Assembly (NCBI GenBank): GCA_002364615.1
Contig: DEYP01000012.1
Coordinates: 1 to 64,000, forward strand
DNA from: Arsukibacterium sp. UBA3155
GTDB lineage: Bacteria; Pseudomonadota; Gammaproteobacteria; Enterobacterales; Alteromonadaceae
Length of the DNA: 64,000 nt
Reading direction: 5' to 3'
Positions within the stretch are counted from its first letter, which is position 1, and every line of letters begins with the position of its first letter. The notes under the pieces were generated by a model. That model saw only the letters and a program-made list of their open reading frames with translations, was not told where the DNA came from and did no database searches. Shown here one piece after another: positions 1-64,000 of this stretch. A program made the translations under genes and the position numbers.

Positions 1-6
1 TATAAA

Positions 7-54
7 GCGACAATTAACTTGAACGGTTGAGCGACAACCATCTTGACCGGTTGT
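7..54 (+). repeat. IS21 left-end tandem 24-bp units
   Basis: Two head-to-tail 24-bp units at 7-30 and 31-54 share gcgacaa at the start and cttga.cggtt in the second half. IS21-family elements carry multiple repeats of this kind near their ends, and these are the presumed IstA binding sites. Confidence 0.85.
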
Positions 55-92
55 TCTGTTAAGGTTCGACACGACAATTCGAGGAGAATGGC

Positions 93-1586
93 GTGTCGGG
101 AAATCACATCACAGAAAAACAAGTCAGGTTATATATGAAGTTCAGAAAGGATTTCACGCAGGAAGTGGCCGCCAGTAAAGCGGATATCTCTGTTAGCTCC
201 GCCAGACGAATTGAGAATGGTCGTCATCAACCTAATCAAGCAAAACGCCAATGGCGTACCAGGCCAGATCCTCTTGAAGCGGTGTGGGAGAGTGTCGTTG
301 TTCCGATCTTACAACAAGATGAATTTATTACGCCGGTAGGCGTATTTGATCATCTATGTGAATCACATAGCGACGACTTCCCAACTACAGCACGACGTAC
401 GCTTGAGCGCAGAATTAAGAAGTGGCGACAATTACACGGTGGTGCTAAAGATGTGATGTTCTTGCAGCATCACGAATCAGGAATACTGGGAATATGTGAC
501 TTTACCCACGTCAAATCTCCTATCACCATAAGACGAGAACCGTGTAAGCACATGCTGTTTAACTATCGCCTAGCGGCCAGCGGCTGGCAGTATTGCCAAG
601 TGGTTTATGGCGGTGAGAGCTTTGCTGCATTCTCCGATAGCCTTCAGAAAGCGTTTAGAGAAAGTGGTGGCGTGCCCAAAGAAGTTCGCACTGACAGCTT
701 AAGTGCGGCGTACCGAAACCATGACAATGCCGAGGCATTTACCGAACGCTATAAGTCGTTGATGTCGCATTACGGCTTTACGGCCACACGTAATAATACC
801 GGTGTAGCGCATGAAAATGGTGTTATCGAGTCTAGCAATCGACATATCAAAGCGCAGATAGAGCAAGCGCTGCGTATACGCGGCTCGTTCGATTTTAATT
901 GCCGCGATGACTATGAAGGCTTTATTCAGCAGTTAGTTGGGCGGCGTAACAAGCGTATCAATAGCGCCTTTATCAAAGAGCAGCGACAATTACAGCCATT
1001 GCCGCCTGTGGGTAGCGTCAATTACTCAACAGAGTATGTGCGCGTCTCGCGCACCAGCACTATCAATGTTAAACGCGTGACCTACACAGTGCCTTCCCGC
1101 CTGATAGACAGTCGCTTGCGGGTACAAGTGTATGATAACAGGTTAGACTTATATCTCGGTCATGAACTGACTTACAACTTAGAGCGCGTTTATGCGCAAG
1201 GCAGTTCACGTAAACGCAGCGTCAATTACAAACACGTCATAGATGCTCTGGTTAAAAAGCCACAAGCCTTCCGGTGTTCACAGTGGCGCGACGAGTTATT
1301 ACCTAACGAGGATTACCGATGCATCTGGCAATATGTTAACGGCAATATGAAAGCAGATGATGCCTGTCGTTATATCGTCAGCGTGCTTCACCTTGCCAGT
1401 AAAGAAAATAACGAAATACGGCTGGGGCGCTTTATCATGCAGCAACTGAATACGGGGAGACTGCCCAGCCTGTTTGACTGCCAAGAGCGCTTCCAGCAAC
1501 AAACACGTGATATACCCCAACTCCAAGTGGAGCAGCATTCGTTAAAACAGTATGGCCTACTGTTGCAAGGAGGTCGACATGACTAA
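93..1586 (+). CDS. istA: IS21-family transposase IstA
   Basis: The DDE transposase of the element, which binds the terminal repeats and performs strand transfer. The protein has 497 residues, normal for the family. An N-terminal helix-turn-helix region lies at about residues 1-50. The retroviral-integrase-type core spans about 125-280, with candidate catalytic residues D136 (in ICDFTH), D201 (in RTDSL) and E246 (in ENGVIESSNR). The C-terminal part is the usual IS21 beta-rich region. Translation starts at a GTG with a strong GAGGAG six bases upstream (81-86); an ATG at 88 is out of frame. It overlaps istB by 8 nt, which suggests translational coupling. No frameshift or internal stop is seen. 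Confidence 0.95.
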   Translation: MSGNHITEKQVRLYMKFRKDFTQEVAASKADISVSSARRIENGRHQPNQAKRQWRTRPDPLEAVWESVVVPILQQDEFITPVGVFDHLCESHSDDFPTTARRTLERRIKKWRQLHGGAKDVMFLQHHESGILGICDFTHVKSPITIRREPCKHMLFNYRLAASGWQYCQVVYGGESFAAFSDSLQKAFRESGGVPKEVRTDSLSAAYRNHDNAEAFTERYKSLMSHYGFTATRNNTGVAHENGVIESSNRHIKAQIEQALRIRGSFDFNCRDDYEGFIQQLVGRRNKRINSAFIKEQRQLQPLPPVGSVNYSTEYVRVSRTSTINVKRVTYTVPSRLIDSRLRVQVYDNRLDLYLGHELTYNLERVYAQGSSRKRSVNYKHVIDALVKKPQAFRCSQWRDELLPNEDYRCIWQYVNGNMKADDACRYIVSVLHLASKENNEIRLGRFIMQQLNTGRLPSLFDCQERFQQQTRDIPQLQVEQHSLKQYGLLLQGGRHD

Positions 1587-2328
1587 TACAGCTTCACTGC
1601 CATTGATGCTAAAAAGCTTGCGCTTAAGTGAGTTCAGAAACCACTGGGAGAGCCTTGCTGAAAAAGCACTGCACGAACAATGGCGACCAGAACACTACTT
1701 AAGTGAGTTGTGCCATATGGAGCTGGCAAGTCGGACAGACAAGCGACAATTACGTTACCTAAAAGAGTCAAACTTGCCCTCAGGTAAACACGTTGGCGGC
1801 TTCGACTTCAATGCTATAGAAGGCATTAGTAAAGCACGCCTGCATGACCTGGCCGATAACCACGAATGGGTTAAACAAGCCACAAACCTACTACTGTTCG
1901 GCGCTAGCGGTGTAGGCAAAACCCATCTCGCCAGCGCGTTGGGTTACAGCCTGATAGAAGCCGGAACCCGCGTAAAGTTCTATCCGGCCACCGCCTTGGT
2001 GCAACACCTACAAGACGCCAAACAGCAACTAAAACTCCAGGATGCTCTGAATAAATTGGATAAATACCAAGTGCTAATCGTGGACGACATCGGCTATATC
2101 AGAAAGACAGAACAAGAAACCAGTGTACTGTTCGAACTCATTGCACACCGCTATGAGAGGTTCAGCCTTATCATTACATCCAATCAATCGTTCGAAGACT
2201 GGGATGCATTGTTCACCGATACCACCATGGCAGTTGCAGCTATAGACCGGCTTGTTCACCACTCACATATCATTCAATTACAGGGGGAAAGCTATCGAAG
2301 AAAAACAGCAATAAAACAGGAAGAATAA
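1579..2328 (+). CDS. istB: IS21-family helper ATPase IstB
   Basis: AAA+ ATPase that assembles on target DNA and activates IstA, related to the DnaC/DnaI clamp-loader group. The start is placed at the ATG at 1579 because AAGGAGG (1567-1573) sits five bases upstream; this gives 249 residues. A Walker A motif (GASGVGKT) is at about residues 108-115 and a Walker B (LIVDDIGY) at about 166-172. The N-terminal region of about 60 residues is the IstB-specific domain. The gene starts inside the end of istA and ends about 7 bp before the right-end repeats. It appears complete. Confidence 0.95.
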   Translation: MTNTASLPLMLKSLRLSEFRNHWESLAEKALHEQWRPEHYLSELCHMELASRTDKRQLRYLKESNLPSGKHVGGFDFNAIEGISKARLHDLADNHEWVKQATNLLLFGASGVGKTHLASALGYSLIEAGTRVKFYPATALVQHLQDAKQQLKLQDALNKLDKYQVLIVDDIGYIRKTEQETSVLFELIAHRYERFSLIITSNQSFEDWDALFTDTTMAVAAIDRLVHHSHIIQLQGESYRRKTAIKQEE

Positions 2329-2335
2329 CTCAGCG

Positions 2336-2389
2336 ACAACCGGTCAAGATAATTGACGCCGGACCGGTCAAGACAGTTGACGTTTTATA
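2336..2389 (-). repeat. IS21 right-end tandem 24-bp units
   Basis: Units at 2336-2359 and 2360-2383 are inverted versions of the left-end units; tttata at 2384-2389 mirrors tataaa at 1-6. Core accggtcaaga is present in both units. Confidence 0.85.
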
Positions 2390-2486
2390 CGCTTTACTCA
2401 GCCGCCGCCTGAATGGAGCCGCTTTATGCTAGCGTAGCGCACACTACAAAGCGAGCGGAGTGTAGGTAATCAGATGCAGCAATTTG

Positions 2487-3767
2487 TTATGCCTTTTCTG
2501 CTTTCACTATACGAATAGTTTCGTTGATTGACACCTCATTGATACTATTTAGGCAGTCAAATCTCCAGCCTTTTCCTAAGCTATAGTGTTTAAAGGTATC
2601 CCAGAACTTTTGGTAATTTTCATCGCTTGAAAAGTCAACATTGTCCTTTTCACTAAAAGGAATTATGTATACATAAACAAAGCTGCCAAGTCTAAACTCA
2701 GAGACAACGTGCGGTATATCGGTGTTATCCACTTTTCGAACATAGTTGACAATTTGTGGTTCTTTAGAAAATCCACTATGGACAACATTTACAGCAATAT
2801 TAGGTAGGCGTAACTCTTTCTGATCATCGGTTTTCATCCACTTTATTGTTTCCTTAAGATCCGCTACATGCTCTTCGTCAATTGTAGACAGGGTGATCTT
2901 ACACAGCGCCTTGTAAAGTTTTGCCGGAGTGAACCTTTTTGTAGAGTCTAAATGAACTTTGATCTCCTTGTCGCTTACTCTTTCTATATTTTGGGATGCG
3001 ACAATCGGCATATTGTTTTCAATTTGCATGTGCCCATTTTTATATTTTATTTTAGGAGTTCCATTTTTCCCCTTCAGTCCAAGAAAAACTCTATATATGT
3101 CAAAATGTTCGATCAGCGATGGCTCGATATAATTCCCAAAGAACCCATTGCAATCATCACACTCATCACAAAGAATTATGTTTTTGTTTCCGAGCCCCTC
3201 AGGTATCGCATGGGCCACTTTTTTGAAGGTGGCACCATCATTCATGGTTTTATTGCAAAACCTACAGCAACGACTTTCCTTTTTTGCATTCCCTATAATA
3301 GTTCTTCTGTCATTCCTGGGTATATTCATGTTGTACTTTGATGTCAAATCCCCTGAAAACTCATCAAGAACACGCATTTTTCCTTCAAATTTTGACTGGA
3401 GATCCTCTGAGTTACCAAACTCATTTAAAGTAGAGATGTATGTTTCTAGTTTTATTTTTTCTGACGTATCAGTCGGCATAGACTGCAACACTAAAAAATA
3501 TTCATTGGGTGATAGGCTTGATATTTTGCTTTTCAACCTGTTTAAAATCGGCTGAGAGCTTGCATACTTGGCGACAAATTCAGAAACTTTATGCTTTAAA
3601 TCTTCGGTCGCTTTCTGCACTGAAGAAAGTTTCAAAATGTTGTCTTTAATATCGCCAAAGCATGTCAATAGTTCTAAATATACAGTGCCAGTTTCTTCGT
3701 TAGTTGGCTGAAGGTTAATCCCAAAGCCATCCCCTTTAGTCATAAAGTAAATACTGTAACTTTCCAT
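2487..3767 (-). CDS. HNH-nuclease-like protein in an accessory, cassette-like setting
   Basis: A 426-residue soluble protein. Residues 168-207 carry a zinc-finger HNH-type signature: C168-x2-C171, then His186 in HAIPEGLGN, then C200, C203 and C206 followed by N207. This resembles the HNH_5-like group, where the Cys pairs bind zinc and the His is catalytic. The flanking N-terminal (1-160) and C-terminal (210-426) regions are not recognised. Nuclease activity is inferred from the motif; the biological role, including any defence role, is unknown. The gene is visibly AT-richer than its neighbours, lies next to an IS, and its TAA stop sits inside GGCATAACAA, like many integron cassette genes. An attC-like hairpin lies just upstream. 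These points suggest horizontal acquisition. Confidence 0.75.
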   Translation of the reverse strand: MESYSIYFMTKGDGFGINLQPTNEETGTVYLELLTCFGDIKDNILKLSSVQKATEDLKHKVSEFVAKYASSQPILNRLKSKISSLSPNEYFLVLQSMPTDTSEKIKLETYISTLNEFGNSEDLQSKFEGKMRVLDEFSGDLTSKYNMNIPRNDRRTIIGNAKKESRCCRFCNKTMNDGATFKKVAHAIPEGLGNKNIILCDECDDCNGFFGNYIEPSLIEHFDIYRVFLGLKGKNGTPKIKYKNGHMQIENNMPIVASQNIERVSDKEIKVHLDSTKRFTPAKLYKALCKITLSTIDEEHVADLKETIKWMKTDDQKELRLPNIAVNVVHSGFSKEPQIVNYVRKVDNTDIPHVVSEFRLGSFVYVYIIPFSEKDNVDFSSDENYQKFWDTFKHYSLGKGWRFDCLNSINEVSINETIRIVKAEKA

Positions 3768-3807
3768 ACTAGGTTTCCATAATTAATTTGCTACAGCAGC
3801 ACAGTAG

Positions 3808-3876
3808 GCATAACGCTTATGCAGCGGAAAGACCCGTATTTAAATACAGACTTTTCCGCTTTTGTGAATTTAATGC
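3808..3876 (-). other. attC-like recombination site
   Basis: Read on the minus strand, this 69-bp palindrome has the layout of an integron attC site: an R''-like GCATTAA, a spacer, an L''-like AAAGCGG, a long imperfect stem (plus strand 3824-3841 against 3842-3859), an L'-like CCGCT and an R'-type GCGTTATGC. The cassette would begin with TTATGCC, about 45 bases before the HNH start codon. It has no T-run, so it does not look like a terminator. The R'' box is degenerate, and no integrase gene is in the window. Confidence 0.45.
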
Positions 3877-4199
3877 TTGGAAGACTATATCGCTTTTCTA
3901 CAACCTAGAACAAGTTATAGGTACAGATAGGATATAAATGCAGATTAATCCATCTAACAAGCGTTGGTGGTATCCAGATGCGGGCAATATATTTGTACAG
4001 CGCCTAATGTTCGGTTAGGTTTTGGTATGTCAGGTATTGGCACCAAGCAGCCAGATGGTTGAATACCGCTAGCTAAATCGCCTTCTAAACAAAAGTACGT
4101 ATTCCTGCTTTTTGCAGATAAATAAAAGCATTCAACAACATGTCTGGGAAGTGTTTGGTTTACTGATGACGATGCCGCGTTGCTGGTTATCGACTATCG
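3877..4199. other. Gene-poor accessory stretch with short remnant ORF
   Basis: No convincing full gene. A 26-codon ORF runs on the plus strand at 3938-4018 with AGGA five bases before its ATG; a tryptophan/tyrosine-rich reading continues in another frame to about 4077, so this may be a decayed coding fragment. The segment 3952-4020 begins ATCTAAC and ends GTTAGGT, which fit the integron R-box consensus, but its inner boxes pair poorly. Confidence 0.35.
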
Positions 4200-4224
4200 A
4201 AAAAAACGCCGCCCTTAGGCGGCG
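4200..4224 (-). terminator. Rho-independent terminator of the rsgA-type gene
   Basis: A perfect 8-bp GC-rich stem (4205-4212 with 4217-4224) with a 4-base loop, followed on the minus strand by a run of T. It lies 10 bp after the rsgA stop. Confidence 0.92.
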
Positions 4225-4233
4225 TGTTTACGG

Positions 4234-5274
4234 CTAATCACTGAATTTTTTGGCTTTTAGTGACTTAACCGACTTCACCATCTTACTAAATTTCCGCTCG
4301 TGGGCGCGCCTTTGTTTCAGTGACGCCGCGTTGCGTGCCTGTTCAACATTCAGCTTCTGGTAGTTGATTAATCGCCTTGCTGCTAAAGCCCCCTGCGTTA
4401 TAGCCTGTTGTACCGCGCAGCCTGGTTCAGCAACATGCTGACAGTCACTAAAGCGGCATTGACTGGCTATAGCGTCAATGTCGGCAAACGCGCGGCGAAT
4501 GCCGTCGTCACAGTCTGTCAGCTGCAGCTCACGCATACCGGGCGTATCAATTACTACAGCACCACCGGCAATAAAATGCATGGAGCGCCCTGTTGTGGTA
4601 TGCCGGCCTTTACTGTCATCTACTCGTATTGCTGCGGTTTTTTGTCCACCGCGGCCAGTGAGAGTATTCACTAACGTCGATTTGCCAACACCAGAAGACC
4701 CTACCACCGCCAAGGTGTTACCAGCTTTACACCAGTGCTGCAAGGTACTGCTGCAGCTCGCATCAAGTGCATTAACCACCTCGACCATCAGCATGGTGTC
4801 TAGCTGTTTAACCTGTCGCAAAAAGGCATCTACATCGGCGCATAGGTCCATTTTGGTTAATACCAGTAACGGCTCGGCACCGGCATCGTGCGCCAGGGTT
4901 AGAAAGCGCTCTATCCGGCTTAAATTAAAGTCATGGTTTAACGAGCAGACAATAATCAGCGTATCGACGTTAGCGGCAATAAGTTGCTCAGCCAGTTGGC
5001 TACCCACCGCTTTACGTTTAAACAACGACTTTCTGGTTAACAGGCGCACAAAGCCGCCGCCGGCATCTAGCAGCAACCAATCGCCAATGGTTATCGGCGG
5101 CAAAGTGGTGCTGGCCATTAAACAGCAAGAGCCCTGCAGGGTTATCAGCTCATAACCACTGCGGTGATGTGCCGTAACCCGGGCGATAATGCTGTGTTCA
5201 AATTCCTGTAAAGTAAGTTGTTGTTGAAAAAAAGCCTGCCACCCCAGGTGTTGCAATGTTGAGGGTAAGTTCAT
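4234..5274 (-). CDS. rsgA: Ribosome small-subunit-dependent GTPase A (RsgA-type, probably the second paralog)
   Basis: Circularly permuted GTPase that acts in late maturation of the 30S ribosomal subunit. The 346-residue protein has an N-terminal OB-like region, then the permuted GTPase motifs: G4 TKMD at 140-143, G1 GSSGVGKS at 192-199 and G3 DTPG at 243-246. The C-terminal zinc motif C273-C278-H280-C286 keeps the spacing of E. coli RsgA. The short OB part and the lysine-rich C-terminus resemble the RsgA2 group of vibrios and shewanellas rather than the orn-linked gene; this assignment is an inference. The gene is monocistronic, has its own terminator, and is preceded by a structured leader of about 160-200 nt. 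Confidence 0.9.
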   Translation of the reverse strand: MNLPSTLQHLGWQAFFQQQLTLQEFEHSIIARVTAHHRSGYELITLQGSCCLMASTTLPPITIGDWLLLDAGGGFVRLLTRKSLFKRKAVGSQLAEQLIAANVDTLIIVCSLNHDFNLSRIERFLTLAHDAGAEPLLVLTKMDLCADVDAFLRQVKQLDTMLMVEVVNALDASCSSTLQHWCKAGNTLAVVGSSGVGKSTLVNTLTGRGGQKTAAIRVDDSKGRHTTTGRSMHFIAGGAVVIDTPGMRELQLTDCDDGIRRAFADIDAIASQCRFSDCQHVAEPGCAVQQAITQGALAARRLINYQKLNVEQARNAASLKQRRAHERKFSKMVKSVKSLKAKKFSD

Positions 5275-5699
5275 GTCATTTCCTTCTGCCCACAGTGAAG
5301 CACTGCGCGCACAGTAAAAATGGTTAGGAGCTCTGGAATAAGGTTACAGTAACCGTATTAATCGGTTACCAGAGTTCCCGGTCAGCAGACACCGGGCAAA
5401 GGCAGGTTAAGGCAAAAGGTAAAAGTTTTACTTACGCCGCAGCCTTCGCCGGGTGGGTCATTGCAACAATCATCAAACTTTCCTTCTGAGGCTAAATAAC
5501 GCACAAAAGTATATCGCTAGTAAACAGGAAAAGCCAACTTGGTGTTGTTCTACAAAGATGTTAGCTGGTTTAACACGCAGCAGATACCGTTATTTACCTC
5601 CAGATCACCGAAGCGGGAGTAAAAGGCCAGCACAGTACCAGCTTTGGTTTTGGCTTATCGATAGTTAAACGCCTGTGCGACATAATGCCTGCGCTAATG
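5275..5699 (-). promoter_or_regulatory. Leader region upstream of rsgA with mini-ORF and alternative hairpins
   Basis: The 425-bp stretch has no ordinary gene. On the minus strand a 13-codon ORF (5432-5473, MIVAMTHPAKAAA) has a good AAGGA seven bases before its ATG. Downstream come a 6-bp GC stem (cccggt/accggg) and then a segment at about 5331-5374 in which taacc/ggtta and ctctgg/ccagag blocks could pair in more than one way. This resembles an attenuation-type leader, but there is no clear U-tract. The part 5500-5699 shows nothing I can name. Confidence 0.3.
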
Positions 5700-6560
5700 T
5701 TACGGCGTTAAATAATCCAGTGTATTTACCATCTCAAACTTAGGACTGCGGCCAATAAACTCTCTGAGCATAGCGGTATGGGCTGACCCCATTAAAATTA
5801 GCACCCGATCATTTGTCGTCATCGGAATGCGATTTAAATTCGTATAAATTTTCATATTGCGCAGATAAAACTGTGCGGCCTGCTCTGCCCCCTCAAAACC
5901 ATCACCAATGCCAACATAAAACAGTTTATCGGCATTGGTGTTAAGCATGTAATCCAGCATTAGCGGCTGATTAGTTAACTGTAACTGCTGCAGCAACGAG
6001 AGCTGATCAAAACGCTGGTAAAGCGCGCCAAGTTTCGGATAGTGCAAAAAAGGCTGATGGGTTAATTGCAGGTAAGTTTGCCGATCAACGGCATTTTCCA
6101 GCTCAGGGCTGTGTTCGATAAAATCACCCAGGCTATAGTTGTATCCCAGATGATGATCAATACCGTACACTTTTTCCAAACCACTTAACCTGGCAACATC
6201 AAAGCCCAGCATACTTAATTCACCATAAGTGGGGTCTAACATTTCTGGAGTTGCTAAAAATGCCTGATACGCCTGGTTTATCGTCGCCATATCTTCTGGT
6301 AAAAATTCCAGGCACACAATAGTGGGTTTAAAATGAGCAATTAGCCTGGCAATCTCTTTAACCGCTTGCTGATTAGCCTGGCTATGCTCATCAAAATGGA
6401 CGGTGTTAGCGTCACTGCTTGTTGCAAAATGAAAACTGCCTAAATTTAACACTTTAATCTTTTTAGTATTACCAGAAGCTGGCTCAGTCAGTAAGACAGA
6501 GTCAGTCACACTGCTGCAGCCAACTAGACAAAGCGCCAGTAAAATTAGGATAGTTTTCAT
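5700..6560 (-). CDS. DUF5694-type lipoprotein
   Basis: A 286-residue predicted lipoprotein: a hydrophobic N-terminus ends in the lipobox LVGC with Cys15, and the next residues (SS) suggest outer-membrane sorting. The body carries GSFHF (41-45), a conserved-looking Glu in CLEFLPE (about 85), GIDHH (about 133-137) and a C-terminal GSAH (258-261). These are reminiscent of the DUF5694 family and of the wider TraB/ChaN-like fold, whose members are suspected metal-dependent hydrolases. Function unknown. The gene follows a small membrane-protein gene on the same strand, about 90 bp downstream, and may be cotranscribed with it. Confidence 0.7.
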   Translation of the reverse strand: MKTILILLALCLVGCSSVTDSVLLTEPASGNTKKIKVLNLGSFHFATSSDANTVHFDEHSQANQQAVKEIARLIAHFKPTIVCLEFLPEDMATINQAYQAFLATPEMLDPTYGELSMLGFDVARLSGLEKVYGIDHHLGYNYSLGDFIEHSPELENAVDRQTYLQLTHQPFLHYPKLGALYQRFDQLSLLQQLQLTNQPLMLDYMLNTNADKLFYVGIGDGFEGAEQAAQFYLRNMKIYTNLNRIPMTTNDRVLILMGSAHTAMLREFIGRSPKFEMVNTLDYLTP

Positions 6561-6637
6561 TTATTTAGACCATATTCTGCATAGTGCATCAGCAAAACCA
6601 ACATTGGCAAATGCAGCAACAGCAGGAGAGTGCTCAT
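6557..6637 (-). CDS. Possible 26-residue hydrophobic peptide overlapping the lipoprotein start
   Basis: A short ORF starting MSTLLLLLHLP ends in ATGA shared with the start codon of the downstream lipoprotein gene, the arrangement seen in translational coupling. GGAG lies only two bases before its ATG, closer than usual, and an 8-bp hairpin (6621-6628 with 6640-6647) covers the start. It may be a coupling peptide or simply non-coding sequence. Confidence 0.22.
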   Translation of the reverse strand: MSTLLLLLHLPMLVLLMHYAEYGLNK

Positions 6638-6652
6638 GGCTCCTGCTATTTT

Positions 6653-7054
6653 TTAAATACCACCAGCGCGGAGCACGTAGTCTTGATACGCAGGAATAGC
6701 AATAGCAGCGATAATACCGATAAGTGGAATAAGCAATAAACACAAACCCCAGATTGACCATTTTTTCTGCACACGGTTAAAATGCTCTACGCTATCCCAT
6801 TTTTTATTTTTCCAAGCGAGCTCACGCCCTTTAAACCCTAGGTAGATCGCCACAATAAAGCCGATATAAGGAACCAGTGCCAGAAAACCAATGTATGTTT
6901 TGTTAAAACCACCCCAGATCCAATTTAATGAAAATGCGCCCCAACTAAAGCCTGCAATTCCATCTGGTAATGTGTTTTGTTTCATTCCTGAATTATTATC
7001 TGGTTGACCCGTTAACGTAACGTCTGATTTTGGTGCTGCATAAACGTCGTTCAT
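6653..7054 (-). CDS. Small inner-membrane protein with a pilin-like C-terminal helix
   Basis: A 133-residue protein from the ATG at 7054, chosen because AGAGAAAG lies just upstream; an upstream in-frame ATG at 7096 is possible. The middle has a GFSWGAFSLNWIWG segment and a hydrophobic stretch, followed by a charged cytoplasmic-looking segment (GRELAWKNKKWDSVEHFNRV). This resembles DUF2628-type membrane proteins. The last roughly 20 residues contain IGIIAAIAIPAYQDY, nearly identical to the N-terminal helix of type IV pilins, but here at the C-terminus with no prepilin peptidase site. It could be a truncated fusion to a pilin domain. Function unknown. Confidence 0.65.
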   Translation of the reverse strand: MNDVYAAPKSDVTLTGQPDNNSGMKQNTLPDGIAGFSWGAFSLNWIWGGFNKTYIGFLALVPYIGFIVAIYLGFKGRELAWKNKKWDSVEHFNRVQKKWSIWGLCLLLIPLIGIIAAIAIPAYQDYVLRAGGI

Positions 7055-7389
7055 ATCTTTCTCTTTGCTCAAATTATTAACTATCTGCTTTGCCAATAAG
7101 CCGCCGCCCGGTCATAGAGGTATTACACCCAGCCTTAATAGTAACGGGTGCTCATCGCTATTAAACAACGGGCTGCTGACACTACATCGGTTTCAGATTT
7201 TTTACAATACAGTATCGGTACACGCCAAATTACGGGTGTGGCAATATTTATGCTTTTAAATCTCTGCGGATTTTGTCAACTATTTCGGCTGAGTTTTCAA
7301 CAAAATAGCAGGCAAAGCCATTTCAATTGGGATTTTATACGGTTAGCCGCTAAACTTTGGCTAAAGATAACTGCTAAGCGAGATTTACT
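7055..7389. other. Divergent intergenic region, no feature recognised
   Basis: About 335 bp between two divergent genes. It presumably holds promoters for both, but I see no clear operator, terminator or small gene. The left part is GC-rich and the part before 7390 is AT-rich. Confidence 0.4.
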
Positions 7390-8037
7390 ATGCGTTTGTT
7401 ATTATTGTTGCTGATAAGTATTAGTGTGAGTTTTCTGCCACTACGGGCGACTGCTGCGGACGATCAGCATAGTTATGTTGGAGATCATGGTATGGTGTTA
7501 TTTGCTGCAGATGATATTTTGCTGGCATCACATTTACCGCTATATCAACCGCCACATAATTATCAGCTTATTTATCAGATCACCCTGCCCCCCACTGAGC
7601 ATAAAGTTGTGCTGGCCACGCTGCAAAAAAGACAGCAGATGACCTTACTGCCGCAGCAATTTGACTTAACGCAATTAATCAAAGGCCAAAGCATTACGGT
7701 TAACGCTGCGCTGTATCATGGCCATTTTGAACGGGGTGGCAGTGTCTGGTTTGACAAGGTACCGGTAAATTTTGCCCGCCAACTCTATATCAGGCCAATT
7801 CAGCAACCTGGAACTGCAAGTGAAGCACGGTATGACGTGTTAAAAATTAATTCGAGTTATTTTTTAATCCATCAGATTGCCGCAAACCCCAGCTATGATC
7901 AGATATTGCGCACAGAGCGCCCTATAAGCGAACCGCTGATTTTAAAAGCACCGGCTGATGTGACAGCGCTGCAACAACTGAATGCGATGGGCATTGAGGC
8001 TACTGAAGTGTATCTGGAAACTGCTGATTTTCAGTAG
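7390..8037 (+). CDS. Exported protein of unknown function
   Basis: A 215-residue protein with a clear signal peptide (MRLLLLLLISIS..., likely cleaved after the ATA region near residue 22), so periplasmic or outer-membrane associated. The mature part starts with HSYVGDHGMVLF and is rich in beta-type segments; no catalytic motif or cysteine pair is visible. I do not recognise the family. It is transcribed alone and faces the VOC gene convergently. Confidence 0.7.
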   Translation: MRLLLLLLISISVSFLPLRATAADDQHSYVGDHGMVLFAADDILLASHLPLYQPPHNYQLIYQITLPPTEHKVVLATLQKRQQMTLLPQQFDLTQLIKGQSITVNAALYHGHFERGGSVWFDKVPVNFARQLYIRPIQQPGTASEARYDVLKINSSYFLIHQIAANPSYDQILRTERPISEPLILKAPADVTALQQLNAMGIEATEVYLETADFQ

Positions 8038-8071
8038 CTCAATTTGTGCCGCTTCAGTAGGGTTTCAGAAA

Positions 8072-8536
8072 TTACTGACCAAACATTTCAGCAGCCCGCC
8101 TGGCAATCTCGTCATCTGTAACGTCTTCAATATGGGTAGATAACATCCAGCGATGACCAAAAGGGTCGACCAGACTGCCGCTGCGATCGCCATAAAACTG
8201 ATCTGCTACTTCCATGGTCAGTTTGCCACCTGCTGCGACTGCTTGTTTTACCACGGCATCAACGTCTTCAACATATACCATTAGGGTCACCGGGCTGTCG
8301 CCCAGCATGTCAGGGCTTTTATTGCACCACTGGTCACTTTGCTCGCTTAACATAAATAAGGCGGCACCAATGCGCATTTCAGCATGCATTACCGTGCCAT
8401 CTGGCATGGCCATCCGACTGATTAATTCAGCATTAAACGCCTTTTGGTAAAACTCAATTGCTCCGGCCGCGTCTTTGATGGTTAAGTAAGGGTTAACACC
8501 TGCGTAATTAGCAGGAATGGGGGATACCTTCGCCAT
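8072..8536 (-). CDS. VOC-fold protein, PhnB/glyoxalase-like
   Basis: A 154-residue vicinal-oxygen-chelate protein of the PhnB-like group. It opens with the typical VNPYLTIKDAAGAIEFYQKAF, has HAEMRIG in the middle (about residue 50) and ends with DPFGHRWMLSTH. Two beta-alpha-beta-beta-beta modules are expected. The substrate of this group is generally unknown; some related proteins are demethylmenaquinone-methyltransferase-like, others give antibiotic binding. AAAGGAGA just upstream supports the start. It is 26 bp from the STAS gene on the same strand and could be the distal gene of that operon. Confidence 0.85.
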   Translation of the reverse strand: MAKVSPIPANYAGVNPYLTIKDAAGAIEFYQKAFNAELISRMAMPDGTVMHAEMRIGAALFMLSEQSDQWCNKSPDMLGDSPVTLMVYVEDVDAVVKQAVAAGGKLTMEVADQFYGDRSGSLVDPFGHRWMLSTHIEDVTDDEIARRAAEMFGQ

Positions 8537-8562
8537 ATCTGTCTCCTTTTGGCTAAATAAGA

Positions 8563-9057
8563 CTACTTTAATTGTTGTTGTAACAAGTTCACTAGCGGCT
8601 GAAACTCTGCTTTATTTCTATCGTTCAGGTCGATTAATGCCTGATGCGCCCGCAATATCATCTGGCCCTGCTCCTGCTCAGTGTATGTCTGAGTGGCGAT
8701 ATTGCTCATTTCAGCGTTAACGTTCGTTGGCTGTTCAACAATTTGAAATGCCTGCTCCAGACATAAACTAAACAGTAATTCATTAATTTCACTGTCGGTC
8801 GAAAAAAGGGTTGGTTTTGGCATTTGTTGTTGCTGGCAATAGCGGGCGATGCTGGCCAGCAGACCAACATAGGTGCTATCAATAAACGTTGCCTGATTTA
8901 AATCAATAACCACCTGGGCACAGGGTATTGGCGCGCTGAATAATCGGTCAATTAAGTCGTCCATGCCCGTGGCATTGGTATAACGCAGTTCACCACATAG
9001 TTTGAAATAACAACAGTTATCAATGTTGGCAAACAAAATTTGCTGTGACTCACTCAT
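8563..9057 (-). CDS. STAS-domain anti-sigma-factor antagonist-like protein
   Basis: A 164-residue protein with an N-terminal STAS domain (about 1-105). The phosphoacceptor region reads TFIDSTYVG with Ser61 at the expected position, as in SpoIIAA/RsbV and HsbA. The C-terminal 50 residues are helical and rich in Glu/Gln. It starts 3 bp after the stop of the response regulator-phosphatase, so the two form an operon. The likely role is a switch protein dephosphorylated by that phosphatase and then binding a partner; the kinase and final target are not in the window. Confidence 0.85.
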   Translation of the reverse strand: MSESQQILFANIDNCCYFKLCGELRYTNATGMDDLIDRLFSAPIPCAQVVIDLNQATFIDSTYVGLLASIARYCQQQQMPKPTLFSTDSEINELLFSLCLEQAFQIVEQPTNVNAEMSNIATQTYTEQEQGQMILRAHQALIDLNDRNKAEFQPLVNLLQQQLK

Positions 9058-9060
9058 GTG

Positions 9061-10434
9061 TTACTCGCTTAGCGGATTAGCTGGCGGATCAGTAACGCCC
9101 CTGTTTAACTTCAGTATAGTCAGATCATCGGGTAATGGTTGCGCCGGATCAATATTCAGTGCCTGCAGTAACCCGGCAATATCCGGATGCGCCATGCTGT
9201 TATCCAGCAAACACTGCAACTTTAACTCAGTTGTCGGCTGGGGCAGCAAATCTAATAAGCCATCTGAACACAACACAACACTGCTTTGTTCAGCCAGCGT
9301 CAGCTGATGATTTTGATACTGGCTAAAGTCGAACATGCCGGCCGGTGTGCTTTTCAGCTCCAGATAGCTGGACTGTTGCTGCTGTTGTATTAAAGGCCAG
9401 GGATAGGCGCCGGCATTGGCGTAGATAAGCTGGTGGCTGTGGGTATCCAGTACCGCATAAAACAGCGCAATATACTTTGCCATATTTTCCCGCAGCAGTT
9501 CACTGTTCAGGGTGCTTAGCATGGCCGCCGGGTCAAGCAGCGTATCGGCATTACCGCGCTGATAACGCTCATAATACGAGCTAACAAAACGCTTTAAATA
9601 AACCGTAACAAAAGCAGAAGCCACACCGTGCCCGGACACATCTGCCATATAAAACACCACCCGGTGTTCGTCGGCATTAAAATAGTCGACAAAATCACCA
9701 CTCATATAAGCCGATGGAAACAGCGCATGACTGAACTCATACTCACCACAGCAAAACCTCGCTGGCGGCAACATTTTAAACTGTACCTGCTTGCCCGCCC
9801 GCTCCCCGGCTTCCAGCTCAGCCAGCGAATGCTGCAGTTGCTGATTACTGATTGCCAGCTCTGCGGTTCTGGCCTGCACCTTAGCCTCAAGGGTATCGTT
9901 TAGTTTCGCCAGATCAGCAATAGCGGTATAGGCCCTCATCGCCGACAATACGGTGGTGGTTAGGCGCTGCACGGTTAGCTCGGTTTTTGACCGGTAATCA
10001 TTGATATCGTAGTCTTGCACGACTCTTTGCTCAGGCGCCTGGCCCGCCTGGCCGGTGCGCAGCACAATTCGGATTAGATGGTTTTGTAAGGTATCGCGGA
10101 TATAGTGCACCAGCGTCAGGCCAGCGTCGTCGGTTTCCATTACCACGTCCAGCAAAACCAGGGCAATGTCGGGATTGCTGTCGAGTATCGGCTTTGCATC
10201 GCGGGCACTGTGTGCACTGATAAACTTAAGTTTGTGGTTTTGAAAATTAAAATCACGTAGCGCCAGCACCGTGACCTTATGAATTTCCGGATCATCATCA
10301 ACAATAAGCACTGTCCAGTACTGGTAGTCAGCTGCTGGCTCGTTGCTATCCTCTGCAAACACCATTAGCTCATGATTGGCAGTCGATCCTTCCATAGCTG
10401 AAGTGCTGTCGTTTGGAGCAACATTGTGTGCCAT
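9061..10434 (-). CDS. Response regulator with PP2C/SpoIIE-type serine phosphatase output
   Basis: The start is placed at the ATG at 10434 (457 residues) because GAGGGA precedes it and the upstream in-frame extension does not look coding. The receiver domain covers about 40-165, with the acidic pocket DDD at about 46-48 and phospho-acceptor Asp96 (LLDVVM). A coiled-coil linker follows (about 180-225). The phosphatase domain covers about 240-457, with the metal motifs SGDFVDYF, ADVSGHG and CSDGLLD. It is built like HsbR of Pseudomonas and RsbU-type phosphatases, which dephosphorylate a STAS partner; that partner is encoded immediately downstream. Confidence 0.9.
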   Translation of the reverse strand: MAHNVAPNDSTSAMEGSTANHELMVFAEDSNEPAADYQYWTVLIVDDDPEIHKVTVLALRDFNFQNHKLKFISAHSARDAKPILDSNPDIALVLLDVVMETDDAGLTLVHYIRDTLQNHLIRIVLRTGQAGQAPEQRVVQDYDINDYRSKTELTVQRLTTTVLSAMRAYTAIADLAKLNDTLEAKVQARTAELAISNQQLQHSLAELEAGERAGKQVQFKMLPPARFCCGEYEFSHALFPSAYMSGDFVDYFNADEHRVVFYMADVSGHGVASAFVTVYLKRFVSSYYERYQRGNADTLLDPAAMLSTLNSELLRENMAKYIALFYAVLDTHSHQLIYANAGAYPWPLIQQQQQSSYLELKSTPAGMFDFSQYQNHQLTLAEQSSVVLCSDGLLDLLPQPTTELKLQCLLDNSMAHPDIAGLLQALNIDPAQPLPDDLTILKLNRGVTDPPANPLSE

Positions 10435-10813
10435 CCAGAGTTCCCTCACATTAATGCAAGCGCATACTGACGGTAGCATAGTTAATCCGCAGCGAAAACA
10501 CCCAACGCTCAGATCCTGAAAACATCTATGTACCCTAGTAAAAATTACCGGCGTACCAGCGAAAGCATGAAATAAATGCGCTGGCGAATATCCATAGGCC
10601 GGCAACACAATGATAGGCCACAATATAATATAAATTAATTAATTTTCTTATAATCAATACTTTATTTGTTTATCTGTGCCATTAAAAAATTGAAATGTCA
10701 GATTGGCCTGCATGCTGCAGCAGTATGGTTGTCCTGGCAGCGAAGTGTTAGCCTCAGCGCTAAGTTGTTACTAACAACCGCTGTAATTTTTAATTAAAAT
10801 GGAGAGCGCATTT
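10435..10813. promoter_or_regulatory. Divergent intergenic region
   Basis: About 380 bp between the phosphatase gene and the DUF2383 gene. The stretch 10620-10670 is strongly AT-rich (repeated aatta) and probably holds promoter elements, but no specific box is clear. No gene is recognised. Confidence 0.35.
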
Positions 10814-11266
10814 ATGGCACAGTTAAATAATCCAGAAATTAAACATGTACATGACATTATCCAGGTACTGAACAGTGGTATTGATTTTTATGGTGATGCA
10901 AAAGAGAAAGTAGATGACCGCCAGCTTGCCAGTTTTTTTGACCGGATGTTAAACGCCCGGCGTCTGGTCAAAGAACGCCTGCAGCCTTTTGCTGTTGCCG
11001 AAGATGGTGAGCGGGAAGATGGCTCAGCGTTTACCGTTGAAGCAAGAAAAGCGTATACCAAGGTTATAGGTGCCATGTCGTCTGACAAAGAGCACACCTA
11101 TATCAGTCAGCTGGAAGAAGTAGAAGATAAAACGCTGGAAGAGCTTAAAGCCGCGTTAAAAGAAAACCAGCCGCCGCAATTCGAAACCGCGCTGCGTCAG
11201 TCGTTAACCACGATGCAGGAATGCCACGATGAAATGCGGGCACTGAAAAAAGCAACCAGCCATTAA
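10814..11266 (+). CDS. PA2169-family four-helix-bundle protein (DUF2383)
   Basis: A 150-residue, fully helical protein. The start is the ATG at 10814, nine bases after GGAG. It opens with a conserved-looking segment on helix 1 (KHVHDIIQVLNSGIDFYGDA) and ends with a His/Glu-containing helix (TTMQECHDEMRAL). These match the DUF2383/PA2169 family, a ferritin-like four-helix bundle of unknown function often found among stress genes. Cytoplasmic; transcribed alone and followed by a bidirectional terminator. Confidence 0.85.
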   Translation: MAQLNNPEIKHVHDIIQVLNSGIDFYGDAKEKVDDRQLASFFDRMLNARRLVKERLQPFAVAEDGEREDGSAFTVEARKAYTKVIGAMSSDKEHTYISQLEEVEDKTLEELKAALKENQPPQFETALRQSLTTMQECHDEMRALKKATSH

Positions 11267-11286
11267 TAACGTGCTGGTTAAACGGA

Positions 11287-11315
11287 TAAAAAAACGGCCT
11301 TACGGCCGTTTTTCT
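11287..11315. terminator. Bidirectional terminator
   Basis: Stem aaaacggcc/ggccgtttt (11291-11299 with 11304-11312) with A-run on one side and T-run on the other, between the convergent DUF2383 gene and secF. It can serve both strands. Confidence 0.92.
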
Positions 11316-11328
11316 TTATCAAATACCG

Positions 11329-12264
11329 CTAAACCTGCTCAACCTCATTCTCTGCAGGCGGTGCAGGCAACATATCTTCGCGGCTAATGCCTAATACTTC
11401 TGCTATGGCGCTGGCGACATACACAGATGAGTAAGTGCCTACGGCAATACCAAATAGTAAGGCAGTGGCAAAACCATTAATTAACGCGCCGCCCATAAAA
11501 AACAACACCAATAATACCAGCACCGTGGTCAGAGAAGTAATCACCGTCCGGTTCAGGGTTGAGGTTATGGCATGGTCAATCGTTTCATCAACGGTCGCCT
11601 CGCGCAACTTACGAAAACTTTCCCGCAGCCGGTCAAACACCACGATAGTATCGTTAATTGAGTAACCAATCAGTGCCAGAATTGCCGCCAGTACCGTCAG
11701 GTCGAACTCAAGCTGTAAGATTGAAAACAAACCAAGCGTTAGTATGACATCATGCCCAAGCGAGACGACGGCACCTACTGACAATCGCCATTCAAACCGC
11801 AAGGCAACGTAAAGCAGAATACCAATAAGCGCTACCAGCATGGCCATTCCACCATCTTGTTTCAGCTCTTCGCCTACACTCGGCCCCACAAATTCAACCC
11901 GGCGCAGCTCAACGGGTGTGCTTTGCTTTGCATTTAACGCCTGCAATACCGCCTCACCGACTTTTTCCTGCACCAGATCAGGGCGAAGCGGAATACGAAT
12001 TAGCACGTCTTTACTGGAGCCGAACAACTGAATAACTGCATCCGGATAGCCAGCAGCACTTAAGGTGTCACGCATTGCCGTTAAGTCAGCAGACTGGTTC
12101 AAGCCAACTTCAATAACCGTACCTCCGGTAAAGTCCAGGCCCCAGTTAATGCCTTTAGTGGCAAAAGAGCCAATAGATCCGATAACCAATAAGACAGATA
12201 ACAGCAACGCCGGCCATTTAAACCGCATAAAATGAAGTGGCTGGCTAAAATTAAATAGTTGCAT
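11329..12264 (-). CDS. secF: Protein translocase subunit SecF
   Basis: Inner-membrane partner of SecD, using the proton gradient to help pull exported proteins through SecYEG. From the ATG at 12264 (AAGGAGT upstream) it has 311 residues. One N-terminal membrane segment is followed by a periplasmic domain beginning GLDFTGGT, and then five C-terminal segments; the conserved IGYSINDTIVVFDRLRE is present. It starts 10 bp after secD ends, so the two form an operon. No yajC is next to the pair. Confidence 0.95.
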   Translation of the reverse strand: MQLFNFSQPLHFMRFKWPALLLSVLLVIGSIGSFATKGINWGLDFTGGTVIEVGLNQSADLTAMRDTLSAAGYPDAVIQLFGSSKDVLIRIPLRPDLVQEKVGEAVLQALNAKQSTPVELRRVEFVGPSVGEELKQDGGMAMLVALIGILLYVALRFEWRLSVGAVVSLGHDVILTLGLFSILQLEFDLTVLAAILALIGYSINDTIVVFDRLRESFRKLREATVDETIDHAITSTLNRTVITSLTTVLVLLVLFFMGGALINGFATALLFGIAVGTYSSVYVASAIAEVLGISREDMLPAPPAENEVEQV

Positions 12265-12274
12265 AGCGTACTCC

Positions 12275-14128
12275 TTACAGCGGCAGTGACTGCAGACGGC
12301 GGCCACCCCAAATTAAATTAACCAGTAACCGGCTGCCGACTACCGCAGTAAAAATGGAGGTGATAATGCCAATCGCCAACGTTATAGCGAAGCCTTTCAC
12401 CGGCCCGGTGCCAACACCGAACAGAATAAGCGCCACCAGTAAGGTGGTCATATTTGAATCAGCGATAGTTGCAAAGGCTCTATCGTAGCCAAGATGAATT
12501 GCCTGCTGAACGGACCTGCCCTCAGCCAGCTCTTCCCGTATTCGCTCAAATATCAGCACATTGGCATCGACCGCCATACCCACCGTCAGCACAATGCCCG
12601 CCATACCTGGCAGCGTTAATGTCGCCCCTGGGATCATCGACATAATGCCAACCATAAAAATAACATTTGCCGCCAACGCGATATTGGCTACTAAGCCAAA
12701 GGCCTTGTAATACACCAGCATAAAAATAAGTACTGCTAACATGCCCCATTGAATCGCGGCCAGGCCCAGTTCGATATTTTCCTTACCCAGGCTTGGGCCA
12801 ATTGTGCGCTCTTCTATCACCTGAATTGGCGCAATCAATGCACCGGCCCGCAGTAAACTGGCCAGATGCTGTGCCTGTGCCGGAGAGCTTAAACCGGTTA
12901 TGTCAAAATCGCGGCCAAGCCGTGACTGGATAGTGGCGTCGTTAATCACTTCCTGTTGTTTTACTAATACCGGCGTGCCATCGGCTCTTTGCTCTGTACC
13001 GGGCTTATATTCAATAAATACGGTGGCCATTCTGCGACCTACTGCACTTTTTGACGCATCAGACATTAAATTGCCGCCGGCAGTATCCAGTTTAATGGTG
13101 ACCTTGGGCTGACTGTATTCGTCGTAACCCGAAATGGCGTCGGTAATATGATCACCGGTCAGCAATACCCGCTTTTCCAGCAGCACCGGCCGGCCATCAT
13201 TGCTCTGATAAAGCTCAGCATTGCCTGGTAACCGACCTGCTATTGCAGCTGTCAAATCGCTATCCGTATCAACCAGCCGAAACTCCAGCGTCGCGGTGGC
13301 ACTGAGTATTTCTTTGGCCTGTGCGGTATCCTGTACACCAGGTAGTTGCACCACGATGCGATCTGCGCCCTGGCGCTGGACTACGGGTTCAGCCACGCCT
13401 ATCTCATTTACCCGGTTGCGCATAATGGTAATGTTCTGTTCCAGCGCATAATTACGAATATCGCGCTGACGCTCCTCACTTAACGAAACCAGCAAGCTGA
13501 GGCTATCCATATCCTGGTTCATTAACAGCTGACTATCTTGTTTGCTTAGCAGGCTTGCTGCCTGTTCAACATCTGCAGCTTGCCGGAAAACTATGGCAAT
13601 CTGGCCTTGCTCCAGATTAGCTTTAACGCTCTGGTAACGAATATCCGCCTGGCGTAAATCGTTACGGAACTGACTGACTAAATCGTTAAGATGTTTATCC
13701 AGAGCAGCTTGCATATCTACGGCCAGTAAAAAATGCACCCCACCACGAAGATCCAAGCCCAACTTCATGGGGGTTGCACCAATTGCTGACAGCCAGGCAG
13801 GTGTAGCCGGCATTAAGCTAAGCGCAGCAATGTAATTACGGCCTAACAGGTTTTTTGCCTGATCAAATGCCTGCAGCTGTTGCTCGGCGCTGGAAAAGCG
13901 CGCAATGATTTTCCCGTCCTGTAGCTGAACTGAAGCGGCGGCATTGCCTGCGCGAATAAATTCCTGTTCCAGTTGCAAACGGGTTTGTTCTGAAATAACA
14001 GCACCGCCTCTGGCGCTGATATTAAGGGCCGGGTCTTCCGGGTATAAATTGGGTAAGGCATACACCAGGGTTAATAACAGCATGGTAATAACTACCACAT
14101 AACGCCAGGCAGGGTTTTTGTTTAACAT
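12275..14128 (-). CDS. secD: Protein translocase subunit SecD
   Basis: A 617-residue inner-membrane protein with one N-terminal membrane segment (about 9-27), a long periplasmic part containing the conserved GLDLRGGVHF, and a cluster of membrane segments from about 450 to 600. The length equals that of E. coli SecD (615). AAGGACAC lies just upstream of the ATG. In most gammaproteobacteria the order is tgt-yajC-secD-secF; here the upstream gene is an unrelated small exported protein, so this may be a second secDF copy. That is an inference which the rest of the genome would settle. Confidence 0.95.
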   Translation of the reverse strand: MLNKNPAWRYVVVITMLLLTLVYALPNLYPEDPALNISARGGAVISEQTRLQLEQEFIRAGNAAASVQLQDGKIIARFSSAEQQLQAFDQAKNLLGRNYIAALSLMPATPAWLSAIGATPMKLGLDLRGGVHFLLAVDMQAALDKHLNDLVSQFRNDLRQADIRYQSVKANLEQGQIAIVFRQAADVEQAASLLSKQDSQLLMNQDMDSLSLLVSLSEERQRDIRNYALEQNITIMRNRVNEIGVAEPVVQRQGADRIVVQLPGVQDTAQAKEILSATATLEFRLVDTDSDLTAAIAGRLPGNAELYQSNDGRPVLLEKRVLLTGDHITDAISGYDEYSQPKVTIKLDTAGGNLMSDASKSAVGRRMATVFIEYKPGTEQRADGTPVLVKQQEVINDATIQSRLGRDFDITGLSSPAQAQHLASLLRAGALIAPIQVIEERTIGPSLGKENIELGLAAIQWGMLAVLIFMLVYYKAFGLVANIALAANVIFMVGIMSMIPGATLTLPGMAGIVLTVGMAVDANVLIFERIREELAEGRSVQQAIHLGYDRAFATIADSNMTTLLVALILFGVGTGPVKGFAITLAIGIITSIFTAVVGSRLLVNLIWGGRRLQSLPL

Positions 14129-14236
14129 AAAGAGTGTCCTTCACATACTCAGCACCACTACAGCAAGGCTATAGCAGTCACAAAATGGGCAGCACCATTG
14201 AAAAAAAATTTAAAACAAGGTGTTGCAGTTTGAGTT

Positions 14237-14566
14237 TTACAGTGAGCGAAAAACGGGGGGAGCGCGGGCAGAGTGAGCGACAGACTCAATCGTAGCTACT
14301 GTGAAATGCAGACTATAGATTAAGCCTGCAGTAGCTGCGGTTAGGTTAACATTGTGGCTTGCGGTTAACGCGACGAAGGGCTCATCGCTATCGGTGTCAT
14401 CGGACACCAGGTATTGTTGATGAAATGCGGATTGAATAGCAGGGGTAAGGCCCTGCAATTGTGTTTCAACCAGAGGGGCTACCCGGCTTTGTTGCACAGC
14501 CAGCGCCTGCGGTGAACACAGCAGACTTAAGTAAACCAGTATGATTAAACTACTGAACCAACGCAT
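14237..14566 (-). CDS. Small exported protein, DUF2946-like ending
   Basis: A 109-residue protein with a signal peptide (MRWFSSLIILVYLSLLCSPQALA). The C-terminus reads SARAPPVFRSL; a terminal R-A-P-P motif is frequent in small DUF2946-like exported proteins often found near copper genes, but the rest is not recognised, so the family link is weak. The Shine-Dalgarno GAGG lies in one arm of a perfect 10-bp stem with the 5' leader. It lies 109 bp before secD on the same strand and might be cotranscribed. Confidence 0.55.
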   Translation of the reverse strand: MRWFSSLIILVYLSLLCSPQALAVQQSRVAPLVETQLQGLTPAIQSAFHQQYLVSDDTDSDEPFVALTASHNVNLTAATAGLIYSLHFTVATIESVAHSARAPPVFRSL

Positions 14567-14626
14567 AAAGCCTCATAACAGACACAGGACACTAACTCGA
14601 TCCTGATACCGCTATCATGAGGCTTT
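14567..14626 (-). promoter_or_regulatory. 5' leader hairpin covering the Shine-Dalgarno
   Basis: On the minus-strand mRNA, AAAGCCTCAT (14617-14626) pairs perfectly with ATGAGGCTTT (14567-14576). The second arm contains the GAGG that precedes the start codon at 14566. The 40-base loop holds a further small stem (gata/tatc). The layout suggests translational control, although the IR could instead be a DNA operator. Confidence 0.4.
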
Positions 14627-14677
14627 GCCACAGCCGAAACAAGCTACCCCAACAAATATATTTTGTATTGTAACCTG

Positions 14678-16231
14678 TTACTTTTTATCCTTTAACTTTA
14701 CATCCAGTGGCGGATTTACCAGCGACAACTGATATACGTCATGCCGGCGATCTTTCATGGTGTTGACACTGCCGTGAGTATGCAGCTCTTTTAACGCGTC
14801 CAGGTCGACATCGACAATGAGCAGCATTTCTGAGTTAGGTGTAGCCTCTGCTTTAATCCCAGTGGTGGGGAAGGCAAAATCTGACGGGGTAAACAGCGCC
14901 GACTGGGCATACTGAATATCCATGTTATTTACTCGTGCCAGGTTACCCACAGCACCGGCAATAGCCACATAACACTCGTTTTCAATAGCCCGGGCCATGG
15001 CACAGTGCCGCACCCGGGTATAACCATTCTGGGTGTCAGTTAAAAAAGGCACAAATAAAATGTTCATGCCCTGATCGGATAATAGTCGGGCATATTCAGG
15101 AAACTCAACATCGTAACAAATCATAATGCCCACTTTGCCACAGTCAGTATCGAATACTTTTACCCGGTTGCCGCCGTGCATGGCCCAGTTGCGCTTCTCT
15201 GCCGGGGTAACATGCACCTTGTCGTATTGCTCCCAACTGCCATCCCGGCGGCATAAAAAACCACTGTTATGCAGTTTGCCATCATAAAGACACGGCATAC
15301 TGCCGGTAATAATATTAATATTATAAGCGATGGCAAACTCTACAAATTTTTCGCGAATAGTATCGGTATATTTCGCCAGCTCGCGGATACTTTGCGTCAC
15401 ACTTAAATGGTTGTAATGCTCCATCAAAGGGGCAGCAAAAAGCTCCGGAAACAAAATAAAGTCGCTTTTGTAATCTGATACCGCATCAACAAAAAATTCC
15501 ATTTGCTCGAACAGCTGGTTAATGTCCTTCATATTGCGCATTTGCCACTGCACTAAACCCAGGCGCACTTCGGCTTTGGGCGCATTAATCAGTTTTACCG
15601 ATTTGGTGTAATAAATATTGGCCCACTCTAATAAGGTGGCATATTCTTTTGACTGGGTATCACCTGGAATATATCCGGTTAATAACTTGCGGACATGGAA
15701 ACCATTGGCCAGCTGAAAACTAAGCACCGGATCATAAAGCTCTTTGCTTTTTACTTTTTCAATAAACTGTTTTGCACTAAGGGTACTTGAATGCTGCTCA
15801 TAATTTGGCATTCTGCCACCGGCCATAATAGCCCGTAAATTCAGGTTCTCACATAGCTCTTTTCGTACGTCATACAGCCGTCTGGCCAGGCGCAGGCCGC
15901 GATAATCAGGGTGAATAAACACCTCTATACCATAAAGAACATCACCGTTATGATCATGATTATCAAAAGAAAAACCAGAAACAATTTGCTCATAGGTATG
16001 ATCATCACTGAATTTGCGATAGTCAATAATTAGTGAAAATGCACAGCCAACAACTTTGCCATCAACACAGACACAAATCTGACCTTCAGGGAATTTGGTG
16101 AGTAGTGTGTCTACCCGCTCTTTGGTCCAGGTAAGCAGCGGGCCCGCCTGATATACCTGCTCAGACGCCGCACGCAGCTCAGCCATATCTTCACTGGTTA
16201 AATGGCGTATTTCTACATGATTAGCTTCCAT
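14678..16231 (-). CDS. GNAT acetyltransferase-nitrilase (carbon-nitrogen hydrolase) fusion
   Basis: A 517-residue two-domain enzyme. Residues 1-210 form a GNAT N-acetyltransferase domain, with the acetyl-CoA loop in HPDYRGLRLARRLY (about 107-120). Residues 220-500 form a nitrilase-superfamily domain with the Glu-Lys-Cys triad: E263 in FPELF, K338 in YDKVH and C372 in ICYDVEFPE. This is a known domain pairing in proteobacteria; the substrate is undetermined, probably an amide or amidated metabolite. AGGAGA precedes the start. It lies 36 bp after the histidine kinase of the signalling cluster on the same strand and may be the last gene of that operon. Confidence 0.9.
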   Translation of the reverse strand: MEANHVEIRHLTSEDMAELRAASEQVYQAGPLLTWTKERVDTLLTKFPEGQICVCVDGKVVGCAFSLIIDYRKFSDDHTYEQIVSGFSFDNHDHNGDVLYGIEVFIHPDYRGLRLARRLYDVRKELCENLNLRAIMAGGRMPNYEQHSSTLSAKQFIEKVKSKELYDPVLSFQLANGFHVRKLLTGYIPGDTQSKEYATLLEWANIYYTKSVKLINAPKAEVRLGLVQWQMRNMKDINQLFEQMEFFVDAVSDYKSDFILFPELFAAPLMEHYNHLSVTQSIRELAKYTDTIREKFVEFAIAYNINIITGSMPCLYDGKLHNSGFLCRRDGSWEQYDKVHVTPAEKRNWAMHGGNRVKVFDTDCGKVGIMICYDVEFPEYARLLSDQGMNILFVPFLTDTQNGYTRVRHCAMARAIENECYVAIAGAVGNLARVNNMDIQYAQSALFTPSDFAFPTTGIKAEATPNSEMLLIVDVDLDALKELHTHGSVNTMKDRRHDVYQLSLVNPPLDVKLKDKK

Positions 16232-16267
16232 TATATCTCCTGATTTATTAATCTTTTAAACCGGCAA

Positions 16268-17095
16268 CTACCGTGGAATTTTTACTGTAAAACAGCTACC
16301 GACACCCGGAGTACTGCTGACATTAATAACGCCCTGATGTTTTTCGACAATGCCACGCGAGAGTGACAAACCCAGTCCCGTTCCCTCACCTTTGGGTTTA
16401 GTGGTGTAAAAGGGTTCAAAAATTCGCCCGAGCTGAACGCTATCCATTCCTTCACCGTTATCACTGACTGCAAACCACACCCAGAAGTCGTCAAAACCCG
16501 TGGTTATGGTGATAGTACCATCTTGTTTAATCGCCTTGGCAGCATTTAGCAACAAATTTAGTAACACCTGATTCAGCTGTGAGGGAATACAGTTCACTTT
16601 TGGCAGTTCAGCGAAGTCCTTCACCACATCGGCTCGATACTTCAGCTCATTGCTAACCAAATTTAAGGTAGATAAAATTCCCTGATGCAGATCAGCCTCA
16701 ACAAAATCGGCTTGTTCTATATGAGAAAAGTCCTTTAAATCGTGGATAATACCGACTACACGGCTAAGCCCCTGCTCTGACTCTAGCACCAGCTTGGGTA
16801 AATCGTCACAGACATACTCAAAATCAAAGTGGGCCAATAAGTTGGCGCGAGTTTCATCATCTACCTGCTGACTTAGCCGCTTAACCAGATGAATTAAATT
16901 ACTGGAATATTCAGCCAACACTTTCATATTGGACGCAACGTAACCAATAGGATTGTTTATTTCATGAGCAACCCCGGCGGCAAGCTGGCCTAACGAGGCG
17001 AGTTTTTCAGACTGCAGCAATTGCTCTCTTAACATTTTGATTTCAGTCTGCAGCTTCGCAATCTGGACGCTTTCTGAACGATGTCCTTGGTTCAT
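16268..17095 (-). CDS. Cytoplasmic sensor histidine kinase
   Basis: A 275-residue kinase without a membrane segment or PAS domain. A short N-terminal coiled coil leads into the H-box VAHEINNP with His44; the ATP-binding domain has NQVLLNLLLNAAKAI (N box), DNGEGMD (G1) and GEGTGLGLSLSR (G2). The closest type is the ATOS/ZraS-like HisKA group that often works with a separate sensor. Its start overlaps the stop of the large GGDEF-EAL protein by 4 nt (ATGA), so they are cotranslated. It may phosphorylate the receiver domain at the end of that protein or the stand-alone receiver upstream. Confidence 0.9.
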   Translation of the reverse strand: MNQGHRSESVQIAKLQTEIKMLREQLLQSEKLASLGQLAAGVAHEINNPIGYVASNMKVLAEYSSNLIHLVKRLSQQVDDETRANLLAHFDFEYVCDDLPKLVLESEQGLSRVVGIIHDLKDFSHIEQADFVEADLHQGILSTLNLVSNELKYRADVVKDFAELPKVNCIPSQLNQVLLNLLLNAAKAIKQDGTITITTGFDDFWVWFAVSDNGEGMDSVQLGRIFEPFYTTKPKGEGTGLGLSLSRGIVEKHQGVINVSSTPGVGSCFTVKIPR

Positions 17096-20000
17096 TTATC
17101 CTCCACGTCACCAAAAAGCTTGTGATATTGGGTAAAAGCTTCTTTTATCTCATGTTTTATTTCATCATCGTGCCATGGCTTGGTCATAAATTTATAAATA
17201 GCACCTTTGTTTATAGCTTCAGTCACCGTTCTTAAATCAGTATATCCTGACAACACCATTCGGATGGTATTGGGGTACATGTCTTTTACCTGGCTAAGAA
17301 ACTCTGTGCCATTCATGCCGGGCATCCGTTGGTCCGAAACAATAACCTGTACTTTATTTAATGCTAAAATTTCAAACGCACGGCTGGCACTAGTGCAAGT
17401 TAAGATCTGATAACCTTCACGGCGCAGCACTCGCATCAGCGCATGTAAAATATTTTCTTCATCATCAACCAGTAAAATGGTTTTGGCATAATCCACCGGC
17501 ATGGGTCGAAACATCCGGTTTTTCTGATAATTTTGCAGATACTGTTCCAGCAGTTTTGGCGGCATTGGCTTACCAAAGTAAAAACCCTGATATTCATCGC
17601 AGAAACTCTTTCTGAGCAATACCGCCTGAGCTTCGTTTTCAACGCCCTCGGCGATAACTTTAATGTCCAGATGATGCGCCAAAGCAATAATAGCTTTGCT
17701 GATTGCTGCATCATATTTATCCGAGACAATATCTTTGATAAAACTTTGATCAATCTTTAACTTATCTATCGGTAAACGTTTTAAATAATTAAGGCTGGAA
17801 TAGCCGGTGCCAAAATCATCAATGGATATTTGTACGCCCAGTTGACGTAACTGCTGTAACTTTAAAATAACTTGCTCAGTATTTTCGAACAGTAGTGACT
17901 CGGTTAATTCGATTTCGAACCAGCGAGCTTCTAAGCCGTTTTGGCTAATTGTTTGCTGTAAATGCTCAACAAAATTACTCCGGCTAAACTGAATAGAGGA
18001 AATATTCACCGCCATCACTACGCTGGCAATACCTCGCTCTATCAGAGATTGATTATACTTACTGGCCGTAGCGACTACCCAATTGCTTAGGGCGACGATA
18101 TCACCGGTATTTTCTGCCAGCGGGATAAACTCTGCCGGGCTGATAAAACCCAATTCAGGGTGTGGCCAGCGCAGCAGCGCCTCCACTCCTACGATATTGC
18201 CGTTGACCGCATCAACTTGTGGCTGGTAATACAATTCAAACTCATTGTTCACAATCGCTTTTTTTAATTGAGCCCGCAAATTCAACTGTTTTTCAGATGT
18301 ATTTTCCAGTTCATGGCTATACCACTGAAAGTTATTACGGCCCAGCTTTTTTGCCCGGTACATCGCCAGATCGGCTTGTTGTACTAAGTGCTCGGGTTCC
18401 GTTTTCTCTGTGTCAGAAACGCTGATGCCAATACTGGCTGACAAATGTATTTCGTGATGATTCAAATGCAATGGTGTGGCGATAATATCCAGGATCCGTT
18501 CCGCAACCGACACCACATCTTTTGAGTCTGTCAGTAATAGCACAAATTCGTCTCCACCAAATCTGGCCAGGGTATCTACCAGGCGAATACAGGATTTGAT
18601 GCGCTGGCTTATTTGTTTCAGCACTTCATCCCCTATTCCACGCCCCATGGTGTTGTTAATTAGCTTAAAACCGTCCAAATTGATAAATAAAACTGCCAGC
18701 GACTGTTGCCGGCGTAACTGCATGTGGCAGCTATGAATTAATATATCTTCAAACAAGGCTCTGTTTGGCAGACGGGTAAGCAGATCATGAGAGGCATTGT
18801 AAGCGAGCTCTTGTTCATATTGTTTCTGAGCGCTAACATCGGTTTGTACGCCAATATAATGAGTGACCTCATTATCTTCATTTGGCACAGGTGCTAGAAA
18901 AAGCTGGTTCCAGAATAAACTGCCATCTTTTCGATAATTTTTCAGCACGACGTTGCATTCTTTCTTGCTTGCTATCGCTTGGCGGATGGTATTCGTTGCA
19001 ACCGGATCTTGTTCTGCTCCCTGTAAGATACGACAATTGCTGCCAATGATTTCTCTGGCTTGGTAACCGGTAAGCTTTTCAAAAGCAGCATTAACATATA
19101 CTACGGGTTGCTCAGACTCCAAAAGGTCCGCAATAACAATACCACTGGAGGTGGCGTCAACAGCCCGTTTATACAGACGTAACTGTTGTTCTGCCTTAAC
19201 GATGTCATCGACATTCCGGGCAATGGCATATACTAAACCTAAGCGGGGAACATAATTAGCCACCCACATTAGATGAACAACGCGGCCGTCTTTATGCAGA
19301 TATCGATTTTTAACGTTTTCAGCAAATGAATCGGTATTTATTATCTGCTGGAATTTTTTATCTGAAAATGCTTTGTCATCGACATGAACAAAGTCGAGAA
19401 ATGTCTTTCCAAGTAACTCATTCTGTTGGTATCCCAGGATTTTTTGACACGCAGCACTTACCTCAACAAACTGTCCTTTCCTGTTAACAACACAAATCAT
19501 GTCAGCGGAGTTAGTCATAATTTGTTGCTGTTGCAACTGTAACTGCTGAAGTTCAGCAACGTTATGCTGTAACTTGTCGTTACTTGCCATCAGGTGCAGG
19601 CGGTGGCGCAGGCTTTGCTGATAAAACTTTTGGCTCAGCATAACTAACAAGGTGGTTAACCAACCAGCAAATATGATGACTTCCGTAGCGACCAGATAGC
19701 TGGTAGTGCCACTGTTATAACTGGTATGTACCTTTAAGTGCCAATGTAAATTTTCAGGTAAACTAATCTGATAACTTTTAACAAGACGAGTGCCAGAAGA
19801 AGAATTTACCGAATCATATATTGGTGTTTGTTGTGCCGGCTGAAATAATTGTACAAGATAACCTGTCGGTACTAACAGTGATATTGCGGTGTCCATTGCT
19901 CTGAAAAAATCGACCGCAGCAACTAAACGTTTAACGCCTAGTCGATTGTTAAGCGGCAATGAAATCACGAAAAATGCATGATTTAGATCAGTATCGTAAT

Positions 20001-21048
20001 GTAAGGTCAGTTCTGGCTTATTGTGACTCGTAGGCGGAATACCAGATATCACACTTTGTTGCAGCAAATACTGATTAAACCAACTTAGCTCAGCTGGATA
20101 TTGGGCTTTTTCATGCAGTATTTTCCCGTCAGAATTCTGCAACGCCAGGTAATCAATATATGAGAAGTCTCGCAGATAACTTTTAAATTCAGTTTCATAG
20201 TATGCTGGCGATAAATCTACTTCAGCTGCAGAAATTCTCTCCGCCATACGATTCATTAAATCGCCTTGCTCATCAACAATCTGATCTACAGTGTGCTGCA
20301 TACGCTGTGCAATTTCAGCTGCTGTTTTGGCGATTGCCGATGGCAATTGATAGGCATAGTTAAACCACAGTGAAATTGAAGATAAGGCAATAAAACTGAC
20401 GAGTAACCACCCCCCTCTAGACAAATATTGTGGTGCATAACAACTTCTAACATAAGGTAAGCACAAACTGGCACTTGCCAAAAGCGCAAGAAAAATTGCC
20501 ATATGAATTGACGTAGCGAAGCTCGTACTTGAACTAAACCAGTAAAAGCCAGTTGCCTGGGTCATAACAACCGATAAACAGATTACAATAACGACCAGAT
20601 TTGTTAGCAGTTTTATTGCTGAAAACACTGTAAAGCTAATAGCGGTTTTCTTTTTATACCGGCCAAGCCATGGCAAGCATAATAATACCAATGCACTACT
20701 CTGCCAAAGTGGCATCCTCATTTGTCTACTTAGTAAACTGAAGTGGTCAACAGAGGCAGCCGATGGCGCCTGCCAAAGAATGCTGGCAGTCACAAGCACA
20801 GCTACAATTACTATACCGAAATAGATTAAAACACGTTTTTTAAATGTATCCCCGATCAATAGTACGCAGACGGCGAAAAGACCCAAAGCACTATCTGGCA
20901 GCATAACGAAACGGTAGTTTGCAATTTCTTCCGTAACCACAGCGGCAGTAAGAACCAGAATGCTGGCAAACAGCACTATAATAATATTGCTGTAAAATAA
21001 ACTACGATAAATTGTGTGGCTCAGCTTCGATTGTCGTATAGTCATCAC
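17092..21048 (-). CDS. Membrane sensor with PAS, GGDEF, EAL and C-terminal receiver domains
   Basis: A 1318-residue c-di-GMP signalling protein. Order: several N-terminal membrane segments (to about 225), a periplasmic sensory region (about 230-455), a membrane helix (about 460-475), a coiled coil, two PAS domains (about 505-745), GGDEF with the intact motif RFGGDEF (831-835), EAL with intact EALLRW (956-958) and DDFGTGYSS, then a receiver with DDE and phospho-acceptor Asp1239 (SDQRMPG). Both synthase and phosphodiesterase motifs are intact, so net activity cannot be told. A receiver at the C-terminus, behind EAL, is less common. It sits in the middle of a five-gene operon with 4-nt overlaps. 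Confidence 0.93.
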   Translation of the reverse strand: MMTIRQSKLSHTIYRSLFYSNIIIVLFASILVLTAAVVTEEIANYRFVMLPDSALGLFAVCVLLIGDTFKKRVLIYFGIVIVAVLVTASILWQAPSAASVDHFSLLSRQMRMPLWQSSALVLLCLPWLGRYKKKTAISFTVFSAIKLLTNLVVIVICLSVVMTQATGFYWFSSSTSFATSIHMAIFLALLASASLCLPYVRSCYAPQYLSRGGWLLVSFIALSSISLWFNYAYQLPSAIAKTAAEIAQRMQHTVDQIVDEQGDLMNRMAERISAAEVDLSPAYYETEFKSYLRDFSYIDYLALQNSDGKILHEKAQYPAELSWFNQYLLQQSVISGIPPTSHNKPELTLHYDTDLNHAFFVISLPLNNRLGVKRLVAAVDFFRAMDTAISLLVPTGYLVQLFQPAQQTPIYDSVNSSSGTRLVKSYQISLPENLHWHLKVHTSYNSGTTSYLVATEVIIFAGWLTTLLVMLSQKFYQQSLRHRLHLMASNDKLQHNVAELQQLQLQQQQIMTNSADMICVVNRKGQFVEVSAACQKILGYQQNELLGKTFLDFVHVDDKAFSDKKFQQIINTDSFAENVKNRYLHKDGRVVHLMWVANYVPRLGLVYAIARNVDDIVKAEQQLRLYKRAVDATSSGIVIADLLESEQPVVYVNAAFEKLTGYQAREIIGSNCRILQGAEQDPVATNTIRQAIASKKECNVVLKNYRKDGSLFWNQLFLAPVPNEDNEVTHYIGVQTDVSAQKQYEQELAYNASHDLLTRLPNRALFEDILIHSCHMQLRRQQSLAVLFINLDGFKLINNTMGRGIGDEVLKQISQRIKSCIRLVDTLARFGGDEFVLLLTDSKDVVSVAERILDIIATPLHLNHHEIHLSASIGISVSDTEKTEPEHLVQQADLAMYRAKKLGRNNFQWYSHELENTSEKQLNLRAQLKKAIVNNEFELYYQPQVDAVNGNIVGVEALLRWPHPELGFISPAEFIPLAENTGDIVALSNWVVATASKYNQSLIERGIASVVMAVNISSIQFSRSNFVEHLQQTISQNGLEARWFEIELTESLLFENTEQVILKLQQLRQLGVQISIDDFGTGYSSLNYLKRLPIDKLKIDQSFIKDIVSDKYDAAISKAIIALAHHLDIKVIAEGVENEAQAVLLRKSFCDEYQGFYFGKPMPPKLLEQYLQNYQKNRMFRPMPVDYAKTILLVDDEENILHALMRVLRREGYQILTCTSASRAFEILALNKVQVIVSDQRMPGMNGTEFLSQVKDMYPNTIRMVLSGYTDLRTVTEAINKGAIYKFMTKPWHDDEIKHEIKEAFTQYHKLFGDVEDK

Positions 21049-21416
21049 GGTCTCGACTGCTCCTTTGCAAATTGCTCAATACAACTGATTAAACTGGATT
21101 TGCTGCACGGTTTATTTACTACCGCATCCAATATCAACTCTGCAGATTTTTGCTGCAACGCAAACTCAACATCACCACTGACTAACACCCGTTTTATGGC
21201 GGGATAGCGCTGCTGTAATTGCAGTAATAGCTCGCTACCGCTAACACCAGGCATTTGCTGATCGATAAAAGCGATATGAAAATCTGTAAGGTCAGGCAGT
21301 GTCATCAGATGCTCAGGCCACTGCAGAACATGACAATGATAAGGGGTTTTATGCAGCATGCGCTGATATGCACTCAGCACGAAAGGATCATCATCAACAA
21401 ACAACAGCTTAAACAT
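21045..21416 (-). CDS. Stand-alone receiver domain protein
   Basis: A 123-residue single-domain response regulator from the ATG at 21416. It has the acidic pocket DDD (about 8-10), phospho-acceptor Asp52 in FIDQQMPG, a switch Ser in VSGD and Lys in NKPCS. With no output domain it likely relays phosphate, like CheY or Spo0F. It overlaps the HPt gene upstream and the large sensor gene downstream, so it is translationally coupled in the operon. Confidence 0.88.
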   Translation of the reverse strand: MFKLLFVDDDPFVLSAYQRMLHKTPYHCHVLQWPEHLMTLPDLTDFHIAFIDQQMPGVSGSELLLQLQQRYPAIKRVLVSGDVEFALQQKSAELILDAVVNKPCSKSSLISCIEQFAKEQSRP

Positions 21417-21789
21417 CGTCGTACCCACATTGCTGCAAGCTGTTTTGCAACTGTGATAATAATGCCGGCCAGGCCAATGTTAAATCGTGCTCACAGGCCT
21501 TAAGGGAGAGGTGATTATTCTGCCGGGCGGCCTGCTCTGTCCTCTGACACAGCGTCATTAGCTGGCCTGCGCCAATTAACCCACTCATTGTTTTTAAACT
21601 ATGGCTCAATCTAGCTATTTCTACAGAATCTAGAACGCTAAGAGCATGCTGCAGTTGTCCAATGTAAAGGTGTGCTTCATTACGAAAACCGACTAATACC
21701 GGACATACCGTTTCGACACTGTCGTCGCCATACATCTCGCTCAGTATGCTTAAATCAAGTACAGCCTTTGCTACCAGATTAGTCATCAT
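21409..21789 (-). CDS. HPt phosphotransfer protein
   Basis: A 126-residue helical protein carrying the HPt signature HSLKTMSGLIGA with the phospho-accepting His63. Such proteins shuttle phosphate between receivers. It overlaps the upstream response-regulator gene by 11 nt and the downstream receiver gene by 8 nt. Its neighbours suggest it connects the 322-residue regulator, the stand-alone receiver and the receiver of the large sensor, with the kinase downstream as a possible source. Confidence 0.88.
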   Translation of the reverse strand: MMTNLVAKAVLDLSILSEMYGDDSVETVCPVLVGFRNEAHLYIGQLQHALSVLDSVEIARLSHSLKTMSGLIGAGQLMTLCQRTEQAARQNNHLSLKACEHDLTLAWPALLSQLQNSLQQCGYDDV

Positions 21790-22747
21790 CTACCTCGACC
21801 TCATTCTCCGTAATTTGAATAATGGGCCGGTTGCAGGTTTGCATCCACCAGTATGACAAACGTTTTAGCAATACCAGTACCTGACTATGATGTTTGATAT
21901 TGATATTGTTTAATTCGAGGATATGAGGTTTTAACTTTTCCAACCGCTGATTAAACAGCAGCCAGAAATCACGCCGCTGCTCTTTATTTTTGATATTTTT
22001 CGCAATATGAAATAAATAATCAGCCGCCTCACAAGCTCGTTTGCGCTCACTTTCTATAGCTACCGCTTTACAATTATCAACAAAGACGTTGTGAAAGCAG
22101 CTAACATTAAAGGCGAAGTTGCGCAGCCGCCTATCGAGCTGAAAATAACCAGTTGTGGCACCTTCAGGCCATACTAAAAAATCTTTTTTGTCTGCGGTTT
22201 TGCTACCTGCATCACTTTGCTCAGCATCTTCGCTTTTACTTTGCGGTAACTCACGAACAATCGCCACACTAAAGCCCCGATCTGCAGGCGGCTCAGTGGT
22301 GACAGCACCCGCATCAGCCATCAGCTGCTTATAATGAGCAACAGGCTTTACCGTTTTGTGATGTTGTAAATGGTGTTGAATTTTTTTGGTTAGCTGCGCC
22401 GACGTTATCGGTTTGGCCAGGAAGTCGTTAATATCAAATTTGATACTTTGCTCGATAACATCACGGTAGGCATTACCAGAAAACATAATAATAGGAATAT
22501 CGTATGCGGTATTGCTAAACATGCCAGCACGTACCCGCTGCACCAGATCTAAGCCTGAAGGGGCTCGCATTTCAATATCGGTGATCAGTAAATCTATCGA
22601 CTCGTTTTCCAGAAACTCCGCCGCCGTTTTACCATCCAGCGCTTTAAATGCCCTGCACGAAGTAACTTTGTTGGCTACGCCATACAGGAAGTCACACATT
22701 AGTATGACATCATCAACCACCAATATATGAATATTTTTTGTTAACAT
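21779..22747 (-). CDS. Response regulator with an unrecognised C-terminal helical domain
   Basis: A 322-residue protein, first gene of the signalling operon. Residues 1-130 form a receiver with VDDV (about 11-14), phospho-acceptor Asp57 (ITDIEM), Ser in MFSGN and Lys in AKPIT. Residues 130-200 are a low-complexity linker, and 200-322 a helical domain rich in Lys/Arg that I cannot assign; no HTH, GGDEF, EAL or phosphatase motif is present. It may be a protein-protein interaction output or a scaffold. The 174-bp gap upstream probably holds the operon promoter. Confidence 0.82.
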   Translation of the reverse strand: MLTKNIHILVVDDVILMCDFLYGVANKVTSCRAFKALDGKTAAEFLENESIDLLITDIEMRAPSGLDLVQRVRAGMFSNTAYDIPIIMFSGNAYRDVIEQSIKFDINDFLAKPITSAQLTKKIQHHLQHHKTVKPVAHYKQLMADAGAVTTEPPADRGFSVAIVRELPQSKSEDAEQSDAGSKTADKKDFLVWPEGATTGYFQLDRRLRNFAFNVSCFHNVFVDNCKAVAIESERKRACEAADYLFHIAKNIKNKEQRRDFWLLFNQRLEKLKPHILELNNINIKHHSQVLVLLKRLSYWWMQTCNRPIIQITENEVEVDDD

Positions 22748-22921
22748 AGTGAACTAAAACACCTGTGGTCTGATTAGATCTGAAGAGTTCTGAATAAATA
22801 AACGGGACTTCTACTGCGCATAAACCCTTGTAAGTATAGACCCGCTAATACCTATTTGATTACCAAATCAAAAAATTTATCCTGCGCCCGCCACAGCTAT
22901 CGATATAAGCTAAATGAGTCA

Positions 22922-23593
22922 TTAAAAATCGGCGGGAGCATCCACTATAATTTGCTGTGCGCTAAGGGGGTGACTAAAACGAATATGGCAGGCATGCAAT
23001 AGCAAGCGTTCGGCGGCAGTAATTGCCTCAGGGGTACCGTATAAGGTATCACCTAATATCGGGTGGCCTATGGCCAGCAGGTGCAATCGTAACTGGTGCG
23101 AACGACCGGTAACCGGAGTTAACAACAGCCGGCTTTGTGCTGCACCGCTATCGCGGTTCAATACCCGATATTGGGTTAAGGAGGCTTTACCGGTAGTCCG
23201 GCAGATTTTATACAAAGGTCGGTTCGCCTGATCGGCGGTAATCGGCAGGTTAATTTCGCCACTTTTAGCTGACACCACTCCAGCTACTATGGCCTGATAC
23301 TGTTTAGTTATGGTACGAGCCTGAAACTGCTTACTTAGTTCAGACAACGCTCTTTTGGTTAACGGCAATAACACAATGCCTGAGGTGTCATAATCCAGCC
23401 GGTGTACTACCGTCGCTGATGGCCATTCACATTGCACCCGGTTAATTAAGCAATCTTTGTTTGCCGGGTGCCGACCTGGCACCGTTAGCAATTTAGCAGG
23501 TTTACTAACAACAAGCAGTTGCTCATCCTGATATAACACCGTAAAAGGTTGATCAGTTGCTGGCAATACGGCTAAGTGGGATAAATCAATCAT
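22922..23593 (-). CDS. RluA-family pseudouridine synthase (copy 1)
   Basis: A 223-residue RNA-modifying enzyme converting uridine to pseudouridine. The catalytic motif reads VVHRLDYDTSGIVL with the Asp in the HRLD motif, followed by the family segment [26 protein letters not shown]. There is no S4 domain, so it resembles the RluA/TruC-like subgroup; the target (rRNA or tRNA) is undetermined. It is divergent from a second member of the same family 131 bp away. Confidence 0.88.
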   Translation of the reverse strand: MIDLSHLAVLPATDQPFTVLYQDEQLLVVSKPAKLLTVPGRHPANKDCLINRVQCEWPSATVVHRLDYDTSGIVLLPLTKRALSELSKQFQARTITKQYQAIVAGVVSAKSGEINLPITADQANRPLYKICRTTGKASLTQYRVLNRDSGAAQSRLLLTPVTGRSHQLRLHLLAIGHPILGDTLYGTPEAITAAERLLLHACHIRFSHPLSAQQIIVDAPADF

Positions 23594-23724
23594 TATAAGG
23601 TCGGGCTCACTGCCTGTGTTTTGCTATTAAATAATTCGATTAATGACCATTATGCCTGATCTGCGGTTTGTCTGCAGCGCAAAATCCGCTATGCTGCAGG
23701 CCGTGTTTTTCGTAATAGTAAGTT

Positions 23725-24432
23725 ATGGCAGACAATTTCCGTTATCAACCGCCGCAAACTCCATGGCTTGATATTTTATATCAGGATAAAGACCTTATCG
23801 TGTTAAATAAGCCAAGCGGCTTATTAACGAACCCGGGGCGCGGACCTGAGTTAGCCGATTGTTTATTCAGTCGGGTGAAAGCGCAGTTTGAACTTGCCCA
23901 GTTGGTTCACCGGCTGGACCTGAGCACCTCTGGCGTAGTGGTTATGGCGCTGCGCCGTAAAGCCGAGCGCGAACTTAAACGTCAGTTTGCCGAGCGGTTA
24001 GTTAAAAAACGTTACTTCGCTGTGGTCGCTGGTCAACTGACTCCTCCCTCTGGCAGTATAGACTTAGCGCTGACGGTGGACGAGCTGCAGCCACCGCGGC
24101 AAAAAGTCTGTTACCAAAGTGGTAAAGCGGCGTTGACGCATTATAAAGTCACACAACAATTTGCGCATGCTGCGCTGGTACAATTAAGCCCGGTAACCGG
24201 CCGTTCTCATCAGTTACGGGTGCATATGCTAGCACTGGGGCATCCGATCCTCGGCGATGCGTTTTACGCTCCTGCCAAGGTTTTAGCTGCCGCGCCACGT
24301 TTGCTGTTACATGCCGCCAGCTTACAACTGCAACACCCCTACTCTGGCCAACCGCTTGAATTTACAGCTGACACAGACTTTGTGTGCGCCAATGGCACGT
24401 TAAACTGGCCCAGCGAAGACATCCTAACCTAA
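23725..24432 (+). CDS. RluA-family pseudouridine synthase (copy 2)
   Basis: A 235-residue pseudouridine synthase with the same layout as its divergent neighbour: [14 protein letters not shown] (catalytic Asp in HRLD), [10 protein letters not shown] and [25 protein letters not shown]. The two share the opening (LYQD...L.V..KPS/A.LLT.PGR) and look like paralogs arranged head to head. The RNA target cannot be told from sequence. Confidence 0.88.
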
Positions 24433-24532
24433 AAGTATTGGTAAATTTAACCTGTCTGGCTATAGTGATTCTACCTGTCCCGGCACGTCCGTACGGAAAG
24501 GCACATTAATAACAATAAAACAGGAATTTACT

Positions 24533-24934
24533 ATGAGTATGCTCAATGAGTTTAAAAGCTTTGCTATGCGCGGCAATGTGGTTGATATGGCGGTGGGGAT
24601 AATTATTGGTGCTGCTTTTGGCAAAATTGTCTCGTCATTTGTTAATGACGTTATTATGCCACCCATTGGCGTACTGCTAGGTGGGGTTAACTTTCGCGAT
24701 TTAGCGATGGTGATTCAACAAGCAACAGAAACGCAAGCCGAAGTACTGATTAAATATGGCATGTTTATCCAAAGCATTATTGATTTTATCATTATAGCTT
24801 TGGCGGTATTTGTCGGAGTAAGAGCAATGAATTCGATGAAGGCAAAAGAAGAAGCCAAGCCGGTGGAAGTGGCCAAAATACCGGAAGACGTTAAATTACT
24901 GGTAGAAATCCGGGATTTATTGAAAAAGCCCTAG
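24533..24934 (+). CDS. mscL: Large-conductance mechanosensitive channel MscL
   Basis: A 133-residue inner-membrane channel that opens under membrane tension to release solutes during osmotic downshock. The N-terminal amphipathic helix and first membrane helix ([24 protein letters not shown]) match E. coli MscL, followed by the periplasmic loop, the second helix (about 75-98) and a C-terminal cytoplasmic helix ending in IRDLLKK. Full length. An upstream AGGAA supports the start, and a strong terminator follows. Confidence 0.97.
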
Positions 24935-24960
24935 CGGTTTTTTAACCAGGTATGTGACAC

Positions 24961-24990
24961 AAAAAAACGTCTCTTATTGAGACGTTTTTT
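24961..24990 (+). terminator. Terminator after mscL
   Basis: Stem aaaacgtctc/gagacgtttt (24964-24973 with 24979-24988) with a T-run; the A-run on the other side may let it also serve the convergent S9 peptidase gene. Confidence 0.93.
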
Positions 24991-25049
24991 ATTTCTCTAA
25001 GCACTGGGATTTCGGCAGCAATACCCGATTGTGCTCGTCGCAGCAACTC

Positions 25050-25071
25050 GCCCTGCTGCCTGCGGCAGGGC
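25050..25071. other. GC-rich hairpin between convergent genes
   Basis: gccctgc (25050-25056) pairs with gcagggc (25065-25071). It has no T-run, and may be a REP-like element or a second transcription stop between mscL and the peptidase. Confidence 0.4.
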
Positions 25072-25130
25072 TCAGACACTCTGCGCCGACAAAATCCGGT
25101 TTCCTGCCTCATCACCGGTTTATCTACGAC

Positions 25131-27602
25131 CTATAAGTTCTGCTCAAATAACTTATAAATGCGCCGGTACTCATCCAGCCAGCTGCTGGGCTGGCGAAAG
25201 CCATGTGGCTCTACCGGATAAATCGCTGTTTCAAAATCCTGCTTTTCCTGCTCAATTAAACGCTGCACCAGGCGCACCACATCCTGAAAAAACACGTTAT
25301 CATCCACCATTGGGGCATTGATCAGTAACGGTTTCTGCAAACCCTGACTAAAATAAATCGGCGAGCTGCGTTCATACGCTATCGGATCTATGTCAGGAGT
25401 ATTAAGGATATTCGAAGTATAGGGATGGTTATAATAAGCCCAGTCACTCACTGGACGCAGTGCCGCACCCGCCTGAAATAATTCCGGCTCTTTAAATAAT
25501 GCCATAAAGGTCATAAAGCCGCCGTAAGAACCGCCGTAAGTACCAACACGCTTGCGATCAACATTGGCATTTTCTACCAGCCAGTTTACGCCATCGGCTA
25601 AATCTTCAATTTCCGGAGTGCCCATTTGCCGGTAGATGGCGGTACGCCAGTCGCGGCCATAGCCTTTAGACGCCCGGTAATCCATATCCATTACCACATA
25701 ACCTTGCTGCGCCAGTAAGTTATGAAATAAAAACTCGCGAAAATAACCAGACCAACCTAAATCACTGTTTTGCAGATAACCGGCACCATGGTTAAAAATT
25801 ACTGCACGGCGTGGCTCGCCTTGCTGATAATCGGCAGGGTAATACACTTTACTGAACACCGGTTGCTTGGTATGCGATGACGGCACCGCCACTATCTGAG
25901 GTGCAACCAGTGGTAATTGCTTAAATTCGGCAGAAACCGTATCCGTCAACCTGACAACTTCGGCGTTTGGAGAAGCCGCCATCAGATATAAATCTTCCGG
26001 CATCAGGTTGGTTGAATGGGTTAGTAACAGTTTTTGCTCATCGCCAGACAAGGTAAAATCGGTCATACCAGCCAGCTTCGTCAGCTGCTCAGTGTCTTTT
26101 GTGGCCAGATTTAACCGGTACACCTCATATACTCCAGGGTGCGATACGTTCGCTTTAAAGTACAGGTAGTTATCATCGGCGGTTAATGTTGGGTTACTGA
26201 CTTCAAAGGTGCCACGGGTTAACTTTTCCGCTTTGCGGCCAGAGAGCGCTTTGCTGTACAGATGTGAGTAGCCGCTTTCTTCCGACAGAAAATACAGGGT
26301 ATTGCTGCTGTTAAACCAGCCAAAGTCATTAAAGGCGTAGTTAACCCAGGCGTTATCGTGCAGGCGATGTTGTGGCACCAGCGCTTTCTTGTCAAAATCA
26401 ACAGTGGCAATCCAGCGATCTTTATTATCGAAGGCTTTTAGCATGATCGCGACCTGCTCACCGCTATTGTGCCAACGCATGGCACTTTGGCTCCAATACC
26501 AGTCGGTCATCAGGCCAATGTCACGGATAATCTTGTCGCTTTTGTATTTCTCACCCTTTGCTTTGGCGTTTTCTGCTTTAACTTCAGCCAGCACATCTTC
26601 ATTGTAACCCGGTAAACTGGTGTAGCTAAGCGGGTGCTGACTGCCATCGGTCAACGACACGAGAATTAACTTTTGCGGTTCAGGTTTAAAGTCATTCACC
26701 CGCCATCTGACAGGTTCTGCAGCAATATCACCGGTTTCGGTAATATAATTGGGCATAATATCCTTTTCATTGCGTGGCTTAGCTTTGCGCACCGCGACCA
26801 GTAAATAATCTGCTTTGGGCGATATGCTGGCATCAACAATTTGCTGATCCTTACCAAAATAGGCAGCAACCGGCGCTAAAGACGGATTTGCAGCACGAAG
26901 CGCGGAATTAGCCTGGTGCTGTTCACTTTTGTCACGTTGGTTTTTTGCCACAAACCCAATCAGTTTTTGCTGCTCCTGTGCCAGATAACCACTGGGTGCA
27001 GCAGGTGCTTTCGGTTTGTCTTCTGTTTTAAGGCTTATCAGCTCGCTGCTCAGGCCCGTAGTTAAGTCGGTACTAAAATAAGTCCAGCCCTGCCGATAAA
27101 TCAACCGGTTATCCAGTAAAAACTGTGGATCTCTGTGCGTGATATTGCTGCGGGTAATTTGAGTTATCTGACCCTGAGCATTACGAACAAAAATATTCCC
27201 TTCAAATACCCAACTCTGCCACTGCCGATCTGCACTGTATTGCACATTGACACTTCCCATCTGATGTAGCTGGGACAACGGCACTGCGACACCATTATCA
27301 TTGGAATTCAGCGGGCGCTGGTACCAGTCACGTACCTCACTACCTGGCCGTTTCTGCTGATAAAAAACCTGGCTACTATCCGGCCCCCAAAATGCGTTCT
27401 CTGGGGTGCGTCCCAACCAGTCCGGGTCAGCCATAATCTGTTCGAGCGTAAGTTTAATTGTCGGATCAGTCTGGTAAACCGGCGTGACAGCAACTGTTGT
27501 GTTCTGCCAGGTTTGCGGTTCTGTTTTGGCTAGCGCGATATTGCAATTAAACAACAACGTCACTGCGACGGTAGTAAGCAACGTTTGATGGAATATTTTC
27601 AT
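25131..27602 (-). CDS. Exported S9-family prolyl oligopeptidase/dipeptidyl-peptidase
   Basis: From the ATG at 27602 it has 823 residues and starts with a signal peptide (MKIFHQTLLTTVAVTLL...IALA), so periplasmic or secreted. An N-terminal beta-propeller (about 40-580) caps a C-terminal alpha/beta-hydrolase domain. The catalytic residues are Ser692 in GTYGGSYGGF, an Asp at 767/768 in PMVDDNV and His800 in VEPHGF. The layout is that of dipeptidyl-peptidase IV/acylaminoacyl-peptidase types; the exact specificity is unknown. The gene is monocistronic and its Shine-Dalgarno is weak. Confidence 0.92.
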   Translation of the reverse strand: MKIFHQTLLTTVAVTLLFNCNIALAKTEPQTWQNTTVAVTPVYQTDPTIKLTLEQIMADPDWLGRTPENAFWGPDSSQVFYQQKRPGSEVRDWYQRPLNSNDNGVAVPLSQLHQMGSVNVQYSADRQWQSWVFEGNIFVRNAQGQITQITRSNITHRDPQFLLDNRLIYRQGWTYFSTDLTTGLSSELISLKTEDKPKAPAAPSGYLAQEQQKLIGFVAKNQRDKSEQHQANSALRAANPSLAPVAAYFGKDQQIVDASISPKADYLLVAVRKAKPRNEKDIMPNYITETGDIAAEPVRWRVNDFKPEPQKLILVSLTDGSQHPLSYTSLPGYNEDVLAEVKAENAKAKGEKYKSDKIIRDIGLMTDWYWSQSAMRWHNSGEQVAIMLKAFDNKDRWIATVDFDKKALVPQHRLHDNAWVNYAFNDFGWFNSSNTLYFLSEESGYSHLYSKALSGRKAEKLTRGTFEVSNPTLTADDNYLYFKANVSHPGVYEVYRLNLATKDTEQLTKLAGMTDFTLSGDEQKLLLTHSTNLMPEDLYLMAASPNAEVVRLTDTVSAEFKQLPLVAPQIVAVPSSHTKQPVFSKVYYPADYQQGEPRRAVIFNHGAGYLQNSDLGWSGYFREFLFHNLLAQQGYVVMDMDYRASKGYGRDWRTAIYRQMGTPEIEDLADGVNWLVENANVDRKRVGTYGGSYGGFMTFMALFKEPELFQAGAALRPVSDWAYYNHPYTSNILNTPDIDPIAYERSSPIYFSQGLQKPLLINAPMVDDNVFFQDVVRLVQRLIEQEKQDFETAIYPVEPHGFRQPSSWLDEYRRIYKLFEQNL

Positions 27603-27946
27603 ATTTAGGGTCTTGTACTTAATTAACGACGCCCTGTTATACAAAGCCTTGAGGCGGAACGCAACCCGATGCGGCTGAATAGCAAAGATCTGAGCTGGAA
27701 TGAGCAGCCGGGGAAATTAATGTCCGATAAATTTACAATTGGCCCCCACCAGATACTATGCCCAGTATCGGCATTAGCCTGCCCTTGAGGCATAGAATTG
27801 ATTTTCTTATCAATAATCAGCAAATACTTATTTAGCGTTAATCTGGCATTAATTATGCGTAACATAACACGTAGTAAGGCAAGGAGCATCGCTGTTGGCA
27901 ACCCTGTCTGTTGAAACAGTTGTCCAAATCTATAAAGGAGTTTTCC
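27603..27946 (+). promoter_or_regulatory. Regulatory region between the S9 peptidase and the PEP-CTERM gene
   Basis: A 344-bp divergent region. It carries a sigma-54-type promoter (27844-27859), an inverted repeat gatact/agtatc at 27752-27769 about 90 bp upstream of it (a plausible enhancer-binding-protein site), and AAGGAG (about 27934) before the PEP-CTERM start. No further gene is seen. Confidence 0.5.
27844..27859 (+). promoter_or_regulatory. Sigma-54 (RpoN) -24/-12 promoter
   Basis: TGGCATTAATTATGCG matches the consensus TGGCAC-N5-TTGCA, with GG and GC exactly 10 bases apart. It would give a transcript start near 27870 and a leader of about 75 bases before the PEP-CTERM gene. Confidence 0.6.
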
Positions 27947-28933
27947 ATGACTTTAAAACGTAAGCTAGCGCTGGTCTTATCAACCCTGCTTTTGCTTGCT
28001 GCAGGAGCAGCACAAGCCGCGCTAATTCCATTTCAAACTTTTGTTGGTAATTACGGTGTGTCCACTGACGGTTGGGGGTCTACCAGTCAAAGTGGCACCA
28101 TCAGTGCGCTGGTACCAAATGGCGCAACCGTGGTGGCTGCATACCTGTATTCTTCAACTTTTAATAACCCGAGCCTGGCTGGCGTTGGAGGAACTCTGGC
28201 TGGCGAAACAATAAATTACGATACTAACCTTGGAACGATTCCGGCACCAGCCTGTTGCAGTTTGACCGCGACCAGAGCCGATGTCACGTCGATTATAAAA
28301 CCTCTTGTTGATGGTGGTCCCGGTGGTGTCTATAACTTTGATATCACTGAAACCTCTAACTTTCAGGATGGCTCAGCTTTAGTACTGGTATATAGTGACC
28401 CAACCCTGGGAGTATCGACTGTCGGCATACTAGATGGTTTTGCCCGGGTTGATGGCGACACTACCTCACTGAATTTTGCTGATCCGCTTGATCCAACCGC
28501 ACCGGGCTTTTTTGCCCATATGATGCTGGGCATTGGCTTTAGTTGCTGCGGCCAAACCAATACTGTCGAGGTAAACGGTACGTTAATTACGCAAAATGCC
28601 GGCAATAACAATGACAGTGCAGACGCGTCCTTAAGTGATGGCAATCTGATTACGGTTGGCAGTTTTGATGACCCGTTTTCGCCATTAATGCCAGGATATG
28701 CAGAAGATACTGAACGTTACAGCTTAATTGATTACCTAAGCACCGGTGACACCAGCATCACCATTGAAACGACCAATGCAACCAACAATGATAATATCTT
28801 TTTAGCGGTATTTCATGTGTCGGGTGAAGCAGGCGTCAACGAGCCACCACCAGGTGTAAGTATCCCGGAACCCGCTACGCTGTCTTTGTTTGTGTTAGCC
28901 TTAATGGGTTTGCGCCGGAAGTTACTCAGTTAG
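27947..28933 (+). CDS. PEP-CTERM sorting-signal protein
   Basis: A 328-residue exported protein from the ATG at 27947 (AAGGAG upstream). It has a signal peptide (ending GAAQAA), a Gly/Ser/Thr/Asp-rich beta-type body with two vicinal Cys pairs (PACCSL, FSCCGQ), and a classical C-terminal tripartite signal: IPEPATLSLFVLALMGLRRK, i.e. PEP motif, hydrophobic helix and basic tail. Exosortase and archaeosortase-like enzymes recognise this tail in bacteria making exopolysaccharide. No exosortase gene is in the window, so it must lie elsewhere. The body family and function are unknown. Terminator follows. Confidence 0.88.
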   Translation: MTLKRKLALVLSTLLLLAAGAAQAALIPFQTFVGNYGVSTDGWGSTSQSGTISALVPNGATVVAAYLYSSTFNNPSLAGVGGTLAGETINYDTNLGTIPAPACCSLTATRADVTSIIKPLVDGGPGGVYNFDITETSNFQDGSALVLVYSDPTLGVSTVGILDGFARVDGDTTSLNFADPLDPTAPGFFAHMMLGIGFSCCGQTNTVEVNGTLITQNAGNNNDSADASLSDGNLITVGSFDDPFSPLMPGYAEDTERYSLIDYLSTGDTSITIETTNATNNDNIFLAVFHVSGEAGVNEPPPGVSIPEPATLSLFVLALMGLRRKLLS

Positions 28934-28952
28934 CGCGGCTTTACTGAAATTA

Positions 28953-28983
28953 AAAATGCGCGGCAACACCGCGCATTTTTTTT
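28953..28983. terminator. Terminator between PEP-CTERM gene and azoR
   Basis: Stem aaatgcgcgg/ccgcgcattt (28954-28963 with 28969-28978) with a T-run on the plus strand and an A-run before it; probably bidirectional. Confidence 0.92.
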
Positions 28984-28996
28984 ACTTATACTGCAC

Positions 28997-29602
28997 TTAT
29001 GCCGCCACTTTCTCGCTAAGCTTGCCTAGTTGCTGCTTTGCTGCAGACAGTGCTTTGTCAGCCGCCTCTTCTCCCATATTTAAGCCTTCAGCATAAACGA
29101 AATGAAGTTGGCGCAAACCGATAAAATTGAAGAAGCTGGTAAGAAATGGTGTTTGACTGTCCGCTGGAGTGCCCTGATACAGGCCTCCGCGTGTTGCCAG
29201 AATAATAACGGGTTTGTCGGCCAGCAAACCTACCGGGCCATTCTCGGTGTATTTAAAGGTAACCCCTGCCCGTGCCAACCGATCTAACAAAGATTTAAGC
29301 TGAGATGGAATACCAAAATTATACATTGGCACACCCAACACAATAACGTCCGCAGTTTGCACCTGCTTAATCAGCTTATCGGAATGGCTGGCAAGCTGCT
29401 GTTGCTCTGCTGTACGGTCTGAAGCAGGAGTCATCCATGCCGCTAACTCTGTCATCATCAGATGAGGTAGCGGCGCGGCGTTTAAATCAATTTCGGTCAG
29501 GTTAATATCACTGCCAAGCTTGGCGGTAAAAGCCTTGCTCAACTTTGTTGAATTACCGTTGTCTCCGCTAATTGAGCTGTTTATTACCAGAACTTCTTTC
29601 AT
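28997..29602 (-). CDS. azoR: FMN-dependent NADH-azoreductase
   Basis: A 201-residue flavodoxin-fold oxidoreductase from the ATG at 29602 (AAGGAG upstream). It opens MKEVLVINSSISGDNGNST, the FMN phosphate loop of AzoR, and later has VPMYNFGIPSQLKSLLDRLARAGVTF and LATRGG, typical of this family. It reduces azo compounds and quinones with NADH and acts as a homodimer in the cytoplasm. Monocistronic. Confidence 0.93.
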   Translation of the reverse strand: MKEVLVINSSISGDNGNSTKLSKAFTAKLGSDINLTEIDLNAAPLPHLMMTELAAWMTPASDRTAEQQQLASHSDKLIKQVQTADVIVLGVPMYNFGIPSQLKSLLDRLARAGVTFKYTENGPVGLLADKPVIILATRGGLYQGTPADSQTPFLTSFFNFIGLRQLHFVYAEGLNMGEEAADKALSAAKQQLGKLSEKVAA

Positions 29603-29775
29603 AGTTATCTCCTTTAAAGGTATGCGCTGATAATACATCATATTTATAGAATATAAATCGCATTAAAGTGGGCATTCCTTTCTATTTAATGGCTAGATAA
29701 GTTTTAAACCAAGGGCAATTAGCAGGCGTATAACCTGCAAATTCGAAAAACAAATGACAGCCGGGATACATAAAT

Positions 29776-30435
29776 ATGTTGGAAACTACCGAGCTAAAAG
29801 GGCATCATGATGCTTTATCGAAGCAGAAGCGAATAAGCCAGCGGATGACCATTAATAGTGAAAGCGAGACACGCACCGGGCAATGGGAAGACGCCCTGAC
29901 ACTGGTGGCGCTTAATCAGGACAAAGCAGCCTATGCCGAATTGTTCAGATATTTCGCCCCGAGACTAAGAGCATTTGGCATTAAGATGTTCGGTAATGAA
30001 CAACAAGCCATGGAAATGGTGCAGGACGCCATGTTGAATGTATGGCGCAAAGCCCGTTTGTTCGACGCGAGTCGCGGCTGTGCTTCAACCTGGATTTTTA
30101 CGATTGCCCGTAACGTCCGATTTGATATGTTGCGCAAAAAACAAAGCAGAAAAGACGATATTAGTGCTGATGACTTGTGGTTTGATGGCGATTACCCCGA
30201 GCAGGAAGGTAATAGCAGTGATAACTGGGACACTATGCTAATGAGTGAAAAGTTGTCACCGCATTTTGATGCATTACCGCCAGCACAGCGCATGGTTATG
30301 CAAAAAGTATATTTAGAAGAGAAATCTCATCAGGAAGTATCTGATGAACTGGCAATACCTTTGGGTACAGTGAAATCGCGGATAAGGTTGGCACTGGATA
30401 GATTGAGAGGGGCATTAGATGACACACGCAGTTAA
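29776..30435 (+). CDS. ECF sigma factor, RpoE/ChrR type
   Basis: A 219-residue extracytoplasmic-function sigma factor. Region 2 (about 45-120) has the -10-binding helix with WIFTIARNVRFDMLRK, and region 4 (about 160-215) the -35 HTH (HQEVSDELAIPLGTVKSRIRLALDRLRG). A second possible start is Met24. It overlaps by 17 nt a gene for a ChrR-type anti-sigma factor, the usual partner, which responds to singlet oxygen or other oxidants in Rhodobacter. The Shine-Dalgarno is weak. The regulon is not visible here. Confidence 0.92.
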   Translation: MLETTELKGHHDALSKQKRISQRMTINSESETRTGQWEDALTLVALNQDKAAYAELFRYFAPRLRAFGIKMFGNEQQAMEMVQDAMLNVWRKARLFDASRGCASTWIFTIARNVRFDMLRKKQSRKDDISADDLWFDGDYPEQEGNSSDNWDTMLMSEKLSPHFDALPPAQRMVMQKVYLEEKSHQEVSDELAIPLGTVKSRIRLALDRLRGALDDTRS

Positions 30436-31108
30436 ATTTCATCCGGGATTAATGTTACTGGAACAATATGTTGAAGGTTCGTTGTCTGCTGACGTTGCCC
30501 TGGCTGTATCAGCACATATTGATTTGTGCCCACATTGCCAGCAATTAAGTCGCGATATCACTAACGATCAGGCCTGTGTGTTGACTGAACAGCAGGTAAC
30601 GGCTCGCGATGACGTGCAGGAATGGAATCAGATGCTTGATTTTATTACCAATCAGCCAGTACTTGCAGCAAAGGTTCCGGCTCACGACAATATAGCGGCG
30701 CAAGTGGCAAACGTTACGGTTAACGGTAGGACATTTCAGATCCCAAGAGCATTGGCCCGGTTGGCTGAAAACCAAAACAAGTGGTTGCATCTGGGTGGTA
30801 TCGCTACTGCCAAGTTGCCTACTGCAGACAAGCAGCATGTGTCTTTGCTTTATATCGACAAAGGCACTGAGGTGCCAAATCATACCCATCTTGGGTTAGA
30901 GATGACCTTAGTGTTGGCGGGTAAAATAGTCGACGAGAATGGTGAATATGGCGTTGGGGATTTACTGATTAATTCGCCTGACGATACTCATACACCCAGA
31001 ACGCTGGCCGACGAAGACTGTCTGTGTTTGTCAGTACTCAGTGCACCGTTGAAGTTTAACAAAGGCCTGACGCGTTTATTAAACCCGTTACAGCAGTTTT
31101 TTTACTAA
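30419..31108 (+). CDS. chrR: ChrR-type zinc anti-sigma factor with cupin domain
   Basis: A 229-residue anti-sigma factor. The N-terminal zinc anti-sigma domain has His8, His33, Cys37 and Cys40 (HIDLCPHC). The C-terminal cupin domain (about 110-225) keeps the metal-type segment TEVPNHTHLGLEMTLVLAGK. In Rhodobacter ChrR holds the ECF sigma factor inactive until singlet oxygen or organic hydroperoxide acts on the cupin zinc; the same role is inferred here. It overlaps the sigma gene by 17 nt and is followed by a strong terminator. Confidence 0.9.
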   Translation: MTHAVKFHPGLMLLEQYVEGSLSADVALAVSAHIDLCPHCQQLSRDITNDQACVLTEQQVTARDDVQEWNQMLDFITNQPVLAAKVPAHDNIAAQVANVTVNGRTFQIPRALARLAENQNKWLHLGGIATAKLPTADKQHVSLLYIDKGTEVPNHTHLGLEMTLVLAGKIVDENGEYGVGDLLINSPDDTHTPRTLADEDCLCLSVLSAPLKFNKGLTRLLNPLQQFFY

Positions 31109-31140
31109 ACAGGAAGTCTTAGCTTGGTGGAGCAAGCTTG

Positions 31141-31166
31141 GCGCCGTGCAAACGGCGCTTTTTTTT
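31141..31166 (+). terminator. Terminator after chrR
   Basis: gcgccg (31141-31146) pairs with cggcgc (31153-31158), then eight T. Confidence 0.92.
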
Positions 31167-31229
31167 GCGTTTTCTATCAACACTTTGCCAATAGTATTAC
31201 ACCACCAATAGCGCTAACCACCAGTAAAG

Positions 31230-33542
31230 CTAAACCAATAGCGCCATACCGCCATTTAAATTATACACCGTATGAAAACCAAACCGACGTAATACCTTAC
31301 AGGCCAGCAAACTACGATTACCACTACGACATACCAGTAACAATGGTCTTGAGGGTTCCAGTTGCCTGCTGATAAGTGCATCACATAACTTTGATAACGG
31401 CACCGCTAACACCTTATTTAGTGCGGGCAAATGCTGCTGTAGCGGCCCGGCGCTTTGCTCGTGAGGCTCTCGCACGTCAACTACCTGCAGTTCGGGCTGC
31501 TGTTTCAATACGTCGGCAAGCTCGGCTTTGTCTAACACCCGACTGGCATCGGTGACCGTAACCTCCACCAATCCGCAATAATAATGACTGGCTTGCTGCA
31601 ATTTAGCGGTCTGGGCATTTAACTGTTGTTGCCATTGCTCAACAGGCTGGCCGGCCAGCACTTTGCTGAATAACTCACTTTCCTGTTTAGCAAGGTGCAA
31701 GGTTGTGGCAAATCGCTGTGCATAATCATGACTGGATAACAGCAAAGTATCCGGCTCAACCTTTGCAGCTAATGTCTGAATACTCTGTTGCAATTCGCTG
31801 GCATTACCTCCGGCTAAATCGGTACGACCTATCCCGCCGGGTAAAATTAAATCGCCGACAAATACCGCGACGACCCGTTGGCGATGCTGCAAAATAATAC
31901 TGATCGCGCTGGCACAGTGACCAGGGGTCGCCATCCGCGTTAGCGAATAGTCAGCGAGCACGATAGCGTTAGTGCCCTCCGGCCAACCTGAATCGTCGCA
32001 GTTGTCCTGATAAAAATGTAATGCCTGACGCAGCAATAAGGCGGCATTTTGCTGTGGTCGCTCAAGTTGCAGCTCGTGTTGCAGCTCGTGTTGCAGCTCG
32101 TGTTGAAAGTCATCTTGCGAATGATGATGCGTTTCCAGAATAGCCAATAACTGCAGCTGGCGGCCTTGTACAATATTGATCATACGGTTTACCAGGGCTG
32201 GCACCGGATCAATGACCACAGCTTGCTTAGTCTGATCATCAATCAGCAGGTAGCTGCAGCTGTCTTCATGTTTTAACTGAAGCAGACCGTTGGCGTGGAT
32301 CTCCAGCGTTGGCGTGGCATCCGTCACCACAAGACAATGCTTGTTAACCACCTCTTTCAATGCTCTGATCGCTTTGCAGGCGTCAGCGCATTCAATGGCT
32401 GTCATCGCTGGCCCAAAAGATAACCGGATGGCTCCCTGACTGCGCCACGCAGCCAACCCCATGGCATCCAGTACAAAGCTGCTGGGTACTTTTGAACTGC
32501 ATGCGGAGCCACTACTTATCCGAATGCCCGCCGCATCAAATAAATCCATAATATCCTTACTGTAAAAACCGGGCACAGAAAAATTTATGGTCGTCGGGAC
32601 AATATAAGGACGCTCGCTATTTAGCGTCAGCGCTGGAAAAACTGCTATTAGCGCATTGAGTAAATCGTCCCGGTAATTCCACAGTGTTTGCTCACTCTGA
32701 AACACCTTGCTATCGGTTTGCTGCAACTCGGAAAGTACAGCACCAAGTGCAGCAATCCCCGGTAAATTTTCAGTACCAGAGCGTAACCCCCCCTCCTGAC
32801 CACCGCCGGCAATAAAAGGTTGATAAGGCGCACTGGCTCTTACATATAAAAAGCCGACTCCCTTTGGGGCATAGAGTTTGTGACCACTAAATGGCGCATA
32901 ATCAATAGTGGTGGTTGCCAGATTAAGCTGCATTTTGCCCAGTGCCTGAACACAGTCGACCAGCCAGAATACGTCAGGGTTTGCCGCGCGGATACAATGC
33001 TCCAGCTCGTTTAGCTGTTGGCTGATCCCTGTTTCATTATTTGCTGCCATGGTACAAATAAGACCGGCAGCAGCAGCGTGCTTTGCAATAAACCCGATAT
33101 CGAGCTGGCCGTTCTGATCGACCGGAATAGCGGTTACTGTAGCGTCCAGTTGCAACACCTCATTCCAGTGCTTTAAACTTTCGGGTACCGCTTTGTGTTC
33201 GGTGGCGCCATACAGCAGCAAGGTCTCGGCTCCCTTTCTGCCTTTAGCGCGCAGTGCCAATAACGCTGATACCACCGCACTTTGAATACCTTCAGTGGCG
33301 CCTGAAGTGAATACAATACGACCGTGACCCGCCCCTGTAACTGTGCGGGCCAGATTTCTGGCCTGCTCTAACGTTGCTTTGGCCTTAATGCCGGTGGTAT
33401 GGCTGCTGCTGGGGTTGCCAAACTGTTGTTGCATGCACTGCATAGCCGCCAGTGCTGCTGCCGGCAAAACGGGCGTCGTCGCATTATTATCTAAATAAAT
33501 TTCGGCAGGTCGGGGGCGTGGACTTATTTGTTTCGTTGTCAT
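31230..33542 (-). CDS. Tri-domain fusion: cysteine desulfurase, persulfide-dioxygenase-like domain, rhodanese
   Basis: A 770-residue single chain. Residues 1-395 are an IscS/NifS-type desulfurase with the PLP Lys222 (SGHKLYAPKG), His116 in ATEHK and catalytic Cys348 in SSGSACSS. Residues 420-660 are a metallo-beta-lactamase-fold domain of ETHE1/persulfide-dioxygenase type: ETHHHSQDD (canonical ETH.HADH), TPGH542, GD564, GGIGRTDL and SSHDY. The three iron ligands of ETHE1 correspond to His472, His542 and Asp564, all present; the usual Asp-His of the first motif is replaced by Gln-Asp. Residues 665-770 are a rhodanese with Cys738 in CRSGNRS. The chain could take sulfur from cysteine, pass it as persulfide and oxidise it or transfer it. 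Monocistronic. Inference only for the channelled reaction. Confidence 0.88.
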   Translation of the reverse strand: MTTKQISPRPRPAEIYLDNNATTPVLPAAALAAMQCMQQQFGNPSSSHTTGIKAKATLEQARNLARTVTGAGHGRIVFTSGATEGIQSAVVSALLALRAKGRKGAETLLLYGATEHKAVPESLKHWNEVLQLDATVTAIPVDQNGQLDIGFIAKHAAAAGLICTMAANNETGISQQLNELEHCIRAANPDVFWLVDCVQALGKMQLNLATTTIDYAPFSGHKLYAPKGVGFLYVRASAPYQPFIAGGGQEGGLRSGTENLPGIAALGAVLSELQQTDSKVFQSEQTLWNYRDDLLNALIAVFPALTLNSERPYIVPTTINFSVPGFYSKDIMDLFDAAGIRISSGSACSSKVPSSFVLDAMGLAAWRSQGAIRLSFGPAMTAIECADACKAIRALKEVVNKHCLVVTDATPTLEIHANGLLQLKHEDSCSYLLIDDQTKQAVVIDPVPALVNRMINIVQGRQLQLLAILETHHHSQDDFQHELQHELQHELQLERPQQNAALLLRQALHFYQDNCDDSGWPEGTNAIVLADYSLTRMATPGHCASAISIILQHRQRVVAVFVGDLILPGGIGRTDLAGGNASELQQSIQTLAAKVEPDTLLLSSHDYAQRFATTLHLAKQESELFSKVLAGQPVEQWQQQLNAQTAKLQQASHYYCGLVEVTVTDASRVLDKAELADVLKQQPELQVVDVREPHEQSAGPLQQHLPALNKVLAVPLSKLCDALISRQLEPSRPLLLVCRSGNRSLLACKVLRRFGFHTVYNLNGGMALLV
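32067..32102 (-). repeat. In-frame 12-bp triplicate repeat
   Basis: Three perfect copies of a 12-bp unit (plus strand ttgcagctcgtg at 32067, 32079 and 32091) encode the repeated tetrapeptide HELQ directly after the metal motif of the middle domain of the fusion protein. Confidence 0.97.
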
Positions 33543-33669
33543 CTTCAGGCCTATTACACGCGGCTCTGCCGCTTATAGCTAAAAGAAATATCATATAACC
33601 CAGCATCATAAATGGCCGGGCCAGAAACAACAAGTAAAGCATGCGGCTGTTTTAGTCACTTTCAGGCAT

Positions 33670-33694
33670 AAAAAAGGGCTGCACCTGGCAGCCC
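33670..33694 (-). terminator. Terminator after fadR
   Basis: Stem gggctgc/gcagccc (33676-33682 with 33688-33694) followed by T-run on the minus strand, 5 bp beyond the fadR stop. Confidence 0.9.
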
Positions 33695-33699
33695 CAACC

Positions 33700-34416
33700 C
33701 TACTCAATAAGATCTTTCGGAATGTCTGGCCGCAATTCCTGCCAGATTTTACCGCTTTCAATCCCATATTTTCTGACAGCCATCACTACTTCATCGTGCT
33801 TTCCAGCTTCAGCATATTGCTTTAACTGCGCGTAAAACTTACGAGCCAACTCCCGGGCCGCCGGGTGAGAAAAGTAAAAACGGGCTATTTTGTTATACAG
33901 TCCACGGAAACCATTTAAAATCAGCACATATATCCGATTCGAAGAGTGTAACGCAAGTTCGTGGTTTAAATTATAATCAAACTCGGCAAACGCAGCTGGC
34001 GTGTCATCTAGCAGCTCAGCACCAGTAAACGCCGCGATCACTTCCTGCTGATGCGTTTTAATCGCTCCACGAATATAAATAGCACTGATATTGGTACGGG
34101 CTGACAATAAATCATCTACCAACTTAGGCATCTGATCTTCATCTAACCTGGCGAGGGTTTCAAGAATATTAAGCCCTGAAGTTTCCCAGTAATTATTTAC
34201 TTTAGTCGGTTTACCGTGCTGAATGGTCAGCCAGCCATCACGTGCCAGTCGCTGTAGTACTTCACGTAACGTAGTTCGGGTAACACCAATCAATTCAGAC
34301 AGTTCACGCTCTGCTGGTAAAATTGATCCAGGCGCAAACTTACCATTCCAGATCGAATCTACAATATATTCTTCAGCAAAACCGGCAGGGCTTTGCGCTT
34401 TAATCAGATTGGTCAT
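33700..34416 (-). CDS. fadR: Fatty-acid metabolism regulator FadR
   Basis: A 238-residue GntR-family regulator. The start is the ATG at 34416, since the protein from there ([18 protein letters not shown]) aligns with the start of E. coli FadR; the upstream in-frame extension does not. The winged HTH covers 1-75 ([23 protein letters not shown]), the acyl-CoA-binding FCD-type domain about 80-230. FadR represses beta-oxidation genes and activates unsaturated fatty acid synthesis. It is divergent from dsbB, as in E. coli, although nhaB, which lies between them there, is absent. A FadR-type palindrome lies upstream of fadI in this window. Confidence 0.96.
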
Positions 34417-34588
34417 GCCAGAAAATCCGTCAGGGTCATTATATAAGTTGACTGATTGTACCAGAGCGCTGCCAGTTAACAAGTCGGCGCTTAAAAATAG
34501 CCACGGTGATCCAACACAACAATTGTGTAATGCAGACAAATCCCTTAAATTAGCCAATTAGCTGATTGTAAAACGATTAGGAAAATTT

Positions 34589-35122
34589 ATGCTGGCTACA
34601 ATAAAAAAAATATCGCGCCACCGCTTGTCCTGGTTTTTGTTGTTATTAAGTACCCTGGCGTTACTTGCCAGCGGCTTATATTTTCAATATGGCCTTAATC
34701 TGCAGCCTTGCATAAAATGTATTTATATCAGAGCGGCCTTTGCCGGTATTCTGGTCGCTGCCCTTCTGGGAATGCTGGCTCCGCGCCAGAGCGTCCTGCG
34801 CCTGCTCGCCATCGGGTTGTGGATAACCAGTGCTGCTATTGGTTTTTATCACGCACTGGCATTAGTAAATATTGAGCAAACTATCGCCGCTGGTGGCTTT
34901 AGCAGTTGCGCGTTATTTGCTGAGTTTCCCAGCTGGTTGGCGCTGGACAAATGGCTACCCAGTGTATTTGAAGTGACCGGCAGTTGTGGCGCAGTAGACT
35001 GGCAGTTCGCAGGCCTGAGCATGGCGTACTGGAGTATGTTGGTCCTGGCCGCGTTCTTACTGACCGCATCGGTGGTGCTGATCGGACAGTTTGGTCGCAT
35101 TTCCAATAACCCTTACCGCTAA
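34589..35122 (+). CDS. dsbB: Disulfide bond formation protein B
   Basis: A 177-residue inner-membrane protein with four predicted membrane segments that reoxidises DsbA and passes electrons to quinone. The first redox pair is Cys41-Cys44 (QPCIKC) and the second is Cys107 and Cys133 in the second periplasmic loop, as in E. coli DsbB. AGGAAAA precedes the start. A terminator follows. Confidence 0.95.
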   Translation: MLATIKKISRHRLSWFLLLLSTLALLASGLYFQYGLNLQPCIKCIYIRAAFAGILVAALLGMLAPRQSVLRLLAIGLWITSAAIGFYHALALVNIEQTIAAGGFSSCALFAEFPSWLALDKWLPSVFEVTGSCGAVDWQFAGLSMAYWSMLVLAAFLLTASVVLIGQFGRISNNPYR

Positions 35123-35154
35123 GCCGTTTTTCATTCTGATAAACACTGATAAAC

Positions 35155-35181
35155 AAAAAACCCCGCAACATGCGGGGCTTT
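35155..35181. terminator. Terminator after dsbB
   Basis: Stem ccccgca/tgcgggg (35161-35167 with 35171-35177) with A-run and T-run on either side; lies between convergent dsbB and fklB. Confidence 0.9.
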
Positions 35182-35208
35182 TATTGGTGTCAGTTTTACC
35201 AGCAACGA

Positions 35209-35826
35209 TTACAGAATTTCCAGCAACTCGACATCGAATACCAGAGTGCTGTAAGGGGCAATGGCATTACCTGCGCCACGCTCACCGTAGGCCAGGTCTT
35301 GCGGTACATATAAGCGCAACTTTGAACCTACAGCCATTAATTGCAACGCTTCAGTCCAGCCGGCAATAACACCTGAAACCGGAAACTCAGCCGGCTCGCC
35401 ACGCTGATAAGAGCTGTCAAACACCGTGCCGTCAATCAGGGTACCGTGGTAATGCGTACGTACGGTTGAAGCAGTCGTTGGCTTTTCACCTTCAGCGGCT
35501 ACCAGTACTTCATATTGCAAACCAGAAGCAGTAACGGTCACTTCAGCACGCTTAGCGTTTTCACTCAGGAACATTTCACCGGCTTCAGCCAGGGCCTTGG
35601 CTTTTTCCTGCTCGGCTGCCTGCATCCGCTCGCTGATCACACCAAATGCTGCGCGGATTTGATCTTCGCTCACTTCAGGTTCCTGCTCGTTGTAAGCTGC
35701 CGCTAAACCGGCTGCTACTGCAGTAATATCTAAGCCGTCGAATGGGTTGTCGGCTAATTGCTGACCCATTTGTAAACCAATACCATAGCTGGCGTGTTGT
35801 TCTAGCGTTGCATATTTATCAGACAT
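35209..35826 (-). CDS. fklB: FKBP-type peptidyl-prolyl isomerase FklB
   Basis: A 205-residue protein from the ATG at 35826 (GGAA upstream), nearly the same length as E. coli FklB (206). The N-terminal dimerisation part covers 1-100, and the C-terminal FKBP domain carries TASGLQYEVL, VRTHYHGTLIDGTVFDSS and PQDLAYGERGAG. It catalyses cis-trans isomerisation of proline bonds; no signal peptide is seen, so it is cytoplasmic. Monocistronic and convergent with dsbB. Confidence 0.94.
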   Translation of the reverse strand: MSDKYATLEQHASYGIGLQMGQQLADNPFDGLDITAVAAGLAAAYNEQEPEVSEDQIRAAFGVISERMQAAEQEKAKALAEAGEMFLSENAKRAEVTVTASGLQYEVLVAAEGEKPTTASTVRTHYHGTLIDGTVFDSSYQRGEPAEFPVSGVIAGWTEALQLMAVGSKLRLYVPQDLAYGERGAGNAIAPYSTLVFDVELLEIL

Positions 35827-35930
35827 AAATTCCACTTTTTCTGGGCTGCCGACAAAATAGCTTGCCAGGCAGCAATTAAATTCGGCCAACATACTAACCT
35901 AGTATGCGACGAATGTCTCGCCAACAGCGC

Positions 35931-36215
35931 TTATAAGGCCTGTACTTGCTGCCAGAGTTGTTCAACATGTGCCTGATCGTCACTGGCCAGCTCCCCGCCG
36001 GCAATGGCTTTTGTGAGACTTTGCTCTACCCATATACATAATTGTGGCTTATCGAAGGGCTCTGCTGCCACTTCCAGGCTACCCACGGCTAAATCGAAAT
36101 GGCCCCGTAAATAACCGGCAGCGAATAGCTGATCGTCAGTAGCCTGTGGGATCAAACCATCAAAAAAATCGGCCACGGTATCAATATACTGCTCTGGTTT
36201 CGCTATTTGACTCAT
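35931..36215 (-). CDS. yfcL: YfcL family protein
   Basis: A 94-residue protein matching the YfcL family: a conserved LRGHFDLAVGSLE segment at about 36-48. The function is unknown. In E. coli yfcL lies in the same broad neighbourhood as aroC and smrB, genes also present in this window, which supports the assignment. GAGGAG precedes the start; it begins 1 bp after the ATP-NAD kinase-like gene and is cotranscribed with it. Confidence 0.85.
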   Translation of the reverse strand: MSQIAKPEQYIDTVADFFDGLIPQATDDQLFAAGYLRGHFDLAVGSLEVAAEPFDKPQLCIWVEQSLTKAIAGGELASDDQAHVEQLWQQVQAL

Positions 36216-36216
36216 A

Positions 36217-37347
36217 CTACTCCTCGTCCTGATACCCTAAACGGTAAATTACGTAGTCGTTATAACCGGTTAGCACATTAAGCAAACCGTGTAAGGCTTT
36301 ATCTAATCTCTGATCACCAGTATCACTCAGCAATGGCCGGCCATTTAATTGTTGCAGTTTGGTTTTGGTGGCCAGCAGAATGATATTCTCCCGACCAATC
36401 GCTCTAATAACGGCCGGTGACAGCTGCTGATTACCACGACCAAATACGTGGCCCTGGCCACCGATAAGTGTAATCACTAACTTGCTGGGGTGCTCTGCCA
36501 CAAGTTCCAGCAATTCTGTTGCCGTAACATCACTGGCAAGAAGCTTCCCGTTCTCGATAACATCGACACCCAGCAAGGTATTTGGCAAACCTAGCTCGGC
36601 CATGACTGCCGCCACGGTGCTGCCAGAGCCCATCACATAGCGGATATTGTCTTCCATTATGCTGGCAACATAGGCCGCTAAATCGTCCAGCACCAACTCT
36701 TCCGACTCTTTACCGGCGGCCTTAACGCTCTGCACATAGCGTAGCTCTGCTGGAATAAGCATTTCGCCATAGCGGCGGGCTTTTACCACGCCATCCCGAA
36801 ATGCACTTTCATCAATGTCCATTACCGGTGCTTCAGCGAGGGTAACCAGCTCACCGCCAATAAGCCGTTGCACCAGTTTGCCCGCAGCCTGCGGTGAAAT
36901 AGCATACACGCCGGAGTGAATTTTACAGCCCGCAGGAACGCCTAAGACCGTGGTGCTATCCGCCAGCACATTACACACATTGCGGGCGGTGCCATCACCA
37001 CCGGCAAACAGCAGCAGGTCAACACCCTGTGCCGCTATCGCCAGCGCGGCCTGCTCAGTATCTGATGCCTCGGTCGGATACCGCTCAGGCGTATAACACA
37101 CCTGATAATCCAGACCTAATTGCTGACATAAGTCCGCCCCCATGTCACCAGCCGCCGTGATCACATTAAACTGGTGCTTTACTGCCAGCAGCTGCTGCAA
37201 TGCAACCTCGGTGCGCCGCTCCGCCATCGGCACGGCTCCCCGAGCCAACGCTTCTGCAGCCAGGCCATCACTACCTTTTAAGGCAACGCTGCCACCGAGG
37301 CCGGCCAGCGGATTAATAATAAGCCCTAAGCGAAATGGATTAATCAT
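36217..37347 (-). CDS. ATP-NAD/AcoX kinase-family protein
   Basis: A 376-residue protein of the ATP-NAD kinase/AcoX type. It opens LGLIINPLAGLGG and has LLLFAGGDGTARNVCNVL (the NAD-kinase GGDGT motif) and the C-terminal segment VVTLIGGQGHVFGRGNQQLSPAVI in related form. Family members are thought to phosphorylate NAD or a related nucleotide, but the substrate of this subgroup is not established. No membrane segment. yfcL follows after 1 bp. The Shine-Dalgarno is weak. Confidence 0.85.
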   Translation of the reverse strand: MINPFRLGLIINPLAGLGGSVALKGSDGLAAEALARGAVPMAERRTEVALQQLLAVKHQFNVITAAGDMGADLCQQLGLDYQVCYTPERYPTEASDTEQAALAIAAQGVDLLLFAGGDGTARNVCNVLADSTTVLGVPAGCKIHSGVYAISPQAAGKLVQRLIGGELVTLAEAPVMDIDESAFRDGVVKARRYGEMLIPAELRYVQSVKAAGKESEELVLDDLAAYVASIMEDNIRYVMGSGSTVAAVMAELGLPNTLLGVDVIENGKLLASDVTATELLELVAEHPSKLVITLIGGQGHVFGRGNQQLSPAVIRAIGRENIILLATKTKLQQLNGRPLLSDTGDQRLDKALHGLLNVLTGYNDYVIYRLGYQDEE

Positions 37348-37565
37348 CAGGTTAGCGGTATCCGAAAGCCATTTAATAACTGGCGCGCATTGTAACGATT
37401 TCCCCCGTCCTTGCCCAGTCTTGCCCGTGTAAACTACCGTACGCAGATACGAATGCTGACTGGTTCAGCCAGCAAAACTGGTTTAGAGTACATCCAGGGT
37501 TGAGCAACCCACGAATTACTGTTTTTTTGTATTAAGCTTTACCTTAAGCACTATCAGGGGAAAAT

Positions 37566-38984
37566 ATGTCGGCACTTGAGCTGCAATTTCAGAAGCAAAA
37601 ACATGCCTTTAATCTGTGTCCCTATCCAGACTATTCGCAGCGCCAGCAGCAGTTAAAGGCGCTGCGCCAGGCAATTGAGCAACACAGCGCTGCACTTTGC
37701 ACTGCTACCAGCAGCGATTTTGGCTACCGCAGCAGCGATGAGACCCGCTTGCTGGAAATTATGCCGGCACTAAGCGGCATCGACTATCACCTGAAGCGCT
37801 TAAAAGGCTGGTTAAAACCAGAAAAACGGCATGTTCACTACAGCTTTATGCCGGCCAGCAACCGGGTAATGCTGCAGCCTGTCGGGGTAGTTGGCATTAT
37901 TGTGCCATGGAATTATCCGGTTTATTTAGCGTTGGGGCCATTAATGGCTGCCATAGCTGCCGGTAACAAAACCATGTTAAAGCTGTCTGAATATACTCCG
38001 GCAACGAATAAGGTGCTACGCCAGATATGTCAGCAGGCACTTGGCAATGATGCCGTGGTTATTGAAGGTGATGCCGAGATTGCCGCGACGTTTTCCCGCT
38101 TGCCGTTCGATCATTTATTGTTTACCGGCTCTACTGCGGTCGGTCGAAAAGTAATGCAGGCCGCCGCCGCTAACCTGACCCCCGTCACGCTGGAGCTCGG
38201 CGGTAAAAGCCCTGTACTTATTGCGCCAGACGCCGATATTAAGCACATTGCAAAACGTATTCTATTTGGTAAAACCGCCAATGCCGGCCAAACCTGCGTG
38301 GCCCCCGACTATGTTTTAGTGCCTAAAGCAAAACTGGAGTTGCTTATTACCGAACTGTGCCAGGCATTCAAAGATTTTTATCCTGACTTTGCTACTACCC
38401 CTGACTACAGCTCAGTTATTAATACGGCGCAATATCAGCGCCTGACAGCCATGCTTGAGCATGCTATTCAAAGTGATGCCAGAGTTATTGACTGCAGTGG
38501 CCAGAGTCACGACCACAGTAAAGATAGCGAAGTAAGCAACAGCAAACGGCGGCTGGCGCTGCAATTAATTATTGGCGCTGATGACAATAGCAACTTAATG
38601 GAGCAAGAGATTTTTGGTCCTTTGTTACCCTTAATTCCCTACGATACCTTTGATAACGCTTTGCAATATATTCAGCAGCGGCCAAGACCGCTGGCGCTGT
38701 ATTTAATGAGCGATGATAAGGCCACTGTACAACAGGTACTCAGGCAGACTCATGTGGGTGGAGTATGTATTAATGACACGCTGGTCCATGTCGCGCAGGA
38801 TGATTTGCCTTTTGGTGGAATTGGTCCGTCTGGCCTTGGTAACTATCATGGTAAAGAGGGTTTTATGCGGTTTTCACATCAGAAAGCCATCCACAAAAAA
38901 GGCCGGTTTAATAGTGGCCGGTTTATTTATCCACCGTTTAACCGCAAAGTGTTTAAAGCCATACTAAGTTGGTTGACCCGTTAA
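37566..38984 (+). CDS. calB: Aldehyde dehydrogenase, coniferyl-aldehyde dehydrogenase type
   Basis: A 472-residue NAD(P)-dependent aldehyde dehydrogenase. It has Asn116 in PWNYP, the general base Glu210 in VTLELGGKSP and the nucleophile Cys244 in NAGQTCVAPDYVL, as in CalB-type enzymes. The C-terminal segment KGRFNSGRFIYPPFNR is typical of this subgroup and may associate with the membrane. Actual substrates may be medium-chain or aromatic aldehydes. AGGGGA precedes the start. Confidence 0.88.
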   Translation: MSALELQFQKQKHAFNLCPYPDYSQRQQQLKALRQAIEQHSAALCTATSSDFGYRSSDETRLLEIMPALSGIDYHLKRLKGWLKPEKRHVHYSFMPASNRVMLQPVGVVGIIVPWNYPVYLALGPLMAAIAAGNKTMLKLSEYTPATNKVLRQICQQALGNDAVVIEGDAEIAATFSRLPFDHLLFTGSTAVGRKVMQAAAANLTPVTLELGGKSPVLIAPDADIKHIAKRILFGKTANAGQTCVAPDYVLVPKAKLELLITELCQAFKDFYPDFATTPDYSSVINTAQYQRLTAMLEHAIQSDARVIDCSGQSHDHSKDSEVSNSKRRLALQLIIGADDNSNLMEQEIFGPLLPLIPYDTFDNALQYIQQRPRPLALYLMSDDKATVQQVLRQTHVGGVCINDTLVHVAQDDLPFGGIGPSGLGNYHGKEGFMRFSHQKAIHKKGRFNSGRFIYPPFNRKVFKAILSWLTR

Positions 38985-39011
38985 ATATCAGGTATCGCAA
39001 AAGTTTTGCAG

Positions 39012-39217
39012 CGCAGGGTGACTGGAAATACTTTCTTCACCGGCTTCAAGGAGCACTTCCCTGTGCCCCTTCAACCTGCGCAGTAACCATGCTGCTGTTG
39101 CGAAAGTACAGCAACGCAGGGTGGCTGGAAATACTTTCTTCACCGGCTTCAAGGATCACGTCCCTGTGCCCCTTCTGCCTGCGCAGCATCCATGCTGCTG
39201 TTACGAAAGTACACCAG
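39012..39217. repeat. Tandem duplication of a 103-bp unit
   Basis: Unit 1 (39012-39114) and unit 2 (39115-39217) differ at about 10 positions. Similarity also reaches 22 bp upstream of unit 1, so a gcgaaagtacagca-like motif occurs three times (about 38996, 39099 and 39202). An 11-bp inverted repeat (agggtggctgg at 39118, ccagccaccct at 39214) bounds unit 2. Both lie in the intergenic stretch between calB and the MFS gene. Confidence 0.9.
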
Positions 39218-39262
39218 CCACCCTGCTCTCATTTCTGAGTAAGCCTCAGTAAACAACAGCTT

Positions 39263-40423
39263 TTACTTTATATTCGCTATGTTTTTTGGCAGTTTTAACA
39301 CCAACAGGCAAGCCAGCAACGCAAAACCTGCTGCGAAGATAAAGGTTTGCGCTGCCCCAGCACCATTTTGCCAGCTGAAACCTGCCAGATAAGCGCCGAT
39401 AGCACCGCCACCGCCAAAAATTAGCCCGGCATAAATGGCCTGGCCACGGCCTCGCTGCGCTTTGGGGAATACTTGCTGAATAAACTGCATGGCGCAGCTA
39501 TGGGCAATAGCAAAACTGCCGGCATGCAGCAACATACTTAACGCCAGCCACCAGACTGAGTGCGCCAGCAACGCGACCATTAACCAGCGAATGGCGGTTA
39601 AGCCATAACATATACCTAACAGGCTACGATAGCTGCGGTTGCGCATAATGCGTCCGGCAAAGTAAAACGCCACAATTTCAGCGGCCACGGCAAGGCTGAT
39701 TAGTAGCCCTGTCTCGCTGCCGCTATAGCCTAAGTCCCGGCTGTACAGGGTAAAAAAGCCGTAAAATGGCGCAAAGCTGATTTGCATCAACAGTGCGGCG
39801 CCCATAAAAATCCATAACACCTTTTGTTTTAAAAGTTGCCGGTAAGACAATGCCTGGGTCGTGGCGTCATATGCCGGGGTCTGGGCCGGTAAATTAAACA
39901 GACAAAATACGAGCAGCAACAAAAACGCCAGCGCGGTAGCTGGCATAAACTCACTGCCATACAATTGATAAAACCAGCCCCCCAGCATGACCAACACGAT
40001 ATAGCCAACGCTGCCAGCAGAACGAATACGGCTGTACTGCTCGGTATCATTATTCAGAAATGAAAAAGTGGATACTTCCAGTTGCGGTAAAATGGCAGTC
40101 CAGAAAAAGCTAAATAGTGCCAGAGTGGCTAACAACAAACCAAAACCGCTATTGATAAAGCTGCCAAGCCAGCCAATACAGGCCAGCACGGCACCAAGCT
40201 GCATGACGGCTAAAGGCTTACTGCTGCGCTCTGCCAAGCTGGCCCAGACAGCCGGCCCGACAATACGGGTGGCGGTTACGATAGCCAGCATCAGGCCTAT
40301 CTGGCGCGAGTCGAAACCACGGCCATCCAGAAACAATGCCAGATAAGGTACAAAAATACCCAACACACCAAAATAGGTAAAGTAGGCCAGCGCTAACGCT
40401 GGCCTGGCGGAGATTAAGCTCAT
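39263..40423 (-). CDS. MFS transporter, HcaT/3-phenylpropionate-type
   Basis: A 386-residue inner-membrane transporter with about 12 predicted membrane segments. It opens with a region typical of the MFS_1_like group (YFTYFGVLGIFVPYLALFLDGRG) and has RSAGSVGYIVLVMLGG in the middle. E. coli HcaT is a close type; substrate unknown. It follows aroC after 24 bp on the same strand and is probably cotranscribed with prmB and aroC. Confidence 0.87.
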   Translation of the reverse strand: MSLISARPALALAYFTYFGVLGIFVPYLALFLDGRGFDSRQIGLMLAIVTATRIVGPAVWASLAERSSKPLAVMQLGAVLACIGWLGSFINSGFGLLLATLALFSFFWTAILPQLEVSTFSFLNNDTEQYSRIRSAGSVGYIVLVMLGGWFYQLYGSEFMPATALAFLLLLVFCLFNLPAQTPAYDATTQALSYRQLLKQKVLWIFMGAALLMQISFAPFYGFFTLYSRDLGYSGSETGLLISLAVAAEIVAFYFAGRIMRNRSYRSLLGICYGLTAIRWLMVALLAHSVWWLALSMLLHAGSFAIAHSCAMQFIQQVFPKAQRGRGQAIYAGLIFGGGGAIGAYLAGFSWQNGAGAAQTFIFAAGFALLACLLVLKLPKNIANIK

Positions 40424-40447
40424 AAGATCCTGACGAGCGAGATTACA

Positions 40448-41548
40448 TTATCTGTTAGCGCTGGCAATATCCGGGGTAGTCACGCTTACTCCGGCGTTTT
40501 GCGCCCGATGGCGTAACAAGTGGTCCATTAATACGATCGCCAGCATGGCTTCAGCAATAGGTACTGCCCGGATACCCACACAGGGGTCGTGCCGGCCTTT
40601 GGTAACAATATCAACGACTTCGCCATCGATATTAATACTTTTCCCCGAAATACTGATGCTCGACGTCGGTTTTAACGCGATGCTTACCTTAATATCCTGG
40701 CCTGAGGAGATCCCACCCAAGGTGCCACCAGCATGGTTCGAGCTAAAACCCTGAGGCGTCAGTTCATCGCGATCAGTAGAGCCGCGCTGTTCTACCACCG
40801 CAAAGCCGTCACCAATTTCTACTGCTTTTACCGCATTTATGCTCATCATGGCATGAGCGATATCCGCATCCAGGCGGTCAAATACCGGCTCACCCAGACC
40901 AACCGGCACTCTGCTTGCCACCACATTAACCCTGGCACCCACTGAGTCACCGTCTTTTTTCAGCTGACGCATATATTCGTCCAGCGCGGTAATTTTATCC
41001 GGATCGGGACAAAAAAACGGGTTATTGCCCACTTCGTCCCAGATCAGTTTTTCAGCTTTGACCGGCCCTAACTGTGCCAGGTAGCCGCGAATTTCGATAC
41101 CGCAATGTTCTTTCAAATACTTTTTAGCAATGGCACCCGCTGCTACCCTTACTGCCGTTTCCCGCGCCGAAGAGCGACCACCACCCCGGTAGTCACGGAT
41201 CCCAAACTTATGCCAGTAGGTATAGTCGGCATGGCCAGGCCGGAACACCGCTTTAATGTTGGAGTAATCCTTGGATCGTTGGTCGGTATTTTCAATTAAC
41301 AAGCCAATAGTGGCGCCGGTGGTGGTATCTTCAAATACACCGGATAATATTTTTATCTGATCTTCTTCGCGCCTTGCCGTAGTGTAGCGCGAGGTGCCAG
41401 GTTTACGACGATCTAAATCAAGTTGTAAATCGTCTGCCGTTAACGACATTCCCGGCGGGCAACCATCAACAATACCGCCGATGGCCGGGCCATGGCTTTC
41501 ACCAAAGGTGGTAACTTTAAACAACTGCCCAATGCTATTGCCGGCCAT
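40448..41548 (-). CDS. aroC: Chorismate synthase
   Basis: The last enzyme of the shikimate pathway, converting 5-enolpyruvylshikimate-3-phosphate to chorismate with reduced FMN. 366 residues, like E. coli AroC (361). It opens [20 protein letters not shown] and has [19 protein letters not shown] and the conserved [19 protein letters not shown]. It starts immediately after the prmB stop (TAA then ATG), as in the prmB-aroC pair of enterobacteria. Confidence 0.97.
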
Positions 41549-42499
41549 TTAGATCTCCTCGAACAAGTGTTGATAAGCGATCAGTTGCGCTTTACTCAGC
41601 GCAAAAACACCAAGGCCACCGGCGGTGAATTCAAGCCAGTTGAATTGGACGTCTGGATATCTATCCTGCAATTCAACCATACTATTGCCAACTTCACAAA
41701 TTAAAAACCCCTGCTCGGTTAAATGGCCAGCTGCCTGAGCCAGAATTCGGCGGGTTAACTCCAGCCCGTCATGGCCTGAGGCAAGTCCCAGTTCCGGCTC
41801 ATGCCGGTACTCCTCAGGAAGATCGGCCATATCGTCAGCATCAACATAAGGCGGGTTAGTGACAATGAGATCATACTGCTGGCCAGAAAGGGCCTCATAG
41901 CCATCAGACAAAATCGGGTATACCCGATCCAGCAAACCGTGCTCGTTAATATTAATATCAGCCACGGCTAACGCCTCGGTACTGATATCAACGGCATCCA
42001 CCTGGGCGTCTGGGAATGCATAAGCGCAGGCGATGGCAATACATCCTGAGCCGGTGCACAAGTCGAGTATTCGCTCCGGTGCTGCGGCCAGCTGCAACCG
42101 GCTGAATTTTTCATTAATCAGTTCAGCAATCGGCGAACGTGGCACCAATACCCGCTGATCGACATAAAAAGGCAAATTACAAAAATAGGCCTGATGGGTC
42201 AGGTAGGCGGCGGGCATGCGCAGTTCAATGCGCTGCGACAGTAAATCTACAAAAGCGCGGCGCTCTGGCTTCGTCAGCCTGACATTCAGCAATTTATCAT
42301 CGGTCAGCGGGGGTAAAAACAAACAATGGGCCAATAACGCTGCGGCTTCATCCCAGGGGTTATCAGTGCCATGACCAAGGTAAACGCCGGCTTCGTTAAA
42401 ACGACTTACCGCAAAACGCAGCCAGTCATGCACGGTAATTAACGCATCAAGCGCCTCATTAATATCAGATTCTGAAAACATTGGGTTTAATTCGACCAT
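41549..42499 (-). CDS. prmB: Ribosomal protein L3 N5-glutamine methyltransferase PrmB
   Basis: A 316-residue SAM-dependent methyltransferase that modifies a glutamine of ribosomal protein L3. The N-terminal part ([15 protein letters not shown]) matches E. coli PrmB, the SAM loop reads [12 protein letters not shown] and the substrate motif NPPY is present ([10 protein letters not shown]). The first ATG at 42499 is kept; an ATG 18 bp downstream is also possible but lacks a Shine-Dalgarno. It heads the prmB-aroC-MFS operon and is divergent from smrB. Confidence 0.95.
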
Positions 42500-42549
42500 C
42501 TCAGTATTCGCTCTTTGTAAAAAATGGGCAGATTGTATAGACTTGCGCG

Positions 42550-43113
42550 ATGCAACGAAAGAAGCTTTCTCCTCAAGCCCGTTTATCTGCCGAAGACAGC
42601 GACCTTTTCCGCCAGTCGGTTACGGGAGCTCGCCCGCTGTTGCAAGACAAGATAGCTCCAGTTACCAGAGCCAGCAAGAAAAAAGCCCGACCCAGCACGA
42701 CATTCAGCCAAAATGAGCAGAACCTGTTCTTTTTCTCTGATGGTTACGAAGGGCTGGTCAGTGACGGAGGCTCACTATCGTATGTCCAGCAAGGTGACGA
42801 CCCACGCCTGGCAGGTCGTCTGAAGCGCGCCGAGTTTCAGCCACAGGTCGTACTCGATTTACATGGGTTAACCCAGCTTCAGGCAAAAAACGAACTGGCA
42901 GGTTTATTGGCATACTGTCAGCAGCAGCAGTTTAACTGTGCCTGCGTAGTACATGGTAAGGGTCTGGGAATACTGGCGCGCAAAGTGCCAAACTGGCTTA
43001 TTCAGCATCCTAACGTGCGGGCGTTCCATACGGCGCCCAAAAGCTGGGGCAAGCACGGAGCTTTAATACTGTTACTTAAAATTAATCAGCCCGACGATGA
43101 GCAACGCCAGTAG
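42550..43113 (+). CDS. smrB: Ribosome-rescue endonuclease SmrB
   Basis: A 187-residue Smr-domain nuclease that cleaves mRNA between collided ribosomes. The N-terminal basic extension precedes the Smr domain (about 95-180), with [14 protein letters not shown] and [11 protein letters not shown] carrying the DxH and HGKG motifs. The length equals E. coli SmrB (183). It is divergent from prmB and convergent with sixA, the same neighbourhood as in E. coli. Confidence 0.95.
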
Positions 43114-43119
43114 CGATCT

Positions 43120-43608
43120 TTAGCTGGTTATCAACGTCACGTCATGCGGTGCCACTTTTTCAAGTATGCGGCCACCCTTCGCTGGCTGATAATCAATACA
43201 ACACAACGACGCCGTATTAAACACCGGCGTTTGTCCTGGCTGAGTTAGCGCTTCTACCAGAAAACTCACCAGTGGCATGTGCGATACCAGCAAAATACGG
43301 GCATCGGGTTGCTCAGCCAGTGTGGCGTCAATAACTGTCAGTATCCGGTCTGCAGAGCCGTCAGGCACAAGCTGACTTTCAGTTGTCAATTGACAGTCCG
43401 CCCCTTGCTTACTGAACATAATTTCGGCAGTCTGTACTGTACGCAAATAAGGACTAAGCCAGATATGAGTAAAGGGGTGATAGCAATTTTGCAGCCACTG
43501 CGCCATGTGCAATGACTCACGCTTGCCCATTGCAGTAAGTGGCCGCTGACTATCCAGTTCTGTCAACGGTTCTGCTTCACCGTGGCGCATAATAACAATG
43601 TTAACCAT
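43120..43608 (-). CDS. sixA: Phosphohistidine phosphatase SixA
   Basis: A 162-residue histidine-acid-phosphatase-fold enzyme that dephosphorylates phosphohistidine on HPt proteins (ArcB in E. coli, later also NPr of the nitrogen PTS). The RHGEAE motif has the catalytic His9, and a second His lies in LVSHMPL. Two HPt-type signalling proteins in this genome would be potential targets, including the one at 21409-21789; that is an inference. Confidence 0.93.
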   Translation of the reverse strand: MVNIVIMRHGEAEPLTELDSQRPLTAMGKRESLHMAQWLQNCYHPFTHIWLSPYLRTVQTAEIMFSKQGADCQLTTESQLVPDGSADRILTVIDATLAEQPDARILLVSHMPLVSFLVEALTQPGQTPVFNTASLCCIDYQPAKGGRILEKVAPHDVTLITS

Positions 43609-43813
43609 TTATATTGATACCGTACTACTTAGTCAGTGAGTTTTTGTTTGCCATTGTTAAAAAGCATACGCTGGGCAAAAATTGTGCGCTATGATAAAGA
43701 AAGTATGGCGTTAACGTAACTGCTATTAACGCATAACATAACGTCTGTTTATTACTAAATGCTATCAAACATCGGCAATCTTGCAGTACTACCATACCGA
43801 CATAGGACTATTT

Positions 43814-46576
43814 TTGGAAAAAGTACATATAAAGCAAAGCCCCAACGATAACAGAGTCTATCAACACCTGACACTCGACAGTGGTCTTACTGTTTTGTTA
43901 GTTCAGGATAAAAATGCTGAAAAAAGTGCCGCGGCCTTAACGGTCAATGTCGGCCACTTTGATGATCCGGCGGATTATCAGGGCATGGCCCATTTTTTAG
44001 AGCATATGCTTTTCCTTGGCTCAGAAAATTTTCCGGAAGCGGGTGAATATCAGCAATTTATCAGTCAGCATGGTGGCAGTCATAATGCGTGGACGGGTAC
44101 TGAACACAGTCATTTTTACTTTGATATCGATACACCACAGCTGCAGCAAGCCGTTGCTCGTTTTTCCGATATGTTTTGCCGGCCTTTATTTTCTGCAGCC
44201 TATGTTGAGAAAGAGCGCCATGCCATTGAAGCAGAATATTCACTAAAGCTAAAAGATGATAGCCGCCGCATATATCAGGTTCACAAAGAGACCATCAATC
44301 AGGATCATCCTTTCGCCAAGTTTTCGGTAGGCAATCTTAATACGCTGAATGACAAACCCGGCCAAACGCTGCGTGACGCTCTGCTGCGGTTTTATCAGCA
44401 ACAATACAGCGCCAGCAGAATGAGTTTGTGTCTGGTTTCTCCGACGCCGCTATTAACCATGGCACAATGGGTAACCGACTATTTTGCGGACTTGCCAGCA
44501 GAGCTGCCGGCAAAAGCACCATTGAGCGTGCCGCTTTATAACGCTGAACATCAGACCATTTTATTAAATATTCAACCACACAAAGATTCCGACAGACTGG
44601 TAGCCAGTTTTGCGCTGCCGGACATCCACCCCTGGTATCCTCATAAAATCGTCAGCTTTCTGGCTTCTATTCTGGGCGATGAGGGTGATGGTTCGCTGCT
44701 GAGTTATCTGAAAGATGCCGGTTTAGTGAACCAGTTAAGTGCAGGTGGCGGTATTGATGGCAGTAACTATAAAGATTTCACTGTGTCGTTTGAACTGACC
44801 CGCGCAGGCAGGGCGAATATTGAAGCGGTACTGAAAGCCCTCTATAGTGCGCTGGCCACCATAAAACAGCATCCCCTACCTTACAGTTTATTTAATGAAC
44901 GGCAAAAACTGTTGCATTGGTCATTTATTTATCAGGAGCCGGCCGACGCCCTGCAAACGGCTAGTCAATTGTCTGTTAATTTACAGCACTATCCGGTTGA
45001 AGATACCATTTTTGGTGACTACCGGATGGAATTGCCCGCTGAAGCGCTGTATCAGCAGCTACTAAGCTGGTTCAGACCAGACAATATGCGGGTAATGTTG
45101 ATTGCCCCTGACGTACCGGTGCTGTCAGAAGCAAAATGGTATAACACGCCCTACTCTGTCACCCGGTTAAGTGACCAACTTCTGCACACCTTGCAGACAA
45201 CCGGGCCGGTTGTCGAAATCAGACTCCCCAGCGCCAACCCGTATCTGACGGAGCAACTTAGCTTACTGGAAAAAAATGAACATATGGCCATACCGCAGCA
45301 AATCTGCAGTGCGCCGGGGTTAAGCATCTGGCACAAAGCTGATACTGAATTTAATACGCCTAAAGGCCATATATTTTTGCAACTCAGTCTGCCGCAAAGT
45401 ATTGCGGATAATCATCAGCTGGCAACCAGCAGGTTATGGCTGGAGTTGTTCCAGGATCACATTAATCAGCAGTTTTATAATGCCACTACGGCTGGCCTGA
45501 GCTATAACCTGCACGTCCAGAAACAAGGTGTCAGCATTCATATCTCCGGCCTGGCAGCCAATCAGATCCAGCTGCTACAAAATATTTTGCAGCAAATAAA
45601 CCACACTGAATTCTCAGAACTTCGTTTTAATGAAATTAAACAGCAGCTTTGCAGACACTGGGGTAATAGTAGTAAAAGTAAACCCGTCGCCCGATTATTC
45701 AGCCAATTGTCTGCATTGTTGCAACCCCTCAATCCCGAAATTGAGATATTAATTGCTGAACTGGAACAACTAACCTTCAGCCAGTTTTGCCAGTTCTCAA
45801 CGCATCTGCTGGATAATGTTCATTTAGAAGCGCTGCTGGTAGGTAACTGGACCAGCACTAATGCCGAAGATCTGCAACAGATGCTGGCGACATGGCAAAG
45901 CCAGCAACATAGTGTTGGTAGTAAAATTACCCCGGTAACCAATAGCATTGCCGGCTTAGGTCCAGTCTGGATGCAAACAGAAACCGAAAGCGGCGACCAC
46001 GCGCTGGTGGTGTACCTGGCGGCTAAACAGGCGTCTGCCGCACAAATGGCGTTGTTTATGCTGGCGAACCACCTGATGTCTCCTCATTATTTCCACCAGT
46101 TGCGAACCGAACAACAAATGGGTTACTTAGTCGGCACCGGCTATGTACCCATTAATACTCTGCCGGGTATGGCATTTTATATTCAGTCACCTAATTTTGA
46201 TTGCAGTGCGCTGTATCAGGCGACAGTGGCATTCTTTAAGGAGTTTCTGGAACAAATAGAAGAGATGCCAGAGGAAAGTTTTGTTGATTTAAAACAGGGC
46301 TTAACAGCCCAGCTTGCTGAACGTGACAGCAGCCTCGGAGGCCGCGCAAAAAGACTCTGGCTGGCTCTGGGTCAAGATGATACCCAGTTTGATCTAACCA
46401 ACAGAATCATTTCTGCACTGGCTGAACTGGACAAAACACATTTTACCGACTTACTCAGTGAACTGTTGGCTGATGATTATGACGTGCTCATTCTGGCTTC
46501 CGGACCTAACGATCAACACAGCCATATCAGGTCGATGAGCCGGGCTGAGCTCAGACAAAAAATTACGGTAACGTAA
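43814..46576 (+). CDS. Insulinase-family (M16) peptidase, protease III-like
   Basis: A large M16A metallopeptidase of 920 residues if started at the TTG at 43814 (AGGA six bases upstream); an in-frame upstream TTG at 43781 is possible but lacks a good Shine-Dalgarno. The inverted zinc motif HFLEH (about residues 60-64) is followed by the distal Glu in EKERHAIEAEYS. Four homologous domains are expected, with the second pair catalytically inactive (HQLRTEQQMGYLVGTGY near 775). E. coli PtrA has a signal peptide; none is seen here, so it may be cytoplasmic. Confidence 0.92.
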   Translation: MEKVHIKQSPNDNRVYQHLTLDSGLTVLLVQDKNAEKSAAALTVNVGHFDDPADYQGMAHFLEHMLFLGSENFPEAGEYQQFISQHGGSHNAWTGTEHSHFYFDIDTPQLQQAVARFSDMFCRPLFSAAYVEKERHAIEAEYSLKLKDDSRRIYQVHKETINQDHPFAKFSVGNLNTLNDKPGQTLRDALLRFYQQQYSASRMSLCLVSPTPLLTMAQWVTDYFADLPAELPAKAPLSVPLYNAEHQTILLNIQPHKDSDRLVASFALPDIHPWYPHKIVSFLASILGDEGDGSLLSYLKDAGLVNQLSAGGGIDGSNYKDFTVSFELTRAGRANIEAVLKALYSALATIKQHPLPYSLFNERQKLLHWSFIYQEPADALQTASQLSVNLQHYPVEDTIFGDYRMELPAEALYQQLLSWFRPDNMRVMLIAPDVPVLSEAKWYNTPYSVTRLSDQLLHTLQTTGPVVEIRLPSANPYLTEQLSLLEKNEHMAIPQQICSAPGLSIWHKADTEFNTPKGHIFLQLSLPQSIADNHQLATSRLWLELFQDHINQQFYNATTAGLSYNLHVQKQGVSIHISGLAANQIQLLQNILQQINHTEFSELRFNEIKQQLCRHWGNSSKSKPVARLFSQLSALLQPLNPEIEILIAELEQLTFSQFCQFSTHLLDNVHLEALLVGNWTSTNAEDLQQMLATWQSQQHSVGSKITPVTNSIAGLGPVWMQTETESGDHALVVYLAAKQASAAQMALFMLANHLMSPHYFHQLRTEQQMGYLVGTGYVPINTLPGMAFYIQSPNFDCSALYQATVAFFKEFLEQIEEMPEESFVDLKQGLTAQLAERDSSLGGRAKRLWLALGQDDTQFDLTNRIISALAELDKTHFTDLLSELLADDYDVLILASGPNDQHSHIRSMSRAELRQKITVT

Positions 46577-46643
46577 ATTGATTTTGACACTGTTCCTAAA
46601 CTTGGTTACCGTAAGCGCAATAACAATAAAAATGTTGTAATAC

Positions 46644-48884
46644 GTGGGTAAACGTCACTTCTGTCGCACTAAAACGTCTGTAATACTGTTGGCTGTTCAT
46701 CCCTGGGGGCTTTATGCCCTTAGCTGGGACAGCGTGCAGCCTTATGTGTTTTCAGCCGTATTATTTTTTGCCTGCGCGGCATTATTATTGGCTCATGCCA
46801 GCATTGTTAAAATGCGGCGTTATCATAAACGCTTGGCAAAGAGTGAAGAACGTTTGCGCCTGTCATTATGGGGTAGCGGTGATGAACTCTGGGACTGGCG
46901 TATTCATACCGGAGAATTGTACCGTTCCAGTTCCTGGTTAAAGCCGGTCGAACTAAAACCCGAAACACATGACTTTCCACCAAACAAACAGCAGATCCAC
47001 CCTCAGGATTTAGACCGGGTCATCAACCTGCTGAACGATCACCTTAATGGCGGCAGCGCCTTTTTTGAAGCAACATACCGTTTGCGCACCGCTGAAGGGC
47101 TGTACATTTGGGTACTGGATCGCGGCAAAGTGGTGGCGTACGCCACTAACGGCAGTCCAAGCCGAATGACAGGCACCCTGAAAAATATCCATCAACTCAA
47201 AGAAGCTGAAGGCAGAATGCAACTGTTTGCCCGCTGTCTTGAAAACATTTCAGATGCGGTGCTAGTGTGTGATACCCAGTTCAATATTATTGAAGTTAAC
47301 CCGGCGTTTAGCAGCATTACCGGCAAGCATCGCGATGAAGTTATTCGCAGCCGCTTTGAATTGTCGCTGTACCCCAGTCGTTTTATGCAGGACATTCAGC
47401 TACAACTGGCAAAGCACGGCCGTTGGAGTGGCGAAATACGCGAGCAAAAAGAAAATGGCGACATCTACCAGGCAGAGCTGGCGTTTGATGTTATTAACGA
47501 TCAGGAAGGAAACCCGCAGCAATATGTTGGCGTGTTATCAGATATAACTGATCGGAAGCTACGTGATGCAGAACTGAACCGGCTGGCGAACAACGACACT
47601 CTGACCGGCTTACCAAACCGGGCGGTATTTATGACAAAACTGGCCAGTTTAGTCACCGTTGACGCTGTACATGCATTGCTGGTGTTCGATTTAGATAATT
47701 TTAAGAAAATTAATGACTCACTGGGCCACGAGCTGGGTGATGCCCTGTTATGTAAGCTGGCACAACGACTGCACGGCGATCCCCGATACCAGAACAAACT
47801 TTACCGGCTGGGCGGCGACGAATTTGCCGTGTTGCTCAACAACACCAATGACATTCATTCTATCACCTCAATGGCCAAAGGCTTGCTGGAGCAGATTAAC
47901 CGGCCGTTCTTCATTAGTCAGCATGAACTGGCTGTCACCAGCAGTATTGGTATTGTATTGTTTCCGGATGATGGCAACGACCCTCAGGCATTACTTCGTA
48001 ATGCTGATACGGCTATGTATCATGCCAAAAATGACGGCGCCAACCGCTATCTGTTTTTTAATGACAGCATGAACAAGCAAGCAGTAAAACGGTTACAGGT
48101 TGAAAATTTAATTCGTTACGGTTTAAAAGAAGATTATTTTAGCGTTTATTATCAGCCCAAAATGGACATTCTTACCGGCAACATCGTCGGTATGGAAGCG
48201 CTGGTGCGTTTTATTACGCCCAAGGGCGGTCTGGTGAGCCCGGCCAGTTTTATTCCGGTAGCCGAAGAAACCGGACAAATTGTTGAGATCGGTGCAGTGG
48301 TGCTACGAAAAGCCTGTGCCGATGTTAAAAAATGGCTGGCACTTGGCCTGTTTCAGGGTCGGGTTGCCGTTAACTTGTCTGCCAAGCAATTTATGCTGCC
48401 CAATCTGTGCCAGCAGATCGACGATATACTCGAGCAATGTGAGCTGCCTTCCTATCATCTGGAACTTGAAATTACCGAAGGCACCGTAATGCAGTCGCCC
48501 AAGCTGGCGATAGACATGATGAAAAAACTACGGGCCAGGGGTATTCACTTGGCAATGGATGACTTTGGAACGGGCTACTCTTCACTGGCCTATCTGAAAC
48601 AATTTCCATTAAATACCCTGAAAATTGACAAAGCGTTTATCGATGATATGGATAATGCCAGAGGCAGGAACATGGTCGATACCATTGTTACTATTGCCCA
48701 CAATTTAAGTTTAAATGTCGTTGCTGAGGGTGTCGAAACCAAAGACCAGTTGGATATGCTGCGTAAGTTACGTTGTGAGACGATTCAGGGGTTTTATTAT
48801 AGTAAGCCACTGTCGGCCGAAGATTTTGCTGCTTTTTTATCAGCACAGAAGCAACGGCCGCGGTTGTCAGCCATACCAGGTTAA
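46644..48884 (+). CDS. Membrane-anchored PAS-PAS-GGDEF-EAL protein
   Basis: A 746-residue c-di-GMP enzyme starting at a GTG (46644); a stop codon lies two codons upstream in the same frame. One N-terminal membrane helix (about 28-51), a first PAS opening RLSLWGSGDELWDW (about 60-180), a second PAS (about 195-305), GGDEF intact at 390-394 and EAL intact at 518-520, with DDFGTGYSS. The first PAS is typical of much longer Reg_prop/Y_Y_Y sensor proteins of this group, so this may be a shortened relative lacking the periplasmic sensor. Transcribed after the M16 gene, 67 bp downstream. Confidence 0.92.
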   Translation: MGKRHFCRTKTSVILLAVHPWGLYALSWDSVQPYVFSAVLFFACAALLLAHASIVKMRRYHKRLAKSEERLRLSLWGSGDELWDWRIHTGELYRSSSWLKPVELKPETHDFPPNKQQIHPQDLDRVINLLNDHLNGGSAFFEATYRLRTAEGLYIWVLDRGKVVAYATNGSPSRMTGTLKNIHQLKEAEGRMQLFARCLENISDAVLVCDTQFNIIEVNPAFSSITGKHRDEVIRSRFELSLYPSRFMQDIQLQLAKHGRWSGEIREQKENGDIYQAELAFDVINDQEGNPQQYVGVLSDITDRKLRDAELNRLANNDTLTGLPNRAVFMTKLASLVTVDAVHALLVFDLDNFKKINDSLGHELGDALLCKLAQRLHGDPRYQNKLYRLGGDEFAVLLNNTNDIHSITSMAKGLLEQINRPFFISQHELAVTSSIGIVLFPDDGNDPQALLRNADTAMYHAKNDGANRYLFFNDSMNKQAVKRLQVENLIRYGLKEDYFSVYYQPKMDILTGNIVGMEALVRFITPKGGLVSPASFIPVAEETGQIVEIGAVVLRKACADVKKWLALGLFQGRVAVNLSAKQFMLPNLCQQIDDILEQCELPSYHLELEITEGTVMQSPKLAIDMMKKLRARGIHLAMDDFGTGYSSLAYLKQFPLNTLKIDKAFIDDMDNARGRNMVDTIVTIAHNLSLNVVAEGVETKDQLDMLRKLRCETIQGFYYSKPLSAEDFAAFLSAQKQRPRLSAIPG

Positions 48885-48910
48885 AGGTAGCTTCAGATTA
48901 ACCGCTATAA

Positions 48911-48930
48911 AAAAAGCCCCGCAGGGCTTT
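48911..48930 (-). terminator. Terminator at the maoP end
   Basis: aaagccc (48913-48919) pairs with gggcttt (48924-48930); on the minus strand a long T-run follows. The stem overlaps the maoP stop codon. It may also stop the convergent GGDEF-EAL transcript weakly. Confidence 0.8.
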
Positions 48931-49276
48931 AATCAGAGTCGGTTTCGACGTACGAAAAATCGTCCGCACCGTCTGCAATACGCTTTTTACCAAAAACCGT
49001 ATGAAACTTTCGCTTTTCGTTCAGGCGTTGCTTGTATTTAATCCAGGTTTTTTCATAGGCGGAGCTCGCTTCTGCTTCGCCCCGGCAAACCAGAATAAAG
49101 CGTTGCTCTTCCTCGTTTACCGGTTCACGTGCACCCTGCTCCAGCTGTTGCATCGCGAAACCATGTTTTTCCAGCAAATTACCTTCTGCCAGAGTAAAGC
49201 GCCCGGACCGCGTAAACCCACGAGGGAAATTGCGGTCATCGAAAAAGCGACGAGTAGCGACAAAACTTTGCTGCAT
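48929..49276 (-). CDS. maoP: Macrodomain Ter organiser MaoP (DUF413)
   Basis: A 115-residue protein aligned along its length with E. coli MaoP/YifE: RRFFDDRNFPRGFTRSGRFT, EKHGFAMQQLEQG, REPVNEEEQRF and the basic segment KRKFHTVFGKKR. In E. coli it acts with the maoS site to restrict Ter-macrodomain properties to its region. The start is the ATG at 49276, nine bases after AGAGG; the GTG at 49279 is an alternative. It is divergent from hdfR, as in E. coli. Confidence 0.93.
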   Translation of the reverse strand: MQQSFVATRRFFDDRNFPRGFTRSGRFTLAEGNLLEKHGFAMQQLEQGAREPVNEEEQRFILVCRGEAEASSAYEKTWIKYKQRLNEKRKFHTVFGKKRIADGADDFSYVETDSD

Positions 49277-49405
49277 CACTTTTTTCCTCTAATGTCGTTG
49301 AATATAAAGCCAGCCTGTTTAAACTGTGCGGAGTATGGTTAACAATATTCCTGTCGTAAAACAAAAATTTTTTATTGACACGATAAATAACTTTAAGGCT
49401 AAACC

Positions 49406-50266
49406 TTGGATACTGAACTGCTAAAGACCTTTCTTGAAGTGCAGCGTACCCGCCATTTTGGTAAGGCGGCTGAAAACCTTTATTTGACCCAGTCTGCCGT
49501 GAGTTTTCGGATCAGACAGCTAGAACAACAGCTTGGCGTTAATTTGTTTAGCCGCTACCGGAATAATATTCAGCTTACTGCTGCCGGAGACCGGTTGTTA
49601 CCTCATGCTCAGGCTATGCTAACCGCATTACAACGCGCTAAGCAAGAGGTTGCATTAAGCAATAAACAAGCACAACAACTGTCTGTTGCCGCCACCGCAA
49701 ACGTCTGGGACAGCTTTTTGCTACCGGGGTTTATCGAGGTACAGCAACATTATCCGCAGCTTGCCTGGCGTGCAGAGTCACTGGGTACGGAACAAATAGG
49801 CCGCTTATTGCTGGAGCGGAACCTGGACCTGGCCGTGGTATTTGACCCACCCAAAGTGGATGAGATCCAGGTTGAGAAACTCGATGATATTACACTTATT
49901 GCTGTGACCAGTGGCGATCACAATAATTGCGACAGCGCTATGGCGCAACACTATATTTTGATGGACTGGGGAACATCATTCGATATTCAGCATGCCAAGT
50001 ACTTTGCCGACATGCCACCGCCGATGTTACGCACCGGCAGCGCGAAAATTGCTTTGTCAATGCTGCTACATAGCCCTGCAACAGCTTATCTGCCGCAGGT
50101 TATGGTGCAGCCACTGTTAAAGAACAACAGCCTTAGAACAGTAGACAATGCGCCACAGATGAGTAGAGAATTATTTGCGGCGACGCTGCATCAGGCAACT
50201 AACGAGCCGTTGTTGCAAGATATTATTCAGCAATTGCGCCAGCACATCAAAGGTAAAGCCGCTTAA
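49406..50266 (+). CDS. hdfR: LysR-type regulator HdfR
   Basis: A 286-residue LysR-family regulator starting at a TTG with AAGG (49395-49398) seven bases upstream. The HTH (about 1-60) reads MDTELLKTFLEVQRTRHFG and is nearly the same as in E. coli HdfR, which represses flhDC and activates gltBD. The ligand domain covers about 90-285. The divergent maoP-hdfR pair matches E. coli gene order, which supports the name. Confidence 0.93.
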   Translation: MDTELLKTFLEVQRTRHFGKAAENLYLTQSAVSFRIRQLEQQLGVNLFSRYRNNIQLTAAGDRLLPHAQAMLTALQRAKQEVALSNKQAQQLSVAATANVWDSFLLPGFIEVQQHYPQLAWRAESLGTEQIGRLLLERNLDLAVVFDPPKVDEIQVEKLDDITLIAVTSGDHNNCDSAMAQHYILMDWGTSFDIQHAKYFADMPPPMLRTGSAKIALSMLLHSPATAYLPQVMVQPLLKNNSLRTVDNAPQMSRELFAATLHQATNEPLLQDIIQQLRQHIKGKAA

Positions 50267-50460
50267 GGCCGGAACAAACTGCTGTTTCTGCCTCGCGTTT
50301 TACACAGCAATAATCGCTTATGGCTGTTAAACAACGGTAATAGAAAAGGACCGGTAAACAGGGCTGCCACCGCCCATTGTAACGCTTGCATGCCACTGCG
50401 CAGCGCCGCAATATAAACTCCAAGAGCCACCATCAACCATACTACAGGTACTAATAACAC
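50263..50460 (-). CDS. Small membrane protein of unknown function
   Basis: A 65-residue protein with two predicted membrane helices (about 1-20 and 27-45) and a basic C-terminus (HKRLLLCKTRGRN). It starts with a GTG, eight bases after GGAG, a good ribosome-binding site that argues for a real gene. It overlaps the end of hdfR by 4 nt on the opposite strand. No family is recognised. Confidence 0.5.
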   Translation of the reverse strand: MLLVPVVWLMVALGVYIAALRSGMQALQWAVAALFTGPFLLPLFNSHKRLLLCKTRGRNSSLFRP

Positions 50461-50556
50461 TACCCCATCTCCACTACCAGGTTTTCGCCGCAGCTGGTTA
50501 TTATACCGGCTGCGGCTGTTGCTAACTGTTAAGCTTTAGTTGATTTATTGCAACAG

Positions 50557-52695
50557 CTACGGATAAAACCGGCTGCCCTGCTCTGCCATCGTCAGCAGAC
50601 GACTGCAAGGGGCAAAACGTTCACCGTGTTCAGCTTCAAACTGGCGCAGGCTGGCCACCAGGTTTGTCACGCCCAAGGTATCGATATAGCGGAATGGCCC
50701 ACCTAAAAACGGCGGAAAGCCAATGCCAAAAATAGCACCAATGTCACCGTCACGTGCTGAGGCAATGACCCCCTCATCCAGACAGCGCACCGCTTCATTC
50801 AGCATTTGCGCAGTACAACGCCTGGCAATATCATCACCACTTAAGGTACCGGCAGGTGTTACGCCCAGCACGTTATACACGCTGCTATCGACCGTTTTGG
50901 ACCCTTTTTTCTCATTTTTACCGTACTGATAAAAGCCTTTAGCAGATTTTTTACCCTTGCGACCGTCTGCCAGCAACTTGTCAAAAGCGGCCGGAGGAGC
51001 AAAGCGCTCACCTAATTGCTCGGTCAGGATAGGAGAGATTTTTGCGCCAACATCAATACCCACCTCATCTAACAGGGTCATTGGCCCTACCGGAAAGCCG
51101 AATTTCACCAGGGCTTTATCTATTTTCTCTATCGGCTCGCCAGCCAACAACAGATTTGCAGCCTCATTCATATACAACGCCAGGATCCGATTAACATAAA
51201 ATCCGGCACCGTCTTTTACCACAATAGGAGTTTTGCCTTGTTTGCGGGCGAACGCTACCGTAGTGGCAATCGTCTGATCAGATGTTTTGGCGTGGGCGAT
51301 AACCTCAACCAATGGCATTTTGTCTACCGGAGAAAAATAATGCAGACCAATTACGTTCTCTGGCCGTGCTGCCTTTGCTGCGATTTGAGCAATAGGCAGC
51401 GAGCTGGTATTACTGGCGAAAATGGTATGCTCTGCACAGTGCTGTTCTATATCGGCAACCATTTTTTGCTTTAAATCCAGATCTTCAAATACCGCTTCAA
51501 TCACTAAGTCAACATCATGAAAACCACTGTAATCAGTGCTTCCTGTCAATAGTAGCAATTGCTTCTGCATTTCTGCTTTGCTGATAAAACGACGCTTAAA
51601 TTTCTTTTGCAGTAAATCATAACTGTATTTAAGAGCATTACTAATGCCTTGCTCATTAATGTCTTTAATTCGCACCGGCACACCGGCTTTGGTGCTGCTG
51701 ACGTTAGCAATACCACCGCCCATCAGACCACCACCGAGCACAGCGGCTTTTTCAACTTTTTGCGGCTGGGTTTTGCCTGCTCCGGTTTCTTTTTTCATCT
51801 GGGTGGTTGCAAAAAACAAACTGCGAAGCGCCGCCGACTCTTTGGTCATACACAGCTGACCAAAGGCTTTGGCTTCAGCTGACAGCCCTGCCGCGTAGCC
51901 GTTGTCCTGCCCTTTGCGCACAACTTCAATAATCCGTACCGGCGCCGGATAATTACCCTGAGTTTTCTTCAGCGTTTGTTTCAGTGCCTGCGAAAACAAT
52001 ATATTGCGCCCTGGCCCGGTGTTCTCCAGCAATTTTGCCAGCATACCTTTGCTTTTCGCTGCCGTTTTAGTGTTGCCCTGCAATGCCCGTTTCACAGCCG
52101 CTTCCAGTAAAATACTTACCGGAACCACTTCGTCAACTAACCCGGCTTTTTTAGCCTGAACCGCCCGCAATTGCTTACCGGTTAGCATCATATCCAGCGC
52201 TTTTTGCACCCCAACCAGCCGCGGCAGGCGTTGTGTGCCGCCACTACCGGGTAGTAAACCCAGCTGTACTTCGGGCAAACCCAGTACGGTTTTTCCTGAA
52301 TCCGTTGCTATCCGGGAGTGACAGGCCATTGCCAGTTCCAAACCACCGCCCAGGCAAGGGCCATTAATCGCCGCCACCACAGGGATCTTCATCTGTTCCA
52401 GCCGGTCAAACATTTGCTGGCCCATTCGGGCAATATCTTCAGCCTGCTCTGCCGTGTCACAGCTATCCAGCATAGAAATATCGGCCCCAGCAATAAAAGA
52501 ATCCTTTTTACCGCTGATGATAACCACACCTTTGACGCTGCTGTCGCTTTGCAGTGTATTCAGAATGGCGTCAATTTCATCGGCAAAAGACGCCTTAAGC
52601 ACATTCATGCTCTCGCCAGGTATATCCATTGTAATTACGGCGACATGGTCGTCCCGTAACGCCATACTAAAGCTGTTTTGTTGTTTCTTAGTCAT
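50557..52695 (-). CDS. fadJ: Fatty-acid oxidation complex alpha subunit FadJ
   Basis: A 712-residue bifunctional enoyl-CoA hydratase/3-hydroxyacyl-CoA dehydrogenase, the same length as E. coli FadJ (714). The N-terminal hydratase domain has [16 protein letters not shown] and [15 protein letters not shown] with the two catalytic Glu; the dehydrogenase part starts at about 315 with the NAD loop [10 protein letters not shown] and has the segment [16 protein letters not shown] with its catalytic His. Its ATG overlaps the fadI stop by 1 nt (TAATG). FadJ acts with FadI in anaerobic or alternative beta-oxidation in E. coli. Confidence 0.95.
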
Positions 52696-54005
52696 TATTC
52701 AGTCTCCACTATCATGGCAGCACCTAAACCACCCGCTGCACACGCTGTGGTCAACCCAACTCCGCCGCCGCGACGTTGTAGTTCATTCAAGGTCTGCACT
52801 ATTAAGCGAGTGCCAGTGGCTGCAAACGGATGGCCATAGGCCAGTGAGCCACCATTGACATTAAATTTGTCCATATCAATCTCGCCAATGGCTTCACTGC
52901 GACCAAGCTTTTCTTCGGCAAATTTGCGACTGGCAAACATTTTAACGTTAGCCAGTGCCTGAGCGGCGAAAGCTTCATGCATTTCAATTAATGTCAGGTC
53001 ATTGAGGGTCATACCTGCCCGGTCCAGCGCAATAGGTGTCGCGTAGGACGGTCCCATCAGCATATCTTCATGAACGCCAATAGCAGAAAACGCATAGCTG
53101 CGAATATAACCCAGCGGTTTGTAACCTAGTGCTTTGGCGCGACTTTCTGTCATCATTAACACTGCTGAGGCGCCATCTGTCAGTGGCGTGCTGGTCGCAG
53201 CGGTGACCGTGCCGTGATTGCGATCGAATACCGGACGCAGCTTGGCGTACGACTCCAGCTTAGAATCCATCCGGATGTTATTATCAATATCCAGAAATTT
53301 ACGGTAAGGCTCAACGTGGGCGGTCATTACCTCACTGGCCATTAAACCATTTTGCCAGGCTTTTGCCGCCAGGCTATGAGAGCGATGCGCTAATTCATCC
53401 TGCGCGGCACGGCTAATACCATGGGTTTTTGCCATTTGCTCTGCGGTATCACCCATTGACAAGCCTGTACTGTATTCCGCTACTGCCGGCGGCACTGGCA
53501 TCAGATCTTTTAAACCAAGACGACGTAAAATACTGAATTTCTGGCCAAAGGTTTTCGCTTTGTTCATATCAACCAATGCGCGGGCCAGTTTTTTACTGAC
53601 ACCGATAGGCAGTACTGAACTGGAATCGGCACCGCCGGCAATGGCGATCTCGAGTGTTCCGGCCATCATCGATTCCACCACACTGGCAACTGACTGAAAA
53701 CTGGTCGCACAGGCCCGGGTAACGCTGTAGGCATCAGTATGCACACCCATTCCGGTGCCCAGCACAATCTCCCGCGCAATATTAGGTGCTTCCGGCATTT
53801 GCACAACCTGACCATATACCACCTGCTGCACCAGAGCTGCATCCAGCTCACTGCGAATAAGCAGTTCATTTACCACCAATTTAGCCAAATCCAGCGCCGA
53901 AACACCGTGTAGCTCGGTCGCTTGTTTCGCAAAAGGTGTACGCAACCCGGAGACAATCGCTATCCGATCACCACTGCGGGTATGAAGTTTAATAGGCGCT
54001 GACAT
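52695..54005 (-). CDS. fadI: Acetyl-CoA acyltransferase (3-ketoacyl-CoA thiolase) FadI
   Basis: A 436-residue thiolase, the same length as E. coli FadI. The nucleophile Cys99 lies in TRACATSF; the C-terminal half has [23 protein letters not shown] and the second Cys in [12 protein letters not shown]. It cleaves 3-ketoacyl-CoA in the last step of beta-oxidation, in complex with FadJ. The promoter region (54006-54232), shared with the divergent MoxR gene, carries a FadR-like and a PsrA-like palindrome. Confidence 0.95.
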
Positions 54006-54060
54006 AGCTTTCCTCTTGTTTGGCCCGGCATAGGTTTAATCCGGGATAGTCGAAACAAAA

Positions 54061-54075
54061 ACAGGTCTGACCTGT
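54061..54075. promoter_or_regulatory. Candidate FadR operator
   Basis: The perfect palindrome ACAGGTCTGACCTGT contains the FadR core GGTCNGACC and lies 56 bp upstream of the fadI start codon. fadR itself is in this window at 33700-34416. Confidence 0.55.
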
Positions 54076-54109
54076 AAGTATATTTTGATTGTAACGGCAG
54101 TTGCGGCTA

Positions 54110-54129
54110 ATTAAAACACTTGTTTTAAT
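54110..54129. promoter_or_regulatory. Candidate PsrA-type operator
   Basis: A perfect 20-bp palindrome (ATTAAAACA, CT, TGTTTTAAT) containing AAAC-N4-GTTT, the pattern of PsrA/TetR-type fatty-acid regulators. It lies about 105 bp upstream of fadI and could alternatively serve the divergent moxR gene. Confidence 0.35.
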
Positions 54130-54232
54130 GCAAACGGAACCTTATTTAGGTTATAACGTCTTAGCCTAGCTGCTTTTATAGCTAACTGCGCGAAAAACAA
54201 CTGAAACTTTTAACCAAAAGACTTATATCACT

Positions 54233-55186
54233 ATGGTAAACGCATTTTCCGCCTTGAAATCCTATCTGGACAGTCAGGTGTTAGGCCAACCTGAGCTTAC
54301 TGAAGGTATTTTATTAGCCTTGCTGGCTAATGGTCATTTACTGGTAGAGGGCCCGCCAGGCCTGGCAAAAACCCGGGCAGTCAATGCGCTGGCTCACGGG
54401 GTAGAGGCAGAGTTTCACCGGGTCCAATTTACCCCGGATTTACTGCCAGCCGATTTAACCGGCACCGATATTTACCGGCCCGAAACCGGTCAGTTTGAAT
54501 TTCAGTCAGGCCCGCTGTTTCATCACATTATTCTGGCAGATGAAATTAACCGGGCACCGGCCAAGGTGCAATCAGCGTTGCTCGAAGCGATGGCAGAAAA
54601 ACAAATTACGGTTGGCCGCACCACTTATAAATTGCCTGAATTGTTTCTGGTTATGGCCACCCAAAACCCGTTGGAGCAAGAAGGCACTTATCCGTTGCCG
54701 GAAGCCCAGCTTGACCGTTTTCTGTTGCATCTGAAGGTTGACTATCCTGATGCTGCAACCGAGCGTGAAATACTCAGATTAACCCGTAATGAGGCGCTGA
54801 GCACAGCGCAAAGTCAACCTGCTGCTATTAGTCAGGCTGACATATTCAGTGCTCGTCAGGCAATTTTAAAGCTGCATTTGGCAGACAGTCTTGAAGAGTA
54901 TATTGTGCAATTGATTATGGCCACCCGCAACGGTGCTGCATACAGTCCCAAGCTGACATCCTGGGTAAGTTATGGTGCCAGCCCGCGAGCAACCATTGCG
55001 CTGGAGCGTTGTGCACGGGCTAAAGCCTGGCTGGCAGACCGTGACTTTGTTACCCCGGACGATATACAGGCGGTGTTTCACAATGCACTGCGCCATCGGC
55101 TTATCTTAACCTACACGGCTGAAGCAGAGGGGATCACCACCGACGATGTGCTGACTGAAATCCTTAACTGTGTACCGGTACCCTGA
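54233..55186 (+). CDS. MoxR-family AAA+ ATPase
   Basis: A 317-residue ATPase, first gene of the Bat operon. The Walker A motif GPPGLAKT (40-47) and Walker B LADEINRAP (D103, E104) are intact, with the C-terminal lid domain. MoxR proteins act as chaperone-like ATPases with VWA-domain partners, and three VWA/DUF58-type proteins follow here. The operon has overlaps or very short gaps between every pair. The Shine-Dalgarno is weak. Confidence 0.95.
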   Translation: MVNAFSALKSYLDSQVLGQPELTEGILLALLANGHLLVEGPPGLAKTRAVNALAHGVEAEFHRVQFTPDLLPADLTGTDIYRPETGQFEFQSGPLFHHIILADEINRAPAKVQSALLEAMAEKQITVGRTTYKLPELFLVMATQNPLEQEGTYPLPEAQLDRFLLHLKVDYPDAATEREILRLTRNEALSTAQSQPAAISQADIFSARQAILKLHLADSLEEYIVQLIMATRNGAAYSPKLTSWVSYGASPRATIALERCARAKAWLADRDFVTPDDIQAVFHNALRHRLILTYTAEAEGITTDDVLTEILNCVPVP

Positions 55187-55194
55187 ATAGCCCT

Positions 55195-56142
55195 ATGAAC
55201 ACCGCGTTTTCTGCCAACGAATGGCTAAAGCAATTAAGTGCCGACGGCAGCTCTGTCGAGTTGCCCGAATTACTGTGGTACCAACGCCATACTAAGGTAC
55301 TGAACCTTAAACCCTCGATCAATATCCACAGTAAGCTGGCGGGTACCTATCTGGCGCGCAGCAAAGGCCGGGGTATGGAGTTTGACGAAGTACGGCATTA
55401 TCAGCCGGGGGACGATGTTCGTACGATCGACTGGCGGGTAACGGCGCGCAGTGGCAAAGTGCACACCAAGTTATTCCGGGAAGAAAAAGAGCGGCCGGTA
55501 TTTATTCTCACTGATTTGACTGACAGCATGCGATTTGGCAGCAGTTTATTATTTAAATCAGTGCAGGCGGCGCATCTGGCTGCCGTTATTGCCTGGCATG
55601 TAAAAGACCATGGCGATAAACTCGGCGGACTGGTGTTCAGCAATCAGCACCATCGCGAGTTAAAACCGCAGGGTCGCAGCCATGGGGTGCTTCGCTACCT
55701 GCAGGCGCTGCAACAATGTCATCATGGCAAAACCAACACCAATGGCTTAACCCTGACGCAGGCTCTGGGCCAGCAACGGCGACTGAGCCGCCCTGGCAGT
55801 CTGGTGTATATTCTGTCGGACTTTAATCAAATCGATGAGCAGGCGCTACGGCATATCAGGGCTATTAGCCAGCATAACGAAGTAACCTGTTGTCAGATTA
55901 GTGATCCGCTTGAACTGGCAATACCAAGCGCAGCCAATGGCATCGCGGCCGTGCGCAACAAACAGCTGGTGGTAAGTGCTGAGCTGGCTGACGCCGGCTT
56001 ACGCCTGCGTTACCAGCAACAGCAACAGCAACGACAACAGCAACTGTCGACCTCACTGGCGCAACTGGGCTGTAAATGGCTTAACATCAGCGCTGGCGAA
56101 CCTGTAATCCGTCAGCTGGAGCAAATTCACTATGGCCGCTAA
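55195..56142 (+). CDS. DUF58-domain protein
   Basis: A 315-residue protein with the DUF58 signature (RHYQPGDDVRTIDWRVTAR, about 67-85) and a following VWA-like segment (PVFILTDLTDSMRFG). DUF58 proteins are the usual MoxR companions in Bat operons; function unknown. No N-terminal membrane segment. It starts 8 bp after moxR and overlaps the next gene by 11 nt. Confidence 0.92.
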   Translation: MNTAFSANEWLKQLSADGSSVELPELLWYQRHTKVLNLKPSINIHSKLAGTYLARSKGRGMEFDEVRHYQPGDDVRTIDWRVTARSGKVHTKLFREEKERPVFILTDLTDSMRFGSSLLFKSVQAAHLAAVIAWHVKDHGDKLGGLVFSNQHHRELKPQGRSHGVLRYLQALQQCHHGKTNTNGLTLTQALGQQRRLSRPGSLVYILSDFNQIDEQALRHIRAISQHNEVTCCQISDPLELAIPSAANGIAAVRNKQLVVSAELADAGLRLRYQQQQQQRQQQLSTSLAQLGCKWLNISAGEPVIRQLEQIHYGR

Positions 56143-56626
56143 GCAACAATTACGAGAGCAGCTGGTGGATATTGCCGAACCCAGCTACCAACTTGCCTGG
56201 CAAATACCACCAGGTGCTTATATTTTACTGGCCCTTGCCATAATAGCTTTCGCATATGGCAGCTGGTTGCTGTACAAGCGCTGGCGTTTTTTAGGCGCTA
56301 AACGCCAGGCAATAGCCCTGCTTAACCAGTTAGAGCCTGAAGCCACCAGTCAAATTAACCAGCTGCTAAAGCGAGTCGTCAAGCATTATGCTCCGGCTCA
56401 CCCGGTGCTGACCGCCAGCACCTTGCAATGGCAACACTTTTTACAACATTACCTGCCTGCAACTGCCCTGCCTGATCTGAACGCGCTGCTTTATCATACC
56501 GAGGTCAACCCAGAGCATCGCCGGCAATTCTATCAGTTTGCCGGCAGCTGGCTACGCAGTCTGAAGCCGGCAACCGTGACTAGCAGCCAACAGCACGATT
56601 ATCCGGAGGAACCGGCTGATGTTTGA
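56132..56626 (+). CDS. DUF4381-type membrane protein
   Basis: A 164-residue protein with one membrane helix at about 28-46 (YILLALAIIAFAYGSWLLY), typical of DUF4381 proteins in MoxR/Bat operons; the rest is helical and soluble. It overlaps both neighbours (11 and 8 nt). Function unknown; probably part of the Bat membrane complex. Confidence 0.8.
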   Translation: MAAKQQLREQLVDIAEPSYQLAWQIPPGAYILLALAIIAFAYGSWLLYKRWRFLGAKRQAIALLNQLEPEATSQINQLLKRVVKHYAPAHPVLTASTLQWQHFLQHYLPATALPDLNALLYHTEVNPEHRRQFYQFAGSWLRSLKPATVTSSQQHDYPEEPADV

Positions 56627-57608
56627 GCTGACATACCCCTGGCTGACATTACTGCTTATTTTGCCTTTTTTCTTCAAGAAACGCCGCCAGGATAGTGGCG
56701 ATGCGCTGACATTACCCGCTTTGGCCAGATTGGCCGCGAAACAGCAACCGAGGCCGGGTTTAAAACGTCATTTTGCCACGTTGCCGCATGCGCTGATTTG
56801 GCTGCTGCTGGTGCTGGCGGCGTGTCAGCCCCGTTGGCTCGGCGAACCGGTTACCCTGCCCCAGCAAGGCCGCGATTTAATGCTGGCCATTGATTTATCC
56901 GGTTCGATGGACATGAGTGATATGGTGCTGGATGGCCAGGCTATGAACCGTTTAGCGGCAGTAAAACGGGTCGTCGGTGATTTTATTGTGCAACGTAAGG
57001 GAGATCGCCTGGGTTTAATATTATTTGCTGACGCGGCGTATCAGCAAACACCACTAACCTACGATCTTGCGACGGTCCAAACTTTTTTAGATGACAGTCA
57101 GTTAAAGCTGGTTGGCCAGCGCACCGCTATTGGTGAAGCCATTGGCCTGGCCGTCAAACGCTTAAATGAATATGAAACCAGTAATAAGGTGCTGGTGCTG
57201 TTAAGTGATGGCGCCAATAACGCCGGTAATATTCAGCCGCTGGAGGCCCTGGCGTTAGCCAAGGCTGCCGGGATCAAAATTTATACGGTTGGCGTGGGTG
57301 CTGAACAAATGGTGCAGCAAACCATTTTTGGCCGGCGCACTGTTAACCCGTCGCAGGATTTAGATGAGCAATTACTAAAGCAGATTGCCAGTGAAACAGG
57401 AGGCCAATATTTTCGGGCACGCAGTCTCGGTGAACTGGCGCAAATTTATCAGTTACTTGATCAACTGGAACCCATCAGCCGCGATAACCTGACTTACCGG
57501 CCGCAGCGCAGTTTGCTGCACTGGCCACTCGCGGTGGCATTACTGTTATCTTTTATGCTGGCAATCCGGCGTATTAACTGGCGGAGGCTGTATGAACCTG
57601 CTCGCTGA
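56619..57608 (+). CDS. batA: BatA-type VWA-domain protein
   Basis: A 329-residue membrane protein with an N-terminal membrane segment (about 5-20), a second near 57-70, a VWA domain (about 85-270) and a C-terminal membrane segment (about 303-318). The metal-ion-dependent adhesion site is intact (DLSGSM, D92-S94-S96). BatA/B/D proteins of Bacteroides contribute to aerotolerance; in proteobacteria the role is unclear. It overlaps both neighbours by 8 and 17 nt. Confidence 0.92.
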   Translation: MFELTYPWLTLLLILPFFFKKRRQDSGDALTLPALARLAAKQQPRPGLKRHFATLPHALIWLLLVLAACQPRWLGEPVTLPQQGRDLMLAIDLSGSMDMSDMVLDGQAMNRLAAVKRVVGDFIVQRKGDRLGLILFADAAYQQTPLTYDLATVQTFLDDSQLKLVGQRTAIGEAIGLAVKRLNEYETSNKVLVLLSDGANNAGNIQPLEALALAKAAGIKIYTVGVGAEQMVQQTIFGRRTVNPSQDLDEQLLKQIASETGGQYFRARSLGELAQIYQLLDQLEPISRDNLTYRPQRSLLHWPLAVALLLSFMLAIRRINWRRLYEPAR

Positions 57609-59454
57609 TTTTCACTTATTGCGCCCCTGGTGGCTGCTGGCACTGCTGCCTGTTGTCGTACTGTGGCTGCTTTTACTCAGCTACCGGCAACAACGCAGCG
57701 CCTGGCAAAGTGTTATTGCCCCGCACTTACAACAACTGATGCTAAGTGGCTCGCGGGTAACTAAACGCAACCCCCTGGCGCTGCCAATCTTGTTTATTTG
57801 CTGGCTACTGAGCACCCTGGCCCTGGCCGGGCCCAGCTGGCACAAGCAACCACAACCGGCGTTTAGCCTTAACAAAGCCACCGTACTGATTGTTGATATG
57901 TCCATGTCGATGCGCGCTACCGATATGTCGCCTGACAGGGTTAGTCAGCAACGATTTAAAGCGCTGGACTTTATTGATGATCTCTCTGAAGGCGAACTGG
58001 CCCTGATCAGCTTTGCAGGAGATGCCTTCGTTATTTCGCCTTTAACGCCCGATTTCAACAATGTCCGGTTACTGCTCAATGAGCTTAAACCTGAATTAAT
58101 GCCAGTGCAGGGCTCTAATATTGAAGCGGCGCTGCAGATGGCAGACACTCTGTTGCGTCAGGCCGGCCATAGTCGCGGCGATGTCGTGCTGTTTACCGAT
58201 GGTTTTGCCTCTGCAGACTACCAGCCAATTATTACCCGGTTAGATAACTGGCCGCACCGGCTATCGGTACTGGCATTTGGGACCGAACAGGGTGCTCCGG
58301 TACAACTTGAAGACGGCCAGCTGCTAAAAGACAGCCGCGGCGCGGTGGTGATCCCAAAAGTACCGTTGTCGCAACTGGCAGCGCTTGCACGCAAGGGCCG
58401 CGGCAATTTTGCCGTTGCCGGCAGCACTAACAGCGATATATCCGCTTTGCTGGGCACGATTAACAGCCCGTCTGAGCGACCGGCTGAAAATAGCGGGCAA
58501 TTTGCCGGTGATCTGTGGCAGGACAATGCCGTCTATCTGGTATGGCTCCTGTTACCCCTGGCATTATATCTGGCCAAACGAGCGCCGGTACTGGTGTTAT
58601 TACCGCTGTGTTACTTGCCAAACGCAGAAGCTGCAGTCTCCGGGATCTGGCGTGACTTATGGCAAACCCCGGCTCAGCAAGCGATTACCGATTACCGGCA
58701 GCAAGATTATCAGCAGGCGCAACAGAAGTTCACCGATCCGCTTTGGCAGGGTAACGCTGCATATCGGCTGCAGGATTATGCCAGTGCCGAGCAAGCATTT
58801 AAGCAAGCCGCGCAGCAACAACCGAGCGCAGATGCTTATGCTAACCTCGGTAATAGTCTGGCGTTGCAACAAAAATATGACCAGGCTATGGCCAGTTATC
58901 AGCAGGCATTGCAACTTGATCCTGACCATCAGCAGGCAAAACAAAATGCTGAGCTGCTAAAGCAGATGAAACAACAACAGAACCAGCAGCAACAGAATAG
59001 CGAACAACAGGACGGTGAACAGCAGGATAGCGAATCATCTGCTGAGAGCGGCGACAATACAGCTGAATCTGAAGGTAACAGTCAAGATCAGGGGCAAAGT
59101 AAGCCAGAACAATCTGATACGCAGCAAGATCCTGCGCAGCAAGGTTCTGAGAATAATGACGCCGGCGAGCAATCGAGCCAAACTGAAAACGATGAGCAAC
59201 AAGCTGAACCATCCCAATCGGCAACGGATGCAGCGGCGCAGGAACTGGAGCAGCCGAATCCGACTGAGTCTGAGCAACAAAAAGCTATCCGGGAGAAGTG
59301 GCCTAATGCCAGTCTGGAAGAACAGCAACAACTGGATAATTTATTACGCAAAGTTCAGGACGATCCGGGTCTGCTATTGCGCAACCGGATGAATCTGGAG
59401 TATCAGAAACGCCGTCAATTCGCTGTTCCCAGAGGAGTAGAGCAAGAATGGTAA
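57592..59454 (+). CDS. BatB-BatC fusion: VWA domain plus TPR and acidic low-complexity tail
   Basis: A 620-residue protein. Residues 1-85 hold two membrane segments, 95-300 a VWA domain with intact MIDAS (D102-S104-S106 in VDMSMS), about 315-345 further membrane segments, and about 375-460 TPR repeats (GNAAYRLQDYASAEQAFKQA, YANLGNSLALQQKYDQAMAS). From about 465 to 570 it is a Gln/Glu/Ser-rich low-complexity region, followed by a basic C-terminus. The C-terminal half corresponds to BatC, normally a separate gene in Bacteroides, here fused to BatB; this fusion is usual in proteobacteria. Confidence 0.9.
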   Translation: MNLLADFHLLRPWWLLALLPVVVLWLLLLSYRQQRSAWQSVIAPHLQQLMLSGSRVTKRNPLALPILFICWLLSTLALAGPSWHKQPQPAFSLNKATVLIVDMSMSMRATDMSPDRVSQQRFKALDFIDDLSEGELALISFAGDAFVISPLTPDFNNVRLLLNELKPELMPVQGSNIEAALQMADTLLRQAGHSRGDVVLFTDGFASADYQPIITRLDNWPHRLSVLAFGTEQGAPVQLEDGQLLKDSRGAVVIPKVPLSQLAALARKGRGNFAVAGSTNSDISALLGTINSPSERPAENSGQFAGDLWQDNAVYLVWLLLPLALYLAKRAPVLVLLPLCYLPNAEAAVSGIWRDLWQTPAQQAITDYRQQDYQQAQQKFTDPLWQGNAAYRLQDYASAEQAFKQAAQQQPSADAYANLGNSLALQQKYDQAMASYQQALQLDPDHQQAKQNAELLKQMKQQQNQQQQNSEQQDGEQQDSESSAESGDNTAESEGNSQDQGQSKPEQSDTQQDPAQQGSENNDAGEQSSQTENDEQQAEPSQSATDAAAQELEQPNPTESEQQKAIREKWPNASLEEQQQLDNLLRKVQDDPGLLLRNRMNLEYQKRRQFAVPRGVEQEW

Positions 59455-61157
59455 TACGTAGTCTGTTATGGTCCCGGGTAGCACCCGTTATGCTGCTCAG
59501 CATGTTATTGGGTACAATGCTTAGCACGCCTGCGTTTGCCATAAGTGAGTTAACGGCTCGTGTCGACAAAAACCCGGTTATGCTCGGTGAAAGCATTGTG
59601 CTCGAGGTAACCGCAGATAGCAGAGTGCCTGCCAACAGTATCAATTTCAGGGTACTGGACAGTAATTTTACGGTTATGGTGCCTTCGGTAAACCAAAGTA
59701 CCCGTGTCATTAACGGCGACGCAAGTCACAGCACCACCTGGACCGTGACCATGCTGCCTAAAACCAGCGGCACCTTTACTATACCCGCTTTTACTATTGA
59801 TAACGTCAGTAGTAAACCACTGTCTGTTGAGATTGTGCCGGTGCAGCAGGGTTCTGGCCAGCTGCGTGACGTATTTCTGCAAAGTGAGCTAAGCAGTAAC
59901 AACCTGATGGTACAGCAGATGGTGTACTACGATGTCACTATCTTTTTCAGTGGCGATATTCAACGAGGCAGTCTGACCGAGCCGCAACTGGATGACGCCC
60001 TTATTCAGCAGGTTGGCCAGGATAAAGAAGGAACAGAACTGATTGATGGCGAACGGTATCGCTCTATTACCCGGCGCTATGCCATCACACCACAACGCAG
60101 CGGCGAGTTCATTATTAGCCCCCCTACTTTCACTGGTGATGTGATAGACCGGGAAAGTGCCCGGCAAAGCTACTTTGCCCGCAGCCGCACTATAGTGCGC
60201 GAAGCTGAAGCATTGCCAATCACAGTACAGGCTCAACCAGCAAGCTATAGTGGTGACTGGCTGGTTGCCGGGCTGGTCACGCTGAATGAGGAATGGCAGC
60301 CGGCGCAAACGCAATTGCTACAAGGAGAGCCGGTGACCCGGATCATTACCCTGTCAGCGGTTGATGTCGCAGCCAACCAGTTGCCGGAGCTTAACATCAA
60401 TCTGCCGGAAGGGTTTCGGGTTTACCAGGAACAACCTCAGGTTAAAGGTGCAGAGCGGGCCGGCCGCTTAGTCGCACAAAAAGTGATTACCAGTGCCATT
60501 ATTGCTAACAGGCCAGGTGAATATGAATTGCCAGAGGTGAAAATAAGCTGGTGGAATAGCCAGACCAACCAACTGGAGCAGACAGTGTTACCTGGCCGGA
60601 CCGTTCAGGTTCAGGCTGATCCAATCCAGCCCGAGAGTACAACCGTGTCGCCCCGCGAACCCACCCAAGCCTCACCCGCTACCGCAGCTTCGCCACAATC
60701 AGGGTCGAACTGGCGCTGGAACTACACCAGCTGGCTGTTGGTCACTGGCTGGCTATTGACCGTGATCCTGGTTGCCTGGCACAAAATGATTTGGCAAAAA
60801 CGTCGCGATCATCAGGCTTCGTCAGCCACTACCTCAGGTCACAAAGTGTCACACTTTGACAGTAAAGCGTTACGGGCCGCCTGTAAAACGCACCATAAAA
60901 ATGCTGCGAGCGAACAGCTTCTGCTTTGGGCCCGTCACCATAAAATTTTAACACGAGGGTCTTTAAGTGCACTGTGTGAGCGCATCAGGCCTGGTGCGTT
61001 GAAAGAGCAAATAGCGCAACTAAATGCCGCACTTTATGGCGATAGCGCCGCAAACTGGCAAGGCGATCTGTTGTGGCAGGCATGGTCAGATTATCAGCAC
61101 CATGAAGCGCCACCAGCAGCCACAACGGAATTGCCCCCACTCTACCCGGAGCAATAA
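59448..61157 (+). CDS. batD: BatD protein
   Basis: A 569-residue protein with an N-terminal signal sequence (about 1-31, ending STPAFA), a long beta-rich periplasmic part (about 35-425) opening LTARVDKNPVMLGESIVL, typical of BatD, one C-terminal membrane helix (about 428-445) and a cytoplasmic tail. It closes the Bat operon, overlaps the previous gene by 7 nt and is followed by a terminator. Confidence 0.9.
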   Translation: MVIRSLLWSRVAPVMLLSMLLGTMLSTPAFAISELTARVDKNPVMLGESIVLEVTADSRVPANSINFRVLDSNFTVMVPSVNQSTRVINGDASHSTTWTVTMLPKTSGTFTIPAFTIDNVSSKPLSVEIVPVQQGSGQLRDVFLQSELSSNNLMVQQMVYYDVTIFFSGDIQRGSLTEPQLDDALIQQVGQDKEGTELIDGERYRSITRRYAITPQRSGEFIISPPTFTGDVIDRESARQSYFARSRTIVREAEALPITVQAQPASYSGDWLVAGLVTLNEEWQPAQTQLLQGEPVTRIITLSAVDVAANQLPELNINLPEGFRVYQEQPQVKGAERAGRLVAQKVITSAIIANRPGEYELPEVKISWWNSQTNQLEQTVLPGRTVQVQADPIQPESTTVSPREPTQASPATAASPQSGSNWRWNYTSWLLVTGWLLTVILVAWHKMIWQKRRDHQASSATTSGHKVSHFDSKALRAACKTHHKNAASEQLLLWARHHKILTRGSLSALCERIRPGALKEQIAQLNAALYGDSAANWQGDLLWQAWSDYQHHEAPPAATTELPPLYPEQ

Positions 61158-61190
61158 TGGGTGATGTGCCCGCTAACGCACCCATGAAAC

Positions 61191-61217
61191 AGCGCCGGCT
61201 TTAGCCGGCGTTGTCTT
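61191..61217 (+). terminator. Terminator of the Bat operon
   Basis: cgccggc (61193-61199) pairs with gccggcg (61204-61210), then a T-rich stretch (ttgtcttgttt). Confidence 0.82.
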
Positions 61218-61289
61218 GTTTATTATAAAGCACTGGTAAGCCCGGGTTCATCTTGTTAGCATAAAAACAAATAATAAGGAGTCTATGCT

Positions 61290-62786
61290 TTGGAAACTGC
61301 AACTATTTTTGCCCTAGGTATCTATTTTGCCGCCATGATAGGAATTGGCTTATACGCCTATCGCAATACTGATGAAGACGTATCAGGTTACATGTTAGGT
61401 GGCCGTAAATTGGGGCCAGGCGTTACCGCACTGTCTGCTGGCGCCTCAGATATGAGTGGCTGGATGTTGATGGGATTGCCAGGTGCAATGTACCTTACCG
61501 GCCTGAGCAGTGCCTGGATAGCCGTCGGCTTGTTAATTGGCGCGTACATTAACTATCTTGTGGTTGCGCCAAGACTGAGGGTATATACCGAAGTGGCCAA
61601 CGATGCCATTACTATTCCTGATTACTTTGAAAAGCGCTTTGAAGATAAAACCCGGCTACTTCGGGTCGTTTCATCGCTCGTTATCGTCGTTTTCTTTACC
61701 CTTTACACCTCATCCGGGGTAGTTGGCGGCGGCAAACTGTTTGAAAGTTCGTTTAACTTAAGCTATGAGCTTGGTTTGTACGTTACAGCCGGAGTCGTCG
61801 TTGTTTATACGCTTATTGGCGGCTTTATGGCGGTGAGTATGACCGACTTTGTCCAGGGCTGTATTATGTTCGTATCGCTGGTGCTGGTCCCGGTGGTCGC
61901 ACTGGATCACCTGGGTGGCTTTAGTGAAGTTAAACAAGTCGCAGAAAGTATCAACCCCCAATTAATTAACTGGGTAGGCGCGTCATCACTTGTTGCCATT
62001 ATTTCCGCATTATCCTGGGGGCTTGGATATTTTGGTCAGCCACATATTATTGTCCGCTTTATGGCAATTCGTTCCGTTAAAGATATTAAAACGGCGCGTC
62101 GCATTGGTATGAGCTGGATGCTGGTCACCATTGTCGGGGCGTTAATGACCGGCTTTGTCGGCATTGCTTATGTTGCCAAAACCCAGATGACATTAAGCGA
62201 TCCTGAAACTATTTTTATTGTGTTCTCACAGTTTTTGTTTCATCCCTTTATTGCCGGTTTTTTACTGGCCGCTATTTTAGCCGCCATTATGAGTACTATT
62301 TCTTCACAGCTGTTAGTAACATCCAGCTCACTGACAGAAGATTTTTACAAAACCTTTGTTAAACGTGATGCCACTCAACGAGAGCTGGTGTTAGTCGGTC
62401 GCATATCAGTACTTGCCGTGGCATTAGTTGCCATTGCACTGGCTTACGATCGGGACAGTTCAGTCCTGCAACTGGTAAGTAATGCCTGGGCAGGCTTTGG
62501 TGCCGCGTTCGGACCGCTGATTATTCTCAGTCTTTACTGGAAACGAATGACCTTTGCCGGCGCGTTAAGTGGCATTGTGGTAGGCGCGGTGACTGTTTTA
62601 ATCTGGATTTATGCACCGTTTACCATTAACGGCGCCAGCTTAAGCAGCACACTATACGAAATCGTTCCTGGTTTTATTCTCAGCACACTGGCGATTATTA
62701 TCGTCAGTAAGTTTAGCCAGGGCCCTGCGCCGAGCGTACTGACCATGTTTAACAAGATGCAACAACAGTTGGCCGATCAGAGATAG
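61290..62786 (+). CDS. putP: Sodium/proline symporter
   Basis: A 498-residue member of the sodium:solute symporter family with 13 expected membrane helices. It opens FALGIYFAAMIGIGLYAYR, and has GARKLGPG-type (LGGRKLGPGVTALSAGASDMSGWMLM) and GYFGQPHIIVRFMAIRS, as in PutP of E. coli. It imports proline with sodium. The start is a TTG eight bases after AAGGAG (61276-61281). An ATG at 61285 is out of frame and closes after 10 codons. Monocistronic. Confidence 0.95.
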   Translation: METATIFALGIYFAAMIGIGLYAYRNTDEDVSGYMLGGRKLGPGVTALSAGASDMSGWMLMGLPGAMYLTGLSSAWIAVGLLIGAYINYLVVAPRLRVYTEVANDAITIPDYFEKRFEDKTRLLRVVSSLVIVVFFTLYTSSGVVGGGKLFESSFNLSYELGLYVTAGVVVVYTLIGGFMAVSMTDFVQGCIMFVSLVLVPVVALDHLGGFSEVKQVAESINPQLINWVGASSLVAIISALSWGLGYFGQPHIIVRFMAIRSVKDIKTARRIGMSWMLVTIVGALMTGFVGIAYVAKTQMTLSDPETIFIVFSQFLFHPFIAGFLLAAILAAIMSTISSQLLVTSSSLTEDFYKTFVKRDATQRELVLVGRISVLAVALVAIALAYDRDSSVLQLVSNAWAGFGAAFGPLIILSLYWKRMTFAGALSGIVVGAVTVLIWIYAPFTINGASLSSTLYEIVPGFILSTLAIIIVSKFSQGPAPSVLTMFNKMQQQLADQR

Positions 62787-62794
62787 CAGACCAG

Positions 62795-62838
62795 TTACCC
62801 ACAACGCAATAAAGTGCTACCGCGTTGTGGGTAAAATT
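62795..62838 (+). terminator. Terminator after putP
   Basis: A perfect 13-bp stem (62795-62807 with 62822-62834) with a 14-base loop, followed by a weak A/T stretch. The T-run is poor, so it may be a stable RNA end rather than a canonical terminator. Confidence 0.65.
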
Positions 62839-62878
62839 TGCTAAATTACTTTAAGAAACTATTTGAGATACCTGCAAT

Positions 62879-64000
62879 ATGTATTTTTATGCTGCGCGCC
62901 AACCTATTCTCGACCGCAATAAAGTGCTTTACGCCTATGAGTTACTGTTTCGTGACGGCCTGAGCAATGTTTTTCCGGAAATTGATGGTGATGAAGCCAC
63001 CTCACGAATGATTGAAGGCAGCCAGTTTAGTTTTGGCTTAGATGATTTTCTTGGCGACAAACCCGGCTTTATCAATTTCACGCTTGAGACGCTGCTGAAA
63101 AAATACCCCAGTATGCTGCCCAAAGAGCAAGTGGTGGTAGAAATACTTGAGACGGTACAACCCGGAAAACGGCTGTTGGCAGAATGTCAGCAATTGAAAG
63201 AACAAGGGTATACGCTGGCGCTGGATGACTATATTCATCAGCCCGTTTGGCGTCACTTTTATCCTTTTATCGATATTATCAAAATTGACTTTCGCAGCAC
63301 CGATATCGATACCATAAAACAGGTGCAGCAATCGATTGTCGATTTTCCGCATATTAAATTACTGGCAGAGAAAGTTGAAACTAATGAAGAGTTTCAGCAG
63401 GCTCTGGATATGGGTTTCTATTACTTTCAGGGTTTCTTTTTCTCGCAACCAGAGATGATGCAAACCAAAGCACTTTCTCCGGCACAAATGACCCTGGCAG
63501 AATTGTTATACGAAACGTCCAAAGCAGAAATGGACCTGACAAAAATTACCGAAGTTTTTCAACGTGACGTCAGCTTGTCATACAAATTGTTACGCTACAG
63601 CAACTCTTCAATTTTTAAACGCCGGGCTGAAATCGAAACGATTAAACAAGCACTGGTTGTGTTGGGCCAAACCGAATTAAAAAAATTCTTATCGTTACTG
63701 TTTACCGCGCAAATTAGCAGTGATAAACCTGCCGAGTTAATGAGAATGTCGATGACCCGGGCCCGCTTTGCCGAGGGCTTAGCCAACATTGATGGCAAGG
63801 TAGATACCGGCAAGGCGTTTTTAACCGGCCTGATGTCACTGATGGATGCGATCTTGGATGAACCCATCGCCAGCGTAATGGAAAAGCTGCCGCTGGCGAA
63901 AGAAATTAAAGACGCGTTGGTAGAAAACAGCGGAAAACTGGCGGAATACTTAACCCTGATAAAATATTATGAAACTGCGCAGTGGCAACAGGCAAATCAG
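62879..64000 (+). CDS. EAL-HDOD signalling protein (degenerate EAL; cut by window edge)
   Basis: An open frame of at least 374 codons that continues past the window end. Residues 1-200 form a degenerate EAL domain: YELLFRD replaces the catalytic EAL motif, and DDYIHQP replaces DDFGTG, so it should be catalytically inactive, like YuxH/CdgJ-type proteins. From about 205 an HDOD domain follows (DLTKITEVFQRDVSLSYKLLRYSNS). Such proteins are c-di-GMP-related regulators, in Vibrio linked to motility control. The start is an ATG at 62879. Confidence 0.88.
   Translation, partial: MYFYAARQPILDRNKVLYAYELLFRDGLSNVFPEIDGDEATSRMIEGSQFSFGLDDFLGDKPGFINFTLETLLKKYPSMLPKEQVVVEILETVQPGKRLLAECQQLKEQGYTLALDDYIHQPVWRHFYPFIDIIKIDFRSTDIDTIKQVQQSIVDFPHIKLLAEKVETNEEFQQALDMGFYYFQGFFFSQPEMMQTKALSPAQMTLAELLYETSKAEMDLTKITEVFQRDVSLSYKLLRYSNSSIFKRRAEIETIKQALVVLGQTELKKFLSLLFTAQISSDKPAELMRMSMTRARFAEGLANIDGKVDTGKAFLTGLMSLMDAILDEPIASVMEKLPLAKEIKDALVENSGKLAEYLTLIKYYETAQWQQANQ

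Follow-up and report, generated by a model that had tools for sequence, protein, structure and literature searches.

The window analysed here, a stretch of 64,000 nucleotides of an Arsukibacterium contig, contains a gene whose single product joins three sulfur-handling modules, namely a cysteine desulfurase (CD), a persulfide dioxygenase (PDO)-like domain and a rhodanese (Rhd). The question raised by this locus is whether such a protein carries sulfur from cysteine to an oxidised form within one chain, and whether this would be the general function of the family to which it belongs.

Architecture of the fusion gene

The CD-PDO-Rhd fusion gene occupies positions 31230..33542 on the minus strand as an intact frame of 770 residues, beginning with an ATG at 33542 and containing no internal stop; the plus strand of the same region has many stops, so that the minus strand alone is open. 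The three domains and their order, as given by an earlier sequence-only reading, were borne out by Pfam, which placed Aminotran_5, Lactamase_B and Rhodanese in that sequence, and all six residues named in that reading (K222, C348, H472, H542, D564 and C738) were in place. In phmmer searches against the PDB, cysteine desulfurases matched residues 14-382 and the PDO-rhodanese fusion BpPRF residues 533-766. A chance origin of the fusion is excluded by the profile scores and by full-length relatives found from 87% identity downward. A frameshift or an assembly join was also rejected as its origin, the same architecture being present in many genomes.

Distribution of the fusion and composition of the sample

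In the sample of the window's own order, the fusion was found in 43/394 genomes (the window's included), of which 41 were matched to the C-terminus (query position 767-770) and two (G383 and G392) in part. Splitting into separate genes in relatives, named in the earlier reading as a result that would speak against it, was not observed: one open frame without internal stop was present in 43/43 matched genomes of this sample. The best 80 of 389 relatives (GTDB contigs) came from Arsukibacterium (87-75% identity), Rheinheimera, Alishewanella, Alkalimonas, Thalassotalea/Thalassomonas, Idiomarina and Burkholderiales (Roseateles, Pelomonas, Mitsuaria, Variovorax, Ideonella and Rubrivivax). Relatives were detected in 7/399 genomes of the order of Variovorax (Burkholderiales), in 47/299 of its family and in 5/299 of the phylum sample (own genome included). 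The class sample, in which Burkholderiales are probably thinly represented, gave nothing beyond plain desulfurases at E 1e-55 (0/368 other genomes).

Full-length fusions (45-47% identity) were also seen on the 0.8-1.3 Mb second replicon of Pseudoalteromonas (NZ_CP045419.1, NZ_CP074588.1 and NZ_CP022523.1); these three large replicons, all predicted to be non-mobilizable, were the sole matches in the plasmid collection. Location on a mobile element was considered and rejected, as the neighbourhood is common to about half of 101 loci.

For classification, 141 members were used. They are not a random sample, being composed of the window, 78 of the best 80 loci (of 389 relatives), 20 of the 43 order-sample loci, 7 loci of the Burkholderiales order and 35/36 family loci; from the Variovorax-family sample, all 28 short rows and 8 of 20 full-length rows were taken. 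The truncated contigs L053 and L063 were left out of the 141, and L160, in which THSHGDH and CRSGNR are present with no HDY or GR-x-D match, is in no count.

The desulfurase and rhodanese modules

The CD domain (residues 14-395; 32358..33503, minus strand) was recognised by Pfam Aminotran_5 over residues 14-381 (1.4e-54; 186 bits against a cut-off of 21.5). It contains the PLP lysine K222 (codon 32877-32879), H116 and, in a group I loop, the catalytic C348 (codon 32499-32501), which makes it a group I cysteine desulfurase at fold level. The earlier label "IscS-type" holds in so far as the domain is NifS/IscS-like and of group I. It shares with the IscS and NifS desulfurases the fold, the PLP lysine and the SSGSAC catalytic loop, but it lies far under the equivalog cut-offs of both (TIGR02006 for IscS, 196 against 643 bits; TIGR03402 for NifS, 271 against 531) and is ~36% identical to the IscS-like protein of its own genome. 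Two or more further homologues of the desulfurase are encoded there (36% and 27% identity to this CD), so the CD of the fusion is not the housekeeping IscS.

In the Rhd domain (residues 670-770; 31233..31535, minus strand; Pfam Rhodanese over residues 673-765, 3e-9), the catalytic C738 (codon 31329-31331) stands in the CxxGxR loop typical of active rhodaneses, here CRSGNRS (residues 738-744), a sequence found in 93/141 members. K222, C348, H116, C738 and R743 were each present in 141/141. Judged by these residues, the constant part of the family is the cysteine desulfurase plus the rhodanese.

Identity of the middle domain

The middle domain (residues 405-650; 31593..32330, minus strand) has an ETHE1/persulfide-dioxygenase-like metallo-beta-lactamase fold, as assigned by Pfam Lactamase_B (residues 519-604, 2.2e-6, the best stretch alone not being significant) and by a profile of 29 middle domains searched against the PDB. 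The best match of this profile was 4ysb (8.8e-38), which we take to be Myxococcus PDO1, then 8zbd and 9rhq (both named MBL-fold only), BpPRF (2e-31), human ETHE1 (6e-31) and the plant homologue 2gcu, while glyoxalases appeared at 1e-19 and weaker (glyoxalase II 7e-19, GloB 7e-17). A different identity, that of a glyoxalase-II-like hydrolase and not a dioxygenase, is suggested by the best partial match in NCBIfam, which is GloB (TIGR03413) for the Arsukibacterium protein (55 bits, far under 201) as well as for a member with the full PDO motif (57 bits). Against this stand the ranking in the profile search, on which the glyoxalase II identity was rejected, the PDO signature GR(T/S)D...HDY, and the missing Asp-His pair, which leaves the Arsukibacterium protein without the residues for a second metal; we regard such a hydrolase as very improbable.

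Among known sulfur-handling fusions, BpPRF (5VE3-5VE5) and CstB, in which a PDO domain precedes a rhodanese, resemble the C-terminal half of the Arsukibacterium protein, but in the available descriptions they have no N-terminal desulfurase. Against the model of the bifunctional sulfurtransferase/dioxygenase Blh (NF040641) the protein scores 33 bits, with a cut-off of 625, and the sulfurtransferase part of Blh is N-terminal, whereas the rhodanese is C-terminal here.

The iron site and its second shell

Alignment with the PDO of A. caldus (H57/H113/D130) points to a 2-His-1-carboxylate set of putative iron ligands, H472 (32127-32129), H542 (31917-31919) and D564 (31851-31853; all minus strand). 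Further PDO-site residues are R573/D575 (R139/D141 in A. caldus), H605 (H171) and Y607 (Y173), R573 and Y607 corresponding to the Arg and Tyr of the GSH site that are common to PDO types. The fusion is thus like type I PDOs (A. caldus PDO, human and plant ETHE1) in its 2-His-1-Asp triad, its R/D pair and its H-D-Y at matching places. These enzymes are, however, single-domain, and the Arsukibacterium protein lacks the Asp-His pair of their motif, without which A. caldus PDO is inactive. The previously noted departure from HxHxDH, and the caution attached to it, proved justified: in place of THxHxDH the protein reads T-H472-H-H474-S-Q-D-D (THHHSQDD), with Q476/D477 at the positions of D61/H62, the second-shell pair of A. 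caldus PDO. The motif T-H-x-H-A-D-H-x-(T/S) with its Asp-His pair occurs in 78/141 members and, unlike in the Arsukibacterium fusion, is kept complete (THxHADH) in BpPRF according to the PDB profile alignment. Directly after the altered HxH motif lies a stretch with a 12-bp tandem repeat (3.3 exact copies; 32066..32105, minus strand; from a repeat search and translation) encoding QHELQHELQHEL (QHEL repeats), and the length of this stretch differs among Arsukibacterium species.

The A. caldus study reports that the D61A and H62A variants had undetectable activity with unchanged melting points, and that H57A retained about 6% and D141A 1.5% of activity (PMC6060420). As both second-shell variants were inactive, dioxygenase activity of the Arsukibacterium protein is doubtful. 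The Asp of the GR-x-D pair partners the active-site Arg in the same enzyme; Asn was seen in place of D575 in 12/78 full-motif members (e.g. L092-L098).

Classes of the family and constraint on the middle domain

The 141 members comprise 78 with the full motif, Roseateles toxinivorans being one example, 26 with the triad only (iron ligands kept, second-shell Asp/His pair gone), 20 "dead" ones, in which neither H472 nor H542 was matched, so that all 20 are without both ligand histidines, and 17 without the middle domain. The Arsukibacterium fusion belongs to the triad-only class, which includes Arsukibacterium (8/8, window included), Alishewanella (5/5) with a near Rheinheimera, two further Rheinheimera, and Thalassotalea/Thalassomonas and kin. 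Within this class the triad is present in 26/26 by definition, H474, H605 and Y607 in 26/26 each and R573 in 25/26. Some genomes carry two copies: G1224 has one full-motif and one dead copy, and Roseateles caseinilyticus (G761) has two diverged three-domain copies (L115 and L079). In one protein of 612 aa (L090, G392 contig C13) the CD and Rhd sites are intact, and the middle domain has shrunk to ~124 residues that are no longer recognisable.

A cysteine between the middle domain and the rhodanese, C656 (31575..31577, minus strand), is conserved along with the iron triad. It was found in 78/78 full-motif and 26/26 triad-only members (104/104 with the triad), in 0/17 without the domain and in 2/20 dead rows, both of Idiomarina type, the latter count being approximate as the middle-domain alignment of dead rows is unsure. 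In two Thalassotalea rows a recent loss changed H472Q, H542Y and C656Q together. On this pattern, C656 may take part in the sulfur handling of the iron module. G519-W520 (L-G-W-P motif) is a family-specific feature, invariant in triad rows and absent at that place in four PDB matches; W520, kept in 15/20 dead rows (approximate for the same reason), is possibly a domain-contact residue.

Constraint was expressed as mean pairwise dN of the middle domain over that of the CD; pS was near saturation, so dN ratios alone were used. The ratios were 2.04, 2.46, 2.06, 2.15 and 2.66 in full-motif groups (n = 5), 1.89 (Arsukibacterium), 2.13 and 2.50 in triad-only groups (n = 3), and 3.48, 3.57 and 3.71 in dead Burkholderiales groups (n = 3), while the dead Thalassotalea pair L066/L074, two nearly identical rows, gave 0.76. 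By these ratios, the triad-only domain is constrained to the same degree as the full one. These values speak for a retained function of the Arsukibacterium middle domain, which need not be the textbook one.

Two readings of this function were weighed. If the iron domain were an active dioxygenase, the protein would be a complete cysteine-to-sulfite (or thiosulfate) enzyme disposing of surplus cysteine or persulfide. Its constraint, like that of full-motif lineages, and the conservation of the triad, R573, D575, H605, Y607 and C656 are in favour of this; the replacement of a pair in which either change to Ala inactivates A. caldus PDO, and a second PDO-like protein encoded elsewhere in the genome, make it unlikely in our judgement. 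The domain might instead be a pseudo-enzyme, that is, a spacer or docking module placing C348 and C738, or a non-oxidising persulfide binder. The deviating metal motif agrees with this, as do the 20/141 members that keep a domain without ligand histidines, most of them with W520. A useless iron site should, however, let the triad, H605 and C656 drift, and none of them drifts in the 8/8 Arsukibacterium rows, whose dN ratio shows none of the rise seen in the three dead groups. We consider the pseudo-enzyme conceivable, although somewhat improbable.

Forms without the middle domain

In the family sample, 18 rows matched the CD alone (frames of about 490-840 aa, 52-58% identity); on reading, 17 were CD-Rhd proteins and one (L152) was a full-motif protein. 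The CD of these 17 is 52-58% identical to that of the window, while plain desulfurases among the matches listed do not exceed 40%. The two catalytic cysteines are 123-152 residues apart in CD-Rhd forms, 222-390 in dead members and 367-427 in full or triad-only ones.

A CD-Rhd enzyme of Pseudorhodoferax sp. Leaf274 (WP_056898193.1) has been characterised. The reports describe it as both a cysteine desulfurase and a thiosulfate sulfurtransferase, with C334 and C466 as the cysteines responsible; sulfur passes from cysteine desulfuration at the CD to the Rhd cysteine and then to thiols, and thiosulfate is used weakly (PMC8931425, PMC12319549). Its CD and Rhd modules and their order match those of the Arsukibacterium protein, but it has no middle domain, and its C334-C466 spacing is 132 compared with 390 for C348-C738. 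Its published catalytic numbering is identical to that of members L145 and L148, in which, numbered from the M of the initial MEIYLD, the catalytic cysteines are C334 and C466. From residue numbering only, we infer that the Pseudorhodoferax enzyme belongs to the fusion family. The Arsukibacterium protein itself agrees with the CD-Rhd type in that a single chain holds a CD and an Rhd with its catalytic residues complete, with CD modules of one clade, but not in a direct joining of the two, as a PDO-like domain of ~260 residues separates them.

A tree of 64 CD domains placed CD-Rhd rows in at least four places, some inside supported three-domain clades: L145/L149/L147 lie within such a clade (100/94, 98/88), and L137/L138 beside a dead-middle row (100/90). 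At minimum, six changes between absence and presence of the middle domain and six between metal and no metal are required. A single clade was rejected both for the CD-Rhd rows (cost 180 log units, p-AU 0.0006) and for all iron-less rows (114 log units, p-AU 0.0005). Because several CD-Rhd forms nest inside the three-domain clade, the Pseudorhodoferax enzyme is probably a shortened relative of the three-domain family. In a tree with a distant outgroup (14 rows, on a very long branch), six CD-Rhd rows were basal, and hence the first step could have been an insertion into a CD-Rhd protein and not a loss. Repeated loss of the middle domain inside the clade, as read from the tree, is independent of this root question.

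Genomic neighbourhood

In the window the gene order is dsbB, fadR, fusion, chrR and a gene for an ECF sigma factor. The upstream neighbour fadR (33700..34557, minus strand; NCBIfam FadR, 390 bits, above cut-off) lies outside the system. It is found with the fusion in 51/101 loci and chrR in 50/101, essentially in the Rheinheimera-Arsukibacterium-Alishewanella-Alkalimonas group, other lineages having different neighbours. A terminator-like hairpin after fadR (33675..33695, minus strand; consensus match only, with 6 such sites found against 3.3 expected in shuffles) separates it from the fusion, which suggests that the fusion gene may have its own promoter. A conserved partner gene as a clue to the substrate was rejected, as the neighbours vary by lineage, and Pfam on ten neighbours revealed a malic enzyme, a porin, a pseudouridine synthase, a PALP enzyme and others, with no sulfur-specific set.

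Elsewhere the genome encodes a glutathione synthase (above cut-off), and GSH/GSSH should therefore be available. It also encodes a GloB and a separate canonical PDO-like protein with THAHADH (L005:1453-2325, G000 contig C8), a Blh-type dioxygenase part without the sulfurtransferase part (389 bits to NF040641 over the dioxygenase part, under the 625-bit cut-off). With the latter present, the genome need not rely on the fused domain as its sole PDO.

Proposed function and its meaning

The "self-contained route" from cysteine to oxidised sulfur put forward by the sequence-only reading does not hold as the general function of the family, because the 20/141 members without both ligand histidines and the 17/141 without the domain keep C348 and C738. 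We propose a presumably soluble single-chain sulfur-mobilising enzyme, in which the PLP desulfurase would take sulfur from L-cysteine, yielding alanine and a persulfide on C348; the rhodanese would receive this sulfur at C738 and hand it to thiols, for instance glutathione. This transfer, shown biochemically for the close CD-Rhd relative and predicted for C348/C738, would be the obligatory core. The embedded ETHE1-type domain would be an ancestral mononuclear-iron PDO module turning part of the persulfide into sulfite, possibly with C656 handling sulfur. Oxidation would then be an outlet that members can do without, plausible where the full motif is present, doubtful in the Arsukibacterium protein and absent without iron ligands, and the Pseudorhodoferax CD-Rhd would most likely be the same family with its oxidation module excised. 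This proposal as a whole (CD-Rhd core, optional ancestral PDO outlet, CD-Rhd by excision) seems to us reasonably probable; counting against it are the missing second-shell pair, the second PDO, D575N in full-motif members in view of the residual activity of D141A, the low ratio of L066/L074 and the basal CD-Rhd rows. We give rather little credence to a more far-reaching version, in which one chain would convert cysteine to alanine and sulfite (or thiosulfate), the C348 persulfide reaching its own iron centre via C656/C738, the Arsukibacterium site would be remodelled to work without the Asp-His pair, and repeated uncoupling would have given CD-Rhd.

CD-Rhd and PDO-Rhd pairs are already in print; no paper naming the three-domain form was found in the open-access literature searched, which misses most subscription papers. 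The reports on CD-Rhd rank it first in efficiency among the cysteine desulfurases characterised to date, and it serves as part of a biosensor for cysteine (PMC8931425, PMC12319549). Its placement among PDO-carrying relatives suggests where it came from (from them or beside them) and a possible use of its product. The series of full-motif, triad-only, dead and absent middle domains, found in a single protein family and in many cases in a single bacterial family, offers natural test cases of the role of this domain. It would show what the coupling of persulfide production to oxidation brings about, and whether a PDO works without the second-shell Asp-His pair.
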